The notes under the pieces were generated by a model. That model was not told where the DNA came from, did no database searches, and was given only the letters and a program-made list of their open reading frames with translations. A program made the translations under genes and the position numbers. Shown one piece after another: positions 1 to 64,000 of a DNA stretch of 64,000 bases. The first letter of the stretch is position 1, and the number at the start of each line of letters is the position of its first letter. This stretch comes from Halomonas binhaiensis. GTDB lineage: Bacteria; Pseudomonadota; Gammaproteobacteria; Pseudomonadales; Halomonadaceae. The DNA lies in the NCBI RefSeq assembly GCF_008329985.2, contig NZ_CP038437.2:2480001-2544000 (forward strand), read 5' to 3'.

Positions 1-850
1 GATCAGCGAGAGGAACATCCACCGTGGCAACGGATTTTCCCGCACTGGCGTCCTCGGTATAGATCATCTTGATCAGCTTGGAACCAAGGTTGCGGCGCAG
101 AACTGCTGGGCGTCCTGCAGCCAGCGTCGGCTTATGCACGTAAAACTCATCGGGGTTGACCGCCCCCTGAACCACTGTCTCACCCAGTCCCCAGGAAGCA
201 GTGACGAAAACAGCCTCGCGGAAACCTGATTCAGTATCCAGGGTGAACATGACGCCACTGGCGCCCGTCTCGGAACGCACCATCTTCTGTACACCGGCGG
301 ACAGCGCTACGTTCTCATGCGCGTAACCGCGGTGGACACGGTAGGAAATGGCACGATCATTGAACAGGGAAGCAAACACCTCGTGCACGGCACGCTTGAT
401 GTTGTCGTAGCCTTCAATGTTGAGGAAGGTCTCCTGCTGACCCGCAAAGGAAGCATCCGGAAGGTCTTCTGCGGTAGCAGAGCTGCGCACAGCGACCTTG
501 AGGTTCGGGTGCTTGCTGAGCATGAGCTCATAGGCTTCACCCAGCGCAGACTCGAAAGCCGGGGGGAGTGGCGTATCGATGATCCATTGACGGATCTTGG
601 CACCTGCTTCTGCCAGAGCGGCGACATCGTCGACATCCAGGCGAGCCAGTTCAGCATTGATACGATCGTTGAGCCCTTCATGAGCAAGAAACTCACGATA
701 GGCATCAGCCGTAGTGGCAAAACCACCGGGGACTGTCACACCTGCGCCTGACAGATGGGAGATCATTTCACCCAGTGATGCATTCTTGCCGCCTACGCGC
801 TCGACGTCATTCATACCCAACTGATCGAACCACAGAATGTACTTTTCCAC
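1..850 (-). CDS. ppsA: Phosphoenolpyruvate synthase, N-terminal part (partial)
   Basis: Phosphoenolpyruvate synthase makes PEP from pyruvate, ATP and water for gluconeogenesis in the cytosol. About 283 N-terminal residues are present; the rest lies beyond the left edge. The N-terminus reads [29 protein letters not shown], and later stretches [20 protein letters not shown] and [18 protein letters not shown] are typical of the PPDK/PEP-synthase ATP-grasp domain. The start is a GTG at 848-850 with a G-rich Shine-Dalgarno (AAGGGGG) just upstream. It is divergent from ppsR, its usual regulator, across 295 bp. The C-terminal phosphohistidine and PEP-binding domains cannot be checked here. Confidence 0.95.
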
Positions 851-1145
851 CTTAGCCCCCTTTCTTGGCTATTCAGTGCCTCGGATCCATCCCGTTCAGG
901 TTCATCTCGAGGCATCATGAATTGGATGCAGGCGACTCTAACAGCGCTGTCCACCAAGCGCTATCAGTATAGGGGCGTAGTCACTGGAGGATTTTTACAA
1001 CACTCGGGGCATTTATCGGGATTTATGTAGTTTCACGTATTTTGCCTGACATGCCGTCACTTGCCGCAGCCGGCTCTGGCGGTGACAATGCGGGCATATG
1101 GCCTGTCTGGGCAGGCCACTACAAAAATGAGCAAAGAGCACCCTC
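851..1145. promoter_or_regulatory. ppsA/ppsR divergent intergenic region
   Basis: This 295-bp stretch holds the promoters for both ppsA (leftward) and ppsR (rightward). No ORF with a plausible ribosome site was seen. A 7-bp perfect stem TGGCCTG/CAGGCCA with a 6-base loop lies at 1099-1118, in the probable ppsR leader about 28 bp before its start. No operator could be recognised with confidence. Confidence 0.5.
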
Positions 1146-1979
1146 ATGACACGTACTGCTTTCTTCATTTCCGATGGTACTGGCATCACTGCCGAAAGCC
1201 TCGGCCGTAGTCTGCTGGCTCAGTTCGAGAATGTTGAGATTCGCAAACTGACCAAACCCTACATCGACACCATTGAAAAAGCGCACTCTCTGGTCGGCAT
1301 CATTGAGGCCACAGCCGTGCGTGATGGTGTCCAACCCATCATCATCGATACCATCGTCGACCAGAAGATTCGTGAAGTGATTCGGGCTGCACCAGGCTTC
1401 AAGGTCGATATCTTCTCGACCTTCCTCGAGCCCCTGGAGAGAGAGCTGGAAACTCACTCCTCTTACAGTGTCGGACGCACCCATGCCATTGCCAGTGATG
1501 CCGCCTACATGGATCGCATCCACTCAGTGCATTTCGCTCTCGACAACGATGACGGGGCCCGAACCCATCAGTACGACCAGGCCGATGTCATCCTTGTTGG
1601 TGTATCCCGCTGCGGCAAGACACCGACATCGTTGTACCTGGCCTTGCAGTTCGGTATTCGAGCCGCCAACTACCCCCTGACCGAAGATGACCAGGATGAA
1701 GATGGCACCCTGAAACTGCCTCCCGTATTGGCCAAACATCGCCACAAGCTGTTCGGACTGACCATCGACCCACGCCGCTTGGCTGCCATCCGCCATGAAC
1801 GCCGCCCCAACAGCCGTTACAGCTCCATGGACCAGTGCATGCAGGAAGTTTCGCAGGCTGAAGCGTTATATCGTCAGCTGCATATTCCGTTCATCGATAC
1901 GACACGCTTCTCGGTGGAAGAAATCTCCACCCGGATGATCGCAGAGACAGGCATCAATCGCCGAGTCTCGCCTCGCTGA
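1146..1979 (+). CDS. ppsR: PEP synthase regulatory protein (kinase/pyrophosphorylase)
   Basis: PpsR (DUF299 family) is a bifunctional ADP-dependent kinase and Pi-dependent pyrophosphorylase that inactivates and reactivates PEP synthase by phosphorylating a threonine next to its catalytic histidine. The 277-residue length fits the family. The N-terminus [17 protein letters not shown] and the P-loop-like [15 protein letters not shown] (about residues 151-165) are family hallmarks, as is the conserved GLTIDPRRL region. Divergent linkage to ppsA supports the assignment. The C-terminal [11 protein letters not shown] segment is also typical. Confidence 0.95.
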
Positions 1980-2058
1980 AACCATTGATGATCCGCCGGG
2001 CCAATTTGGAATCCGCAACAATTGTGCTGATCTGGGACAAGGGTAGGTAGTCTACTCT

Positions 2059-2086
2059 TTGCAATGAGATTGTCTCTCGTTACTAT
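2059..2086 (+). promoter_or_regulatory. Candidate Fur-regulated promoter
   Basis: A -35-like TTGCAA (2059-2064) and a -10-like TACTAT (2081-2086) are 16 bp apart. Between and over them lies an imperfect palindrome at 2063-2081 (AATGAGA, five bases, TCTCGTT), close to the AATGAGAAT-type Fur boxes of gammaproteobacteria. The position would let Fur-Fe block RNA polymerase directly. It precedes a four-gene cluster of iron-associated families. Fur binding is inferred from sequence only. Confidence 0.5.
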
Positions 2087-2121
2087 TTTCATCTCGGCTT
2101 ATCAATAACAAGGATTCCATC

Positions 2122-3423
2122 ATGGCCCAGCATTTCGCTCCTCGCCCGTTATCCGCACTTGTCGCAACCTGCATACTTTCCATCCCCTTCACCACCACTG
2201 CCATGGCCAATGCCACGGAAGGTGGGGATGTCACACCGCAGCAGGTGGTCTCTCACTATGCTGATCTGGCACACAACACCTACACCGATGCGCTGAAGAG
2301 TGCCAAGCAGCTCAATCAAGCCGTCGATACCCTGCTGGCCTCCCCCACGCCTGAGGCACTGGCCTCAGCCCGTCAAGCCTGGCGCCAGGCTCGAGTGAGC
2401 TATCAGCAAAGCGAGGTGTTCCGCTTCGGCAACCCAGTGGTGGACGACTGGGAAGGCCAGCTCAATGCCTGGCCTCTGGATGAAGGCCTGATCGACTACG
2501 TCGCCGAAGACCGCTACGAACACGAATTGGGCAATGCCGGCGCTACCGCCAATATCATTGCCTCGGAAAGCATTACCGTGGGCGGCGAGGATCTGGATGT
2601 TTCCGAGCTTACGCCAGAGCTGCTGGCCAGTCTGAATGAAGTCGGAGGCTCCGAGGCCAACGTTGCCACGGGGTATCACGCCATCGAATTTCTACTCTGG
2701 GGGCAGGATCTCCACGGCTATGACCCTGGTGCAGGAGAACGCGAAGCCACGGACTTTGCGCAAGACGATACCTGCACCAATGACCACTGCGATCGCCGCC
2801 GTACTTATCTCGACGCCGCCACCGACCTGCTGGTCTCTGACCTGGAATGGATGGTGGATCAGTGGGCCCCAGGTAATGACGTCAACTATCGCAGTGAATT
2901 GCTTGCCGCTCCGCCCCAGGAAGGCCTGCGGCGCATCCTGTTCGGCATGGGGTCGCTATCACTGGGAGAACTGGCAGGAGAGCGCATGAAGGTTGCTCTG
3001 GAAGCCAACTCCTACGAGGACGAACACGACTGTTTCAGCGACAACACCCACAACTCTCACTATTACAATGGCCAGGGCATCCAGAATGTCTACACCGGCC
3101 ATTTCGAGCGCATGGACGGTACCACTTTTGACGGCCCCTCCATGGAGGACTTGCTCAAGCAGAGCGATCCTGAACTGTCCGCGACGTTGAGCCAGGAAAT
3201 CGATGCATCAATGAGCGCACTGGGTGAGCTGAAGTCCCGGGCAGAGTCCAATGACGACCCCATGACATTCGACATGATGATCGCCCCGGGCAATGAGGAA
3301 GGTGCCACCTTGGTCAACAATGCCATCCTGGCACTGGTGACCCAGACAGGCAGCATTGAGAAAGCCGCCATCGACCTTGGGGTCGACAACCTGCAGTCCG
3401 ATGATGCAGGACACAGCTTCTGA
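2122..3423 (+). CDS. Imelysin (peptidase M75) family iron-regulated protein
   Basis: A 433-residue exported protein of the imelysin family, which includes IrpA/ICMP and the M75 domain of EfeO. These periplasmic or surface proteins are tied to iron uptake; the peptidase label is historical and activity is doubtful for most members. A signal peptide ends near ATAMA at about residue 30. The core motif GYHAIEFLLWGQDLHG carries the conserved HxxE metal-binding signature. Cysteine-bearing DDTCTNDHCDRR is usual in the IrpA subgroup. The start has AAGGA 7 bases upstream. The gene overlaps the next by one base, so the four genes to 7096 probably form one operon. Confidence 0.9.
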   Translation: MAQHFAPRPLSALVATCILSIPFTTTAMANATEGGDVTPQQVVSHYADLAHNTYTDALKSAKQLNQAVDTLLASPTPEALASARQAWRQARVSYQQSEVFRFGNPVVDDWEGQLNAWPLDEGLIDYVAEDRYEHELGNAGATANIIASESITVGGEDLDVSELTPELLASLNEVGGSEANVATGYHAIEFLLWGQDLHGYDPGAGEREATDFAQDDTCTNDHCDRRRTYLDAATDLLVSDLEWMVDQWAPGNDVNYRSELLAAPPQEGLRRILFGMGSLSLGELAGERMKVALEANSYEDEHDCFSDNTHNSHYYNGQGIQNVYTGHFERMDGTTFDGPSMEDLLKQSDPELSATLSQEIDASMSALGELKSRAESNDDPMTFDMMIAPGNEEGATLVNNAILALVTQTGSIEKAAIDLGVDNLQSDDAGHSF

Positions 3424-4838
3424 TGATCCGAATCACTACCTCACAGCTGGCAACACTGGGTGTGTTGCCGCTGTGCATGACATTCACGCTGGCCTCTCCT
3501 GTGTTGAGCGCTTCCATTCAGGACACCCCCATGAGTGGAGGCGAAGGTTCGGTCGAACAATTCGACCATAACGCCTATTCACTACCACTGAAAAACCTGC
3601 CCATGACCGGACGCCTGGACTTCAGTGTCGGCAACAGTTTCTTTCGCAACCCTTGGGTGGTAGCACCGTCCAGCACTGATGCACGCGATGGGCTAGGCCC
3701 GTTGATCAACACCAACAGCTGCCAGGGATGCCATATCAAGGATGGGCGAGGTCATCCACCGGCACCTGGCCAGCGCCCGGTCTCACTCTTCCTGCGCTTG
3801 TCGATGCCAGCCACCAACGAGGATAGCGAAGTCGTGCGCATGACCGGTGTGGTGCCAGTGCCCCACTATGGACGCCAGTTGCAAACGGCGGCGATTCCCG
3901 GAGCCAGGCCTGAAGCAGATATGGTACTCAGCTATTCCGACAGAAAAGTGACGCTGTCCGATGGCACCGAAGTATCACTTCAGGTGCCGGACTATCGCAT
4001 CGAAAAGCCCGCTTATGGCCCCCTGCCGGAAGACATGTTGACCTCCCCTCGGGTCGCCCCGCCGATGATTGGCCTGGGTCTGCTCGAAGTGGTGCCGGAA
4101 GAACAGCTCCTGGAGTATGCGGATCCCGATGATAGTGACGGAGATGGTATTTCCGGCCGCCCCAATCATGTCTGGGATGCACGCAAGGAAAGCACGGTAC
4201 TCGGTCGTTTCGGCTGGAAAGCCGGGGAACCCACCATCGAGCAGCAGAGCCTGCATGCCTTTGCCGGCGACATGGGGCTGACCTCCAGCCTGGCGCCTGC
4301 CACGGACTGCATGCCAGAGCAAGATTGCAATGAGTTTGCCAGCGGCGGAACCCCGGAAGTGTCCGACAAGGTCGCCAATTTCGTGACCTTCTATGCTCAG
4401 AGCCTGGCTGTCCCTCAGCGGCGCGGCATGGATGATCCTGCTGTACAGGCCGGTGCCAGGCTCTTCAACGACATTGGCTGCAGCAGTTGTCACCGCCCCA
4501 GCCTGACCACGGCCGATAAGACGCCCCGCCCGGAAATGGCCAACCAGACGTTGTGGCCCTACAGCGACCTGCTGCTGCATGACATGGGTGAGGCACTAGC
4601 GGATGGCCGCCCCGAGTATGAAGCCGATGGCCAAGAATGGCGCACACCCCCACTCTGGGGAGTCGGCCTGGCACAAAGTATCAACGAGCGTGCCGGATTT
4701 CTGCATGACGGCCGTGCGCGAACCCTGGAAGAGGCCATTCTATGGCACGCTGGCGAAGCTGAAGACAGCACCCTGGCCTATCGTGATCTTTCCGCGGAAC
4801 AGCGCTCCCAGCTGAACGAGTTCCTGAATTCACTGTGA
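3423..4838 (+). CDS. Di-haem oxidoreductase family protein (DUF1111)
   Basis: A 471-residue exported c-type cytochrome of the di-haem oxidoreductase (thiol oxidoreductase, DUF1111) family. A signal peptide covers about residues 1-29. Two haem-binding CxxCH motifs are visible: CQGCH at 100-104 and CSSCH at 353-357. The acidic stretch DPDDSDGDGISGRPN resembles a calcium-binding loop typical of the family, and GFLHDGRARTLEEAILWH is the conserved C-terminal block. It sits between two imelysin genes, the arrangement known from Pseudomonas, where it is linked to iron. A redox role in iron acquisition is inferred; the electron partner is unknown. Confidence 0.9.
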   Translation: MIRITTSQLATLGVLPLCMTFTLASPVLSASIQDTPMSGGEGSVEQFDHNAYSLPLKNLPMTGRLDFSVGNSFFRNPWVVAPSSTDARDGLGPLINTNSCQGCHIKDGRGHPPAPGQRPVSLFLRLSMPATNEDSEVVRMTGVVPVPHYGRQLQTAAIPGARPEADMVLSYSDRKVTLSDGTEVSLQVPDYRIEKPAYGPLPEDMLTSPRVAPPMIGLGLLEVVPEEQLLEYADPDDSDGDGISGRPNHVWDARKESTVLGRFGWKAGEPTIEQQSLHAFAGDMGLTSSLAPATDCMPEQDCNEFASGGTPEVSDKVANFVTFYAQSLAVPQRRGMDDPAVQAGARLFNDIGCSSCHRPSLTTADKTPRPEMANQTLWPYSDLLLHDMGEALADGRPEYEADGQEWRTPPLWGVGLAQSINERAGFLHDGRARTLEEAILWHAGEAEDSTLAYRDLSAEQRSQLNEFLNSL

Positions 4839-5902
4839 TTTACATGAACGGCGTGGTTTCCATGAACGGCATGATTTCCCTGAACTGCCCTAGGGCCGTC
4901 GGCATCGCTTGTCTGTCGCTACTCTCGGTATCTTCCCAGGCTGCCGATACATCCGTGACTCCACGCCAGCAGTGGTATCAGGATATTGGTGCACTCTACA
5001 CCAGGCTGGCCGAGGCCACCGACCAATTGCAGGAAGACGCCACCGCCTTGTGCTCTGCACCAGAAGCAAACAGCGAAAGCCAATTGCGTTCGGACTGGCT
5101 CTCTGCCTATCGCGCCTGGCAAGCCGTACGCTTTGTCGACTTCGGCCCCATCGAAGTCAATAGCCGTGCCTGGCAGCTGCAGTTCTGGCCAGACAAGAAG
5201 AACCTGGTTGGCAGCCGGATCAAGGCCCGACTGCATCAGGACACGCAGGTCTCCCAGTCTGACATCGATGGAGCGGGTGTCGCAGAGCAAGGGTTTCCTG
5301 CATTGGAAGCCCTGCTGTATGACGAGGGAATGGCTGATTTGACACTCTCTGCGGAGCAACCCTGTGCCCTGCTCCAGGCTATCTCGACTCACCTGAACGA
5401 GACGAGCACGGCTTTGGTGACAGATTGGGAGGCTTTCGGGGATTACTACCAGTCTACCGACAGCATGACGCAAGCCACGCTTCACGCTGCCATGCAGACG
5501 CTGGAAACCATTGAAGACAAGCGCCTTGGCGGTCCCATCGGGATGATGGGCAGCCCCGCCAACGCCTATCGCGCAGAAGCCTGGCGCAGCGATGCTTCGA
5601 TCAGCCTGATCGAGGCCAGCCTGCAGGGCCTGAAGGAAGGGTTTCTACCAGGCCTGATAGCGAGCCTCGACAATATTGATCGCAGCGATCTTGCACAAGC
5701 CTTCGACAGCCAGCTCGACAAGACGATCAAGCAGGCACAGGAACTTGATGGCGGCATCGCCAGCGGGCTGGAAGACGCCGATGCCCAGGCGGGCTTGACC
5801 ACGCTCTATATGAAGGTCGCTCAGTTACGCCAACTGCTCAACGAACAGATCGCCAGTGCCCTTGGGGTAGTGCGCGGGTTCAACTCCAGCGATGGCGATT
5901 GA
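4835..5902 (+). CDS. Second imelysin family protein
   Basis: A 355-residue imelysin-family protein with an N-terminal export signal ending near SSQAA. It is paralogous in family, not closely in sequence, to the gene at 2122. Diagnostic stretches are FVDFGPIEVNSRAWQLQFWPDKKN and the GFPALEALLYDEG block, the counterpart of the GYHAIEFLLW motif in which the first His is replaced. The GTG at 4835 overlaps the stop of the previous gene (GTGA), suggesting translational coupling, but ATG codons at 4844, 4862 and 4871 are also possible. The first 20 codons contain an imperfect 18-bp tandem repeat (4841-4894), which blurs the true start. Confidence 0.85.
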   Translation: MIYMNGVVSMNGMISLNCPRAVGIACLSLLSVSSQAADTSVTPRQQWYQDIGALYTRLAEATDQLQEDATALCSAPEANSESQLRSDWLSAYRAWQAVRFVDFGPIEVNSRAWQLQFWPDKKNLVGSRIKARLHQDTQVSQSDIDGAGVAEQGFPALEALLYDEGMADLTLSAEQPCALLQAISTHLNETSTALVTDWEAFGDYYQSTDSMTQATLHAAMQTLETIEDKRLGGPIGMMGSPANAYRAEAWRSDASISLIEASLQGLKEGFLPGLIASLDNIDRSDLAQAFDSQLDKTIKQAQELDGGIASGLEDADAQAGLTTLYMKVAQLRQLLNEQIASALGVVRGFNSSDGD

Positions 5903-5917
5903 TTGAGGAGCGGTATC

Positions 5918-7096
5918 GTGGCATTGGACAGACAGCGCCGGAAGCTATTGAAGCTGGGTCTTGTCAAACTGGGTCTTGCAAAACGGAGTCTTTTTAAACT
6001 AGGCCTTGGCAGCCTGGGGGCTGGCTTCGCCCTGGGTGGGACGAACCTGGCAACGGCACAACGGGTTTTAGACAATCAGGAAAACCGGCGCCAATGGTTC
6101 TTCAGCGCTGTCGATGATCCCGAGGGGAACCACCACCTGGCCGGTATCCACCGCGACGGCAGCGAATACTTTCTACTGCCGGCCCCCGAGCGCTGCCACG
6201 GTGGCTGCCTGCACCCTCACCAGCCTCAGGCAGTACTCTTCGCACGCCGCCCTGGCCGCCACTTCCACGTTGTTGATGCACGCCACCATCGCGAACTGCA
6301 AAGCATCGATGCAGGCCCGGGATACCACTTCTATGGCCATGGCGTTTTCGACCCATCTGGACGCTGGCTCTACGTGACCGCCAACCGTCTTGAGGATGCC
6401 ATGGGCCTGGTAAGGGTCTACGACGCCAATGCGGGCTATGCTCATCACCATGACATTGAGCTGGATGGTATCGGCCCCCATGAACTCAAGCTGATGCCAG
6501 ATGGTGATACCCTGATTGTGGCCCTCGGGGGGATAAGGACACATCCAGATAGTGGCCGTATCAAGTTGAACCTCGAAGACATGGACCCGGCCTTGCTGTT
6601 GGTGAACCGTCACAGCGGCGAAATTCAAGCCCGCCACAGGCCATCCCATCATCAGCTCAGCGTTCGCCACCTCGATGTGGCAGCAAATGGCAGCGTAATC
6701 GTCGGCTATCAGTTTGAAGGCCCGGTCTGGGAAACACACCACCCACTGGTCGCTCACCTTGACCCTCAAGGCAAGTTTCACGAATTCGATCTCGGCGAGC
6801 TGCAGCCGAAGCTGGCCCAGTACACTGCCAGCGTAGCCGTCAGCCAGTCGCAGAGCGGCTCCTCCAGCAGCACCTTGATCACTGCTCCCCGAGGGGGGCG
6901 TATCATCATGCTCGACCAGCAAAGTGGAGATATCATCGCGGCACCCGAACTGGCGGATGCCGCAGGCGCCCGCTGTGATGGCCAGGGGGGATATATTGTC
7001 ACTACCGGAAATGGCGGGTTCTACCAGGTTTCTGCACAAGGTGGACTCACGCAACTGGCGAAACTGCCATTGCGCTGGGATAACCACCTCACCTAA
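5918..7096 (+). CDS. DUF1513 domain protein with Tat-like signal
   Basis: A 392-residue protein of the DUF1513 family, last gene of the imelysin cluster. The GTG start at 5918 is chosen because GAGG lies 10 bases upstream; an in-frame TTG at 5903 is less likely. The N-terminus has a twin-arginine-like RRKLLK followed by a hydrophobic run, so export by Tat is probable. The body (GHGVFDPSGRWLYVTANR, DGIGPHELKLMPDGDTLIVALGG) looks like a WD/YVTN-type beta-propeller. Codons 12-36 are made of five imperfect 15-bp repeats (5951-6025), giving a KLGLx pentapeptide periodicity in the signal region. The biochemical role is unknown; co-occurrence with imelysins suggests iron. Confidence 0.85.
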   Translation: MALDRQRRKLLKLGLVKLGLAKRSLFKLGLGSLGAGFALGGTNLATAQRVLDNQENRRQWFFSAVDDPEGNHHLAGIHRDGSEYFLLPAPERCHGGCLHPHQPQAVLFARRPGRHFHVVDARHHRELQSIDAGPGYHFYGHGVFDPSGRWLYVTANRLEDAMGLVRVYDANAGYAHHHDIELDGIGPHELKLMPDGDTLIVALGGIRTHPDSGRIKLNLEDMDPALLLVNRHSGEIQARHRPSHHQLSVRHLDVAANGSVIVGYQFEGPVWETHHPLVAHLDPQGKFHEFDLGELQPKLAQYTASVAVSQSQSGSSSSTLITAPRGGRIIMLDQQSGDIIAAPELADAAGARCDGQGGYIVTTGNGGFYQVSAQGGLTQLAKLPLRWDNHLT

Positions 7097-7121
7097 GGGC
7101 TTTGGCCGATGTCATGGCTCA

Positions 7122-8348
7122 TCAGCGCACAATACCCTCGGCCCGCAAGCGTGCAATGTTCTCTGCCGATAGCCCCATTTCCGTCAGCACTCTGTCACTA
7201 TGCTCCCCCAGAGCCGGTGGTGGCTGATCACCCGTGGCACTTTCCCCATCGAAGCGAAGAGGATTGGCCACCTGGGGAACGCCGTCTATGTTCCTGGCCA
7301 TGCCTCGATGACATACCTGAGGATCAGCAAAGACCTCGGGGAGCTTATGAATGGGACCTGCGGGAATCCCCAACGCTTCGAACTTTGCCAGCCACGCATC
7401 ACGCTCATCTCGCATAAGCGCGTTCTGGACCTCGGCCACCAATTCGTCTCGGTGAGCTACCCGCCCTTCATTGGTCGACCAGGGGCCATCGGCCCACTCT
7501 GGATGACCAAGCAACCCTGCCAGACGAGAGAACTGTCCATCATTACCGACGGTCAGCACCAGGTGCCCGTCAGCACAGGCAAACGCCTGGTACGGCACGA
7601 TATTGGGGTGGGCATTGCCGTAACGGGCAGGCGCTTTCCCACTGACCAGGGTATTGAGTGCCTGGTTGGCCAATGTCGCCACCTGTACATCGAGCAGTGC
7701 CAGATCGATGTGAGTGCCCTGCCCGGTTTCGCGACGGCGATGAAGCGCTGCCAGTACGCCAATGGTCGCGTACAGTCCTGTCATCACATCGGTAATCGCC
7801 ACGCCAGTCTTCATCGGCATGCCATCGGCTTCGCCAGTGAGACTCATCAGGCCTCCCATGGCCTGGATCATGAAGTCATAACCCGCTCGGTGGGCATAGG
7901 GGCCGGACTGACCAAAACCCGTGATTGAACATACGATCAGCTCCGGATTCAGCGCTCTCAAGCTCTCGGCATCAAGGCCGTATCGCTTGAGCCCGCCCAC
8001 CTTGAAGTTCTCCAGCACGATATCCGCCTGCTTGGCCAGATCACGTATCAAGGACTGCCCTTCGCTGGACGCCATGTCCACCGCCAACGACTGCTTGCCG
8101 CGGTTGGCACACAGAAAATAGGCCGCTTCTCGCAGCGTTTCGCCCTGGGCATCGCGGCCAGCAGCAAAGTGCCAGGGAGGCCCCCAACTGCGGGTATCAT
8201 CTCCCCGGATCGGATGCTCGATCTTGATCACTCGTGCCCCCAGGTCGGCCAGGAGTTGACCGGCCCATGGGCCGGCCAGCACGCGAGACATATCCAGCAC
8301 CATCACCCCGGACAAAGGCTTGCTAGCCGCCATGCTGTCGCTTGTCAT
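7122..8348 (-). CDS. gcdG: CaiB/BaiF family CoA-transferase (glutarate CoA-transferase likely)
   Basis: A class III CoA-transferase of 408 residues. The N-terminal LSGVMVLDMSRVLAGPWAGQLLADLGA and the GDDTRSWGPP, NRGKQSLAVD and GYDFMIQAMGG motifs define the family; the catalytic Asp is in the conserved IDLALLDVQVA block. It follows gcdH by 38 bp on the same strand, as in Pseudomonas, where the pair gcdHG degrades glutarate from lysine. Activation of glutarate with succinyl-CoA as donor is therefore the best guess. The transferase family is certain; the substrate is inferred from the neighbour. Confidence 0.85.
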   Translation of the reverse strand: MTSDSMAASKPLSGVMVLDMSRVLAGPWAGQLLADLGARVIKIEHPIRGDDTRSWGPPWHFAAGRDAQGETLREAAYFLCANRGKQSLAVDMASSEGQSLIRDLAKQADIVLENFKVGGLKRYGLDAESLRALNPELIVCSITGFGQSGPYAHRAGYDFMIQAMGGLMSLTGEADGMPMKTGVAITDVMTGLYATIGVLAALHRRRETGQGTHIDLALLDVQVATLANQALNTLVSGKAPARYGNAHPNIVPYQAFACADGHLVLTVGNDGQFSRLAGLLGHPEWADGPWSTNEGRVAHRDELVAEVQNALMRDERDAWLAKFEALGIPAGPIHKLPEVFADPQVCHRGMARNIDGVPQVANPLRFDGESATGDQPPPALGEHSDRVLTEMGLSAENIARLRAEGIVR

Positions 8349-8386
8349 TCTGTTGTTGTCTCCGTGGTTCGGTCAGATAAGGAGCA

Positions 8387-9568
8387 TCAGCCGGTAAAGG
8401 CCTGAATACCCGTCTGAGCACGACCAAGAATCAATGCATGAACGTCGTGAGTACCTTCGTATGTATTGACCGCCTCGAGATTCATGACATGACGAATGAC
8501 ATGGTATTCATCGCTGATGCCATTGCCGCCGTGCATGTCCCGGGCAACCCGGGCAATATCCAGCGCCTTGCCGCAGTTGTTGCGCTTGATCAGTGAAATG
8601 GCCTCGGGAACCAGTTGCCCTTCGTCGATCATCCGCCCTACCCGCAGCGATGCCTGCAGACCAAGTGCGATTTCGGTCTGCATGTCAGCGAGTTTCTTTT
8701 GTATCAACTGGTTGGCTGCCAGTGGGCGACCAAATTGCTTACGCTCCATGGTGTAGCTGCGAGCGGCATGCCAACAGGCTTCCGCCGCACCCATGCTGCC
8801 CCAGCTAATGCCATAACGTGCACGATTGAGACAGGAAAAAGGTCCTTTGAGCCCTTGTACACCAGGCAGACGCTGATCATCTGACACTTCCACATCCTGC
8901 ATGGCAATCTGCCCAGTGATGGAAGCACGCAGACTGAATTTGCCTTCGATCTTGGGAGCAGACAGGCCTGGCATGCCCTTTTCAAGGACGAAACCACGAA
9001 TCACGCCTTCATCATCCTTTGCCCAGACCACGAAGACATCGGCAATGGGGGAATTGGTGATCCAGGTCTTGGTGCCATTGAGGCGCCATCCAGCATCTGT
9101 GCGAGTCGCCCGCGTGACCATGCCGCCTGGATCCGAGCCGTGGTCCGGTTCTGTCAGACCAAAGCAGCCGACCCACTCACCACTGGCCAGACGAGGCAGG
9201 TACTTGTCGCGCTGGGACTCGCTACCAAAAGCATGGATGGGATACATGACCAAGCTGGACTGTACACTCATGGCGCTGCGATAGCCGGAATCGACACGCT
9301 CCACTTCACGAGCAATCAGGCCATAGCTGACATAGTTCATGCCAGCACACCCATAGCCATCGATGGTGACACCCAGCAATCCCAGCTCGCCCATCTCGTT
9401 CATGATCTCACGATCAAAACGCTCGTGACGGTTGGCTTCAAGCACTCTAGGTAACAGCTTTTCCTGGCAATAATCATGAGCTGTCTGGTGAACCATGCGC
9501 TCTTCTTCGCTGAGCTGGTCCACCAGACGGAACGGGTCTTCCCAAGTGACAGGGGTAATCTGACTCAC
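8387..9568 (-). CDS. gcdH: Glutaryl-CoA dehydrogenase
   Basis: FAD-dependent acyl-CoA dehydrogenase of 393 residues that oxidises and decarboxylates glutaryl-CoA to crotonyl-CoA in lysine and tryptophan degradation. The GTG start at 9566-9568 is preceded by GAGAGG; a longer upstream reading frame has no ribosome site. The substrate-binding segment [24 protein letters not shown] and the [17 protein letters not shown] catalytic region (Glu of YEGTHD) match GcdH rather than straight-chain enzymes. [15 protein letters not shown] is the flavin-binding motif. It is co-transcribed with the CoA-transferase downstream. No gcdR-type LysR gene is adjacent; a palindrome upstream may be the operator. Confidence 0.92.
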
Positions 9569-9588
9569 GGCAGCCTCTCTCAAAATAT

Positions 9589-9609
9589 CTACATTTTTAT
9601 AAAATGTAG
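9589..9609. promoter_or_regulatory. Perfect AT-rich palindrome upstream of gcdH
   Basis: Arms CTACATTTT and AAAATGTAG (9 bp each, perfect) are separated by TAT, 20 bp upstream of the gcdH start. With no GC core it is unlikely to be a terminator of the upstream mmsB. Its symmetry and place near the ribosome site fit an operator for a dimeric repressor of the gcdH operon. The regulator is not known. Confidence 0.5.
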
Positions 9610-9662
9610 GCGAATTATGATGAGTTGCCAACCCCCCTCCACGACTTTCTTCGAGATATTTT

Positions 9663-10562
9663 CTACTCGTCTTTCGCGCGATAGAGCTTCTGGATACTGG
9701 AGAAATCCAACCCTCCAGATCCCTGGGCGCTGTGCAGGGCAAACAGATTGCGCGCTTCGGAACCCATGGGCACTGGCGCCTTGGAAGCCAAGGCCAGCTC
9801 CCATGCCAGACCAAGATCCTTGGCCATCAGATCCGTCAGGAAGCCACCTTGATATTCCCGCGATGCAGCAGACCCTTCCATCACCCCCGGCCAAGGGTTA
9901 TAGACATTCAATGCCCAGTTGCCACCACTACTCTGTTTCATGATTTCCGAAAGTACCGCAGGGTCAAGCCCATTGCGCACCCCCAGCGCCAGTGCCTCGG
10001 CCGTACCACTCATCAGAATCCCGAGCAGCATGTTGTTGCATATCTTGGCAATCTGCCCACTCCCTGCCGCCCCAGCATGAAACAGGTTCTTTCCCATGAC
10101 TTCGAGTACAGGGCGCGCCTGCTCAAAGCCCGCACTGTCGCCACCAACAATGAACGTCAAGGTGCCAGCTTCCGCTCCCCCGATACCACCAGAAACGGGC
10201 GCATCCAGAAACGTGAAACCACGCTCGGCTGCCGCGCTTCCCACTGCCTGCGCATCCTGAGGAGAAATCGTTGATGCGTCGATGATCAAAGGGCGGGAAG
10301 CCAGGTCATCAAGCAAACCAGGTGCCTCACCGCGGCCCAGATACAAGCCTCGCACATGCTGGCCCGCAGGCAGCATGGAAATCACTACATCCGCACCCCC
10401 GGCAGCCTCCAGTGCACTGGAGGCACGCTCAGCACCTTCGGACTCGAGTGCCGCCATCGCACTGTCGACAAGATCGAAAACACGCACACTGTGGCCGGCC
10501 TTGACGAGATTCTTCGCCATCGGCATACCCATGTTGCCCAACCCGATAAAAGCAATGTTCAT
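9663..10562 (-). CDS. mmsB: 3-hydroxyisobutyrate dehydrogenase
   Basis: NAD-dependent dehydrogenase of valine catabolism (3-hydroxyisobutyrate to methylmalonate semialdehyde), 299 residues. The N-terminal Rossmann motif [22 protein letters not shown], the substrate motif [24 protein letters not shown], the catalytic Lys in [15 protein letters not shown] and the C-terminal [17 protein letters not shown] are all present. It lies downstream of the 3-hydroxyisobutyryl-CoA hydrolase on the same strand, separated by 175 bp containing a tandem repeat. mmsA is not in the window. Confidence 0.93.
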
Positions 10563-10580
10563 GGCGTGACTCCTGTTGTT

Positions 10581-10700
10581 ATGTGCAAAAAATGTCTGTG
10601 CAAGAAATGGTTGTGCAGGGAAAAATTGCCGCTAAAAAAGATTTCAGCACATCTCTGCCAGCTCGCCTTGTTGCTATACCCGCTCTTTTTGTTGGTATAG
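10581..10700 (+). other. 39-codon repeat-derived ORF, doubtful gene
   Basis: An ATG at 10581 opens a 39-codon frame opposite the mmsB leader. Its first half is built on four imperfect 15-bp repeats (10582-10641), giving a CKKCL/CKKWL/CREKL pattern, and its end is hydrophobic. No Shine-Dalgarno is visible. A further near-duplication of about 21 bp occurs at 10671-10712 (TTGTTGCTATA, then TTGTTGGTATA). The frame is more likely a product of repeat growth than a gene. The repeats themselves are clear. Confidence 0.3.
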
Positions 10701-10737
10701 AAGCGGCATGATTGAAATGGAAATGCCATGGTCGGGA

Positions 10738-11865
10738 TCAGAGATCGTCCAGTGGTCCAGGCTGCTGATGCCAGGGAGGACTGAACATGGCCTCAAGGTC
10801 TGCGTCCGAAATGCTGGATACATCCTGATGACGCCAGCGTGGGGACTGATCCTTGTCGATCAACAGGGCTCTGACCCCCTCGGCGAAATCACCAAGCACA
10901 TTGCATTGTATGGATGCCACCAGTTCATCGCGGAAAGCATCGGCCAGAGAACCATGGCGGTGGCGTTCCAGCATTTCCCAGGCCAACCGAGCCGAAAGTG
11001 GGCAGCCTGCCGCCAGCCTCTTGCGGTTGGCAGCCAGCCAAGCGTCTTCATTGGCATCTTCCAGAATGGCCGCTATCGCATCCTCCACCCGGGCCTTGCG
11101 CGTCAGAGATTGCAGATGATCAAGCAACGGACGCACCTGGGCCGACGGCGCCTGATCCCGCCTCTCAAGCTCAGCGACATTGCGCATGATGACGGCTTCG
11201 GCACTATTCTCACTCCCTTCCACCATATGGCTGTCGCAAATGCCTGCAAGCAGCTCATCCTTGCGCTCTCTCGGGATGAAATGATCGGCCAGGCCCAAGT
11301 CAAGGGCATCCCTGGCGTTCAGGTTGGCCCCAGTCAGGCCCAGATAGGCACCGATGCCTGGCAGCATGCGATTGAGAAACCAACTGGCACCAATATCCGG
11401 ATATAGGCCAATGGTGATTTCCGGCATGGCGACACGAGTCGTTTCCGTGACCAGACGATGATTGGCTCCGGCAGTGAGGCCTAGGCCTCCTCCCATCACG
11501 ATGCCATCGGCCCAGACCAGCACAGGCTTCGGGTAAGTATGCAGGAGGTAGTCGAGACGATATTCGTGGGTGAAATATTCCTGGGCATGACGGCCTCGTA
11601 CACCGCCTTCGTCCTCTTCCTGCTTGAGCGCCTTGACCAGGGAGACTACATCTCCCCCCGCACAAAAGGCCTTGTCTCCTGCACCATCCAACCATACGGC
11701 ATGGATGGCTGGATCCTCTGCCCACTGCCGCAACCTGGTATCGAGCAGTTGAATCATTTCAAGGCTCAATGCATTGAGGCTTCGCGATGCATTCAGGGTA
11801 GCCAGGCCAATACGTCCGCCATCCGCCGTAGCGCGTTCCTCGAAGACGACTACAGGTTCCGTCAT
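10738..11865 (-). CDS. 3-hydroxyisobutyryl-CoA hydrolase / enoyl-CoA hydratase family
   Basis: Crotonase-fold protein of 375 residues. The length and the motifs AVWLDGAGDKAFCAGGDV, WADGIVMGGGLGLTAGANHRL and MPEITIGLYPDIGASWFLNRMLPG fit 3-hydroxyisobutyryl-CoA hydrolase (valine pathway) better than a plain enoyl-CoA hydratase. The ATG at 11865 is preferred because AAGGAG sits six bases before it; the frame could extend to 11889. It lies 30 bp downstream of the acyl-CoA dehydrogenase gene, consistent with an operon. Confidence 0.88.
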   Translation of the reverse strand: MTEPVVVFEERATADGGRIGLATLNASRSLNALSLEMIQLLDTRLRQWAEDPAIHAVWLDGAGDKAFCAGGDVVSLVKALKQEEDEGGVRGRHAQEYFTHEYRLDYLLHTYPKPVLVWADGIVMGGGLGLTAGANHRLVTETTRVAMPEITIGLYPDIGASWFLNRMLPGIGAYLGLTGANLNARDALDLGLADHFIPRERKDELLAGICDSHMVEGSENSAEAVIMRNVAELERRDQAPSAQVRPLLDHLQSLTRKARVEDAIAAILEDANEDAWLAANRKRLAAGCPLSARLAWEMLERHRHGSLADAFRDELVASIQCNVLGDFAEGVRALLIDKDQSPRWRHQDVSSISDADLEAMFSPPWHQQPGPLDDL

Positions 11866-11895
11866 CACATTCTCCTTGTTCATTGACATGCCCAG

Positions 11896-13062
11896 TTACT
11901 GCAGCGACTCGATCACTCCATCCTGCAGCAGACGACGAGCCACAATCAGGCGCATGATTTCGTTGGTGCCTTCCAGTATTTGATGTACTCGCGTATCACG
12001 AACCAGCCTTTCCAGAGGATATTCGCAAATGTAGCCATAGCCCCCATGCAGTTGCAGCGCCTCATTGCACACCCGGAATCCCACATCAGTAGCGAAGCGC
12101 TTGGCCATCGCACAATGTGCGGTCGCCTCAGGGTCCTTGTTGTCCAGGCGCCAGGCAGCCTGACGCACCATCAGACGAGCCGCCATCAATTCAGTGGCCA
12201 TGTCAGCGAGCTTGAACTGCAACGCCTGAAACGCCGATAGCTCCTTGCCAAACTGCTTGCGCTCTCCCATATAGTTGCGTGCCAGGGTCAGGGCCTGCTG
12301 GGCTGCGCCCAGGGAACAACTGGCGATATTGAGTCGGCCGCCATCTAGCCCCTTCATGGCAAACTTGAAGCCTTCGCCTTCCTCACCTAGTCGATATTCC
12401 GCAGGGACACGCACTCCATCAAAACTGATCAGTCGGGTGGGCTGGCTTTTCCAGCCCATCTTCTCTTCTTTCTTGCCGTAGCTGATGCCCTCAGCATCGG
12501 CGGGGACGACAAAGGCAGACACGCCGCTGGCACCGCTATCCGCTGCACCGGTGCGTGCCATCACCACCAGCACCTCCGTGGAACCGGCTCCCGATATGAA
12601 CATCTTGGCGCCGTGCAACACATAATCGTCACCATCACGTTCCGCCCTGGTACGAAGGTTGGCCGCATCTGATCCCGCGCCCGGCTCCGTCAGGCAGTAT
12701 GAGCCCAGCAGTTGTCCGCTGACCATCGCTTCTGAATATCTCTCCTTGACGCTATCGCTTCCCCAACTGGCGATCATCCAGGTGACCATATTGTGAATGG
12801 TCAGATAGGCCGTGGTAGCAATGCAGCCCTGAGAGAGCTGCTCAAAAATGAGCGAGGCATCAAGCCGGGACAGACCAAGGCCACCTTGTTCTTCAGGGGT
12901 ATAGATGCCGAGGAAGCCGGCCTCCCCTGCACGGCGAATGACATCAAGAGGGAAATGAGACTCCTTGTCCCAGTCGGCAGCATGATCAGCAAGCTCGACC
13001 CGGGCGAAGTCCGCGGCTGCGGCAACAAGCGCCTTCTGGTCATCACTCAGAGTAAAATCCAT
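11896..13062 (-). CDS. Acyl-CoA dehydrogenase, isobutyryl-CoA dehydrogenase type
   Basis: FAD acyl-CoA dehydrogenase of 388 residues. MDFTLSDDQKALVAAAADFA, YCLTEPGAGSDAANLRTRAE and the catalytic Glu in HQILEGTNEIMRLI define the family. YGYICEYPLERLVRDTRVHQILEGTNE resembles the ACAD8/isobutyryl branch, and the following hydrolase and mmsB complete the valine-specific steps from isobutyryl-CoA to methylmalonate semialdehyde. It is divergent from liuR; the intergenic palindrome at 13314-13329 probably controls both. Confidence 0.88.
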   Translation of the reverse strand: MDFTLSDDQKALVAAAADFARVELADHAADWDKESHFPLDVIRRAGEAGFLGIYTPEEQGGLGLSRLDASLIFEQLSQGCIATTAYLTIHNMVTWMIASWGSDSVKERYSEAMVSGQLLGSYCLTEPGAGSDAANLRTRAERDGDDYVLHGAKMFISGAGSTEVLVVMARTGAADSGASGVSAFVVPADAEGISYGKKEEKMGWKSQPTRLISFDGVRVPAEYRLGEEGEGFKFAMKGLDGGRLNIASCSLGAAQQALTLARNYMGERKQFGKELSAFQALQFKLADMATELMAARLMVRQAAWRLDNKDPEATAHCAMAKRFATDVGFRVCNEALQLHGGYGYICEYPLERLVRDTRVHQILEGTNEIMRLIVARRLLQDGVIESLQ

Positions 13063-13412
13063 GGTTCAACCTCTTTGATGAATAGTGACAGCACTGATAG
13101 AAGCCTCATGGACACCAGCTTCAGGCAAAGATGATGCGCTTTCAGTGTGATACGCCCAACCTAGCACTTGCTTGGTTTATGCCATATCACTCCATGGTCG
13201 TACTTATGACATCAGTAGCTCTTGCACACTCTGCCACCAGCGGCTGTGATGGCCTGATACATCATTTTTCACTCATGCTCCCTTCACTCACATGGTTATG
13301 CTAAAGCGACTTTACGTTTACGTAAACGTCGTCTAGTGTTTTCACTGACAAGTCCTTCCCGGAAGCCAAAGGTCCGGTTCCGGGAAGGCCACCGACTCAA
13401 GGACACTTCACC
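13063..13412. promoter_or_regulatory. Divergent control region of the valine operon and liuR
   Basis: A 350-bp intergenic region without a convincing ORF. The only strong element is the palindrome at 13314-13329, listed separately. The rest is moderately AT-rich and should contain the two promoters; neither could be placed with confidence. Confidence 0.5.
13314..13329. promoter_or_regulatory. Candidate LiuR operator
   Basis: A perfect 16-bp palindrome, ACGTTTAC/GTAAACGT, lies 84 bp before the liuR start and about 250 bp before the acyl-CoA dehydrogenase start. It resembles the TTTACGT-type site reconstructed for LiuR, the MerR-family regulator of branched-chain amino-acid breakdown. Its place next to a liuR-like gene supports the call. 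Confidence 0.65.
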
Positions 13413-13853
13413 ATGAACGATGCTCTCGACCGCGACCGCCTGCAGGGCAATCAGCGCACCTACACGATTGGTGAGTTGGCCAAGATGTTCGAGGTAACAC
13501 CGCGCACCATCCGCTTTTATGAACAGGAAGGCCTGGTGTCGCCGCTGCGCCAGGGGCAGAAACGCATTTATAGAGACAAGGACCGTGTGCGCCTGAAACT
13601 CACACTGCGAGGAAAGCGCCTGGGCTTTTCATTGGCCGAAATACGCGAAGTGGTGCTGATGTATGACGCCATGCCGGGTGGGGATGCCCGCCAGCTCAAA
13701 CGCCTGCTTGAGATCATTGCCGAAAAACGCTCGGAGCTGGACCGTCAGCTCGAGGACATTCGCCTGATGCGGCTAGAAATGGACCACGTTGTCCAACGTG
13801 CCCAAGAAGCTCTGAATCAACTCGGACAACAGGAAAAACAAGAACAGTTATAG
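13413..13853 (+). CDS. liuR: MerR-family regulator LiuR
   Basis: A 146-residue MerR regulator. The winged helix-turn-helix TYTIGELAKMFEVTPRTIRFYEQEGLVSP is followed by a dimerisation coiled coil (about residues 85-146, RQLKRLLEIIAEKRSELDRQLEDIRLM). There are no metal-binding cysteines, which separates it from CueR/ZntR-type sensors and fits LiuR, which responds to branched-chain acyl-CoA metabolites. AAGGA precedes the ATG. The context of valine catabolism and an acyl-CoA synthetase supports the name. Confidence 0.82.
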   Translation: MNDALDRDRLQGNQRTYTIGELAKMFEVTPRTIRFYEQEGLVSPLRQGQKRIYRDKDRVRLKLTLRGKRLGFSLAEIREVVLMYDAMPGGDARQLKRLLEIIAEKRSELDRQLEDIRLMRLEMDHVVQRAQEALNQLGQQEKQEQL

Positions 13854-13982
13854 GTCATCCCTGTGGAGGGACCTGCCAAAGTCCATGTCAGTGGCTGAAG
13901 AGCCGGCAACACGCTCGACGACACGATTGAGAATAACAACAACCTCCCTTACATGATCAGCAACAACAGGACGAGAACCAAG

Positions 13983-15674
13983 ATGACACGCCAGACCCCC
14001 TCGCTCAGTTACGTCAGCGGCACCAGCGATCTTCCACTCAAGGGCCAGACCATTGGCGACTGCTTCGATGATACGGTTGCGCGCTTTCCGGATCGAGATG
14101 CCTTGATCAGTCGTCACCAGGGGCTCAGGTATACCTGGCGCGAATTGCAAAGCAGCGTCAATCAGGCTGCCCGGGGGCTGCTGGCCATGGGGGTACGGAA
14201 AGGCGATCGCGTAGGTATCTGGTCTCCCAATTGCGCCGAATGGACCATCACCCAGTTCGCCACTGCCAAGATCGGCGCCATATTGGTCAACATCAACCCC
14301 AGCTATCGCTCTCACGAGCTGGAATATGCGCTCAACCAGTCAGGCACATCCACGCTCATCCTGCAGGGGGCTTTCAAGACTTCCGACTATGTCGCCATTC
14401 TTGCCGAGCTGGCCCCGGAACTGAATGAAATACAAGATGCGGCACCATTGAAACTGGCCCGACTGCCCGAGCTCAAACGGGTCATCTGTCTCGATACTAC
14501 CCGTGCACTTCCTGGCATGAACGTATGGGACAAGATGCTGGAACGAGGCCACGAGGTCAGTGCAGAGGAACTGGCCAGCCTGCAGGACACGCTCCAGTTC
14601 GATGATCCCATCAACATTCAATACACCTCTGGCACTACCGGTGCCCCAAAGGGCGCGACGCTGTCACACCACAACATTCTCAACAACGGGCTGTTCGTGG
14701 GCAGGACCATGAATCTGAGCGAACAGGACCGTATGGTCATTCCCGTTCCTCTCTACCACTGCTTTGGCATGGTCATGGGTAATCTCGGTTGCGTCACCCA
14801 TGGCACCTGCATGATCTATCCCGGCGATGGCTTCGACCCTGAAGCCACCTTGCTAAGCGTCTGCGAGGAAAAGGCCACCGCTCTATACGGCGTCCCTACC
14901 ATGTTCATAGCCGAGCTCGAGCACCCCAGTTTCGACACATTCGACCTGTCCACGTTGAGGACCGGCATCATGGCGGGCTCCATTTGCCCTATCGAAGTGA
15001 TGCGCAAGGTCATTGAGCGTATGCACATGAAGGACGTCACCATCTGCTATGGCATGACCGAAACCAGTCCTGTGAGCCTTCAGACCACCACTGAGGCTGC
15101 ACTCGAAAAACGCGTGACGACAGTGGGCACCATCCACCCTCACCTTGAAGTGAAGCTGATCAGCCCGGAAACAGGCGCCGTTGTTCCCCGAGGACAGACA
15201 GGAGAATTATGCACCCGAGGCTATAGCGTCATGGTCGGCTATTGGAACAACAGAGAGGCAACGGACAAGGCCATTGACGGCTCAGGCTGGATGCATACCG
15301 GGGACCTGGCCACCATGGATGATGAAGGTTATGTCTCTATCGTCGGCCGTATCAAGGACATGATCATTCGTGGTGGCGAGAATATCTATCCCCGGGAAAT
15401 CGAGGACTTCCTTTATACCCACGAGGCAATCTCCGATGTTCAGGTCATCGGCGTACCGGACCAGAAGTACGGCGAAGAAGTGATGGCCTGGGTCAAGCTG
15501 GTAGAAGGGAGCTATCTGACCGAAGACGAACTCAAGGACTTCTGCCAAGGCAGGATTGCCCACTACAAGATCCCGCGTTATATAAAATTCGTCGAGGCCT
15601 TCCCGATGACGGTGACGGGAAAAATCCAGAAATTCAAGATGCGCCAGCAGGCCAGCCAAGAGTTGGGGTTATAG
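13983..15674 (+). CDS. AMP-binding acyl-CoA synthetase
   Basis: A 563-residue adenylate-forming acyl-CoA ligase. The AMP/ATP signature [20 protein letters not shown], the [11 protein letters not shown] motif, the hinge [21 protein letters not shown] and the catalytic Lys in [14 protein letters not shown] are all present. The ATG at 13983 gives the family's usual start (an ATG at 13953 is also in frame). Medium-chain or branched acids are the likely substrates, since such genes often belong to the LiuR regulon; specificity cannot be read from sequence alone. It ends just before the heptamer array. Confidence 0.9.
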
Positions 15675-15684
15675 CAATGCACAT

Positions 15685-15917
15685 GCGGTAAGCGGTAAGC
15701 GGTAAGCGGTAAGCGGTAAGCGGTAAGCGGTAAGCGGTAAGCGGTAAGCGGTAAGCGGTAAGCGGTAAGCGGTAAGCGGTAAGCGGTAAGCGGTAAGCGG
15801 TAAGCGGTAAGCGGTAAGCGGTAAGCGGTAAGCGGTAAGCGGTAAGCGGTAAGCGGTAAGCGGTAAGCGGTAAGCGGTAAGCGGTAAGCGGTAAGCGGTA
15901 AGCGGTAAGCGGTAAGC
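15685..15917. repeat. Perfect heptamer array (GCGGTAA)x33
   Basis: Thirty-three uninterrupted copies of GCGGTAA (GCTTACC on the other strand) start 11 bp after the acyl-CoA synthetase stop codon. No substitution is seen in the array. Read leftward it is open in all three frames as a repeated LTAYRLP peptide, which explains long spurious ORFs there. Perfect copies imply recent expansion or a length-variable locus. Confidence 0.97.
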
Positions 15918-15969
15918 CAGCAGTATCCTGTCGTGGCCTGGCTCCATGCAACACATGACATCTCACGAG

Positions 15970-16000
15970 AAAGCCCCTGCAGCTTGAATGCAGAGGCTTT
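15970..16000. terminator. Hairpin between convergent genes
   Basis: Twelve-base arms AAAGCCCCTGCA and TGCAGAGGCTTT (one mismatch) enclose a seven-base loop. It lies midway between the convergent acyl-CoA synthetase and hpt genes and between the two heptamer arrays, so a two-way terminator is likely. The downstream T-tract is short on both sides. Confidence 0.6.
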
Positions 16001-16001
16001 C

Positions 16002-16169
16002 ACTTATCGCTTCAAGCTTATGGCTTACGGCTCGTGGCTTAAAGCTTAAAGCTTATGGCTTAAAGCTTATGGCTTATGGCTTATGGCTTATGGCTTATGG
16101 CTTATGGCTTATGGCTTATGGCTTATGGCTTATGGCTTATGGCTTATGGCTTATGGCTTACAGCTCTTG
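16002..16169. repeat. Heptamer array GCTTATG and variants
   Basis: About 24 consecutive heptamers of the form GCTTANN. Thirteen perfect GCTTATG copies (16065-16155) are flanked by degenerate units such as GCTTCAA, GCTTACG, GCTCGTG and GCTTAAA on the left and GCTTACA and GCTCTTG on the right. It mirrors the array at 15685: read outward from the central hairpin both carry GCTTANN. It ends 11 bp before the hpt stop codon. Confidence 0.95.
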
Positions 16170-16180
16170 CAGAGCGTGAA

Positions 16181-16771
16181 TCACATCCCCTTCGGAGCGA
16201 AGATCCCTGGGGCATTCCGCCAATACCCCTTGTAATCCATACCGAAGCCGAAGACATAACGATCCGCGACTTCGAGGCTGCAATAATCCGCCTTGAGCCC
16301 AGGCACGGCCTTGCGATCATGGCTCTTGTCCACCAGCACCGCAGTGGACACGCTCTTCGCGCCTGCCTCGCGGCAGTATTCGAGAATCGCAGCCAAAGTG
16401 GCACCTTCATCCAGAATGTCATCGACAATCACGACGTGGCGACCTGCCATGGGAATTTCTGGAGATACGCGCCAGAACAACTCCCCACCACGAGTCTTGC
16501 CTCGATAGCGGGTGGCATGCAGATAATCGACTTCCAACGGGAAGCCCAGACGCGGCAGCAAGTGGCCTGTCGTGATCAAGCCGCCATTCATGACGCAATA
16601 GAACACAGGCAGCTTATCGCCTAGATCGCGCGTAATCTCATCCGCCATGCGATCAAGGGCACGCTCAACTTCGTCGTGACTGATCAAGCAATCAGCGTTA
16701 TCCATGACATCTCGCATGTCATCGAGGGAGGCACTGTGCACGGGATCAAGTTTCGGCATAAAGGAGCTCAT
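16181..16771 (-). CDS. hpt: Hypoxanthine-guanine phosphoribosyltransferase
   Basis: Purine salvage enzyme of 196 residues that joins hypoxanthine or guanine to PRPP. The PRPP-binding signature HVVIVDDILDEGATLAAI is intact. FYCVMNGGLITTGHLLPRL (pyrophosphate loop) and GFGMDYKGYWRNAPGI (base-binding C-terminal end) match the Pseudomonas-type HPRT. It lies downstream of nagZ on the same strand after a 162-bp gap in which nothing else was recognised. Confidence 0.93.
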   Translation of the reverse strand: MSSFMPKLDPVHSASLDDMRDVMDNADCLISHDEVERALDRMADEITRDLGDKLPVFYCVMNGGLITTGHLLPRLGFPLEVDYLHATRYRGKTRGGELFWRVSPEIPMAGRHVVIVDDILDEGATLAAILEYCREAGAKSVSTAVLVDKSHDRKAVPGLKADYCSLEVADRYVFGFGMDYKGYWRNAPGIFAPKGM

Positions 16772-16933
16772 TCATCAATCAATCATCATCAGAAACAGGG
16801 AAACTCTCTGACTCCTCTCGCACTCGATACCTAAATGGCCATTTCCACCAAAGGTATGCACACTTGGCAGACCAGCAGCTAATGTCACCAGCCAATATAT
16901 AAAGCACGGATGAGTGGTGGATTTCCCTGCAGA

Positions 16934-17947
16934 TCAGGAAGCGTTCATCGCTTCCAGTCGCGCATGGACACGTCTCCAACGGCCAAGCGCGGTCAGGGCA
17001 TCCAGATCAGGACGTGCCCGGCCATAGCGAAGGCGGGAAGCTCGTTTCGAGGTCATGCCTTCACAGGCAGCCAGCACTTCACGGGCAGCAGGTCGATCAT
17101 TGCAGATCAGCACTATGTCGCAGCCAGCATCCAGGGCTGCCTGAGCCCGCTCGGCCGGCCCGCCAGCCACATGGGCCCCCGCCATGGTCAGATCATCAGA
17201 AAATATCACGCCCTTGAATCCCAGACTTTCTCGCAGCATACCCAGCCAGGAAGGCGAGAATCCTGCCGGACGCGAGTCAAAGGCGGGATACACGACATGT
17301 GCCGGCATCACGGCATCTAGACGCGAAGCCAGTTTCGTGAATGGCACCAGGTCACTGGAACGCAATGCATCAAGATCACGCTCATCCACGGCCATATCGT
17401 GATGAGTATCCGTAGCAACACCGCCATGTCCTGGGAAATGCTTGCCAACGCCTACCATGCCTGCTTCGTGCAGGCCGTCCAGAAAAGCACCAGCCAGCGT
17501 CGCTACTGTCTCGGGACAATCAGCAAAGCTGCGATTACCAATCACTGACGACAGTCCTACGTCAACATCCAGTACCGGGGCAAAGCTCAGGTCAAGACCG
17601 CAGGCCGCCATTTCCATTCCCAACAACCAGCCTGCATCCTGGCACAGCCGCAAGGCCACTTCAGGTGCTGCGCGATATTCCTGCCCAAGGCGAGCCATCG
17701 GGGGAATACGAGTCACGCCATCCTTGAGGCGCTGTACCCGCCCTCCCTCCTGGTCGATGCCCAGCAACAGGCCAGGCCTTGCTTCACGAATCGAACTACA
17801 CAGCTCTCTGACCTGGGCCGCTTCAAGAGTATTGCGTGCAAACAGAATCACGCCGCCCACCGCCGGATGCTGGAGCATATCGCACTCTTCAGCCGTCAGT
17901 TCCGGGCCATCAAGATCGAGCATCACTGGTCCGAGCGTCTGAGTCAT
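16934..17947 (-). CDS. nagZ: Beta-N-acetylglucosaminidase NagZ
   Basis: Glycoside hydrolase family 3 enzyme, 337 residues, cytosolic, removing GlcNAc from anhydromuropeptides in cell-wall recycling; its products bear on ampC regulation in related bacteria. LLGIDQEGGRVQRL, the KHFPGHG motif with the catalytic histidine loop (about residue 168), and GVIFSDDLTMAGA containing the nucleophile Asp are all visible. There is no signal peptide, as expected. Confidence 0.95.
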   Translation of the reverse strand: MTQTLGPVMLDLDGPELTAEECDMLQHPAVGGVILFARNTLEAAQVRELCSSIREARPGLLLGIDQEGGRVQRLKDGVTRIPPMARLGQEYRAAPEVALRLCQDAGWLLGMEMAACGLDLSFAPVLDVDVGLSSVIGNRSFADCPETVATLAGAFLDGLHEAGMVGVGKHFPGHGGVATDTHHDMAVDERDLDALRSSDLVPFTKLASRLDAVMPAHVVYPAFDSRPAGFSPSWLGMLRESLGFKGVIFSDDLTMAGAHVAGGPAERAQAALDAGCDIVLICNDRPAAREVLAACEGMTSKRASRLRYGRARPDLDALTALGRWRRVHARLEAMNAS

Positions 17948-18050
17948 GTCGCCTACCTGATCGGAAAAAAGGGGATGAGTTTAGACCAAAGTCAGTGCTC
18001 GTGACACCCTACCACTCAATAATGGTCCTATCACGCCAAGGACGCCCACA

Positions 18051-18218
18051 GTGATAGCACTCCATCTACAGCAACTTAACGCTGAAAGCTTTGGTCTGGA
18101 AAACGTCAGACTCAAAAGCTTCGACCTGGAAAATTTCAGCTTGAACAGCCTCAAGCTAGAACACATGAATTTTGCAAACATGGCTTTTGAAGACACGGCC
18201 TTAGAAACATGGAGATAG
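18051..18218 (+). CDS. 55-residue pentapeptide-periodic small ORF
   Basis: A GTG at 18051 with AAGGA eight bases upstream opens a 55-codon frame ending at TAG 18216-18218, overlapping the next start (18209) by ten bases. From codon 12 on the protein is eight consecutive five-residue units (ESFGL, ENVRL, KSFDL, ENFSL, NSLKL, EHMNF, ANMAF, EDTAL) with a hydrophobic residue at the third and fifth positions, much like pentapeptide-repeat proteins (A-D/N-L-x-x). The DNA shows 15-bp periodicity. It may be a real leader protein coupled to the peptidase gene, or repeat growth that happens to be open. Family membership is not established. Confidence 0.45.
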   Translation: MIALHLQQLNAESFGLENVRLKSFDLENFSLNSLKLEHMNFANMAFEDTALETWR

Positions 18219-18904
18219 ATAACCTGGCACTTATCGCCCTGTGCGGTCTGCCATGCGGAGCCGTGGTCGCGCTTGGTGCTCAATCCTGGATTGGCAAACA
18301 CACTCCCTGCCACACACCCTATTACCGAGTATGGCCATTGAGCATGGTAGGAGCCTGCGGTCTGGCAACAGTCACTGTCATGACCCAAGGAGCTTCCCTG
18401 GAAGCCGCATGGATATACGCAGCGGAACTCATGTTATTGGCACTGGCGATTATTGATTTTTATACCTTGCTGCTGCCGAACCTTCTGACATTACCATTAC
18501 TGGGAGCCGGTCTCGCCTTTCAGTGCACTTTCCATCCAGAAGCACTCCTCTCTGCTATCATCGCGGTCCTCGCGGGCTATGGAGTAACATGGTGTTTCGC
18601 AGCATCGTATCGTTGGCTCAATGGTCATGACGGGCTGGGGATGGGAGACGTCAAGCTGTTTGCTGCATTAGGCGCCTGGGCAGGCTGGCAAAGCCTTCCT
18701 CTCCTCATGACAATGGCTACTATTGGCGGTATATGCTGTGCCCTTCTGGTTCAACTCATGGTACCGCAGTCACGGGGCAAACCTTTTCCCTTTGGCCCCT
18801 GGCTCGCATTGGCCGGATGGCTGGAACTGCTTGCAGGCAATGAGATAATGACCCGCTATCAGGCCGTTATAGTTGAAATGTTTGCGTTTCTTCACAACGC
18901 TTAA
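18209..18904 (+). CDS. Reduced prepilin peptidase (A24 family)
   Basis: A 231-residue polytopic membrane protein of the A24 aspartic prepilin peptidase family. Both catalytic Asp motifs are present: ALAIIDFYTLLLPN (about residue 87) and GLGMGDVKLFAALGAW (about residue 150). It is roughly 60 residues shorter than PilD/GspO, and the N-terminal domain with paired CxxC zinc motifs and the FLNV..RLP methylase region is not recognisable. Cleavage activity may remain while N-methylation is probably lost. In Pseudomonas pilD precedes coaE and yacG, as here, but pilB and pilC are missing upstream. Confidence 0.8.
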   Translation: MEIDNLALIALCGLPCGAVVALGAQSWIGKHTPCHTPYYRVWPLSMVGACGLATVTVMTQGASLEAAWIYAAELMLLALAIIDFYTLLLPNLLTLPLLGAGLAFQCTFHPEALLSAIIAVLAGYGVTWCFAASYRWLNGHDGLGMGDVKLFAALGAWAGWQSLPLLMTMATIGGICCALLVQLMVPQSRGKPFPFGPWLALAGWLELLAGNEIMTRYQAVIVEMFAFLHNA

Positions 18905-18947
18905 TCCAGAGCGCCTCAATAGCAGGCCCCGCAGTGGAACAGCACGC

Positions 18948-19571
18948 ATGATCATAGGAATGACAGGCGGAATCGCCTCGGGGAAATCGACAGTTGCCAG
19001 AGCCTTCGGCCAACTGGGCATTGGCTGGGTGGATGCCGACGATGTTGCTCGAGAAGTCGTCAAGCCAGGAACACCTGCGCTGGCAGACATCGTCGCACGC
19101 TATGGCTCGAACATCCTCAACAGTGACGGCAGCCTCGACAGGGCCGCTCTACGCGCTATCGTTTTCGCAGATCCAGAACAGCGCCGCTGGCTGGAAAGCG
19201 TGACACATCCACGTATTCGTGCACGCATAGTGTCACACTTGCGCGAACTACAACTTCAAGGCAGCCCCTATGTGCTGCTGGTATCACCACTTCTGTTTGA
19301 GTCCGGACAATCGGCACTGGTCGATCGAACCCTCGTTATTGATATTCCTGAAAGACTCCAGATCTCTCGCACTACCGCCCGGGACAATGTCGATGAGGCA
19401 CAGGCCAAGGCCATTCTTGCTGCCCAGATGTCGCGTCAGGAGCGCTTGTCCCGAGCCGATGATGTCATTGTCAATGATGGCGACCTTGCAAGTCTTGAGG
19501 CACAAGTCAGGATGCTCGACCAACGCTATCGCCAATTGGCCAGCGACAACGTTTTGCCCAATCGCCGGTGA
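18948..19571 (+). CDS. coaE: Dephospho-CoA kinase
   Basis: Last step of coenzyme A synthesis, 207 residues. The N-terminal P-loop MIIGMTGGIASGKSTVA fixes the start at ATG 18948; the frame extends upstream to 18873 without homology. DADDVAREVVKPGTPAL, VTHPRIRARI and VSPLLFESG are family motifs. It sits between the prepilin peptidase and yacG, the order seen in Pseudomonas pil loci. Confidence 0.95.
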   Translation: MIIGMTGGIASGKSTVARAFGQLGIGWVDADDVAREVVKPGTPALADIVARYGSNILNSDGSLDRAALRAIVFADPEQRRWLESVTHPRIRARIVSHLRELQLQGSPYVLLVSPLLFESGQSALVDRTLVIDIPERLQISRTTARDNVDEAQAKAILAAQMSRQERLSRADDVIVNDGDLASLEAQVRMLDQRYRQLASDNVLPNRR

Positions 19572-19705
19572 TGGGTCATCCTAATAGGCAAGCCCTCCAG
19601 TATTGGCAATGCAAGCACCGATCGTCTGGTACTGAACACCCGGTGTCGAGCAAGCAAACTGGGCACACCTCCATATCAGCAACCTGGCAAAGGAAAAAAC
19701 CTCTG

Positions 19706-19942
19706 ATGAGTCATGAGAGCGGAAAGCGCCCCTTGGAAGTCGCCTGCCCGCAATGCAAGAAACGCGTCGCCTGGAGCCAGGACAATCCCTACCGCCCCTT
19801 CTGCAGCAAACGCTGTCGCTTACTAGACCTTGGAGCCTGGGCAGATGGCACACACCGCATTGCCGGAGAACCAGCGATGGATGAAACCAGCATAGATGAA
19901 TGGGTAGCGCAAGCAGAGCGGGACCAACATCTCAATGACTGA
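19706..19942 (+). CDS. yacG: DNA gyrase inhibitor / zinc protein YacG
   Basis: A 78-residue zinc-ribbon protein that in E. coli binds GyrB and inhibits gyrase. The four zinc cysteines are in VACPQCKKRVAW and PFCSKRCRLLDLG. The ATG at 19706 is preferred over an upstream extension; AAGGA lies about 11 bases before it. It overlaps the following gene by eight bases. The acidic C-terminus is typical. Confidence 0.93.
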   Translation: MSHESGKRPLEVACPQCKKRVAWSQDNPYRPFCSKRCRLLDLGAWADGTHRIAGEPAMDETSIDEWVAQAERDQHLND

Positions 19943-20831
19943 AGACGCCATGAGCGCTCATATTGCCACACCGGCGTATCGCCTCCTGGCGGAGTTGGAA
20001 CGCCACTTCGATCATATCGTTGAAGGTGTGGAGGAAATGGTCGACGCATGGCAAGCCTCGGGGCTGCCTGCCTGGTCTTTTGATCAGCCACAGGGCGTCG
20101 ATGCCAAATGGCTCAAGCATGTCTTGAGTGACGTCTGGTATGAAGATGGCCAGGATGGTCGTGCGACCCGCAGCCATATCGGCCTGGTCGCAGTAAATGA
20201 AGCCACCTTGAAGAAGGCCTGCGCAGTCAATACAGCCAAGGCAGATTTTGCCAAGGTACTAGCTGATATTCGCAAGGAAGCACCGACTCTTGTTCCCGAA
20301 ATCAAGGCGGTGATTCCCTTTCGCCACCCCGAACTTCACACTCACCTCAAGGGTACCGGCTTGGCACGCCTGCATCTCAAGCAGTGCTGGCGTGCACTGC
20401 CTATCGCCGAAGCTCCCGTGGCGAAAGTCCGTCTAGCCTGGTACAGCAGTGGCCGCTCCATTACACGCCTGAGTGTGGCAGAAGCTGAACGTCGCTTGAT
20501 GGCACTGGACAATGCAGCCGACCACATTCGCATTCAATTGAAACGCTTGGCAGGCATTCCGTCACAAGAGCCCTTGGCGCAAGTACAGCGCCAGGCGCCA
20601 CTCATGCGGGCCAATCTGTTTTTTGCCGAGCCCTTGGCCAATGGCAAGACCCGGCGTGCGCTCAATGTGGCGCTACCTCTGCTCGTCCCCTGTCCTTCGG
20701 GAAAACTGCCTGACCACAATATCCCTCCTTCATCCCCTCCAGTGGAACGAAAAAGGGCTCGGCGCAGCGATGAGCGCCTGGAAGACGAAATGTTTCTACC
20801 AAGCCTGCGAGTCTATCGCTATCGTCAGTGA
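19935..20831 (+). CDS. Tus-like replication terminus-binding protein
   Basis: A 298-residue protein that resembles E. coli Tus, the Ter-bound fork-arrest protein. From memory of Tus, residues 130-140 here (R-H-P-E-L-H-T-H-L-K-G) line up with the Tus segment around His144 (R-F-E-W-V-H-R-H-L-P-G), keeping the His and Gly of the pocket that locks the flipped cytosine. RAL...VAKVRLAWYSSGRSITRL...AERRL aligns with the following Tus segment (RTL...ATLRFGWANKHIIKNL...LAQL), and the C-terminal LPSLRVYRY with PRLHLY. Overall identity is low. It overlaps yacG by eight bases. No Ter core (GTTGTAAC) was seen just upstream. Confidence 0.6.
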   Translation: MTEDAMSAHIATPAYRLLAELERHFDHIVEGVEEMVDAWQASGLPAWSFDQPQGVDAKWLKHVLSDVWYEDGQDGRATRSHIGLVAVNEATLKKACAVNTAKADFAKVLADIRKEAPTLVPEIKAVIPFRHPELHTHLKGTGLARLHLKQCWRALPIAEAPVAKVRLAWYSSGRSITRLSVAEAERRLMALDNAADHIRIQLKRLAGIPSQEPLAQVQRQAPLMRANLFFAEPLANGKTRRALNVALPLLVPCPSGKLPDHNIPPSSPPVERKRARRSDERLEDEMFLPSLRVYRYRQ

Positions 20832-20847
20832 CATCCCCTGAGATGTA

Positions 20848-21156
20848 TCAGGCAACACGTCCCTGACTTTTCAATGTCTCAAGCAAACGCGCAACGTCTT
20901 TAGGCTGCAGCGAATATTCTTGCATCAGAGTGCGCAAACGCTCCTCGAAGCGGCGATTGGCCTCTTCTTCCACACGCTGCGTTTCTTCTGCTTCCAGGTC
21001 TGCCAGCGAACGCACGGGGGGACCGGTCGGAATCTTGGCAGCTTGAGAAGGGTTATCTAGACCACGCAGCGCTTCCGCAAAGGCATCGTCCAGTTCACGG
21101 AACCGACGCAGTTTTTCACGCTCATCCATAGGCTTCTGAAAGCTCTGTGATTTCAT
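20848..21156 (-). CDS. Small protein with MvaT-like oligomerisation segment
   Basis: A 102-residue protein, unnamed. Its C-terminal third (F70-E-E-R-L-R-T-L-M-Q-E-Y, D87-V, L91-L) matches the N-terminal oligomerisation helix of the neighbouring MvaT (F37-K-D-K-L-E-S-L-M-S-E-F, D54-V, L58-L) with identical spacing, but the YKNP...GGNHKTLKAW DNA-binding domain is missing. Residues 50-85 are strongly helical and charged (coiled-coil-like). It lies 630 bp downstream of the mvaT start on the same strand, behind mvaT's terminator, with its own palindrome upstream. A modulator of MvaT through hetero-oligomers is inferred. Confidence 0.7.
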   Translation of the reverse strand: MKSQSFQKPMDEREKLRRFRELDDAFAEALRGLDNPSQAAKIPTGPPVRSLADLEAEETQRVEEEANRRFEERLRTLMQEYSLQPKDVARLLETLKSQGRVA

Positions 21157-21172
21157 TTGTTACTTGCCGTTA

Positions 21173-21184
21173 ACGACATGTCGT
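21173..21184. promoter_or_regulatory. 12-bp perfect palindrome upstream of the small MvaT-like gene
   Basis: ACGACATGTCGT, 17 bp before the ATG at 21156, next to a TTGACG that could be a -35 element for leftward transcription. It may be an operator for this gene. The regulator is unknown. Confidence 0.4.
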
Positions 21185-21355
21185 CAATTGGGAACATATT
21201 AATGTCCAAAAGAGCATGCCTGAAAAAATAGCCGAAGTGCCGTATCAGCATTACAAGCCATATGCAGCCTGATTATTTATACGCTAGAAATGCCCTAGAG
21301 AGGCACGTCGCTCGCAGATGATACGAGTTGTGCAGGGATCTGACAGGGGCAAATC

Positions 21356-21382
21356 AAAATGGCCGCGGGGCGCGGCCATTTT
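21356..21382 (-). terminator. mvaT: mvaT rho-independent terminator
   Basis: Perfect 12-bp arms AAAATGGCCGCG/CGCGGCCATTTT with a three-base loop, followed on the minus strand by a T-rich tract, 27 bp after the mvaT stop codon. It separates mvaT from the small gene downstream. Confidence 0.88.
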
Positions 21383-21408
21383 ACCACTTCCTGGAGACCA
21401 GGTGCGAA

Positions 21409-21786
21409 TTACTCTTCTACACGCACCAGCCAGGACTCTACGGTATCAGCACCGTGCTCTTCCTTCCAGGCTTTCAGGGTCTTGTGGTTACCACCACGGG
21501 TTTCCACGACCTCACCGCTGTTCGGGTTCTTGTAGATTTTCAGCTTGCGCTTACGACGGCCATCAGAGGCAGGCGCGGCTTTGCCAGATGTAGAACGGGA
21601 CGATGGATCAAGCAGCGCAATGACATCAGCAGTGCTTTTGCCAAATTCACTCATCAAAGACTCAAGCTTATCCTTGAACTCAAGCTCGGCCTTCAGGCGA
21701 TCATCATTCTGCAGTTTCTCGAGGCGCGTTCTGAGCTGCTCGAGCTGCTGCTCCATCTGCATGTAATCATTCAGAAGTGACGACAT
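21409..21786 (-). CDS. mvaT: MvaT/MvaU-type H-NS family silencer
   Basis: A 125-residue nucleoid protein. The N-terminal coiled coil (ELEFKDKLESLMSEF, STADVIALLD) and the C-terminal YKNPNSGEVVETRGGNHKTLKAWKEEHGADTVESW block match Pseudomonas MvaT, which binds AT-rich DNA in the minor groove and silences acquired genes. The ATG at 21786 gives the MvaT-like N-terminus MSSLLNDYM; a TTG at 21795 is also in frame. It is monocistronic, with its own promoter and terminator. The AT-rich upstream region suggests autorepression. Confidence 0.92.
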   Translation of the reverse strand: MSSLLNDYMQMEQQLEQLRTRLEKLQNDDRLKAELEFKDKLESLMSEFGKSTADVIALLDPSSRSTSGKAAPASDGRRKRKLKIYKNPNSGEVVETRGGNHKTLKAWKEEHGADTVESWLVRVEE

Positions 21787-21824
21787 ATTACTCAACCTTA
21801 GAATTTATTCAGGAATGCACAAGT

Positions 21825-21853
21825 ATTATTGCCTCTAACGTTAATATTGGCAA
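21825..21853 (-). promoter_or_regulatory. mvaT: Candidate mvaT promoter
   Basis: On the minus strand TTGCCA (21848-21853) and AATAAT (21825-21830) are 17 bp apart, about 38 bp before the ATG. The match to a sigma-70 promoter is good. Confidence 0.55.
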
Positions 21854-21996
21854 CCTCATACATCCAGACAATCTCAACCAACAATAACCATTGTTAGTTT
21901 TTCGGCAACTGTATGACTATGCGGAGAAGTATTTGTTCCTTGAAGCGTTCAGATATGTGCCAGGACTATATGACATGAACAAATTGATAACATACA

Positions 21997-22026
21997 AAAA
22001 CGCCGCTCCAAGAGGAGCGGCGTTTT
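21997..22026. terminator. rpsA: rpsA terminator
   Basis: Perfect 13-bp arms AAAACGCCGCTCC/GGAGCGGCGTTTT with an AAGA loop, 78 bp after the rpsA stop. A-run before and T-run after make it work in both directions; it ends the gyrA-to-rpsA block. Confidence 0.92.
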
Positions 22027-22104
22027 AATCTTCAGGCAGAACTACGAATCGAAGAATGCTATTTACATTTCCAACCCATACCTTCTACCTCAGAGAGCCA
22101 AGAC

Positions 22105-23781
22105 TTAGTCCTGACCCATCTGCTGCTTGATCAGGTCACCGATGGTGGTCGGACCACCAACTTCGACTTCCTGCTCACGCAGTTTGCTCATGCTGCGGCG
22201 AGTATCGTCCTGATCCTTGGCCTTGACAGACAAGGTGATCTGGCGATTCTTGCGATCGACGCCAACAATGCGAGCTTCAACGCTATCGCCTTCGTTCAGC
22301 ACGTTACGGGCATCTTCAACGCGATCAGCGCTGATTTCAGAAGCCTTCAGCACTGCGATGACGTCAGTCGCCAGCTCAACGTGAGCTTCCTTGGCATCAA
22401 CTTCGACAACACGGCCAGTCACGATGGCGCCTTTGTCATTTACAGCCAGGAACTCAGCGACCGGGTCGCTGTCGAGCTGTTTGATACCCAGGGAGATGCG
22501 CTCACGCTCCGGATCGATGGACAGAATGACGGCCTCAGCTTCGTCGCCCTTCTTGAAGGAACGCACAGCCTCTTCGCCAGTCTCGGTCCAGGAGATGTCG
22601 GACAGATGAACCAGACCATCGATGCCACCGTCCAGGCCGATGAAGATACCAAAGTCGGTAATGGACTTGATGGTACCAGCAACGCGATCGCCCTTGTTGA
22701 ACTGGCCGTTGAAGGTTTCCCACGGGTTAGCGGTGCACTGCTTGATACCCAGGGAGATACGACGACGCTCTTCGTCGATATCCAGAACCATGACGTCCAC
22801 ATCGTCGCCAACCTGGACAACCTTGGACGGATGGATGTTCTTGTTGGTCCAGTCCATTTCAGAGACGTGAACCAGACCCTCGACACCCTCTTCCAGCTCG
22901 GCAAAGCAGCCGTAGTCGGTGAGGTTGGTGACACGAGCGTGCACCTTGGTGCCTTCCGGGTAACGATCCTTGATGTTGACCCACGGATCTTCGCCCAGCT
23001 GCTTCAGACCCAGAGAAACGCGGTTGCGCTCACGGTCGAACTTCAGCACCTTGACGTTGATCTCATCGCCAACGGCAACGATCTCGCTCGGATGCTTGAT
23101 ACGCTTCCAGGCCATGTCGGTGATGTGCAGCAGGCCATCGACACCGCCCAGATCAACGAAGGCACCGTAGTCAGTCAGGTTCTTGACGATACCGGTGATC
23201 TGCTGACCTTCCTGCAGAGTTGCCAGCAGCGCTTCACGCTCGGCACTGTTCTCGGCTTCGAGAACCGCACGACGGGAAACTACGACGTTGTTGCGCTTCG
23301 GATCAAGCTTGATGACCTTGAAGTCCAGCTCTTTGTTCTCCAGGTGCGCAGTATCGCGAACCGGACGAACGTCGACCAGGGAACCCGGCAGGAAGGCACG
23401 GATGGAGTCGACATCAACAGTGAAGCCGCCCTTGACCTTGCCGTTGATCACGCCCTTGACGATCTCTTCTTTCTCGAAGGCAGCTTCCAGCACCTTCCAC
23501 GCTTCGGCACGCTTGGCCTTCTCGCGAGACAGGCGGGTTTCACCAAAGCCGTCTTCCACAGCTTCGAGCGCAACATGCACTTCGTCGCCGACGGCAATAG
23601 TCAGCTCACCACTGTCGTCACGGAATTGCGCAGCAGGGATCTGACCTTCGGACTTCAGGCCGGCATTGACGGTAACCCAGTCACCTTCAATATCGACAAC
23701 AGTAGCCGCGACGATGGCGCCCGGCTCCATGTTGATGTCCTGGAGAGATTGTTCAAACAGTTCAGCAAAGCTTTCGCTCAT
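22105..23781 (-). CDS. rpsA: 30S ribosomal protein S1
   Basis: A 558-residue protein of six S1 (OB-fold) RNA-binding repeats, which brings structured mRNAs to the 30S subunit. [14 protein letters not shown] is the standard N-terminus. Repeats are marked by [47 protein letters not shown] and [24 protein letters not shown]. The 180-bp leader (23782-23961) is where S1 autoregulation would act. A 498-codon antisense frame over it is only a shadow. Confidence 0.98.
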
Positions 23782-23961
23782 GATGTTCCTACGAGATCAA
23801 CGTTGAGTGCGGCAGGGCCGCTTCTCCGCACCACCAGCGAGTGCGGGCCATTTTCCGATAACCCCCGGGGACGTTGACGCTGGTTGGACCTGACCGAGCT
23901 TTCCGACTATCCAAGGACTCGGGCACGCCGTGACATCTGACCGGGGACTCCGCAAGGGTTG

Positions 23962-24660
23962 TCAGGTGCTCGAGACCAGCCCTTTTTGGGCCAGCAATTC
24001 CTCAAGCTGATCAACCACTTCCGGTATGCTCAGGCTAGTGGTATCCAGCTCGATGGCATCATCAGCTGCTACCAATGGAGCCACGCTGCGTTGTGTATCA
24101 CGCGCATCGCGGGCCTGAATCTCTCTTAAAAGACTCGATAGACTAGCATCCACGCCGGCTTCTCGCAACTGGAGATAGCGGCGACGGGCCCTTTCCTCGG
24201 CACTGGCTGTCAGGAAGATTTTCAGCGTAGCATCGGTGAACACAACAGTCCCCATATCACGCCCATCCGCCACCAGCCCTGGAGAGAGGCGGAAGTCGCG
24301 CTGGCGTTGCAGCAGCGCTGTACGCACTGCCGGCAGAGCAGCAACTCGAGAAGCGCAGTCACCCACCTTTTCCGTGCGAATTTCCTGGCCGACCTCATCC
24401 CCTTCAAGCAATACCGCGGTCACTGCTCCTGCCACCCGAAATTCCACATCCAGCCCAGTAGCGAGCTGTGCCAGCATCGCCTCATCGTCCAGGGCAACGT
24501 TCTTGCGCAGCGCAGCGAGTGCAGTAAGGCGATATAGACAGCCGCTATCCAGCAGATGCCAGCCAAGACGCTCGGCGATCAAGCGGCTGATGGTGCCCTT
24601 GCCGGCCCCGCCCGGGCCATCAATGGTCAGCACTGGAATGGAGGATCGGGAATCAGTCAT
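23962..24660 (-). CDS. cmk: Cytidylate kinase
   Basis: Phosphorylates CMP and dCMP with ATP, 232 residues. The P-loop [19 protein letters not shown], the LDSGCLYR motif and [13 protein letters not shown], plus the lid [11 protein letters not shown], are all present. It overlaps the end of the tyrA-aroA fusion by eight bases and precedes rpsA, the usual order. Confidence 0.96.
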
Positions 24661-26983
24661 AGCGGACCTCTTCGAGGCTCAACCCTACTTTCTGGGTTAA
24701 TTCGACAAAGGTCGGGAACGACGTCGCCACGTTGGCACAGTCATCGATCTCTATCGGAGCGCTGGCCCGCAGACCGGCAATCGTAAAGGCCATGGCAATG
24801 CGATGATCTTCATGACTGTCGACACGGCCGCCGCCATAGTTGGCACCCTCGCCTCCCTTGCCGACAATATCGATGCCATCATCATAAAGCGTATTATCGA
24901 TACCAATGATCGTCATGCCATCAGCCATCGACTGCAGGCGGTCGGACTCCTTGACACGCAACTCTTCAGCTCCGCGCAAACGGGTAGTTCCCTGTGCATT
25001 GGCAGCCGCAATAAATAGTGCCGGAAACTCATCAATCGCCAGGGGCACCTGGTCCTGCGGAATATCGATACCTTTAAGCGGCGCATAGCGGATATGTAGA
25101 TCTGCCACTGGCTCCCCACCGACTTCACGCAGGTTCTCCAATTGCAGATCGGCCCCCATGGCCTTGAGAATATTGATCACGCCAATACGCGTTGGGTTGA
25201 TCCCCACATGCTCGAGCAGAAGATCGGATCCCGGAGTAATGGCCGCAGCAACCAGGAAAAAGGTCGCCGAAGAAATATCGGAAGGCACATCGATAGGCGC
25301 CGCAACCAATTTACCGCCACCCCGCAACCAGCACGTGTCGCCTTCCCGCTCGACGGGATAGCCGAAACCATTCAGCATGCGCTCGGTATGATCACGGGTA
25401 GGAGCAGGCTCACGGACCCGGGTTTCTCCATCCGCATACATGCCGGCCAGCAACAGGCAAGACTTCACCTGGGCACTGGCCATGGGCATATCGTATGTAA
25501 TGCCATTGAGGCGCTGCTCTCCTTTGATCTTGAGCGGAGGACGCCCGCCTTCACTGGTCTCGATGACAGCTCCCATCAGACGCAGAGGATCAGCCACACG
25601 CCCCATCGGGCGACGAGTGAGGGAAGTATCTCCCGTCAGTTCAGTGTCGAATTCCTGCCCCGCCAGAAGTCCGGCAAACAACCGCATCGCCGTACCAGCA
25701 TTGCCTACGTAAAGTGGGCCCGCTGGCTTCTTCAGCCCGCGCATGCCAACGCCATGAATCGTCACTCGCCCCTGGTGCGGGCCTTCAATGGCCACACCCA
25801 TCTCACGAAAGGCCTGCAGTGTGGCCAGACTGTCTTCGCCCTCAAGGAAACCGGAAACTTCCGTCACCCCTTCACTAAGAGCACCGAGCATGATCGAGCG
25901 ATGGGAAATGGACTTGTCTCCCGGTACACGAATACGGCCGGTCACACTACCGCCAGGAGCGACCCGGTAACGCAGCTTGGCTGTTTCTTGCATTTGGTAT
26001 TCCGCCTGATAACTGGTCTGATTGAGCAAGGATTCGAAATAGTGCCGTGCATGGCGAGCCCGGTCGAAAGTAGCGAGCATGCCATCGCTGTCGCCCTGTA
26101 TCACGGCCTCGCGTAATACTGCCAGGCCGTTCTCGAAGTCATCTAGAGCATCAAGTACCGCATCACGATTGGCCTGAAAGATATCGCGCCACATGACCGG
26201 GTCGCTGCCAGCAATTCGGGTAAAGTCGCGAAACCCTCCTGCGGCATAGCGGAAGATTTCCAGACGTTCGTCCTGGCGCGCCAGAGTATCCACCAGAGAA
26301 AAGGCCAGCAGATGCGGCAGATGACTGGTGCGGGCCAGAACCTGGTCGTGGCGTTCCACTCCCATGTACAGCACCTCGGCACCGGTCATGCGCCACATGG
26401 TCTCGACCAGCCTTTGTGCCTTTTCGTCCGTATCCTGTTCCGGAGTCAGAATGACCTTGTGATCACGGTACAAATCAGGATTGGATGCTGCCACACCACT
26501 TTTCTCGGAGCCGGCAATGGGATGGCCCAGCACTAGACGCTCCGGCAACTCACCGAATGCCTCAATGGCGGCTTCACGAATGGTCGCCTTGGTACTGCCC
26601 ACATCAGTGATGACCACATCCGGCGCCATACGCGACAGATAACCCGCCAACGCTTTCATCACTGAAGACATGGCCAACACCGGCACTGCCAGCACCACGA
26701 GCGTGGCGGCGTCCAGCACATCCCCCATGCACGTGGAGCCATTGTCGATCAGCCCCATGTCCATGCCACGACGAATTTCACCAGCATCGGGATCGCAAGC
26801 AAGGATGACGCAATCATCACCCTGCTGCCCCACTTTCGCCTGCCGCAGAGCGGCAGCGAGAGAGCCACCGATCAGGCCCAGGCCAACGATCACAATACGC
26901 GACGATTGCGGCAGCCGAGATGTCGGTGGCAACTGGAGAGACGAAGATTCCTGTACCGCCTGTTGACGCTTCCCCACCCTCAC
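24653..26983 (-). CDS. Fused prephenate dehydrogenase / EPSP synthase
   Basis: A 776-residue bifunctional enzyme of aromatic amino-acid synthesis. Residues 1-325 are a TyrA-type dehydrogenase (Rossmann motif [29 protein letters not shown] with the catalytic His). Residues from about 345 are AroA ([54 protein letters not shown]), which condenses shikimate-3-phosphate with PEP; glyphosate acts at this site. The fusion is typical of Pseudomonas and Halomonas relatives. The GTG start overlaps the pheA stop (GTGA). The hisC gene found between pheA and tyrA in Pseudomonas is missing here. Confidence 0.96.
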
Positions 26984-28074
26984 AGCACCCCTTGCGGGTA
27001 TGAGCCAAGCACTTTTACTTCAGAAGCGCGCAAGCGCACTTCTTCAAGCACTGCCGACACCCGCGGCTCGTCGATGTGGCCGGCAAAGTCGATGAAGAAC
27101 ACATAGTTCCACACCCCTGTGCGGGACGGGCGGGTTTCGAGACGCGTCAAGTCGATCTGGTGACGATGGAACGGCTCGAGCAGGTCATGTAGCGCCCCTG
27201 GCTGGTTACGCATGGCCACCACAAGGGAAGTCTTGTCGGTACCGGACATGGGGACTTCCTGGTTGCCAATGATCAGGAAACGAGTGGAATTGTCCGGACG
27301 ATCCTCGATCTTCTCGGCAATGTGACTCAGCCCATAGAGCTTGGCGGCCATGTCTCCCGCGATAGCAGCACTATGCCACTCGGACTTGACCAGGCGTGCG
27401 GCTTCGGCATTGGATGATACAGGCACGCGCTCCGCATGCGGAAAGTGAGCATCTAGCCATTTGCGGCACTGGGCAAAGGACTGCGGGTGAGAATAGATAC
27501 GCGACACCTTGTCCTTCAGCGTATTATCGGCCACCAGCAGGTGATGATGGATGCGCAGCACCACCTCGCCACAGATGTGCAAGGAAGAATCCATGAACGA
27601 ATCCAGGGTATGGTTGATCACCCCCTCCGTGGAATTCTCGACCGGCACCACACCATAATTCACCGCCCCAGCTTCCACCTCGCGGAACACTTCATCGATG
27701 GCAGCCATTGGTTGAGTCAAGGCACTTTCACCAAAGTGCTTGAGCGCCGCCTGCTGAGTAAAGGTCCCTTCCGGGCCCAGGTACGCGACCTTGATCGGCT
27801 GCTCCAGCGCCAGACAGGCTGACATGATCTCTCGGAACAGGCGTGCCATCTCTTCACTGTCCAAAGGACCCTTGTTCAGCTCCATCACTCGACGCAACAC
27901 CTGCGCCTCACGTTCAGGACGATAGAACACGGCCTTGGGGTCACTGGCGGTCTTGGTTTCTGCCACTTCACGCGCGCACTCTGCACGCTCGCTGATCAAG
28001 CGCAGTATTTCACCATCAATATCATCGATGCGCTCACGCAACGCGGATAGATCCTGCTTGCTGGAATCACTCAT
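26980..28074 (-). CDS. pheA: Chorismate mutase / prephenate dehydratase
   Basis: The P-protein, 364 residues. An N-terminal AroQ chorismate mutase (LRERIDDIDGEILRLISERAECAREVA), a prephenate dehydratase domain (VAYLGPEGTFTQQAALKHFG; the catalytic SSNAEAARLV in place of the common TSN) and a C-terminal ACT domain (TSLVVAMRNQPGALHDLLEPF; LTRLETRPSR binding phenylalanine) are all present. The ATG at 28074 has GAGG six bases upstream; the longer frame lacks one. It follows serC by 41 bp. Confidence 0.96.
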   Translation of the reverse strand: MSDSSKQDLSALRERIDDIDGEILRLISERAECAREVAETKTASDPKAVFYRPEREAQVLRRVMELNKGPLDSEEMARLFREIMSACLALEQPIKVAYLGPEGTFTQQAALKHFGESALTQPMAAIDEVFREVEAGAVNYGVVPVENSTEGVINHTLDSFMDSSLHICGEVVLRIHHHLLVADNTLKDKVSRIYSHPQSFAQCRKWLDAHFPHAERVPVSSNAEAARLVKSEWHSAAIAGDMAAKLYGLSHIAEKIEDRPDNSTRFLIIGNQEVPMSGTDKTSLVVAMRNQPGALHDLLEPFHRHQIDLTRLETRPSRTGVWNYVFFIDFAGHIDEPRVSAVLEEVRLRASEVKVLGSYPQGVL

Positions 28075-28115
28075 CTTTGCCTCTCGCTTCCTTCCTGATT
28101 CAACTGCGCCTTGAC

Positions 28116-29219
28116 TCAACCGCGCCGCTGCTCAAAGTCATTCATGAAGGTGACCAGGGCATCCACTGCTTCCTCCGGCACTGCGTTATAGAGACTAGCG
28201 CGCATACCGCCAACACTGCGATGCCCCTTGAGGTTCAACAGCCCTGCCTCATCCGCTTCACGCAGGAAATCCGCATCGAGACGATCATCCGCCAGGACGA
28301 AAGGCACGTTCATCCGCGAGCGGTTACGCTCCGCGACTGGATTACTAAACAGTTTACTTGCATCAATAGTGGCATAAAGCTTGGCCGCTTTACGCGCATT
28401 GATTGCTGCCATGGCCTCCAGACCACCGATATCCTGCCGGAGCCATTCGAATACCAACCCGGCCAGATACCAGCTATAAGTGGCAGGCGTGTTAATCATG
28501 GAACCAGCCTCGGCCAACTCGCGATAGCTGAACAGTGTCGGCATGTCACTTCGCGCACGATCGAGAAGATCATCACGCACAATCACCAGGACAAGCCCTG
28601 CCGGTCCAATATTCTTCTGAGCGCCGGCATATATCACCCCATAACGGGAGACATCCAATGGTCCAGATAGAATATCGGATGACATGTCTGCTACCAGCGG
28701 TATTTCCACACCATCCGGGCGCACGGCGCAAGGCGTATAATCGAAGGCCAGGCCACCAATAGTTTCATTGGTGGTGATATGCAGGAAAGCCGCATCCTCA
28801 GAGAGCTGGATAGCTTCTTCTCGAGGTATTTCAGTATTCCCAGAATCGACACTGGATGCAGCAACATGCGCAGCACCAAACAAGTGCCGAGCTTCCTTGA
28901 TCGCTTTCTTGCCCCAGATACCAGTCTCGAAGTAATTACCCGTGCCACCGTTACCCAGCAGGTTATAAGGTACAGCAGCAAATTGCTGGGTCGCCCCACC
29001 CTGGGTGAACAATATGCGGTAATTATCCGGTACCGCCAGCAAACTGCGCAGATCGGCTTCAGCTTTTTCGGCAATCGCCACATATTCGCTGGAGCGATGG
29101 CTCATCTCCATCACCGAGAGGCCGTGGCCCTGGTAGTCCAGCATTTCCTGCTGTGCACGTTCGAGAACAACAGTAGGCAAGGCAGCAGGGCCCGCGCAGA
29201 AATTGAAGTGACGTGTCAT
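28116..29219 (-). CDS. serC: Phosphoserine aminotransferase
   Basis: PLP enzyme for serine and pyridoxal phosphate synthesis, 367 residues. MTRHFNFCAGPAALPTVVLE, GGATQQFAAVPYNLL and the PLP lysine in GVIYAGAQKNIGPAGLV are diagnostic, as is MRASLYNAVPEEAVDALVTFM at the C-terminus. It lies between gyrA and pheA, as in Pseudomonas. A hairpin (29304-29330) separates it from gyrA. Confidence 0.97.
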   Translation of the reverse strand: MTRHFNFCAGPAALPTVVLERAQQEMLDYQGHGLSVMEMSHRSSEYVAIAEKAEADLRSLLAVPDNYRILFTQGGATQQFAAVPYNLLGNGGTGNYFETGIWGKKAIKEARHLFGAAHVAASSVDSGNTEIPREEAIQLSEDAAFLHITTNETIGGLAFDYTPCAVRPDGVEIPLVADMSSDILSGPLDVSRYGVIYAGAQKNIGPAGLVLVIVRDDLLDRARSDMPTLFSYRELAEAGSMINTPATYSWYLAGLVFEWLRQDIGGLEAMAAINARKAAKLYATIDASKLFSNPVAERNRSRMNVPFVLADDRLDADFLREADEAGLLNLKGHRSVGGMRASLYNAVPEEAVDALVTFMNDFEQRRG

Positions 29220-29303
29220 TTGTGTCCAGTATCCGTCTTTTGCCTTGGCCTTCAGCCATCATGTCCTGCATGGCGCGAAGGCATCCAGCACTTCAAGCAA
29301 GAA

Positions 29304-29330
29304 GCCTGCGACACTAGATGGGTCGCAGGC
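29304..29330 (-). terminator. Hairpin after gyrA
   Basis: Perfect 9-bp arms GCCTGCGAC/GTCGCAGGC with a nine-base loop, 46 bp after the gyrA stop. The following tract on the minus strand is only moderately T-rich, so partial read-through into serC is possible. Confidence 0.65.
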
Positions 29331-29375
29331 AGGGGTCTCAGCCTATGTCCTTCTTACGAGGACTAGAACCGTTCA

Positions 29376-32165
29376 TTATTGGCCATCGTCATCATCGGCC
29401 GGGTCAGCATTGCCGCCCTCTGAGTCGCTAGCTGGGGCATCATTAGCTGGGGTACTATCTCCGGAAGCAGCGCCTTCGGAAGCGGCATCCGTGGCAGCAT
29501 CGACATCAACGCCGTCATCATTCTCCAGCTCCTCCCCGACACTATCGTCTTCATCCAGCTCCTCGATACGCACGGTCTTGACCAGAGATTCCTCTTCACT
29601 CAGACGAATCAAGGTAACACCCTGAGTATTACGGGAGCTGATGGAAACTTCCTCGACACGGGTCCGTACCAGCGTGCCGCGATCGGTGATCAACATCATC
29701 TCGTCGCTCGAGTAGACCTGCATCGCAGCAACCATGGCACCATTGCGCTCGCTGGTCTGCATGGCGATCACACCCTGGCCACCACGACCGCGTAGAGGAA
29801 ACTCCTCGAGGCGAGAGCGCTTGCCATAGCCATTCTCACTAGCAGTAAGGATGTATATCTGGCCATCCTTGGCGACAGCAGCGGCATTCGTGGCTTCGCC
29901 ATCCACTTCGCCATCTTCCTCTTCGGCATCCACTTCAAGGCTCTTGGGAATGATCAGACTAATCACTTCCGCGTCATCGAGCAGACGCATGCCGCGTACG
30001 CCACGGGCAGTACGCCCCATGGCCCTGACCTGAGTCTCCTCGAAACGAATTGCCTTGCCATTGGACGACAGCAGCATGGCATGGTCACTGCCAGAAGTGA
30101 TGGCGGCACCGATCAGGCGATCACCTTCTTCCAGATCGATGGCAATCAGCCCCACGCTACGTGGACGAGAGAACTGCTCAAGACTGGTACGCTTCACCGT
30201 TCCGCGAGCAGTGGCGAAGAAGATATAGCAATCCGGATCGTAGTCATGCACCGGCATGATGGCATTGATCGCTTCGCCTTCTTCCAGCGGCAGAAGGTTG
30301 ACCAGCGGCTTGCCGCGAGAACCACGGCTGGCCGCAGGCATTTCGTAAACCTTGAGCCAGTAGACCTTGCCCCTGTTGGAGAACAGCAGCACGGTATCGT
30401 GAGTCGAGGCAACCAGCAGGTGCTCGATGACGTCTTCGTCCTTCATTGACGTCGCCGACTTTCCACGCCCGCCACGACGCTGAGCCTGATAGTCGGACAG
30501 CGGCTGTGTCTTGGCATAACCGCTGCGTGACACGGTCACCACCATGTCTTCCTCGGCGATCAGGTCCTCGATGGACAAGTCCAGTCGGCTAGCCTGAATT
30601 TCCGTGCGACGCTCGTCACCGAATTGGTCACGAACCGCCTCCAGCTCTTCGCGAATGACTTCGAGCAGGCGCTCTGAAGAGGCCAGGATCGCCATCAGTT
30701 CCGCGATGCGCTCGAGAATGGAAAGGTATTCATCCAGCAGTTTCTCGGTCTCGAGCCCTGTCAGGCGGTGCAGACGCAGCTCCAGGATGGCCTGGGCCTG
30801 AGCCGGTGACAGGCGGTACTCGTTGCCACTGTCGAGCAGGCCGAAGCCTTCTTCCAGATCTTCCGGCTTGCACGACGTAGCCCCGGCACGCTCAAGCATT
30901 CCGGTAACCTGCCCAGGCTGCCAGGAGCGCGTCAGAAGACGCTCCTTGGCTTCGGCAGCACTCTGTGAGGCCTTGATCAGCTCGATGACTTCATCGATGT
31001 TGGAGATGGCAACGGCAAGGCCTTCAAGAATATGACCACGCTCGCGGGCCTTCTTGAGTTCGAAGAGCGTACGCCGGGTCACCACTTCGCGCCGGTGGCG
31101 AATGAACGCCTCAAGCACCTGCTTGAGGTTCATTATCTTCGGCTCGCCATCTTCCAGGGCGACCATATTAATGCCGAAGACGCTCTGCAGCTGGGTCTGG
31201 GCGAACAGGTTGTTGACCACGACATCGCCACTTTCGCCGCGCTTGACCTCGATCACCACACGCAGGCCGTCCTTGTCGGACTCATCGCGCAGCTCGGCGA
31301 TGCCTTCGATCTTCTTGTCCTTGACCAGCTCGGCAATCTTCTCGATCAGGCGCGCCTTGTTCACCTGATACGGCAATTCAGTGACGATGATGTGGTCGCG
31401 GCCGGTCTTGTCGTCATGCTCGATGGTATGGCAGGCACGCACATAGATACGGCCACGCCCGGTGCGATAGGCCTCGAGGATGCCTGCCCGGCCATTGATG
31501 ATGCCCCCGGTGGGGAAATCCGGTCCCGGGATATATTCCATCAGGTCATCGATGGTGAGGCTGTAATCGTCGATCAGCGCCAAGCAGCCATTGATGACTT
31601 CCACCATGTTGTGCGGCGGGATGTTGGTCGCCATGCCCACGGCGATACCCGACGAACCATTGACCAGCAGGTTGGGAACCTTGGTCGGCAGCACATCCGG
31701 GATACGCTCGGTACCGTCATAGTTGTCGACCCAGTCGACAGTATCCTTCTCCAGATCCGCCAGCAGCTCATGGGCCAGCTTGGCCATGCGCACTTCGGTA
31801 TAACGCATGGCAGCTGCACTATCGCCATCGATGGAACCGAAGTTGCCCTGGCCATCCACCAGCACATGGCGCATGGAAAAGTGCTGAGCCATACGCACGA
31901 TGGTGTCATAGACCGCGCTATCCCCGTGGGGATGGTACTTACCGATCACGTCGCCCACCACACGGGCCGACTTCTTGTACGGCTTGTTCCAGTCATTGCC
32001 CAGTTCGTGCATCGCGAACAGCACACGCCGATGAACCGGCTTCAAGCCATCGCGCACATCAGGCAGTGCACGGCCGATGATCACGCTCATCGCGTAATCG
32101 AGATACGACTGTTTCAGTTCGTCCTCGATATTGACTGGCAGAATCTCTCTGGCGATGTCACCCAT
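29376..32165 (-). CDS. gyrA: DNA gyrase subunit A
   Basis: A 929-residue subunit that cuts and rejoins DNA. The active Tyr122 is in [10 protein letters not shown]. The quinolone region reads GDSAVYDT with Ser83 and Asp87, so it is wild-type at the main resistance sites. The C-terminal pinwheel carries the GyrA box QRRGGRGK. The last 60 residues are extremely acidic (runs of Asp, Glu, Ala and Ser), longer than in E. coli and fitting a halophile. A 388-codon antisense frame is a shadow. Confidence 0.98.
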
Positions 32166-32251
32166 GGGTCGTCAAATCCTTTGGTACAGCTGATATAGGT
32201 ACAGCAGCAGGCAGTGCGTCACTGATGTCACGATGAACTCCCGACAAACTT

Positions 32252-32290
32252 CTCCAATGAACCATTCCAATGAACCATTCTATTGAACAT
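32252..32290. repeat. 13-bp tandem repeat upstream of gyrA
   Basis: TCCAATGAACCAT occurs twice exactly (32253-32265, 32266-32278), then once degenerate, 88 bp before the gyrA start. It lies in the gyrA leader or promoter region (32166-32369), where nothing else was recognised. Confidence 0.8.
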
Positions 32291-32369
32291 CAGGGAGCGT
32301 GACAGAGCGCACAAATACAGCGCACTAGCATATCACTTAAGGGCCTACCCGCGCAGCGTTTAACACACG

Positions 32370-32783
32370 TCAGGAAACCAGCAAGGGTTCCAGCGCCTCA
32401 CGCAGCTCGCCTTCTATGCTCGCCGCCTTGTTGTTGGCCACATCGAGCAGCACAAAGGTCAATACTGCCCGGGCCACCATGGCTCCATCATGCTTGCGAG
32501 TGATCTGCTGAGACATCCGCGCACTACGTGAGCCTAGGTCCGCAAGATGCGTGCGAACTTCAAGGTCATCACCGGCAACCGCTGCCGTACGGTAATCGAT
32601 GTTGAGATTGACCACGACGAAAGCCACATCACCACGCGATAGAACGCCCATCAGGCCCGCATGACGATCAAAGTAATCCCAGCGCCCTTCTTCGAGGAAT
32701 TCGAGATAGCGCGCGTGATTGACATGACCATAGCCATCGAGATGGAAGCCTCTCACGCGAAGCTCAATGCTTGTGGTGTTCAT
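32370..32783 (-). CDS. Acyl-CoA thioesterase, hotdog fold (FadM/YbgC type)
   Basis: A 137-residue single-hotdog thioesterase. GFHLDGYGHVNHARYLEFLEEGRWDYF holds the family's motif with Asp (DGYGHVNHARY). IDYRTAAVAGDDLEVRTHLADLGSRSARMSQ is the second half of the fold. The ATG at 32783 has AAGGG at good spacing; the ATG at 32789 would sit too close. It stands alone, divergent from rdgC. The substrate, a long-chain acyl-CoA or an aromatic-acid thioester, is not determined. Confidence 0.85.
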   Translation of the reverse strand: MNTTSIELRVRGFHLDGYGHVNHARYLEFLEEGRWDYFDRHAGLMGVLSRGDVAFVVVNLNIDYRTAAVAGDDLEVRTHLADLGSRSARMSQQITRKHDGAMVARAVLTFVLLDVANNKAASIEGELREALEPLLVS

Positions 32784-33028
32784 GAACATTCCCTTGTACA
32801 GAAAAGCAACCGAACCGCAGCAACGACTCGGAACACTACGCAGAGAACTGCGCAGAAACAGAAATAGCTATGCAGAAACGATATAACGAGATCAAATCTA
32901 ACATAACAGCCTCAAAGGCCCATCAGCGATAGATGCGTTGCTTCGGACGTATTCCCTGAATGTCCAACTAGCACCCGAAGCAGCCATTAGACATAATGTG
33001 CGTCCTTTTTGACCCTGGGATTTGCTTC

Positions 33029-33982
33029 ATGTGGTTCAAGCACTTGCACCTTTACCGCCTGCATGACGGACCGTCCATCGACGCTGGACAGCTGGAAACC
33101 GTCCTGTCTGAACAAGCTTTTCGCCCACTGGGAAGTGCCGAAGCACGCCGTATCGGTTGGACAACTCCGGCAGGTCGCGCAGGCGTACAGTATCTGCACG
33201 AACTGCAAGGACAACGTCTGATGACGGCTCTGCGTCAGGAGCGCATCTTGCCGGCATCGGTGGTAAAAGAAGAAGTCGAAGAACGCACCGAAGCCATCGA
33301 GACCCAGGAAGGCCGCAAGCTCCGTCGTCAGGAGAAACAGGACATCAAGGAGCAGGTCTACGAGGAATTGCTGCCCCGCGCCTTCGTGCGCAGCCAGAAG
33401 ACAGACCTCTGGTGGGATACCCGGCGCGGGTTGATCGCCGTCAATACTTCAAGCCGCAAACGTGCAGAAGAGCTCCTCGACTTGTTGCGCGAAACCCTCG
33501 GCAGCCTCAAGGTGACTCCCCTGGCGGCTCAGACCCTGCCTATCCGCGCCATGACTACCTGGCTGACTGACCCGGGATCTCGCCCTTCGGACATGGTGAT
33601 GGGAGACCAGGTCGAGCTCAAGGCCAAGGGTGATGATGGCGTGCTGCGGGCCAAGCAAGTGGACCTCGACAGCGATGACATCCAGCGTCTGTTGGAGCAT
33701 GACCGCCAGGCCAGCAAACTGGCCCTGGGGCTCGAAGGCCGCCTGCGCTTCGTGCTCCACGACGACCTGGCCGTGAAATCACTGTCTTTCGACGATGCGT
33801 TGGTCGAAGAAGCCAACCAGAGCGAGGATGGAGACGATGCTCTAGTCCGTCTGGAAACGGATTTCCTGCTGATGACCCAGGCTCTGGGTGATGCAGTGGA
33901 TCGTCTGCTCGACTGGCTTGGCGGTGAAGCCCAGAGCCCCTCTTCCGTTGTTTCCCCTGATCTTGCGACCACCACCTCATGA
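33029..33982 (+). CDS. rdgC: Recombination-associated protein RdgC
   Basis: A ring-forming, non-specific DNA-binding protein that limits RecA action, 317 residues. The N-terminus MWFKHLHLYRL is the family's usual start, so the upstream extension to 32996 is dropped. GWTTPAG, LLPASVVKEEVEER, KEQVYEELLPRAF and TDPGSRPSDMVMGDQVELK-type stretches match RdgC. Its stop overlaps the start of the next gene (ATGA), an uncommon coupling with a lipid acyltransferase. Confidence 0.93.
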   Translation: MWFKHLHLYRLHDGPSIDAGQLETVLSEQAFRPLGSAEARRIGWTTPAGRAGVQYLHELQGQRLMTALRQERILPASVVKEEVEERTEAIETQEGRKLRRQEKQDIKEQVYEELLPRAFVRSQKTDLWWDTRRGLIAVNTSSRKRAEELLDLLRETLGSLKVTPLAAQTLPIRAMTTWLTDPGSRPSDMVMGDQVELKAKGDDGVLRAKQVDLDSDDIQRLLEHDRQASKLALGLEGRLRFVLHDDLAVKSLSFDDALVEEANQSEDGDDALVRLETDFLLMTQALGDAVDRLLDWLGGEAQSPSSVVSPDLATTTS

Positions 33983-35142
33983 CTGCAACTTCTGACGCAA
34001 CCTTGGATCCCTGGCACGATATTCGGCCCTACCAGGACCATGAGGTGGCAGCCACTCTGGCCCGCCTCAGCGAAGATCCAGAATTGCTTGATGCACTGAC
34101 CCGCTATCGGCTGCCAAGACTTACCCGGCTCATGCCGAGGCTGTCGCGCACCCTGGCCAGCTGGGTGATCAAGCGTGAAGTCAAGGGAGTCGACACCATC
34201 CGCGACTTCCAGAATCGTATTGCCAGCTACATGCAGCGCATGCTGCGCGACTCTGCCGACGATTTTCGTGTCGATGGCGTAGAAAACCTGGACCCCGAGA
34301 CAGGCTACCTGTTCATTGGCAATCACCGCGACATTTCTCTGGATCCTGCCTTCGTCAACTACGCGCTCTACCTGGCCGGACGTGACACGGTGCGCATCGC
34401 CATTGGTGACAATCTGCTCAAGAAGCCCTATGTCACTGATCTGATGCGCCTCAACAAGAGCTTCATCGTGCCACGCAGTGTGCGAGGAAAACGGGCAATG
34501 CTGGCCGCCTATCAACAGCTGTCCGGATATATTCGCCACTCCATATGCAGCGACAACCACTCCATCTGGATGGCTCAGCGCGAAGGACGCGCCAAGGACG
34601 GCATCGATCGCACCGACCCAGCCATCATCAAGATGATGACCATGGCACATCGCATGCACAATCGTGATGCTGGCCTCGGAGCCGCCATAGAAGAACTGCG
34701 TCTGGTGCCGGTATCGATCAGCTATGAGTACGATCCCTGCGATGTGCAGAAAGCCCGTGAGCTGAAGGCCACCAGCGAAGAAGGCGGTTACAAGAAAAGC
34801 GAGTTCGAGGATATAAGCTCCATTGTCGCCGGAATTACCGGCTACAAGGGGCGTGTCCATCTACGCTTTGGCACACCGCTTGATGCAAGCTTTGACACGC
34901 CAGAAGCCGCTGCTGCCGAGATCGACCGCCAGGTGCTCGGTGATTACCACCTATTCCCCAGCCACTATCTGGCGCTTGAGACCCTGGGGGAACACCCGGA
35001 GCTGCTCGACATGAAGGAAGTCACGGAAGCCGACCGCACCCGCTTCAATGAGCGCCTGGCAGCAGTTCCCGAGGCGTTGCATCACTGGTGGCTGCGTCAG
35101 TACGCCAACCCGGTGATCAACTGCGCATCAGCCGCTCGGTAA
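33979..35142 (+). CDS. Glycerolipid acyltransferase-like protein
   Basis: A 387-residue protein of the PlsC/PlsB-like acyltransferase superfamily. The catalytic block reads GNHRDISLDPAFVN, so the His-to-Asp spacing is one longer (HX5D) than the usual HX4D; the inner Asp two after the His may instead act. NKSFIVPRSVRGKRAM and IWMAQREGRAKDG correspond to the glycerol-3-phosphate binding motifs. RLTRLMPRLSRTLASWVIKREVKG begins the domain. It is probably membrane-associated, but no clear transmembrane helix was seen. It overlaps rdgC by four bases. Confidence 0.8.
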   Translation: MTATSDATLDPWHDIRPYQDHEVAATLARLSEDPELLDALTRYRLPRLTRLMPRLSRTLASWVIKREVKGVDTIRDFQNRIASYMQRMLRDSADDFRVDGVENLDPETGYLFIGNHRDISLDPAFVNYALYLAGRDTVRIAIGDNLLKKPYVTDLMRLNKSFIVPRSVRGKRAMLAAYQQLSGYIRHSICSDNHSIWMAQREGRAKDGIDRTDPAIIKMMTMAHRMHNRDAGLGAAIEELRLVPVSISYEYDPCDVQKARELKATSEEGGYKKSEFEDISSIVAGITGYKGRVHLRFGTPLDASFDTPEAAAAEIDRQVLGDYHLFPSHYLALETLGEHPELLDMKEVTEADRTRFNERLAAVPEALHHWWLRQYANPVINCASAAR

Positions 35143-35150
35143 ATCACTCT

Positions 35151-35185
35151 CCAGCCTCGCCGTGACGGCGGCACAGCGAGGCTGG
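35151..35185. terminator. Hairpin between acyltransferase and pyrC
   Basis: Perfect 10-bp arms CCAGCCTCGC/GCGAGGCTGG with a 15-base loop between convergent genes. There is no T-run, so it may be a weak or Rho-assisted terminator. An imperfect 16-bp duplication (CATTTCAGAAA) follows at 35189-35220. Confidence 0.5.
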
Positions 35186-35251
35186 TAGCATTTCAGAAAA
35201 GCAACATTTCAGAAAGATTCCAGGGAATCTCTGAGCACGCCATCGAGCAGA

Positions 35252-36292
35252 TCAGGCATCACGCATACGCCAGGAAAGCTTCTCCCCAGCACACAACGGA
35301 ACCAGGGTATTCCCTTCTCCGAACGGCAGTTCCGCAGGCACTTGCCACTCGACCTTTTCCAGTGTGATGGTATCGGCATTGCGCGGCAGACCGTAGAAAT
35401 CCGGCCCATGATGGCTGGCAAACCCTTCCAGCTTATCCAATGCGCCCGCCTGTTCGAAGGCCGTGGCATACAGTTCGATGGCCGCAAACGCCGTATAGGC
35501 ACCAGCACAGCCACAACTGCTCTCTTTGTCATTACGAGCATGAGGTGCACTATCGGTACCCAGGAAGAAACTTGGGTTACCAGAAACAGCGGCCTCAACC
35601 AGTGCCTCCCGATGACGCTCGCGCTTGAGAATCGGCAGACAGTAGTAATGTGGACGGATGCCTCCGACCAACATGTGATTGCGGTTATAGAGCAAATGAT
35701 GGGCAGTGATGGTTGCGCCTATATTGCCTGGCGCTTCGCTGACGAAACGCGCCGCGTCCGCTGTAGTGATATGCTCGAACACCACTTTCAGCGAAGGGTG
35801 ACGTGACAGCAGAGGTTTCATGACTTTCTCGATGAACACCGCTTCACGATCGAAGATATCGATATCGGCGTCAGTGACTTCACCATGAACCAGCAGCGGC
35901 ATACCAAGCCGAGCCATGGCAGCGATAGCGGCGTCGCAGTGGCGGAGATCGGTGACGCCTGAGTCGGAGTTGGTCGTGGCGCCCGCAGGATACAGCTTGA
36001 CTGCCTGAACCTTGCCACTGGCCCATGCTGTCTCGATATCCTCGACGGTCGTCCGATCCGTCAGATACAACGTCATCAGTGGCTCGAAATGCGTGCCTTG
36101 CGGCAATGCAGCCAGAATCCTCTCACGATAGGACAACGCCTGCTCAAGATTCGTCACCGGGGGCTTGAGGTTCGGCATTACGATGGCGCGGCCCATCTGG
36201 CGGGCCGTATCGGCGGCCACCGCCTGAAGAGCAAAGCCATCCCGCAGGTGGAGGTGCCAGTCATCGGGCCGGGTCAAGGAAATCGCAGTCAC
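35252..36292 (-). CDS. pyrC: Dihydroorotase
   Basis: Class II dihydroorotase of pyrimidine synthesis, 346 residues. [10 protein letters not shown] supplies the metal HxH pair, [12 protein letters not shown] the carbamylated lysine, [23 protein letters not shown] and [15 protein letters not shown] the remaining metal ligands and catalytic Asp. The start is GTG at 36292. It stands alone. Confidence 0.96.
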
Positions 36293-36521
36293 GAGCAGTC
36301 CTGTTGTCTGGGTTGCAGCCCACGGAGGGCCTTGGGGAGAGACACTGCAGAAATGCTGCCAACAGCATTAAATCAGCAGCACTCGGCATGCATGAAGAGA
36401 TTCATGCCATCGCAGTATACCGTATGCCCCAATACAAAATGATCCGTTGGACAGGATAGTGATCCCTCCAAGACTATTTTCGCGTATTATCGGGGCGCTT
36501 ATCGTTTCATGCGGGGAATTC

Positions 36522-36968
36522 ATGCCTAAGGTACGTCATTATGCCGATCTCGTCGCCAGCCTGGCCGGATTGATGTGGCTCGCGTTGTACTGGTCGATCA
36601 GCATCTCATTGTATATCGACAGCCCGGAGCCAGCGATGGCGACATTGCTGGGACTTGCCAGCATGATCTTCATCAGTTTCGTTCACCGCCCTATTCGCGT
36701 ATTACTTAGCCGCTATCACGTGCGCAAGCGTCGTACAGAAATGTGGATGCATATTCTTGCCCTGCCTCTGACCCTGGCATTCTTGTTTGCCATTGCCATC
36801 GATCACTTGATTACACCGATGAGCGGGGCACAGAAAATGCTGCTGTTCAACGTGCTGGCGACTGCCAGCTGGTTGGTTTTCGTCGTCACCCTGTTGATGA
36901 AACTCGCCATTCGTGCCATTGCTGAGCGCCGCAGCAATGGCACGCCAGACAAGCCCACCGAGTCATGA
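36522..36968 (+). CDS. Small four-helix membrane protein, unknown
   Basis: A 148-residue protein not recognised. Hydrophobic stretches near residues 11-32, 40-55, 77-96 and 104-125 suggest four transmembrane helices, with a basic cytosolic loop (RPIRVLLSRYHVRKRRTE). The ATG at 36522 has GGGGA directly upstream; an in-frame start at 36447 lacks one. It lies in a divergent position to pyrC. No function can be given. Confidence 0.65.
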   Translation: MPKVRHYADLVASLAGLMWLALYWSISISLYIDSPEPAMATLLGLASMIFISFVHRPIRVLLSRYHVRKRRTEMWMHILALPLTLAFLFAIAIDHLITPMSGAQKMLLFNVLATASWLVFVVTLLMKLAIRAIAERRSNGTPDKPTES

Positions 36969-37002
36969 ATAGTGGGCTAGTCACGCACAAGACATCATCG
37001 AT

Positions 37003-38244
37003 TTAGAAGCGATCCACCCGATATGGCGCCATATCGATATCTGTCGCTTCACCTTCGATCATCTGCGTAAGCAGCTTGCCGGTAGCAGGCCCCAGAGTGA
37101 AGCCCTGGTGGCCATGCCCACAAGCAAGCCATAACCCCTTCTGTGCCGGTACTGGACCAATCACTGGCTTCATGTCTGGTGTACACGGACGAGCCCCCTT
37201 CCACGGCTGCGGCTCCAGCCGCTCCCCCAACGGAAACAAACTGCGAGCCTTGCGCTCGGCGGCAGCCAGTTGTTCAGGGTGAGGCGGAGCATCCAGGTGT
37301 TCCAGTTCAGCTCCCGTGGTCAAGCGAATGCCATCACGCATGGGCGCCAGAAGATAGCCGACTTCCGCATCCATGACCCAATGCCCCAGCCGCTTGTCCT
37401 CAGGATGGCGATAGTGCATGTGATAGCCACGCTTGACGAACAGTGGAATGGAAAGCCCCAGGTCCTTCATCCAGTCCTGGCTCCAGGGGCCCAGAGCCAT
37501 TATCAGAGTGTCAGCATGAAGATCTCCGGAGGAAGTCTTGATACACCAACCCTCAGCTTCCTTTTGCACATGCTGCACGTCAGCCCGCAGAATCTGACCG
37601 CCTGCATCTTCATAGGCCTTGGCGTAGGCTGCCACCAGGTCACCGGGACTGGCCACGGTCCAGGGGTCCTGCCAATGAATACCTCCTGCCAGATCACGCG
37701 ACAGGTGCGGCTCTTCACGTGCCAGGTCGGACGCCGACAATGACTGGAAACGCACACCAAATCGCTCGGCATTTTCCTGAGCCGTCTGCAAGCGCTCAGC
37801 CAGAGCCTCCTCGGTACGGTAAACCTCGAACCACCCTTCTCTGCGCACCAGGTGGTCGGCACCGGCAGCCTCAATCATCGGGCCATGGGCCTTCAGGCAC
37901 TCACCAATAATCGCGGCATATTCCGGCACAATGCGGTCATATCGGGAAGGTGCCGAGTTTTGCCAGTACTTGAATAGCGGCCCGGCATTGGCCAACATCG
38001 CCGAAGTGCGGTAACGAATATCCACCTGGCGGTTGGGCATGACTCGCATCAGCTTGGAGAGGTCCCGAGGAAAGGGATAAGGCCTCACGGCTTCACGCTG
38101 GATGATACCGGCATTGCCATAGGATGTTTCACGTCCAGGTTCGCGGCGATCGACCAGGGTCACCTTGTGGTTTCGCTGCCTGAGGTGCCAGGCCACAGAA
38201 ACTCCGACCATCCCAGCGCCCACTACCACGACTTGACGCGACAT
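37003..38244 (-). CDS. FAD-dependent D-amino acid dehydrogenase (DadA-like)
   Basis: A 413-residue flavoprotein of the DAO/DadA family. QVVVVGAGMVGVSVAWHLRQRNHKVTLVDRREPGRETSYGNAGII is the dinucleotide-binding start and the DadA-type SxxNAG motif. GARPCTPDMKPVIGPVP and GLWLACGHGHQGFTLGPATGKLLT are the C-terminal flavin motifs. The ATG at 38244 has GGAGGGG upstream, so a longer frame is rejected. Oxidation of D-amino acids or another secondary amine at the inner membrane is inferred; the substrate is unknown. Confidence 0.85.
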   Translation of the reverse strand: MSRQVVVVGAGMVGVSVAWHLRQRNHKVTLVDRREPGRETSYGNAGIIQREAVRPYPFPRDLSKLMRVMPNRQVDIRYRTSAMLANAGPLFKYWQNSAPSRYDRIVPEYAAIIGECLKAHGPMIEAAGADHLVRREGWFEVYRTEEALAERLQTAQENAERFGVRFQSLSASDLAREEPHLSRDLAGGIHWQDPWTVASPGDLVAAYAKAYEDAGGQILRADVQHVQKEAEGWCIKTSSGDLHADTLIMALGPWSQDWMKDLGLSIPLFVKRGYHMHYRHPEDKRLGHWVMDAEVGYLLAPMRDGIRLTTGAELEHLDAPPHPEQLAAAERKARSLFPLGERLEPQPWKGARPCTPDMKPVIGPVPAQKGLWLACGHGHQGFTLGPATGKLLTQMIEGEATDIDMAPYRVDRF

Positions 38245-38397
38245 CTCGCCCCTCCCAGATGAGATGACTGCAGCAGCAGTCATACAATAGAAAATATGAA
38301 GGTCATCAACCTGATAATCAGTTCATTATCCTATACCCAATCGAGACTGGCTGAATAGATCCATCAGTGGTAGTCATGGCGCCCCATGCGATGGCTG

Positions 38398-38856
38398 TCA
38401 TGGCCCGACACGGTGTTGCTCCAGGATTCGGGTGCGTACGAAGTCCGAGTGGCTGACATGCAACAGCTCGGCCAGGGACCGAATGCGATGTTCCTCCAGC
38501 GCATCCTTTTCACCGTCGGCATAGGCCAATGCCCACATCTGCTGAACCAGGGCCACTCGGTCGTCATAACTGCAACGATCGCGCAACTCACGCACAAAAC
38601 GGTGATGATCCACGGCACTTTCCGCTTCCTGGCGTGCCAGCGTCATCAGCTCATCCAGAGCACTATCATCGAAGTCAAAACGTTCACGCAGTTGCTTGCG
38701 CATCAAGGCGATCTCGGCATCATCCAATTGATAGTCGGCACGCACCACCTCGCAAAGCAGCACAGCGGTTGCCAATGCTACATCTGGTGCTTGTCTCTGC
38801 ACATCTGTCTGGGTGACATCATTGATCCAGCGCTGCAGGGAAGCCATCATCGACAT
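38398..38856 (-). CDS. TerB-like (DjlA N-terminal type) protein
   Basis: A 152-residue helical protein of the TerB superfamily. The conserved acidic repeats DVALATAVLLCEVVRADYQLDDAEIALM and LVQQMWALAYADGEKDALEEHRI are metal-binding-like signatures of the fold. The ATG at 38856 has GAGG eight bases upstream. Related proteins occur near tellurite-resistance genes or as co-chaperones; no ter operon is present here, so the role is open. The start is 24 bp from the divergent gene at 38881, with overlapping ribosome sites. Confidence 0.8.
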   Translation of the reverse strand: MSMMASLQRWINDVTQTDVQRQAPDVALATAVLLCEVVRADYQLDDAEIALMRKQLRERFDFDDSALDELMTLARQEAESAVDHHRFVRELRDRCSYDDRVALVQQMWALAYADGEKDALEEHRIRSLAELLHVSHSDFVRTRILEQHRVGP

Positions 38857-38880
38857 CTCAGTTTCCTCAAGGGTTTTATC

Positions 38881-39348
38881 ATGCCTCACCCTCTGTTGAT
38901 CGTTTCCATCGCCGCTCTGGCCGGTGCCATCCTCGCTGCAGCAGGTGCCTGGAAAGTCCGGAACCTGAGCGACTGGCCCACACATGAGGCTACCGTCACC
39001 CACAGCGAGGTACGTTTGGCCCAGGCCCAGCAACACCAGCGTGAAAGGGATCAACAGACGAAGCGCTACCTGGCTTATGTTGCGCTATCCGCCACGGTGG
39101 AAGGCGTCACTGTCACATCCGACAACTCAGGCTTTGATGGCGTTCCCTCTTTCACCAGCCACGAAGCTGCCGAATCCTATCTTTCCGCTTATCCCGTCGG
39201 GGAAACCATCACAGTACGGGTTTCACCGAGAGATCCGCATGTCATGCATCTTGGTGGCAGCCACATCCCCTGGGGACGCCTGGGACTGGCTGCCTTCCTG
39301 GCTTTTGTCAGCTTTGCGTCTCTTGGTGTGTATGTCGTCAAATCCTAG
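38881..39348 (+). CDS. DUF3592-like membrane protein
   Basis: A 155-residue protein with a helix at about residues 5-24 and another near 131-153, enclosing a beta-rich domain (WPTHEATVTHSEVRL, LAYVALSATVEG, GETITVRVSPRDPHVM) typical of DUF3592 proteins of unknown function. AAGGG lies eight bases before the ATG. It is divergent from the TerB-like gene with only 24 bp between starts, so its promoter must lie inside that gene. Confidence 0.75.
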   Translation: MPHPLLIVSIAALAGAILAAAGAWKVRNLSDWPTHEATVTHSEVRLAQAQQHQRERDQQTKRYLAYVALSATVEGVTVTSDNSGFDGVPSFTSHEAAESYLSAYPVGETITVRVSPRDPHVMHLGGSHIPWGRLGLAAFLAFVSFASLGVYVVKS

Positions 39349-39364
39349 CTCTTGTCGCTCTTGC

Positions 39365-40933
39365 TCAGGCTTCGATCTTCTTGACCAGCAGCACCATCGG
39401 TGCGCAGACCAGATAGAGCAGACCCAGCCACAGAAAGATATCATTGAAGGATAACACCATGGCTTCCCGGGCAACGGTCTGGGACAGCATGACCAAGGCG
39501 CTCTGTTGCGGATCAGCCACATGTCCCGTCAACATGGACTCGTAGCCGCTCAGTCGTTCCAGCACCACTTCCCGCCCCTGGTTGATGGCCGGGAGCAACT
39601 GGTTCCAATGATAATCCTGGCGCCAGTCCCGAATGGTATCCATCAATGCCAAGCCCAGGGCGCCGCCAAGATTGCGCATCACATTGAACAGACCGCTGGC
39701 ATTGCCCACTTCTTCCCGTGGCAAGGTTCCCAGCGCAATGCGTGACGCCGGAATCAAGCAGAAAATCAGCCCCACGCCACGAATCATCTGAGGCAGAAAA
39801 AATTCATCGAAACCCGACTGGGAGGTCAATTGAGCATTCAGTGCCGAACCAATACCGACTAGAACAAAGCCAATGAACATCAACAGGCGCAGGTCGACGA
39901 CATTGGTCAGGCGCCCGGCAACAGGGGCGGTAAAGAACATGGTCACGCCCGTAACGAACATCACCTGACCAATCTGCAAGCTTGAGAAGCCTCGCACATA
40001 GCCGAAGAACTGCGGCATCAGGTAGACCAACCCGTACAAGGCGATGCCGAGCACAAACCCCTGCAAAGCCCCCAGAGAGAAGTTGCGATCAGTAAAGACA
40101 CGCAAATCCACGATAGGATGATCATGCCTCAGGGTGCGCCAGAAAAAGCCTACAGCAGATACCGCGCACAGCAGGGCCAGCCCCAAAATCAAGTCATCAT
40201 CAAACCAGTCATCGCCCGGCCCTTCTTCCAGCACATATTCCAGGGTACCGAGAAACACCGCCATCAGGGCCAGCCCCAAGATATCCAGACGCCTGGCAAC
40301 ACGTAGATCTCCCTTGTCGATATCAAGGAAGTTCCATACTGCCCAGGTCACGAAGATGCCTGGCACGACATTGGCCAGGAAAAGCCAATGCCAGCTCAGC
40401 ATCTCGGTGATGTAGCCGCCCACCGTAGGGCCGATGGATGGCGCCATGGTCACCACCATGCCTATCACCGCCTGCACAGCCCCCATGGAGCGACGCGGAA
40501 AGATGGAAAAGCTGATGGCATGCGTAATGGGGATCATGGCCCCGCCCATGAATCCCTGAATAGCCCTCAAAATGACCAGCTGTTCAAGCGAGGTGGCCAT
40601 CGCACACCCCAGGCTGGCCAGAGTGAAACCTGTACTCGAAATGACAAATGCCGTACGCGTCGAGAATATCCGAGTCAGCATTCCCGACAGCGGAATCATG
40701 ACGATTTCCGCAATCAGGTAGGATGTCTGCACCCATGAAATCTCTTCGGCACTGGCGGCAACCCCGGCCTGAATTTCATTGAGTGAGCTGGCCACGATCT
40801 GAATATCCAGGATGGCCATGAACATCCCGAATACCGCGGCAATAAAGCCAATACGTTGCCGCAAGGGAGGAAATGTCTGTTCCTCCATGTTGCCCTGTGG
40901 CGGCATGACGCCTTCCTGGCTCACCTCGCTCAT
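39365..40933 (-). CDS. emrB: DHA2-family multidrug exporter (EmrB-like)
   Basis: A 522-residue major facilitator with about 14 helices. FMAILDIQIVASSLNEIQAGV holds the motif D1 (LDxTIVNVA-like), SWVQTSYLIAEIVMIPLSG and GAMIPITHAISFSIFP are DHA2 motifs. With the preceding HlyD-type adaptor it would form an EmrAB-TolC-like pump across both membranes. The gene overlaps emrA by four bases. The TetR gene beyond emrA probably represses both. Confidence 0.9.
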   Translation of the reverse strand: MSEVSQEGVMPPQGNMEEQTFPPLRQRIGFIAAVFGMFMAILDIQIVASSLNEIQAGVAASAEEISWVQTSYLIAEIVMIPLSGMLTRIFSTRTAFVISSTGFTLASLGCAMATSLEQLVILRAIQGFMGGAMIPITHAISFSIFPRRSMGAVQAVIGMVVTMAPSIGPTVGGYITEMLSWHWLFLANVVPGIFVTWAVWNFLDIDKGDLRVARRLDILGLALMAVFLGTLEYVLEEGPGDDWFDDDLILGLALLCAVSAVGFFWRTLRHDHPIVDLRVFTDRNFSLGALQGFVLGIALYGLVYLMPQFFGYVRGFSSLQIGQVMFVTGVTMFFTAPVAGRLTNVVDLRLLMFIGFVLVGIGSALNAQLTSQSGFDEFFLPQMIRGVGLIFCLIPASRIALGTLPREEVGNASGLFNVMRNLGGALGLALMDTIRDWRQDYHWNQLLPAINQGREVVLERLSGYESMLTGHVADPQQSALVMLSQTVAREAMVLSFNDIFLWLGLLYLVCAPMVLLVKKIEA

Positions 40934-42066
40934 TGCTCAGTGCCTACCTTCATGTCCACGGATGCTGTGTGTCTGGGGGATGCATCAGTGTCTCCAGCGA
41001 TACCGGCATGCGCCGCCAGAGGGTCCCCAGAAAGATCATGCGTATCGACTTCTGGCTCGACAGAAAGACCGGCACGCAAGGCTCCCAAGGCTTCCTCAGG
41101 ACCTGTCAGACGAATCTTGACCGGGACACGCTGCACAATCTTGTTGAAATTGCCCGTGGCATTATCCTGCGGCAACAGGCTGAATTGCGCTCCCGTTGCG
41201 GGTGCAATGCTGTCGACCCTCCCTTCGTATTCAACATCGGGATAGGCGTCCACATGCACCTTGACCAATTGACCGATACGCATACGCTCAGTCTGGGTTT
41301 CCTTGTAATTGGCTATCACATATGCAGATTCCACCGGCACCAGATGCATCAGTGTGAGCGATGGCTGAGCCACGTCGCCTTCCTTCACATCAATGGCCCC
41401 GACCACACCTGCGCGTGGCGCAACAAGCTGTGTCTTGCTGAGGTGGTGACGGGCAATCTCCTCTGCCGCCTGAGCGGACACCAGGTTGGCATTTGCTGCG
41501 TCCACATCCGCTTGCGCCACATCAAGCTGTCGTTGGGCACTGACCAGTGCCGCCTGACTGGCCGCCAGATTAGCCTGCGAAACACGCAAAGTGGCTTCAT
41601 CATCCTGGCGCTGCTGCTGTGAGGCATACTGACGTGATTCCAGGGAACGAGAACGCTCCAGATGGAACTGCGCCTGGGCGACTTGGGCTTCACCTGCCGT
41701 CACTTCAGCCCGAGCCTGTACAATCGTCGCCTGATGACTGTCGATCTGCCGCTCAGCCTGTACTACCTTAGCCTCCTGCGCCCTGCGTTCGGCTATTGCC
41801 TTAGCCAGTTCGTTACGTGCACTGCTGTCATCGAGCTGTACCAATAACTCACCGGCCTTGACCTGCTGGTTATCGACCACAGGCACTGACATGACACGCG
41901 CGGAGATTTCCGAGCGCACCGTTACACTGTCGGTATGCACATAGGCATTGTCGGTCTCTTCGACAAAGCGACCATGGCGCCACCAGTCAACGCCTTCCCA
42001 TACGCCAGCCGCAATGGCAATGACAACCACACCGCCCAGCACCATGGCTTTCTTGCTTGCCATCAT
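40930..42066 (-). CDS. emrA: HlyD-family efflux adaptor (EmrA-like)
   Basis: A 378-residue membrane-fusion protein. One N-terminal helix (KKAMVLGGVVVIAIAAGVWEG) is followed by lipoyl halves (TDNAYVHTDSVTVRSEISARV; LVAPRAGVVGAIDVKEGDVAQP), a long alpha-hairpin rich in Ala and Gln, and the beta-barrel VHVDAYPDVEYEGRVDSIAPATG. The ATG at 42066 has GAGG five bases upstream; the frame runs on to 42117 without support. It is the first gene of the pump operon. Confidence 0.92.
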   Translation of the reverse strand: MMASKKAMVLGGVVVIAIAAGVWEGVDWWRHGRFVEETDNAYVHTDSVTVRSEISARVMSVPVVDNQQVKAGELLVQLDDSSARNELAKAIAERRAQEAKVVQAERQIDSHQATIVQARAEVTAGEAQVAQAQFHLERSRSLESRQYASQQQRQDDEATLRVSQANLAASQAALVSAQRQLDVAQADVDAANANLVSAQAAEEIARHHLSKTQLVAPRAGVVGAIDVKEGDVAQPSLTLMHLVPVESAYVIANYKETQTERMRIGQLVKVHVDAYPDVEYEGRVDSIAPATGAQFSLLPQDNATGNFNKIVQRVPVKIRLTGPEEALGALRAGLSVEPEVDTHDLSGDPLAAHAGIAGDTDASPRHTASVDMKVGTEQ

Positions 42067-42153
42067 TTCATCCTCATGAGGAGTACCGGGAGAGTCTCCA
42101 CGGGGGTACTCATACATTCTTCACGGAGCACTTGGAGAGTATTCATCCAAGAA

Positions 42154-42187
42154 AGTGTAATGTATGCTACACTACCGTGAATTACAC
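42154..42187. promoter_or_regulatory. Candidate TetR operator in emrA/tetR intergenic region
   Basis: Two interlocking inverted repeats: AGTGTA-N8-TACACT (42154-42173) and GTGTAAT-N19-ATTACAC (42155-42187). They lie between the divergent emrA and tetR starts and include a TATGCT that could be a -10 box. Control of both genes by the adjacent TetR protein is inferred. Confidence 0.55.
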
Positions 42188-42272
42188 ATCCATTCTCTCT
42201 CGTCACATCGGCCGCACTGGCGCCATGAAGCCATGCAGGGTCATTGACAGCGATATCATCACGAGCCAGACC

Positions 42273-42905
42273 ATGAGCGACCTCCATTCAACAGCCAATT
42301 CCTTGACCCCAAGAGGCCAAGCGCGCCGCCAACGGCTGCTCTGTGCTGCTCGCGATGTTTTTCTGGAGAAAGGTTACGCTGGTGCCAGTGTCAGTGACAT
42401 CGTTGCCCGGTCCGGAGGGTCCCTCAGCACGCTCTACAAACAGTTCGGTAACAAGGAAGGCTTGTTCATTGCCGCTCTGGAAGCTCATGCATCCAATGTC
42501 TGGACTCGCCTGGAGGAATCTCACCAGAAGCCGCCTGAAGAGGTCCTGTTCGAGCTTGCCCAAGGGTTGATCGACCTGGTCATCAGCGTCCCCCAGATAC
42601 GCTTGATTCGCGGCATCAACGCCGAGGCCGAACGTACCCCAGAGCTGGGGCAAATGTTTCTGGAACGTGGCCCGGACCGAACCCGTCGGGAACTGGCCGA
42701 GTATCTCAGGACCCAACACGCAGCCGGAGTCCTGCAAGTGGACAACCCCAAGGAAGCTGCGGGCATGTTCACTGGCATGGTCGCAGGCGAGTGGCTGATC
42801 GATGGCCTTGCTGGCCGCTTTCCCGAGTTGACCGACGAACTCCGTGACCAACGTGCTCGCAGTTGTACTACCATCTTCCTTGCCGGGTTACGGCGCAGGG
42901 ATTGA
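42273..42905 (+). CDS. TetR-family regulator of the efflux operon
   Basis: A 210-residue TetR repressor. The DNA-binding domain RQRLLCAARDVFLEKGYAGASVSDIVARSGGSLSTLYKQFGNKEGLF is textbook. The C-terminal ligand domain (AGMFTGMVAGEWLIDGLAG) resembles the AcrR/TetR_C group. The ATG at 42273 places the HTH at a normal distance; in-frame starts at 42225 and 42057 are possible. It is divergent from emrAB and so probably its repressor. Confidence 0.88.
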   Translation: MSDLHSTANSLTPRGQARRQRLLCAARDVFLEKGYAGASVSDIVARSGGSLSTLYKQFGNKEGLFIAALEAHASNVWTRLEESHQKPPEEVLFELAQGLIDLVISVPQIRLIRGINAEAERTPELGQMFLERGPDRTRRELAEYLRTQHAAGVLQVDNPKEAAGMFTGMVAGEWLIDGLAGRFPELTDELRDQRARSCTTIFLAGLRRRD

Positions 42906-43017
42906 AACGTCCCAGCTCAATCCTCCCTGCTCATCGCCTCAATGCATCACCTCAGTTGCATCAAACCAGGGCATCAAATACACCCCTGCCCCAGGAAGTC
43001 CATCCAGGCATGAACGC

Positions 43018-43046
43018 AAAGGGCTCCGAATGAATCGGAGCCCTTT
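43018..43046. terminator. Bidirectional terminator after tetR
   Basis: Perfect 12-bp arms AAAGGGCTCCGA/TCGGAGCCCTTT with an ATGAA loop and then ATTTTC, between the convergent tetR and M20 genes. Confidence 0.88.
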
Positions 43047-43047
43047 A

Positions 43048-43095
43048 TTTTCAAGACCGGTTGTTTTCAAGACCAGTTGTTTTCAAGACCGGTCG
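43048..43095. repeat. 16-bp tandem repeat, three copies
   Basis: TTTTCAAGACCGGTTG is repeated three times with one or two changes per copy, directly after the terminator. It is another example of the short gene-border repeats seen across this window. Confidence 0.85.
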
Positions 43096-43134
43096 TGTTC
43101 ATACCAGGCCATTTCTACCGACCAGAGTGAACGA

Positions 43135-44439
43135 TTAGCGAGATAACCAGGCCAGCGCGCCCGCTGCCAGCGCCTTGACCCCAGTACGCATGGTGACCGG
43201 ATTGCCTGGAAAATAATAAGGGGAATGCGGCATCTCCAGCTGGCTCATCTTTTCACTCACGCTGGTGCCAGGTGTCTGTGCCCAGCGCTCAGCCGGCGTT
43301 GCGCCCACGAACCAATAGACACAAGGAATATCATCTCCACCAAAGCCCCCTGCCGCCGCATCGCCATAGTAGGGAAAATCTTCACTCCCCCCCAGGCGGA
43401 ACATGTCATACAGCGCTTCCTCTCCCAGCAACTCTGCATGCCTGGCCCGGACACGGGCTGTACTGGCAGGATCGTTGTACAGGGAGATGGTTTCCGACAG
43501 CACCTTGAACTCCGGCGGCCTGGGAGAACGTCCAGCTTCACACTCGGCGTTCACGATACGCTTGATCGCTTCGACCACCTTGGCATGAATATCATCATCA
43601 AAGGTGCGGATGTTGATCTCCATCTCTGCCGAGTGCGGGATAATGTTGCCCTGGGTACCTGCTTGCAGCTTGCCGACCGTCACCACGACGGTTTCTGTCG
43701 GCGGCATTTCCCGCGATACGATGGTCTGCAGGCGGGTAACGATATGAGCCGCGATGACAACAGGATCCACTGTCTGGGCAGGCATGGAGCCATGCCCCCC
43801 CGCACCGTGCACGGTCACCGCCAGGGTCGAGGCTGCAGCCATGGCACTGCCTTCAATATGCCCTACCGTACCGGCCAGTGCCGGCATGTTGTGCTGCCCC
43901 AGCACAACATCCGGTCGCCCGAAGCGCTCATACAAGCCATCCGCCAACATTGCCTGGGCACCACCAAAAATCTCTTCTGCAGGCTGGGCAATGAATATCG
44001 CGGTCCCCTGCCAGTGCTCACGCAGTGACATCATGACTCCTGCCGCCCCGACCAGGCAGCTCGAATGCAGATCGTGGCCGCAGGCATGCATGACAGGAAC
44101 CTGGCGGCCATCCTCCGTTTCTTCCTTTCTGGTGCTGGCGTATTCGAGACCTGTTTCTTCCTTGATCGGCAAGGCGTCCAGGTCACTACGCATCATCACG
44201 CAAGGGCCGTCACCATTCTTTATTACCGCGACGACACCCGTCCCCCCCACGCCACGGGTAACCTCCAATCCTAATGCTTCCATGGCATCAGCCACCTGGG
44301 TGCTGGTCCGGTGCTCATGAAACGGCAACTCCGGATGAGCATGGAGGTCCTGATACAAAGCAGCAACCCTTTCATGCTGCGCTTCACTTGCCTTGTCGAG
44401 CAGCGTCTTCAGCGAGTCTTCGGCAATGGTCTGAGACAT
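43135..44439 (-). CDS. M20D-family amidohydrolase
   Basis: A 434-residue zinc amidohydrolase of the hippurate hydrolase / N-acyl-amino-acid deacylase group. VMMRSDLDALPIKEETGLEYAS, MHACGHDLHSSCLVGAA (metal ligands), FIAQPAEEIFGGAQAML (catalytic Glu) and GHGSMPAQTVDPV are present. The ATG at 44439 has AAGGAG seven bases upstream; the longer frame is rejected. It follows the symporter gene by 28 bp, so an imported N-acyl amino acid or small peptide is likely its substrate. No signal peptide is seen. Confidence 0.9.
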   Translation of the reverse strand: MSQTIAEDSLKTLLDKASEAQHERVAALYQDLHAHPELPFHEHRTSTQVADAMEALGLEVTRGVGGTGVVAVIKNGDGPCVMMRSDLDALPIKEETGLEYASTRKEETEDGRQVPVMHACGHDLHSSCLVGAAGVMMSLREHWQGTAIFIAQPAEEIFGGAQAMLADGLYERFGRPDVVLGQHNMPALAGTVGHIEGSAMAAASTLAVTVHGAGGHGSMPAQTVDPVVIAAHIVTRLQTIVSREMPPTETVVVTVGKLQAGTQGNIIPHSAEMEINIRTFDDDIHAKVVEAIKRIVNAECEAGRSPRPPEFKVLSETISLYNDPASTARVRARHAELLGEEALYDMFRLGGSEDFPYYGDAAAGGFGGDDIPCVYWFVGATPAERWAQTPGTSVSEKMSQLEMPHSPYYFPGNPVTMRTGVKALAAGALAWLSR

Positions 44440-44467
44440 GAAGATTTCTCCTTTATCGTGGTCCCGA

Positions 44468-45919
44468 TCAAGCGGCCTTGGCCTGAGACGAGTGTCTGTC
44501 GAAAATGCTTTGGCACAGCAGCAGTACTGCAACGTTGATCAACAGTCCCCAGAAACCGGCATGCCAGCCAAATGGAGGTGTCGGCAGGACGAACTGGAAC
44601 AGCAGGAATACCAGGCTGCCAGCGATGGCACCCAGATAGGTCGCCCGTCGTGTCATAGTCGGGAAGAACAGAGCTCCCAGCACCATGGGCATCAGTTGCA
44701 CGATCATGCCGTAGGCCCCCAGCAACAACGTCACCAATGAGGTGGGGTTGGCCAGCGCACAGACATATGCGATCAGGGAAACGAGCAACACACAGAGCTT
44801 GGTCGTTTTCACGGAGGTTGCATCGCTGGCATTGCGCATCACTGTCTGTCCCAACACATCACGAGCCAGCACAACGGCAGTGGTGTGCGCAAGATTGGCC
44901 CCCGTGGACATGGCAGCAGCCAATGCACCCGACAGCATCAGCCCAATCAACCATGCCGGGAAGTCGGATACGTTGATGACCATTTCCAGCAATACGCGGT
45001 CGGGGCTCGCCAACGGTTCCTCGGCGAATGTCAGGATGCCTGCAAAGCCAATGAACAGCAGCGGTACCAGTAGATAGGCATAAAGTGGGTAGAACACACT
45101 GACCTTGCGCAGGCTCCTGCCACTGTCAGCGGAATAGAACTTCATGAACAGATGGGGCCACATGGCACCACCAAAGGCACTGACCAGTATCGCTGTACTG
45201 AAGCCTCCCCAGCCCATGCCATTGGCACCTGGCATGGTCAGGTATTCCGGTGCCTTGGCGGCGATCTGCTCGAACATCGGTTGCACGCCACCGTAGACAT
45301 GGGATGGAATCGCCAACCCCAGGCCCCAGGCCACGACGATCATCATCACGCCCTGTACCAGGTTGGTCCAGCCAATGCCATTGAGGCCGCTGGTAAATAC
45401 ATAGATGGCCACAACGACGAAAGCCAGCAATGCCCCCAACCAGAATGGCACCAGAGAATTTGTCGCAGCCTGGAACAGCAGTCCTGCACCGGCAATCTGC
45501 ACGGTCAGGTAAGGCACCATGGCCAGAACACCGATGACGCCTGCCAGGATGCCCAGAGGTCGACTGCGATAATGATCCGCAATCAAGTCACCCTGGGTCA
45601 GATAGCCACGCTCACGACCAATGCGTGCCACCTTGGGTCCCAGGGCCCAGATGGTAATCGGCACCAATCCCAGGTAAGCCAGAATGTAAAACGATGGCGC
45701 TCCCTTGCTGTATGCCCAACCTGGAGCACCAAGGAAGGAGAAGGCAGAGAAGATCTCGGCACCGAGAATGAAGAACAGAATCAGCACGCCGACATGACGA
45801 CCGCTTGCGACGTAGTTTTCCAGATTGGAAGGCCCTTTGCTCTTGGCTCGCACACCAACCCATAGCACAACAGCCAGATATGCCAGGGTGATGCCCGTCA
45901 CCAGGATGGAATCAGTCAT
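44468..45919 (-). CDS. Sodium:solute symporter (SSS family)
   Basis: A 483-residue transporter with about 13 helices. NLENYVASGRHVG, GAEIFSAFSFLGAPGWAYSKGAPSFYILAY and YLTQGDLIADHYRSRPLG are typical of the SSS family near PanF. FSGALAAAMSTGANLAHTTAVVLARD-like motif (LSGALAAAMS) marks the sodium site region. It overlaps the DUF3311 gene by eight bases and precedes the amidohydrolase, suggesting import of the amidohydrolase substrate. The solute is not identified. Confidence 0.9.
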   Translation of the reverse strand: MTDSILVTGITLAYLAVVLWVGVRAKSKGPSNLENYVASGRHVGVLILFFILGAEIFSAFSFLGAPGWAYSKGAPSFYILAYLGLVPITIWALGPKVARIGRERGYLTQGDLIADHYRSRPLGILAGVIGVLAMVPYLTVQIAGAGLLFQAATNSLVPFWLGALLAFVVVAIYVFTSGLNGIGWTNLVQGVMMIVVAWGLGLAIPSHVYGGVQPMFEQIAAKAPEYLTMPGANGMGWGGFSTAILVSAFGGAMWPHLFMKFYSADSGRSLRKVSVFYPLYAYLLVPLLFIGFAGILTFAEEPLASPDRVLLEMVINVSDFPAWLIGLMLSGALAAAMSTGANLAHTTAVVLARDVLGQTVMRNASDATSVKTTKLCVLLVSLIAYVCALANPTSLVTLLLGAYGMIVQLMPMVLGALFFPTMTRRATYLGAIAGSLVFLLFQFVLPTPPFGWHAGFWGLLINVAVLLLCQSIFDRHSSQAKAA

Positions 45920-46124
45920 TCTGCTGGCCTCCGTGCCGAATCACATAAGCGATCCACATGCCAGCAAACAGCACCAGCATCCACAACACATACCAGAAGA
46001 AGAAGAACGGCAGACCGAGTACATAGGGTTCGATGCGATTGGCGATTAATGCACCAGGCCAGATCATGGCCAATACACATACAAGAAAATGCAGCGCCAC
46101 ACCGAAGTGATACGTCTTGCTCAT
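45912..46124 (-). CDS. DUF3311 small membrane protein
   Basis: A 70-residue protein with two helices, joined by IANRIEPYVLGLPFFFFWYVLW, the DUF3311 signature. Such proteins are regular partners of SSS transporters, as YhdT is of PanF. It is the first gene of the symporter-amidohydrolase operon. Confidence 0.85.
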   Translation of the reverse strand: MSKTYHFGVALHFLVCVLAMIWPGALIANRIEPYVLGLPFFFFWYVLWMLVLFAGMWIAYVIRHGGQQND

Positions 46125-46210
46125 AGGCTAACCCATTATGTTGTTGGAGTTGGGAGAAGGGTCTTATCACTATGGTGGCGTTCAACACATAGCAAAAATA
46201 TTTATAATAG

Positions 46211-46234
46211 ATACCATCGATAACATTTTGGTAT
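46211..46234. promoter_or_regulatory. Inverted repeat at the LysR gene start
   Basis: ATACCA-N12-TGGTAT, perfect arms, in the 110-bp gap between the divergent symporter operon and the LysR gene, covering the upstream ATG at 46233. The form (T-N11-A-like) fits a LysR site and would allow autorepression. Confidence 0.5.
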
Positions 46235-46241
46235 GGCCACC

Positions 46242-47171
46242 ATGGAATTTCGCCAATTGCGTTACTTCCTCGCTATCGTGGAAGCGGGTTCGGTATCTGC
46301 GGCCAGCCGCAGGATACATGTGGCACAGCCTGCGCTGACCCGACAGATCAAGCTACTTGAGGAGGACCTGAATACCCGGCTGTTTGAACGTCATGCCCGC
46401 GGCATGGTACTGACCATGGCTGGACGCGCACTGGTCGAAGAAGCCAAGGAGTTACTCACCAAGCGCGATGAGCTACGCGGGCGCCTGGCATCCCTGGGAA
46501 GTGGCACCGTTGGCCGGTTGAGCATCGGCATCACGCCTACGTATCTTTGGCAATCCTGGGCAACGACACTGCTACGTAACTTTCGCCGTGACTATCCGGG
46601 CATTGCGCTGGAGATATTTCCTCTTCTCTCCGGCCCCCAGCTCGAACGCCTGCGTGATAACAGCCTGGAAGCAGGACTGATGTACTTGCATCATGATGAC
46701 GAAGCAGGCATCAGCAGCATGGAAGTACATCGAGACACCTTGATACTGGCAATGCCCATGGATTCCGAGTGGGTCTCCAACCCTCCTGACAGCCTTTCTC
46801 AGCTCAGTAATGCCGACTTCATATGGGGCTTCCGCTGGGCCTCACCTTCCTATTACGACCGCATGATAGAACACTTCCATCACCTGGGGTTTCAGCCCAA
46901 GGTGGTGCAGTATGGTGCTGACAACTCGGCTATTCTCAGCATGGTATCTGCCGGTCTAGGGCTTGCCATCGTACCCGACTCGGCCAGTGCCAACCCAGTC
47001 CCAGGGATATGCTTCCTGCGCCTTCCGGAACTGGATGCCTGCGATATGCCTCTGCGCTTTGCCTGGAGCAAGGACAACGATTCACCAATACTGGCCAACA
47101 TGGTTCACCTTGTGCAGGAGCATGTCGACTTCTTGCGCCAACGGCAGGCCCAGCCTGGCGCTGGTTGCTGA
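46242..47171 (+). CDS. LysR-family regulator (CynR/CysB-like)
   Basis: A 309-residue LysR protein. MEFRQLRYFLAIVEAGSVSAASRRIHVAQPALTRQIKLLEEDLNTRLFERHARGM is the winged helix-turn-helix. The ATG at 46242 gives the classic N-terminus; one at 46233 is also in frame but lies in the inverted repeat. Neither has a strong ribosome site. Divergent placement makes it the likely regulator of the symporter/amidohydrolase operon. Confidence 0.9.
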   Translation: MEFRQLRYFLAIVEAGSVSAASRRIHVAQPALTRQIKLLEEDLNTRLFERHARGMVLTMAGRALVEEAKELLTKRDELRGRLASLGSGTVGRLSIGITPTYLWQSWATTLLRNFRRDYPGIALEIFPLLSGPQLERLRDNSLEAGLMYLHHDDEAGISSMEVHRDTLILAMPMDSEWVSNPPDSLSQLSNADFIWGFRWASPSYYDRMIEHFHHLGFQPKVVQYGADNSAILSMVSAGLGLAIVPDSASANPVPGICFLRLPELDACDMPLRFAWSKDNDSPILANMVHLVQEHVDFLRQRQAQPGAGC

Positions 47172-47289
47172 CCTGCTACCGGTCTATTTACTGGCCCGTC
47201 TACTGCTCTCGGCATGCTGCCAGGAGCGACTCCGAACAAGCACCGCCTGCCTGCAAAATGCTACCTTGGCAGCAACCACAGGAGACATC

Positions 47290-48444
47290 ATGTCAAAAGA
47301 CGCCAAGCCGACAAGGGCTATACAAGGACAAACACAGCCACGCTTCGCAGATCATCTCTATCACCCTGGCCCTGACAATCCTTTCCCAGGTATCTGGGCT
47401 CTGCAACGGCACCTTGGCCATGCCATCCCCCATCGCCTGGGATCCAACGAGGGCCTGGACATGCCCCACCAGGCGCTTCGTCAGCACTTCGGCGATGCCA
47501 TGGTCGAACATGCCTACTGCTATGGCGATGCCGAGGCCTTTGGCGTGCGCCAGCGACTCGTTCGTCACTACGGCTTCGATCTGGACAACCTGCTGGTCGA
47601 TGCCGGTTGCGATAGCCTCCTGGCGCTGGCTTTGCGTGCAACCGCGCCGGCCGGCACCACAGTGGTCAGTTCCGCCGGCACCTACCCTACCTTTGGCTAT
47701 TTCGCCAAGGGCCAAGGCTGTCGCCTGGTCGAAGTGGATTATCAGGAAAGCGACTCACAGCTGGCCCCCGACCTCGATGCCCTGGCCCAGGCAGCTCATC
47801 AGCATCAGGCACGCCTCGTCTATCTGGCCAATCCAGATAATCCCACGGGTCACTTGCATACCCTGGACCGTATTGAATGCTTGCGCCGAGAGCTTCCAAG
47901 GGACTGTTGGCTGTTGCTGGATGAGGCCTACCATGACTTCCGCGATGACGCAGATCACCCGGACTTTCGCCAAGCACTTTCCGGAGTGATTCGCTGTCGA
48001 ACATTATCCAAGGCACATGGCCTGGCCGGCTTGCGTGTCGGTTTTGCCATCGCCCAGCCCGATGTCATCGCCATGCTGCAAAAAGTTCGCATTCACTATG
48101 CAGTATCTGCGCTCAGCCTGGCTGCCGCCGAAGTGATACTCGACCACCCGGAAGAATCCCGTCGCCATATCCGGGATGTCATGAGCCGCCGTGAAAAGCT
48201 GGCAGCACACTTTCGCAGGCTCGGTGGAGACGTCCTTGACAGTGCCACCAACTTTATTGGCATCCGCCTGGCAAATGCGGACCTTGCCGCCCAGGTACAT
48301 GCTGACTTGCTGGCAGAAGGCAAGCTGGTAGCACGTGCCGCCCATCCAGCGCTTGGGCATGTACTGCGCGTCACTGCGCTTGAGGATGCACTGGTACCTG
48401 GCAGGCTGGCGCGACTGGAGAAAGCTATTCAAAAGAATAACTAA
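47290..48444 (+). CDS. HisC-like PLP aminotransferase
   Basis: A 384-residue class I/II aminotransferase. RLGSNEGLDMP, YLANPDNPTGHLHTLDRI, WLLLDEAYHDF and the PLP lysine in CRTLSKAHGLAGLRVGFA resemble histidinol-phosphate aminotransferase. AGGAG precedes the ATG at 47290. It is 118 bp behind the LysR gene on the same strand. As hisC is missing from the pheA-tyrA locus here, an aromatic role is possible; other chances are histidinol phosphate or another amino acid. Confidence 0.85.
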   Translation: MSKDAKPTRAIQGQTQPRFADHLYHPGPDNPFPGIWALQRHLGHAIPHRLGSNEGLDMPHQALRQHFGDAMVEHAYCYGDAEAFGVRQRLVRHYGFDLDNLLVDAGCDSLLALALRATAPAGTTVVSSAGTYPTFGYFAKGQGCRLVEVDYQESDSQLAPDLDALAQAAHQHQARLVYLANPDNPTGHLHTLDRIECLRRELPRDCWLLLDEAYHDFRDDADHPDFRQALSGVIRCRTLSKAHGLAGLRVGFAIAQPDVIAMLQKVRIHYAVSALSLAAAEVILDHPEESRRHIRDVMSRREKLAAHFRRLGGDVLDSATNFIGIRLANADLAAQVHADLLAEGKLVARAAHPALGHVLRVTALEDALVPGRLARLEKAIQKNN

Positions 48445-48806
48445 TACATATTTATTACTTTCACCATATGCAGATAATTACTTTGTATTATCAACACCAT
48501 TCTTTTTAACCATAAGACTACACCCCTGCTATGTGCGCCCCCTTAAAATCGTAAGCGCTAAAGCAAGGAGCTCTTTCTTGGCACAGTGCCTTCTGTTATA
48601 TCTGTTCTAGCACCAACCAGAAGATGCAAAAAATATGCAAGGCCATGAAAGTTTGACCTCAATCATTTAAACCATCAAGGCTTCAGCCAATCATCCCGTG
48701 CAATGAAGTCCTTTACCTCTTATCAGGAATATGTCGCGCTGCTGATATTCGATGCATTGCTGATGCTCGATGAAAGGGGCTATGTAAAGGCTATGGCACG
48801 AGATAA
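48445..48806. other. AT-rich intergenic region without recognised gene
   Basis: This 362-bp gap is visibly richer in A and T than its surroundings. It holds an 18-bp near-duplication (GCTGATATTCGATGCATT then GCTGATGCTCGATGAAAG, 48741-48776). No ORF with ribosome site and no hairpin with T-run was found. It may contain the promoter of the glycosyltransferase-like gene and is a candidate MvaT target. Confidence 0.5.
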
Positions 48807-49559
48807 ATGAACAGGGTTGAACTGAAGAACATGACAAATACCTATCTGGCTCAAGACCAGAGCATGACAACGGCTCCACGGGCAACGCGCGTATGCGTAC
48901 TGCGCACAGGAGGCGATTACTCCCCTGAACATGTTCAGTGGCTAGCTCAACAGATCCCTGGCCTGGTATGCCTGTCTGATGCGACCGTGGAAGGCGTCCC
49001 GACCATCGAGATCCCCACTCGCTGGCCGGGCTGGTGGGCCAAGATGCACCTGTTTGACCCGACACTGATTGCAGGAGACCTGCTGTACTTCGACCTGGAC
49101 ACGGTTGTCGTTGGCTCACTTGAGGGCCTGGATGCTGGCGTCACCACCCTGCTGTCCGACTTCCACAATCCAGCGCTACTCAACAGCAGCTTGATGTATA
49201 TCACAGCAGCCGACAAGGAAAAGGTCTGGAAAGCCTGGAACACATCCCCCTCGAAACATATGGATCGTTGCCGTACTCGTGAGTGCTGGGGCGACCAAGG
49301 GTTTCTTGGCTCGCTGCTTGAACCACAGCGCTGGCAGGACCTTTTTCCCGGCCGCATTGTCAGCTACAAGAAAGACTGCCGTGATCAACAGTTGCCCGAA
49401 GGCGCCGACATTGTCTGTTTCCATGGAGAGCCCCGCCCCTGGGCAATCGAAGCTCCCTGGGTTCCCCCATTCCATGGCACGCAAGACAACAGTGCAACCC
49501 GCTATAAACCCAGGCGCCGCACGACACTGCTAGAACGGCTGAAACGGCTCCTGGCATAA
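48807..49559 (+). CDS. Glycosyltransferase-like protein (GT-A, DxD)
   Basis: A 250-residue cytosolic protein. DLLYFDLDTVVVGSLEGL has the DxD motif (D96-L-D98) of metal-dependent GT-A glycosyltransferases, and the following NPALLNSSLMY and CWGDQGFLGSLL fit the acceptor and nucleotide-sugar sites of such enzymes. DIVCFHGEPRPWA is a conserved C-terminal His motif. The start is uncertain: ATG 48807, 48831 and 48864 are possible, none with a strong ribosome site. Together with the next gene it suggests surface glycan modification. Confidence 0.6.
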   Translation: MNRVELKNMTNTYLAQDQSMTTAPRATRVCVLRTGGDYSPEHVQWLAQQIPGLVCLSDATVEGVPTIEIPTRWPGWWAKMHLFDPTLIAGDLLYFDLDTVVVGSLEGLDAGVTTLLSDFHNPALLNSSLMYITAADKEKVWKAWNTSPSKHMDRCRTRECWGDQGFLGSLLEPQRWQDLFPGRIVSYKKDCRDQQLPEGADIVCFHGEPRPWAIEAPWVPPFHGTQDNSATRYKPRRRTTLLERLKRLLA

Positions 49560-49682
49560 CGCAATCATCTCCTGAGACAGCAGCTATCCCATACAGACCA
49601 TCCATACATCAATGTCTTGATGGAAATTAAAAGTAGTCGATAAGACAGGGAAAGTATCAGGAGAGCAGGGAAAACATCGCAG

Positions 49683-50462
49683 ATGAGTCATTCAACATTC
49701 GGGTTACAGCAATCTATCAGTCATTTGTCTGAAGCGAGAAGAACCGACAGTGTCATTATATTCCTGTCTGGTCCTTCGTCTTCGGACACACCACTCTCCT
49801 CGCTCAGTGAGTATGACACGATTTGCGTCAATGGCTCTGCTGAGTATCTCATTGTCAGAGGGGTGAAGCCTTTTATCTACCTGGTGACAGACCACAACTA
49901 TTTCAAGAGAAATTCACAAGCATTCTTCAGGCAGGCCTCCCAGTGCCATCATACGGTCATCTCCAAGGAGCTGTTTGATGTTGCCATCCAGACTCACAGG
50001 GATGCAATCAGACAACTTTCCCCTACCGTCATTCATAGAGCCTGCAAGAGCAAGAAAGGTGGAATAAAGAATTTCATTCGCCTGAAATTCAAATACTGGA
50101 ACAGACGCGAAATCACCTACACAGCACCTTTGAGAAAAAGCGGCATCATCTACGGTTATAGCCGTGACATTCGGTTCGGCTACTTCCATGCGCGTACGGT
50201 GGCCTACGCCGCCACTCAATTGGCGGAAAGCTTATCTTACAGCAGAGTGTACTTCTCAGGTTTCGACATGACGGGAGCTTCCGGGCGCTTTTATGACAGC
50301 AAGGGAGCTCCCCAGGAAAAGACTACCCTCGATGAAGACTACGACACCATCCTCAATGCTCTGAGGTGCATGAAAGAAAATTCAAGAATAGAAACCTACA
50401 ACTTGTCGAGGAACACAAGGATTCCCTACCACCTCATTCCGTTTGCAGAATCAGTTGAATGA
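49683..50462 (+). CDS. Putative surface-glycan glycosyltransferase-like protein
   Basis: A 259-residue protein not securely recognised. VIIFLSGPSSSDTPLSSL, CVNGSAEYLIVRGVKPFIYLVTDHNYF and VYFSGFDMTGASGRFYD resemble LPS-core or sialyltransferase-like proteins (WaaZ/DUF115 type) in which an N-terminal GPS motif and GFD motif bind the nucleotide sugar. Base composition is lower in GC than its neighbours, which suggests transfer. It stands 123 bp after the DxD gene on the same strand. Confidence 0.5.
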   Translation: MSHSTFGLQQSISHLSEARRTDSVIIFLSGPSSSDTPLSSLSEYDTICVNGSAEYLIVRGVKPFIYLVTDHNYFKRNSQAFFRQASQCHHTVISKELFDVAIQTHRDAIRQLSPTVIHRACKSKKGGIKNFIRLKFKYWNRREITYTAPLRKSGIIYGYSRDIRFGYFHARTVAYAATQLAESLSYSRVYFSGFDMTGASGRFYDSKGAPQEKTTLDEDYDTILNALRCMKENSRIETYNLSRNTRIPYHLIPFAESVE

Positions 50463-50508
50463 CCATCGTCGCCCTGTCTTCCATCTCGCAACAGTTCCTC
50501 TTTCAGAT

Positions 50509-50545
50509 GTAGAGCAGGCCTGGAATATTTCCAGGCCTGCTCTAC
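50509..50545. terminator. Long hairpin between convergent genes
   Basis: Perfect 15-bp arms starting GTAGAGCAGGCCTGG with an AATATTT loop, between the glycan gene and ugd (convergent). The T-run is poor, but the stem is very stable and works on both strands. Confidence 0.75.
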
Positions 50546-50579
50546 TCCCAAACACTGCTCGTCAAGGGACTCTTAGCTG

Positions 50580-51917
50580 CTATACCACCAAGGAATCTCC
50601 CCGGCCGACGGCATAATACATGAGCCCCGCCTCGCGAACTGCCTCGGTATCATAGAGGTTACGTCCATCCACGATCACCGGCATGGCCAGTTGCTCCTTG
50701 AGCCAGTGGAAATCGACGGAACGGAACTCTTTCCACTCGGTACAGATCACCAAGGCATCCGCACCCTTCACGGCCTGCACACGGTCTCCAGCCAGTACCA
50801 GGTCGTCACGTTCGCCATAGATCCGACGACACTCGCGCATCGCTTCCGGGTCATAGGCCTGTACCTTGGCTCCCGCCTGCCACAAGGCTTCCATCAGGGT
50901 ACGGCTCGGCGCATCACGCATATCATCGGTGTTGGGCTTGAATGACAATCCCCAGACGGCAATGGTGCGCCCTTTCAGATTGCCATCGAAGGCATTCGAC
51001 AACTTGGTGAACAGCGTCTGCTTCTGGCGGTTGTTGACCGCTTCTACCGCACCCAGTAGCTCGGCGTCATAGTCGATGTCACGCGCCGTACGTTCCAGCG
51101 CCTGCACATCCTTGGGAAAGCAGGAGCCGCCGTAACCGCACCCCGGATAGATGAAGTGGTAACCAATGCGCGGATCACTGCCGATGCCTCGACGCACCTG
51201 CTCCACATCAGCCCCCAGGCGCTCGGCCAGGTTGGCGATCTCGTTCATGAAGCTGATCTTGGTGGCCAGCATGGCATTGGCCGCATACTTGGTCAGCTCG
51301 GCCGCCCGCACATCCATGAACATCAGCTTTTCCTGAAGGCGAATGTAAGGCGCATAGCACTCACGCATCAGGCGCTTGACCCGCTCGGAGTCGGTCCCCA
51401 CGATGATCCGGGCTCCGTGGGTGAAGTCTTCGATAGCGGCCCCTTCCTTGAGAAACTCAGGGTTGGAACACACTTCGACCTTCAGATCGACACCACGGCT
51501 GTCCAGGCGTTCCTGCACCGTCGCCAGCACCTTGTCCGCCGTCCCCACCGGCACAGTGGACTTGTCGACCACGACCTTGTCTTCCTGCATGTACTCGCCG
51601 ATGGTCTCCGCAACCGCCAACACATACTTGAGGTCCGCACTGCCGTCCTCATCCGGCGGCGTGCCCACCGCGATGAACTGCAGCTCACCAAAGCCCACCG
51701 CCACTTCGGGATCCGTGGTGAAGCGCAACCGCCCCGTCGCCACATTGGCCTTGACCATGGACTCCAGTCCCGGCTCATAGATCGGGATCTCTCCCTCCTT
51801 GAGGCGAGCAATCTTGTCGGTATCCACATCCATGCACATGACATCGTGGCCAACGTCGGCCAGACAGGTGCCGGTCACCAGCCCCACATAACCTGTGCCA
51901 AAAATGGTGATTTTCAT
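50580..51917 (-). CDS. ugd: UDP-glucose 6-dehydrogenase
   Basis: Makes UDP-glucuronate from UDP-glucose with two NAD, 445 residues. [26 protein letters not shown] is the Rossmann start, which sets the ATG at 51917. The catalytic Cys is in [16 protein letters not shown], the catalytic Lys in [29 protein letters not shown] and the [14 protein letters not shown] loop are standard. It would provide sugar for exopolysaccharide or LPS; the two preceding convergent genes may be related in function. Confidence 0.97.
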
Positions 51918-52120
51918 GCCCTGTCTCCCAAATCCTTTCATCCCGAACAATGATGATGATGCCCAAGATGATATCACCGATAAGCCGAAGTCTCGCGACA
52001 AGCCGACTGCACAAAGAAACGCTTGTTGGGCGGCTGCCAACATCCCCAGATATTAGACGTTGGTCTAATCCAGGGTAAGCGATATACTACAAACATCCCG
52101 TTGACCAGAGGGCCCATGAC

Positions 52121-52408
52121 ATGGGTGCCATCGCCCAACATATCGACACCGATCCTCGTATCGACCTGGCACGATTCGCCAATGCCCTCTATCGCCTTGG
52201 CGGCGTACTGGAGATGCTAACCGATATGCACTTTGGCCTGGATGCCAATACGGTGGGTGCCATGACACAGGATAGCCAGGGCAGCGCTCGTCTGCGGCGC
52301 TTGCTGAACAGCGGTACGGTTGCCTATAGCCCCAAGGGTCGCTTGATCCTCAGTCAGGAAGGTCGCGAGCTCGCTTTCGACATGTTCGGCGTCGGTGCCT
52401 GCGACTGA
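52121..52408 (+). CDS. Small protein of unknown function
   Basis: A 95-residue protein not recognised. GAGGG lies about seven bases before the ATG. The sequence is soluble and mixed helical (IDLARFANALYRLGGVLEMLTDM; GSARLRRLLNSGTVAYSPKGRLILSQEGRELAFDMF). The last part could form a small winged element, but this is speculative. It stands alone between ugd and the GntR gene, 136 bp before the latter. Confidence 0.6.
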   Translation: MGAIAQHIDTDPRIDLARFANALYRLGGVLEMLTDMHFGLDANTVGAMTQDSQGSARLRRLLNSGTVAYSPKGRLILSQEGRELAFDMFGVGACD

Positions 52409-52544
52409 ATTTCCTCTCACCATCCCGAACCCCGGCCTGCCATTTATCGAGGCCCGTTGCGGTGCAAAGCCTAACTCTGTGATGTGATTGTGAAAATGTT
52501 GAACATTCGCTAGCATCTTCGGGGTTGTCCTGCGGAGTCTTAGC

Positions 52545-53306
52545 GTGCCCCATCACCCTGTCAGCGTGTCAAAACGTCCCAGTATCGCCGAATATCTGGC
52601 TGAAGCCATTTTTTCGGGTCGCTATCAACCCAGTGACTTCGTCCCCAAGGAAGTGGATCTGGCCACACAGTTCTCCATCAATCGTTCCGCCGTACGCAGC
52701 GATCTGCGTCAGTTGGTGGATGCAGGTATCATTGAACGCATTTCCGGACATGGTTCCAAAGTGCGTGCCTTCGAGTCATGGAATATCCTGGATCCTCAGG
52801 TGACCGAGTGGATGACCCGGTATGCTGCACCCAATCCCGACATTCAACGAGAGATCCTCGCTTTCCGGCTTGATGTCGAGCCCTATGTCGCCATGACGGC
52901 AGCACGTCGTGCCACAGCACGGGACCTGGTCGCCATCGAAGAAGCCTTTGATGGCATGGCGCGGGAGATGCAGAACCAACTTGGCAACAAGCGTCTTCAC
53001 AGCGACTACGATATCGCTTTCCACGTGGCGATCTTCAAGGCCACCCGCAATATCGTCTGGTCACAACTGTCACATATCCTGCGTCCAGCCATCTCGCTAT
53101 TGATCGAAAGCTCCAATGAAAGCGCCACTGATCCCGAGGCCAGCCTTGAGCGTCATCGACAACTGATGGAGGCCATTCGGGCCAGGGCTCCGGAAGAAGC
53201 CTTTCGTGCGGCTCAGGCGGTACTGGCGGGTACTGCCGATGCCTTGGGCATACGCCCAGGCGATGCCATTCTGGGCAGTGCCTGGGCGCCTCCTCCTGCT
53301 CTGTAA
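52545..53306 (+). CDS. FadR-subfamily GntR regulator
   Basis: A 253-residue regulator: an N-terminal winged HTH (IAEYLAEAIFSGRYQPSDFVPKEVDLATQFSINRSAVRSDLRQLVDAGIIERISGHGSKV) and a helical FCD ligand domain with metal-binding His residues (DIAFHVAIFKATRN; LERHRQLMEAI). The GTG at 52545 has GGAG eight bases upstream. It is convergent with the araH-like gene. Control of the neighbouring sugar genes by a sugar acid is likely, as with DgoR and similar proteins, but not shown. Confidence 0.88.
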   Translation: MPHHPVSVSKRPSIAEYLAEAIFSGRYQPSDFVPKEVDLATQFSINRSAVRSDLRQLVDAGIIERISGHGSKVRAFESWNILDPQVTEWMTRYAAPNPDIQREILAFRLDVEPYVAMTAARRATARDLVAIEEAFDGMAREMQNQLGNKRLHSDYDIAFHVAIFKATRNIVWSQLSHILRPAISLLIESSNESATDPEASLERHRQLMEAIRARAPEEAFRAAQAVLAGTADALGIRPGDAILGSAWAPPPAL

Positions 53307-53409
53307 GCCTGGGCCTGTAAAAGCGCATCTTTAAAATGGCAAGAATGGAGCACGATGCCTGAACGTAGCAGCGCATGTTGGCCAACTGCAGCGGCCAACT
53401 ACTCTTCGC

Positions 53410-54435
53410 TCATGCACGCGTTCTACGGGTCTGCTTCCAGCGATCAAACATGACGGCCAGCAGCAGGATAGCCCCGCGCACCAGGTACTGGTAGAAGGTC
53501 GGTACATTGAGCAGGCCCATGGCATTCTGCACGCAGCCCATGATCAACACCCCGACCAGCACACCGGTGATGGAAGCGATGCCGCCGGACAGAGCGACGC
53601 CGCCAAGCACGCAGGCTGAAATGACGGCAAGTTCCAGACCCAATGCGGTATTGGGATCGCCCAACCCCATGCGGGATGTCAGCAACACCCCTGCAATACC
53701 AGCCACCACTCCCTGCAATCCAAATACGATGATCTTCAGGCGTCGAACATTGACGCCCGCCAGTGCAGCCGCTTCGGCGTTACCTCCTGTCGCAAGCACA
53801 TTACGACCAAAAGCCGTCATGTTGAGTACGACACCAAAGATGATGAAACAGGCAATCATGGCCCAGACGGGCAATGTCAGGCCAAACAGTGAGGCACTGC
53901 CCAGGTCGAAGAAAGCCGGTACCGTAATCATCACGGCATCACCACCAGAGGTGATATAAGCCAACCCGCGCACAAACTCCATGGCAGCCAGAGTGGCAAT
54001 CAGTGAATTGATGCCAAAGCGCGCCACGACGAAGCCATTGAAGGCCCCTACCGCTCCACCTGCGGCGATACCGCCCGCAACCCCGATCACGACACTGCCC
54101 GATGTGCTGGTGAGTATTGCAGCGACGACCCCGGTAAAGGCGACAATAGAGGCCACCGACAAATCAACCTCTCCCAGCGCCAGCACCAGCATCATGGTCG
54201 TCGCAATGGTGCCGATCAGCGTCACCGACAGAAACAGTCCCACCATATTGCGCCCGGTCAGGAAGTCCGGAATGAACACTGACAGGCCAATAAACAGCAC
54301 GATGAAGATTGCAATCAATCCAGAAGTATCGATCAGTGTTCGTAATGGTTTGGTCAAGCCCTCACGGCCTGCAGCGTGCTCGTTCGGCGTGCTTGCACGC
54401 TCTTCTTCATTCTCCATCACGTGATGCGTCGTCAT
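53410..54435 (-). CDS. araH: Sugar ABC transporter permease (AraH-like)
   Basis: A 341-residue membrane permease with about eight to ten helices of the RbsC/AraH family. IGTIATTMMLVLALGEVDLSVASIVAF, GGAVGAFNGFVVARFGINSLIATLA, FGRNVLATGGNAEAAALAGVNVRRLK and GGVALSGGIASITGVLVG are family motifs. It is the last gene of araFGH. The substrate follows from the AraF-type binding protein: L-arabinose or D-galactose. Confidence 0.9.
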   Translation of the reverse strand: MTTHHVMENEEERASTPNEHAAGREGLTKPLRTLIDTSGLIAIFIVLFIGLSVFIPDFLTGRNMVGLFLSVTLIGTIATTMMLVLALGEVDLSVASIVAFTGVVAAILTSTSGSVVIGVAGGIAAGGAVGAFNGFVVARFGINSLIATLAAMEFVRGLAYITSGGDAVMITVPAFFDLGSASLFGLTLPVWAMIACFIIFGVVLNMTAFGRNVLATGGNAEAAALAGVNVRRLKIIVFGLQGVVAGIAGVLLTSRMGLGDPNTALGLELAVISACVLGGVALSGGIASITGVLVGVLIMGCVQNAMGLLNVPTFYQYLVRGAILLLAVMFDRWKQTRRTRA

Positions 54436-54509
54436 AACTTGTCACTCTTTTTTATTGTCACTCGGTTGGTCATGTGGCGCTGCGGTCTTGTGACGTTACT
54501 GCACGAAGC

Positions 54510-56036
54510 TCATGCAGGAAGCGCCAGGCCCAGCAAGCGCTCAGGGCTGGCTTCCGCGCGGGGCACGATCTCCATCAACTGACCATCGCGCATCACGCCA
54601 ACTCGATCGCATATGGCACTGACCTCAGCCAGGTCACTGGAGATCACCACCACGCTCTTGCCCTGATCGGCCAAGTCATACAACAACGAGTAGATATCCC
54701 TGCGTGCACCGACATCGATTCCCCGGGTCGGCTCATCCATCACGAACAGCTCGATGTCCTCGGCAAGCCAACGGGCCAGGATTACCTTCTGCTGATTTCC
54801 TCCGGACAGTGTCGAGATACGCGTCCTTGGCCCGGGTGTCTTGATACTCAAGCGCTGTATGTAATCCAGGGTATTTTCCGTCTCCCGGCGTGGGTGACGC
54901 AGCCATCCCAGGCGCTTGAAAAAACGGCGACAGCTGATATTGAGGTTGTCGGAGACGCTGGCGCTCGGAAAGATGCCCTGGGATTTGCGGTCCTCTGGGC
55001 ATAAGGCGATACCTGCCTGGATAGCCTGTCCGGGGGAGGAAAAACGACAGGCCTCTCCCTGGAAACTCACGACACCTGACGTTGGTGTTTCTACGCCACA
55101 CACCAGGCGCATCAGCTCAGAACGGCCTGCTCCCACCAGGCCAAACAGCCCAAACAGCTCACCGCGATGAACATCGAAACTCACTGGGGCAGATAGACCG
55201 GGGCCCTCGAGCCCCGCGATATTCAGCAATACTTCCCCCACCTCTCGGGAGCGATAGCCGTACACATCATCGATATCGCGGCCGACCATCTCGCTGACCA
55301 GGGTGTCATGATCGAGCCCATCCATATGCTCATGAGTACGAATATGGCGACCATCACGAAATACCGTGACCGCATCGCACATCTCGAACACCTCTTCCAT
55401 GCGGTGCGTCACATAGAGCACTACGCGCCCTTCATCCCGCAGGCGCTTGACGATACGCTTGAGCTGGCGAGTCTCTTGAACCGACAGGCTGCTGGTCGGT
55501 TCATCGAACGCGATGACCTTGGCATCCCGTAACAGCGCTCGCCCTATCTCGATCATCTGCTGCTGACCGATCGACAACTCTCTCACTTTGGTTGCAGGGC
55601 GTACGCCCAACTCGCCAAGCTCTTCAAGAATTTCCTGGGCCCGACGATACATGCGCCGACGATCAAGAAATCCACGCCTTTCAGGCAACTGGCCAAGCAA
55701 CAGGTTTTCTGCCACGGAAAGATTGGGCGACAACGTCAATTCCTGATAGATGATGGCAATGCCCTTTGCCAACGCCTCCCGGGCATTGGCAAAGACATGT
55801 CGCTGCCCATCCAGCACGACCGCTCCTGCATTGACACGGTTGACACCACTCAGCACCTTGAGCAATGTCGACTTGCCTGCGCCGTTCTCCCCCATCAGGG
55901 CATGCACTTCTCCAGCCTTGGCCGAGAAGCTCACCCCATCCAGGGCACGCACACCAGGGAACTCCACCGTGACGCCATCGACCTGCAGGTAAGGGATATC
56001 GCTCGCCTCATCAGAGGATTCACAGACCGAGTTCAT
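54510..56036 (-). CDS. araG: Sugar ABC transporter ATPase (AraG-like)
   Basis: A 508-residue double ATP-binding protein. The first half has Walker [17 protein letters not shown] and signature [16 protein letters not shown]; the second half has a degenerate Walker A ([14 protein letters not shown]), signature [15 protein letters not shown] and Walker [14 protein letters not shown]. This layout is typical of monosaccharide importers. It overlaps the end of araF by 17 bases and lies 74 bp before araH. Confidence 0.94.
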
Positions 56037-57015
56037 CGCGCACCTGCTCCCAATTGCTCCGTGTCATCAGGGTGCCTTGCGTTTCCACATTGGCAGAAGG
56101 TTCTACATCTTCCGTTACCCAGCGATAGAGACTATCGGCCGTCTCGCGACCATGAGAGGTGGAACTGACGGCCACCGTGGCATAAAAGCCAGTAGGACGT
56201 TCCCGGGAAAACTCGGCAAACGCCGCCCCTGACCCGTTGATGCCCACGCCAATGACATCATCCGCCGCCAGGCCATACTGTTCCGTGGCCCGAACGCCCC
56301 CCAGCACACTTTCCTCATTCAAGGCGTAGATGACCCAGTGCTCGAAATCCCCATTCTTGGAGATCACCGGAGAGGCAGCGGAAAAGGCACTGGAAGTATC
56401 GGTATTCTGTTGAGGAGCATCGAAGATATTGGCTTCAACAAAGCCTCTTTCCAGCAAGGCATCGCTAGCCCCGTCAGTACGTTCCTTGGCTGTCGGCAGC
56501 TCATAGTTGGTGATGCGCAGAGCCGCAACCTCAGCAGGGTCCCAGCCACGAGCTTCCATTTCATCAGCAATCGCATTGCCTACCTGCTGGCCGATCTTGT
56601 AGCCCGACATCCCTAGATGTGGAACCCCCTCCAATGGCGCGCCATCACCACCGACGAAGCGGTCGTCCACCGTAATGACCTTCATGCCATACTGATTGGC
56701 CCGGTGCATGATCGACTGCCCCAGGCGTACGTCCGGTGGACAGATGACAAACCCCTGGGCGCCCTGTGAGTTCAGGTTATCGATGGCACTGAGTACCTGT
56801 TGGCCATCTTCTCCTGCCAGACGTACCACCTTGAACCCTTTCTCTGCCCCGAGTGCAGTAGCCGCCTTCTGCTCATTGATGAACCATGCCTGCTCAGGCT
56901 TCTTGACGATGAAGCCAAGGATCACTTCATCATCCGCCGCCAACACATGGGCTGAAGTGGACAGCAGTACTGCAGAACCTAACATGGCAGATGCCAATAA
57001 CGACCGTGGTTTCAT
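56020..57015 (-). CDS. araF: L-arabinose-type periplasmic binding protein
   Basis: A 331-residue periplasmic binding protein with a signal peptide ending near AHVLA (about residue 26). [53 protein letters not shown] and [30 protein letters not shown] closely follow E. coli AraF ([41 protein letters not shown]). L-arabinose, with D-galactose or D-fucose as side ligands, is therefore likely. It is the first gene of araFGH and has a long leader with a strong hairpin. Confidence 0.93.
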
Positions 57016-57127
57016 CTCGTTCTCCTTCCTGGCATGAACGTTGTTGTGATAATTGTTGTGATGATTGTTGTTGTGCTGATTGTTGTGATGGCTTCAATCA
57101 AGCTGTTGTATCAGCTGGTGCATCAGT

Positions 57128-57160
57128 CGTTACCTGCCTGCCATAGGTAGGCAGGTAACG
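57128..57160. other. Stable hairpin in the araF leader
   Basis: Perfect 12-bp arms CGTTACCTGCCT/AGGCAGGTAACG with a nine-base loop (one more T-A pair outside). It stands about 110 bp before the araF start without a T-run, so it may be an mRNA stabiliser or attenuator-like element and not a plain terminator. Confidence 0.6.
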
Positions 57161-57261
57161 ATGAGATAACTCACGCAGCCTAGGCCGCCTTTCAATAACC
57201 ATCTAATGGCATAATTCTTCGTTATCGATACCCAAATGCATATCACTAACCTGCAAAGGAC

Positions 57262-57283
57262 CACGCCACCCGGAGGTGGCGTG
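57262..57283 (-). terminator. Likely galM terminator
   Basis: Perfect 9-bp GC-rich arms CACGCCACC/GGTGGCGTG with a CGGA loop, 75 bp downstream of the galM stop. On the minus strand it is followed by GTCCTTTGC, a weak T-tract. Confidence 0.65.
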
Positions 57284-57357
57284 ACGGCGGGCATGAATTG
57301 GCCAGACTAAAGTGGCAATACCGATAGCCGGAAGCTGAAACGTTCTGCTTGTTGCTG

Positions 57358-58557
57358 CTACTGCGGCACCGAAGAAAACACGTACCGAGTATGGCTAAGA
57401 TAGGTCTCTTCAGGTGTCAGCAAGGTCGAAGGAAAGTCCGGCTGATTGGGCGAATCGGGATAATGCTGGGTTTCCAGGGCGAAGCCTGAGCGCTGCTGAT
57501 AAGGCACGCCAGACTTTCCCGTCAGGCTGCCATCAAGGAAATTTCCCGAATAGAACTGTATGCCTGGCTCCGACGTATACACCTCCATGACTCTGCCACT
57601 GCGCGGAGCCTCTACCCGGGCAGCCAGTACCAGCTCCTCTGCAGCGGCCTCACCACGGTCGATCACGAAATTGTGATCATAGCCCTTGCCCCTCAGCAAC
57701 TGCTGATCATCCTCATCAATACGGCTGCCGATTGCTACAGGGGTGCGAAAATCCAATGGTGAGTTGTCCAGTGAGCGGACATCTCCAAGAGGAATCAAGG
57801 CATCATCCACCGGCGTGAAACCACTGGCATTGATCATCAAGCGGTGTGCCAGTATGTCGCCACTCCCTTCTCCATCGAGATTGAAATAACTGTGCTGGGT
57901 GAGATTGACGGGGGTTGTCGCCGTGGTGGATGCCTCATAACGAATATCCAATGCATTATCATCGGTCAGGGTATAACGCACCTGTGCCCGCAGTGTCCCG
58001 GGATACCCCTGATCCCCATCGGGACTTTCAAGCGTCAGCAGCAGCCCGACAGCATGCTCCTCTTCGAATGCTTGTGCCTGCCATAACCGACGATCAAAAC
58101 CTTGTGTGCCGCCATGCAGATGATTGTCACCATCATTGGCAGGCAGCCGATATGTCTTGCCATCAATACTGAAGCTCGCTCCCGCAATGCGGTTGCCATA
58201 ACGGCCAATGAGAGCACCAAAATATGGATTGGCCCGCTGGTATGCTGGAGCCAGGTAGTCTTCCAGATGATCAAAGCCCAGCACGATGTCATCCAGATTT
58301 CCCTCATCATCGGGAACCTTGAGAGACACGATGGTGCCACCATATGGCGTGACAGCCATTTCCATGCCGTTGGCGTTGACCAGACGATAGAGTGAAACCT
58401 CGCGACCATCGTCGAGTTGTCCAAATGGAACAGAACTCACGGAAGGAGGGGATTTCTGCATTGACGCGTCCTCATCCTTGGTTATCGCCATCGTAGACGA
58501 TATAGAGCCGGCAATAGCTAGCGCACAGACCATCACCGAACAGATCCTTGGCGGCAT
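57358..58557 (-). CDS. galM: Aldose 1-epimerase with signal peptide
   Basis: A 399-residue mutarotase that interconverts alpha and beta anomers of sugars. PYFGALIGRYGNRIAGASFSIDGKTYRL, NDGDNHLHGGTQGFDRRLW (catalytic His), PVNLTQHSYFNLDGEGSGDI (second His) and PGIQFYSGNFLDGSLTGKSG are the GalM motifs. An N-terminal hydrophobic segment (VMVCALAIAGSISSTMA) implies export to the periplasm, where it would act on sugar before uptake by AraFGH. Most GalM proteins are cytosolic, but exported forms are known. Confidence 0.92.
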   Translation of the reverse strand: MPPRICSVMVCALAIAGSISSTMAITKDEDASMQKSPPSVSSVPFGQLDDGREVSLYRLVNANGMEMAVTPYGGTIVSLKVPDDEGNLDDIVLGFDHLEDYLAPAYQRANPYFGALIGRYGNRIAGASFSIDGKTYRLPANDGDNHLHGGTQGFDRRLWQAQAFEEEHAVGLLLTLESPDGDQGYPGTLRAQVRYTLTDDNALDIRYEASTTATTPVNLTQHSYFNLDGEGSGDILAHRLMINASGFTPVDDALIPLGDVRSLDNSPLDFRTPVAIGSRIDEDDQQLLRGKGYDHNFVIDRGEAAAEELVLAARVEAPRSGRVMEVYTSEPGIQFYSGNFLDGSLTGKSGVPYQQRSGFALETQHYPDSPNQPDFPSTLLTPEETYLSHTRYVFSSVPQ

Positions 58558-58661
58558 GTCGCAATTCTCCTGTGGGATATCCCCTTACCCTGGACACCCC
58601 GAGCCTTAACCGCTAATACTGCTCAAAGCCAATTTTGATACTCATTCGGTTATCACTGAAC

Positions 58662-59627
58662 ATGTCCCGCCATATGCCTCCACATCATCTCGCTCCAGAC
58701 TGGTTCATCAATGTCCGACTAAAGTTACGTCATCTGGAACTGTTTACGGCCCTCGACGATCATCGCAACCTCCATCGGGCTGCTGCCAGCCTGGCCATCA
58801 GTCAGCCTGCCGCTTCAAAGCTGTTGGGCGACATCGAGGATCGGCTCGGACTCAAGCTGTTCGAGCGACACCCTCGCGGTCTGGAGCCCAACTGGTATGG
58901 GGAAGTCGTGATACGCCATGCCCGAGACATGCTGGCATCGCTGAAACAGACGGGAGATGAACTCAACGCCATACAGGCAGGCAATGCCGGCACAGTGGCG
59001 GTAGGTACCGTCATGGATCCTGCCGTCACCCTGCTGTCTCAGGCTCTTGAGGCTACCCGCAAAAGCTTGCCGGGCCTGCATATCAGCGTCGACGTGGATG
59101 TCAGCCAAGCGCTGATCCCCCGGCTGCAGGAGGGCCAGTTGGATATGGCGCTATGCCGTATTCCACTTGGCTTCGATACTCGTCCCTTCATCTTCGAGGA
59201 AATCGGCGAAGAAGCTACGTGCTTCGTGTGTCGCCATGACCACCCCCTGGCCATCACCGCCACCCCCTCCCTCACAGAGATGATGCAATATCCCTGGGCA
59301 CTACAGCCCCCGGGCGCATTGATGCGCCAGCGCTTCGATCATCTGCTGATGTACCATGACCTGATCCCTCCCAGACAGATCGTCGACACTTCGGACATCC
59401 TGGTATCACTAGCGCTGGTGTCCTCCACCGATACACTGGCAATGACCACTCGCGAGGTCGCAGAGCTGTTGTGCGATCCTCAACGCTTCTGTCTGCTGCC
59501 GACCCAGGAAGCCCTGAATGTCCAACCTTATGGCCTGGTGACGCTGCGCGAAAAGCGTTTATCGCCAGGGGCCGCAGCGCTGACTACCAAGTTGCGCAGC
59601 ATTATCCGTCAACAGCAGACCCCGTAG
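58662..59627 (+). CDS. LysR-family regulator, GbpR-like
   Basis: A 321-residue LysR protein. LKLRHLELFTALDDHRNLHRAAASLAISQPAASKLLGDIEDRLGLKLFERHPRGLEPN is the HTH, with extra N-terminal residues before it as in GbpR of Agrobacterium and Azospirillum, which controls sugar-binding protein genes by galactose and arabinose. It is divergent from galM-araFGH across 104 bp and next to the sugar dehydrogenase, so control of both is likely. Confidence 0.85.
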   Translation: MSRHMPPHHLAPDWFINVRLKLRHLELFTALDDHRNLHRAAASLAISQPAASKLLGDIEDRLGLKLFERHPRGLEPNWYGEVVIRHARDMLASLKQTGDELNAIQAGNAGTVAVGTVMDPAVTLLSQALEATRKSLPGLHISVDVDVSQALIPRLQEGQLDMALCRIPLGFDTRPFIFEEIGEEATCFVCRHDHPLAITATPSLTEMMQYPWALQPPGALMRQRFDHLLMYHDLIPPRQIVDTSDILVSLALVSSTDTLAMTTREVAELLCDPQRFCLLPTQEALNVQPYGLVTLREKRLSPGAAALTTKLRSIIRQQQTP

Positions 59628-59701
59628 CGAAAAAGCCATGGAAAGTCGCGAAAAGTGTCCGACTACCGCCTTATTCGACAAACGCCTCGACACTGTTCAA
59701 G

Positions 59702-59760
59702 AAAAGCTCCAACGCCAGTCAATAAAAGCTTCAACGCTAGTCAATAAAAGCTTCAACAGC
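59702..59760. repeat. 22-bp tandem repeat at the end of the sugar dehydrogenase gene
   Basis: AAAAGCTYCAACGCYAGTCAAT starts at 59702, 59724 and (partly) 59746. The last copy overlaps the final codons and stop of the dehydrogenase gene, so the tail of the gene has been duplicated outward. Confidence 0.8.
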
Positions 59761-60663
59761 CCTGCGATGCCCCAGCATCAAGGCATCTGCCACATGGCGC
59801 AATGGCGTGATGTCCATGTCGCTTTCACCACGCTCGAGCAGGCTATGAAAATGCCTGTAGACGCCTTGGTACTCTCGCTCTGGTTCATCTACCACGCTTT
59901 GCCCATCAATCAATAGCCGGGCGCCACCGCGCTCCAGCTCCAGTACACCCGACGTCGTTTCGATGCGCATCTCCCAATGTGGTGGATCTTCATGGCGAAA
60001 GTCGAAATCCGCTTTCACCTCGGTACCTTCAGCGGTACGAAAATCGAGACGTGCGGCAATGGGCGTCTGGCTGTTGGCCGGAACATCCAGTTCAGCAGCC
60101 TTGAGGAAAAAAGGCTGTCCCAGAATCTCGGTCAAAATGGACAAGGCATTGATACCGGGATCGAAGACGCCCATGCCGCCCGCCTGCCATAACCAGGCCT
60201 GCCCGGGATGCCATACCCTGACATCCTCATGCCAACGAATGCTGACCGCACGTACGGTTCGATCCGCAAGCCACTCGCGGGCAGAAGCAATTCCCGGTGC
60301 AAAACGTGAATGCCAGGCAGCAAACAGCACCGCTCCTTGTGCCTCGGCATAGGCCTTGAGATCTTCAGTCTCGGCCAGGGTCGCTCCTGGCGGCTTTTCC
60401 AGTAACACGGCCTTGCCACGGCTCAACGCCAGTCGCGCCAGCTCATGGCGCAAGTTGGCTGGTGTGCAGATGGCCACCGCATCGATCTCTGGCCGAGCAT
60501 CGAGCATCGCTTCCAGGCTGACATAACTGGCAACGCCTTCCAGGCTGGCATGGGGATCAGCCACCGCTTCCAGCACCAAGCCGGGTATGGCTTCAATAGC
60601 ACCAAGGTGCTGGTCACGCACAATCTTGCCAGCGCCAACCAGCCCCAGACGAAATTTGGTCAT
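59737..60663 (-). CDS. Gfo/Idh/MocA sugar 1-dehydrogenase (arabinose/galactose)
   Basis: A 308-residue NAD(P) oxidoreductase. FRLGLVGAGKIVRDQHLGAI is the Rossmann start, VAICTPANLRHELARLALSRGKAVLLEKPPGATLAE holds the catalytic EKP motif. The length and context match L-arabinose 1-dehydrogenase of Azospirillum and bacterial D-galactose 1-dehydrogenase, which oxidise the sugar to its lactone as the first step of the non-phosphorylating pathway. The ATG at 60663 has AAGGAG upstream. No lactonase is seen in the window. Confidence 0.88.
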   Translation of the reverse strand: MTKFRLGLVGAGKIVRDQHLGAIEAIPGLVLEAVADPHASLEGVASYVSLEAMLDARPEIDAVAICTPANLRHELARLALSRGKAVLLEKPPGATLAETEDLKAYAEAQGAVLFAAWHSRFAPGIASAREWLADRTVRAVSIRWHEDVRVWHPGQAWLWQAGGMGVFDPGINALSILTEILGQPFFLKAAELDVPANSQTPIAARLDFRTAEGTEVKADFDFRHEDPPHWEMRIETTSGVLELERGGARLLIDGQSVVDEPEREYQGVYRHFHSLLERGESDMDITPLRHVADALMLGHRRAVEAFID

Positions 60664-60797
60664 GGCAAGGTCTCCTTGAATGCCATATGAATAGCGTCGC
60701 AATACTAAGGACGCAATGGCCCGGCAGTCTAACGGCCGCAACCATGCCTGTCAGCGCCCCTCTCGGCATGACTGCCTTATCAGATCGTGTCACGCTA

Positions 60798-62600
60798 TCA
60801 ATGGTTATCCCGTGGAGGACTCACCCTGGCTACATCGCGATATTGGTCCGCACCAGCCAGTGTCATGCCACGATCCAGCGGCTCAATCAGCGTGCGCTGA
60901 ATCTCCTGCCACGGCGTCTGGTGTCGGGGATAGGCATATCCTCCCTGCCTCTCCAATTGCTCCCGGCGTGAGGCCAGTACCTCATCATCAACCAATAGCC
61001 GTACTTCTCCCTTGCCCAGATCCACTCGCAGACGGTCTCCACTCTCGACCAGGGCCAAAGGGCCACCCGTGGCCGCTTCAGGGGAAGCATTCAAGATCGA
61101 CGGCGAACCGGAAGTGCCTGACTGACGCCCATCCCCCAGACACGGCAAGGATTCGATACCTTGTTCGATCAGCGCCGCCGGGGGCTGCATATTGACCACT
61201 TCAGCTCCGCCGGGATGCCCGACCGGCCCGGCACCACGCATGATCAGAATAGTGCTGGCATCAACTCCCAGCTCAGGGTCCTCGATACGGGCGTGGTAAT
61301 CTTCCGCGCCATCGAAAACGACCACTGGCCCTTCAAAGGCATTCGGGTCATCGGGGTTTTCGAGAAAGCGGCGGCGGAAATCCGGCGATATCACACTGGT
61401 CTTCATCAACGCCGAATCAAACAGATTACCCTTGAGATTGAGGAAGCCCGCATGCGCCACCAGCGGGTTGTCAAAGCGCCGGATGACCTCTTCATCACTG
61501 GTTTCCCGGCCGGCAACATTTTCCGCCAGACTGCGGCCATTGGCAGTGATCACGCCGCCATGCAGAAGTCCCTGGCCAAGCAACTCGCAGGCCACGGCAG
61601 GAACGCCTCCGGCACGATGGAACTCTTCCCCAAGATAAGCGCCAGCCGGCATGACATTGGCCAGCAGCGGGATCTCATGACCGGTGCGCTGCCAGTCATC
61701 ATTGTCCAGCGACACACCGGCATGCCGGGCAATGGCATTGACATGGACCGGCGCATTGGATGAGCCACCCAATGCCGAACACACCACGATGGCATTCTCG
61801 AAGGCTTCCCGGGTCAGAATGTCCAGCGGCCGCAAGTCCTCCCAGACCATATCGACAATGCGCTCCCCGGTGTCGTAGGCCAGCATGGCCCGCTCCTTGT
61901 AAGGCGCAGGAATCATCGCCGAGCCTGGCAGGCTCATGCCCAGTATCTCCGCCATGGCATTCATGGTCGAGGCCGTGCCCATGGTATTGCAATGCCCTAC
62001 CGAAGGCGCTGACTGCGTGGCCCTGGCCAGGAACTCGCCATAATCGATATCCCCTGCCGCAAGGCGCTTGCGCAACTCCCAGATGATAGTCCCGGACCCG
62101 ACTCGCTCATTGCCACGCCAGCCATTGAGCATGGGGCCACCTGACAGCACGATGGCCGGAATATTGACCGTGGCAGCCGCCATCACGCAGGCCGGAGTGG
62201 TCTTGTCGCAGCCAGTGGTCAGCACGACACCATCCAGAGGATAACCGTGCAGCACTTCCACCAGGCCCAGATACGCCAGATTGCGATCCAGTGCAGCCGT
62301 CGGCCGGCGCACGTTCTCGTGAATCGGGTGCAGCGGAAATTCGAACGGCACACCACCGGCAGCGCGAATCCCGTCCTTCACCCGCTTGGCCAGCTCCAGA
62401 TGATGGCGATTGCACGGTGTCAGGTCTGAACCGGACTGAGCGATGCCGATGATAGGCCGCCCCGAAGTCAGTTCCTCCAGAGTAATGCCCTGGTTCAAGT
62501 AGCGCTCGATGCACAGTGCGGTGGTTCCGGGGTGGTCGGGGTTGTCGAACCACCAGCGTGAACGCAGGTTATCTGGCGTCATGCGTGGCCTGCTAGCCAT
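60798..62600 (-). CDS. Sugar-acid dehydratase, xylonate dehydratase type
   Basis: A 600-residue IlvD/Edd dehydratase that forms a 2-keto-3-deoxy sugar acid; an Fe-S cluster is expected. [64 protein letters not shown] and [14 protein letters not shown] follow Caulobacter D-xylonate dehydratase (XylD) closely along the whole length. The cluster Cys are those in the PCN, GCDKT and HCNTMG motifs. Preferred substrate may be D-xylonate, L-arabinonate or D-galactonate. It is 23 bp downstream of a second dehydratase. Confidence 0.9.
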
Positions 62601-62623
62601 GATATCGACTCCTGTGTCACGTT

Positions 62624-64000
62624 TCAGTGGGAATGGCGCGGCACTTCAGCGCCACGGCATCCCACCAGAAAATCAAAATCGCAGCCTTCATCGGCTTGCA
62701 GTACATGCTCGATATACAACTGGCGGTATCCTCCGCTGGCGGCAATCTGACGCGACATGGCAGTGGCATCGCTCTCGGCCAAGCGTTGTGCCAACGCTTC
62801 CTCGCTGACCTCCAGGTGCAAACGCCCCGCATAGGCATCCAGCTCGATCCAGTCGCCATTGCGTACCGCAGCCAATGGGCCTCCCGCAGCGGCTTCAGGG
62901 GCGACATGCAATACCACCGTGCCATAGGCCGTACCACTCATGCGTGCATCGGAGATTCGCACCATGTCCGTCACGCCCTTGGCCAGCAGTTTCGCCGGTA
63001 ATCCCATATTGCCGACTTCCGCCATGCCGTGATAACCACGTGGACCACAGTGCTTCATGACCAGGATGCTGCTCTCGTCCACTTCCAGGTCAGGATCATT
63101 GATGCGCGCCTTGTAGTCATCAAAGTTCTCGAACACCACCGCCCGACCACGATGCTGCATCAACTCCGGGCTTGCGGCCGATGGCTTGAGTACCGCGCCC
63201 TTGGGCGCCAGGTTGCCGCGCAATACACAGATTCCACCATCGTCAACCAAGGGCTTGTCCAGCGGACGAACCACCTCTTCATCATAGAGAGGTGCATCCT
63301 TGACGTTGTCCCACAGCGATTGGCCATTCACCGTCAGCGCTTCCTTGTGCGGCAGCAGATCGGCTTCGCCAAGACGTCGCAGCACGGCAGGCAGGCCGCC
63401 GGCATAGTAGAACTCTTCCATGAGGAAGCGCCCGGACGGCTGCAGGTCAACCAATGTCGGCGTACCTCGCCCCACACGCGTCCAGTCATCCAGCTCAAGC
63501 TCTACACCCATTCGCCCTGCAATGGCCTTGAGGTGGATCACGGCATTGGTGGAACCACCAATCGCTGCGTTGGTACGTATGGCGTTCTCGAAAGCGTCCT
63601 TGGTCAGCACCTTCGACAACCTCAGGTCCTCGCGAACCATATCGACAATGCGGTTGCCCGACAGGTGGGCCAGCACATAACGCCGCGAGTCTACCGCGGG
63701 AATCGCCGCATTATGTGGTAGCGAAACCCCCAGAGACTCGGCCATGCACGCCATGGTGGACGCGGTACCCATGGTGTTGCAGGTACCAGCCGAGCGGGAC
63801 ATGCCTGCTTCGGCCGCCATGAAGTCATGCATGGATATCTTGCCCGCCTTGACCTCTTCCGACAGTTGCCACACGACGGTGCCGGAGCCGATATCCCGCC
63901 CCTGGTGCTTGCCGTTGAGCATGGGTCCGCCGGTTACCACGATGGCGGGAATATCACAGCTGGCCGCGCCCATCAGCAGCGCAGGCGTCGTCTTGTCACA
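62624..64000 (-). CDS. Sugar-acid dehydratase, L-arabinonate type (partial)
   Basis: The C-terminal 458 residues of a second IlvD/Edd dehydratase; its start lies beyond the right edge. GCDKT-type end ([12 protein letters not shown] at the border), [43 protein letters not shown] and the terminal [17 protein letters not shown] resemble L-arabinonate dehydratase of Rhizobium and Azospirillum. It differs clearly from its neighbour, so the pair is not a recent duplication. Substrate assignment is by likeness and by the AraF-type importer. Confidence 0.88.

Follow-up and report, generated by a model that had tools for sequence, protein, structure and literature searches.

A Small MvaT-Derived Protein Without a DNA-Binding Domain Encoded near mvaT in Halomonadaceae: A Candidate Modulator of MvaT Filaments

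The Locus in Halomonas binhaiensis

The window analyzed here, a 64,000-nucleotide stretch of the Halomonas binhaiensis genome, carries on its minus strand mvaT, the gene for a silencer of foreign DNA, and, downstream of it, a small gene whose product appears to be derived from MvaT. The small gene (20848..21156, minus strand) begins with ATG and encodes a protein of 102 amino acids in which no DNA-binding domain is detectable. The mvaT gene (21409..21786, minus strand) runs from an ATG at 21786 to a stop at 21409, with a TTG at 21795 as another possible start. It is the sole MvaT gene found in the genome of the window, where the next match has an E value of 0.5.

Between the two genes lies a GC-rich hairpin (21356..21382, minus strand), which is likely the mvaT terminator. 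The 61-nt stretch around it (21345–21405) folds with a z-score of −3.2, and 1 of 200 shuffled sequences folds equally well. The original prediction, made from the sequence of the window, had placed the small gene on the same strand just after the mvaT terminator; the order, the strand and the hairpin between the genes are as described, but a terminator scan does not have this hairpin in its list. The same prediction had also credited the small gene with a palindrome of its own. A 12-bp palindrome, ACGACATGTCGT (21173..21184, no strand assigned), is indeed present upstream of the gene, yet it is neither conserved nor over-represented: the genome holds two exact copies, and nine places match with at most one mismatch versus 29 for a reversed control pattern. 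Inspection by eye of the region upstream of the small gene in 21 relatives showed the palindrome only in the near-identical locus L033. Being neither enriched nor conserved, it was rejected as a regulatory site. As a separate observation, also made by eye, an element resembling a −10 box, GCGG(G)TATACT, recurs approximately 70–90 bp before the start of the small gene at several Halomonas loci (L048, L051, L079, L107).

A gene for a 298-amino-acid protein (19935–20831, plus strand) converges on the small gene. Its product has no NCBIfam match, no consistent Pfam match over nine members and no match among PDB sequences, even when a nine-sequence profile is used; a resemblance to Tus was left unsupported by these searches and was dropped. 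Farther away in the window, two 7-bp tandem arrays were noticed, namely 33 perfect copies of GCGGTAA (15685–15917) and about 21 copies of GCTTATG with 89% match (16016–16160).

Organization of the Small Protein

The small protein is laid out in three parts: an N-terminal helix (amino acids 12–32), a variable linker and a module resembling the central dimerization site of MvaT (amino acids 66–98; 20863..20961, minus strand). This arrangement was followed in an alignment of 50 members, hand-picked for diversity from the 147 that were located. The 147, which include near-identical sequences, comprise 143 collected with a start motif and four added by hand, while open reading frames misfitting the motif were skipped. 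Within the family alignment, the N-helix, annotated as residues 11–33 (DEREKLRRFRELDDAFAEALRGL; 21058..21126, minus strand), is the best-conserved part, with a mean column entropy of 0.36 bits, compared with 2.21 bits for the linker and 1.89 bits for the central-site module. The near-invariance of the helix breaks down in the strongly diverged candidates from two genomes (G075 and G133). The linker varies in length, a quarter of it is gapped, and the motif IPTGPPVRSL occurs in just part of the family.

An AlphaFold2 model based on 96 sequences predicts helices at residues 12–32, 51–80 and 85–97, with a turn between the last two, so that a helix-turn-helix is predicted where the MvaT-like module is expected. 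The mean pLDDT is 82.6, with block means of 94–96 over residues 61–100, and the pTM is 0.43. In two genomes (G101 and G103), the linker has nearly disappeared, which leads to a 72-amino-acid reading of the protein. The model of one such short form, whose mean pLDDT is a modest 74.6, has helices at 14–34, 37–50 and 55–67, in the same predicted order as the hinged first and short second helix of MvaT. With the model of the small protein, Foldseek gave no significant structural match and VIA-align, on its two candidates, gave none either, a negative outcome that is uninformative for an extended helical protein.

The C-terminal AT-pincer domain, through which MvaT binds DNA, is missing. The corresponding Pfam model (MvaT_DBD, PF22055) matches MvaT with an E value of 1.4e-23 and does not match the small protein, which stops after the central module. 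The absence of a C-terminal DNA-binding domain, put forward in the original prediction, is thus borne out.

Relationship to MvaT

Residues 70–92 of the small protein (FEERLRTLMQEYSLQPKDVARLL) and residues 37–59 of MvaT (FKDKLESLMSEFGKSTADVIALL, counted from the ATG at 21786) are identical at 9 of 23 positions in a gap-free alignment. The identities are F, L, L, M, E, D, V, L and L, accompanied by a Y/F pair, and the identical spacing reported at the outset is hereby confirmed. Aligned without gaps, the two proteins attain a best score of 50, and when the small protein was shuffled 1500 times, one shuffled sequence reached this value. BLASTP with composition correction found no match between them, and a PDB search with the single sequence of the small protein returned nothing relevant (best E value 0.049). 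The NCBIfam model silencer_MvaTU (NF041859) does match, with an E value of 3.7e-5 and residues 59–98 placed on model positions 27–64, though at 23.9 bits the score is below the family cut-off of 75 and a whole-protein match is not reached. When 50 diverse members were scanned singly, 40 matched silencer_MvaTU at E ≤ 0.01 and 16 matched the MvaT model; four families other than MvaT were matched, each by one member.

Stronger evidence comes from the comparison of profiles. The profile of the 50 small proteins matches that of 33 hand-picked MvaT sequences with a probability of 92.4% over 33 columns, and the C-terminal part compared with MvaT residues 32–62, the central site, reaches 97.2% and a score of 43.3. 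Among 200 column-shuffled MvaT profiles, the top score was 23.5 and the top probability 12.1%, and none reached 43.3; a reversed-profile control gave 0.24%. A search of PDB with the family profile placed TurB first (5b52, E value 0.015) and third (8h8h, E value 0.17), both weak matches, with an interferon gamma chain ranking between them. When 390 genomes of the order were searched with the same profile, 14 small-protein genes and 33 further matches passed a per-genome cut-off of E ≤ 0.01, and 30 of the 33 fall inside mvaT genes by coordinates. The remaining three (in G449, G326 and G520) are about what chance would give at that cut-off, and outside the family, the profile found in these genomes MvaT genes and these stray matches. 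The profile search against the MvaT family proposed with the original prediction therefore returned homology (92–97% between profiles; E value 3.7e-5 with NCBIfam), and the similarity is, as judged from the sequences, homology and not chance.

The homology is confined to one region. For TurB of Pseudomonas putida, residues 1–31 have been described as the terminal dimerization site and residues 32–58 as the central one (PMC13141940), and the numbering of TurB is that of the first row of the MvaT alignment. Because residues 66–98 of the small protein align with 32–64 in this numbering, the protein is considered to carry the central dimerization site. Its N-terminal part, compared by profile with MvaT residues 1–31, gave 0.24%, which means no similarity to the terminal site. 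The alignments hence indicate that the part common to the two proteins is the central dimerization site only. An origin of the N-helix as a relic of the MvaT terminal site was also considered; it is unsupported by these profiles, despite the MvaT-like order of helices in the 72-amino-acid form.

Within the central module, the coinciding core residues of the small protein and MvaT are F70/F36, L74/L40, L77/L43, M78/M44, E80/E46, Y81/F47, V88/V54, L91/L57 and L92/L58. F70 and L77 are kept in all 50 aligned members, and the remaining core positions in 36–46 of them. The charged positions diverge from MvaT, with K37 of MvaT replaced by E in 38 of 50, K49 by Q or L in 45 of 50 and D53 by S in 23 of 50, so heterodimerization with MvaT is not guaranteed. 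Charge complementarity of the central modules was tried and rejected as a rationale for a heterodimer: the pair in the window has +1.8 versus −3.2, and the pattern fails family-wide, where the mean module charge is −1.35 for 83 distinct small-protein modules and −2.59 for 37 distinct MvaT modules.

Distribution, Inheritance and Genomic Neighborhood

Among 254 genomes of the salt-loving Halomonadaceae, each at least 90% complete, 211 have a match to the small gene at a threshold of E ≤ 0.001. These genomes come from 14 of 24 genera and include the two with borderline, strongly diverged candidates (G075 and G133). It was undetected in the other 43, all of which have mvaT. Among the matchless genomes listed, to which 23 more are to be added, none belongs to the genus of the window. 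In a first sample of 58 relatives, the small gene had been found in 35 and an mvaT match in 40. The original prediction had counted homologs in genomes without mvaT as evidence against itself. There are none, but this comparison is powerless, as mvaT is present in 254 of 254 genomes of the family; since mvaT is universal, its co-occurrence with the small gene carries no information.

A search of plasmids, phages and viral contigs gave no confirmed match to the small protein. In a protein search, those of the best 120 of 249 matches that carry an organism name come from Halomonas, Vreelandella and Billgrantia or bear the name of a higher rank; one of them is HELO_2714 of Halomonas elongata, with 61% identity. 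Matches to PHROGs were weak, the best being a family that MvaT itself matches strongly. In seven of eight close pairs, the dN/dS ratio of the small gene is 0.04–0.17, and in the remaining pair it is 0.38. The mvaT values of the first two pairs reflect reading frame or unaligned length and were set aside; in the three pairs where both genes can be validly compared, mvaT has 0.009–0.06 versus 0.10–0.38 for the small gene, meaning that mvaT is more tightly constrained. The small gene is a vertically inherited core gene in much of Halomonadaceae.

Neighborhoods were counted in the best 80 of the 164 confirmed relatives' named loci. In 79 of the 80, mvaT is located upstream of the small gene, on the same strand and within 5 kb, and L103 is the sole exception. 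Together with the distribution across genomes (211 of 254), this linkage bears out the conservation of the pair in Halomonadaceae. Other neighbors are rpsA (67 of 80) and the 298-amino-acid gene (65 of 80). Moreover, in 52 of the 80 loci, a gene for an AraC-type regulator is situated between mvaT and the small gene and is divergent from the latter; the one copy checked (L005:339-1142, minus strand) matches Pfam HTH_18. In the genome of the window, an 87% identical relative of this regulator is found about 280 kb away, at contig position 2780793. At nine loci (L038, L047, L062, L076, L084, L089, L094, L095 and L098), mvaT adjoins the small gene, with the regulator in eight, and neither rpsA nor the 298-amino-acid gene occurs in the DNA covered, some stretches of which are short. 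As these loci keep mvaT without the outer neighbors, the block seems to travel together.

The linkage is not absolute: some genera have the two genes separated by 7–17 kb or located on different contigs. In a comparison by coordinates of 24 genomes, unusual cases included, both genes are on the same strand and 0.1–17 kb apart in 20; they are on different contigs in three (in G036, both near contig ends), and one diverged candidate is far away. In genome G060, to which the exceptional locus L103 seems to belong, mvaT is 7.3 kb from the small gene on the same strand. In genus g37, represented by two genomes (L177:3961-4392 and L178), mvaT adjoins the 298-amino-acid gene with no recognizable small gene between them, so the gene was either lost there or never present. 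Genome G133 (L170/L192) has two diverged family members of about 65 amino acids on the same strand, no more than about 1 kb apart, each consisting of a short N-terminal stretch and a central-site module.

Proposed Mechanism and Alternative Interpretations

MvaT filaments have been modelled, on the example of TurB, as a chain of alternating central-central and terminal-terminal contacts (PMC13141940). Should the small protein bind MvaT by its central site, the filament would come to a stop on the side of this subunit, which has no terminal site, and one DNA contact would be lost with the missing DNA-binding domain. In effect, the ratio of small protein to MvaT would govern how long the filaments grow and how much they bridge and, through this, the firmness of foreign-gene silencing. 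The conserved N-helix would presumably have a second job, which may be self-association, docking on MvaT or binding of another partner. What the sequence comparisons show is homology to the central site, no DNA-binding domain, an unrelated and near-invariant helix in place of the terminal site, core status and usual proximity to mvaT. On the whole, it is somewhat probable that the product of this vertically inherited gene, an MvaT derivative with no DNA-binding domain, caps or loosens MvaT filaments by central-site pairing. The proposal from which the analysis started, a modulator of the MvaT silencer, is in this way partly supported, namely by the homology, the missing DNA-binding domain and the long-term conservation near mvaT.

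The N-helix, and not the MvaT-like part, is the most conserved region, and the main function may consequently lie elsewhere. Its near-invariance is the best argument for something more than a passive cap, and it keeps two other interpretations alive. According to one of them, the small protein is a co-silencer: it would join MvaT by the central site, self-associate or dock on MvaT through its N-helix, and in this way stabilize MvaT-DNA complexes or link them to one another, which is the role of Hha with H-NS. A nearly invariant helix would be superfluous in a subunit that did nothing but end the filament, Hha and YdgT are described as enhancing H-NS bridging (PMC6936261, PMC8501957), and vertical inheritance with persistence near mvaT is no less expected of a helper than of an antagonist. 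The protein has, however, no DNA-binding domain, no Hha/YmoA model is found among its Pfam and NCBIfam matches, and a dimerizing N-helix would be an assumption, which together make a co-silencer rather unlikely.

The other interpretation derives the small gene from a duplication of mvaT and places its present role outside silencing: the central module would homodimerize, the N-helix would serve an unrelated function, and the location near mvaT would be a relic. This would agree with the strongest constraint falling on the N-helix, with the diverged charged positions of the module and with the loose linkage in several genera. It is nonetheless improbable, given that mvaT is the most constant neighbor tested, also in the nine loci that lack the usual outer neighbors, and that all 50 members keep F70 and L77, while the rest of the core is retained in 36–46 of 50. 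Finally, a chance or convergent coiled-coil similarity unrelated to MvaT, which could appeal to the failure of pairwise BLASTP, the ease with which short helical stretches match, the weak TurB matches in PDB with an unrelated chain between them and the lack of a significant Foldseek match, is very improbable in view of the shuffling, reversal and whole-genome specificity controls.

The capping model may be extended further. In this broader form, the small protein would be a family-wide, built-in and inherited regulator, a central-site-only MvaT subunit that caps filaments and whose N-helix connects capping with another partner or with a signal. The divergent AraC-family regulator at 52 of 80 loci suggests that such a system could release silenced foreign genes in a switchable manner. 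This extension is tentative and slightly less likely than not.

Comparison with Known Modulators of Xenogeneic Silencing

The closest analogy is H-NST, a truncated form of H-NS encoded in E. coli genomic islands, for which action through mixed oligomers has been proposed (PMC6936261, PMC7074111, PMC8501957). Both proteins show homology to the oligomerization region of the resident silencer and are without the silencer's DNA-binding domain. Unlike H-NST, the small protein appears to be derived from MvaT and not from H-NS, it is encoded by a core gene near the silencer gene and not by an island, and it has a new conserved N-helix; antagonism by the small protein is putative. H-NST itself is characterized differently in the available descriptions, as being without the oligomerization site (PMC6936261) or as having the whole dimerization/oligomerization domain (PMC7074111). 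The small protein keeps the central site and is without the terminal one, and the contrast with H-NST rests on the description in PMC6936261. Should capping of filaments hold, the protein would work like H-NST.

Residues 66–98 of the small protein match the central dimerization site of MvaT, MvaU and TurB. In contrast to these silencers, it has neither the terminal site nor the AT-pincer domain, and it scores 23.9 against the 75 bits required. It resembles the Hha/YmoA/YdgT group as a small protein with a putative role in modulating a silencer whose DNA-binding domain it does not have; it differs in being derived, as it appears, from the silencer itself, and no model of the Hha/YmoA family is among its Pfam or NCBIfam matches up to an E value of 1. 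Another small protein, LUZ24 gp4 (Mip), is a phage inhibitor of MvaT described as binding terminal site 1 (PMC8501957). The target proposed here would likewise be the MvaT oligomerization domain. In searches of phages and viral contigs, no homolog of the small protein was found. In other words, the small protein is not an MvaT, since the required score, the terminal site and the DNA-binding domain are all missing, and it is neither H-NST nor Hha.

Significance

Table 1 of a 2019 review gives truncated derivatives of MvaT as "unidentified" (PMC6936261), and a limited literature search together with that review revealed no such derivative. If the interpretation is true, the small protein would be, as far as this search shows, a truncated MvaT derivative without reported precedent and, on one of the two descriptions of H-NST, the structural complement of that protein. 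The silencing exerted by H-NS is tuned by binding partners, among other means. A partner encoded in the core genome and conserved in much of Halomonadaceae would mean that the role of truncated silencers extends beyond anti-silencing by mobile islands. The protein might also serve as a natural reagent for learning which dimer site of MvaT controls filament length and bridging. Halomonas is used in biotechnology, and a regulator of this kind, if real, would be relevant to gene expression in these bacteria.
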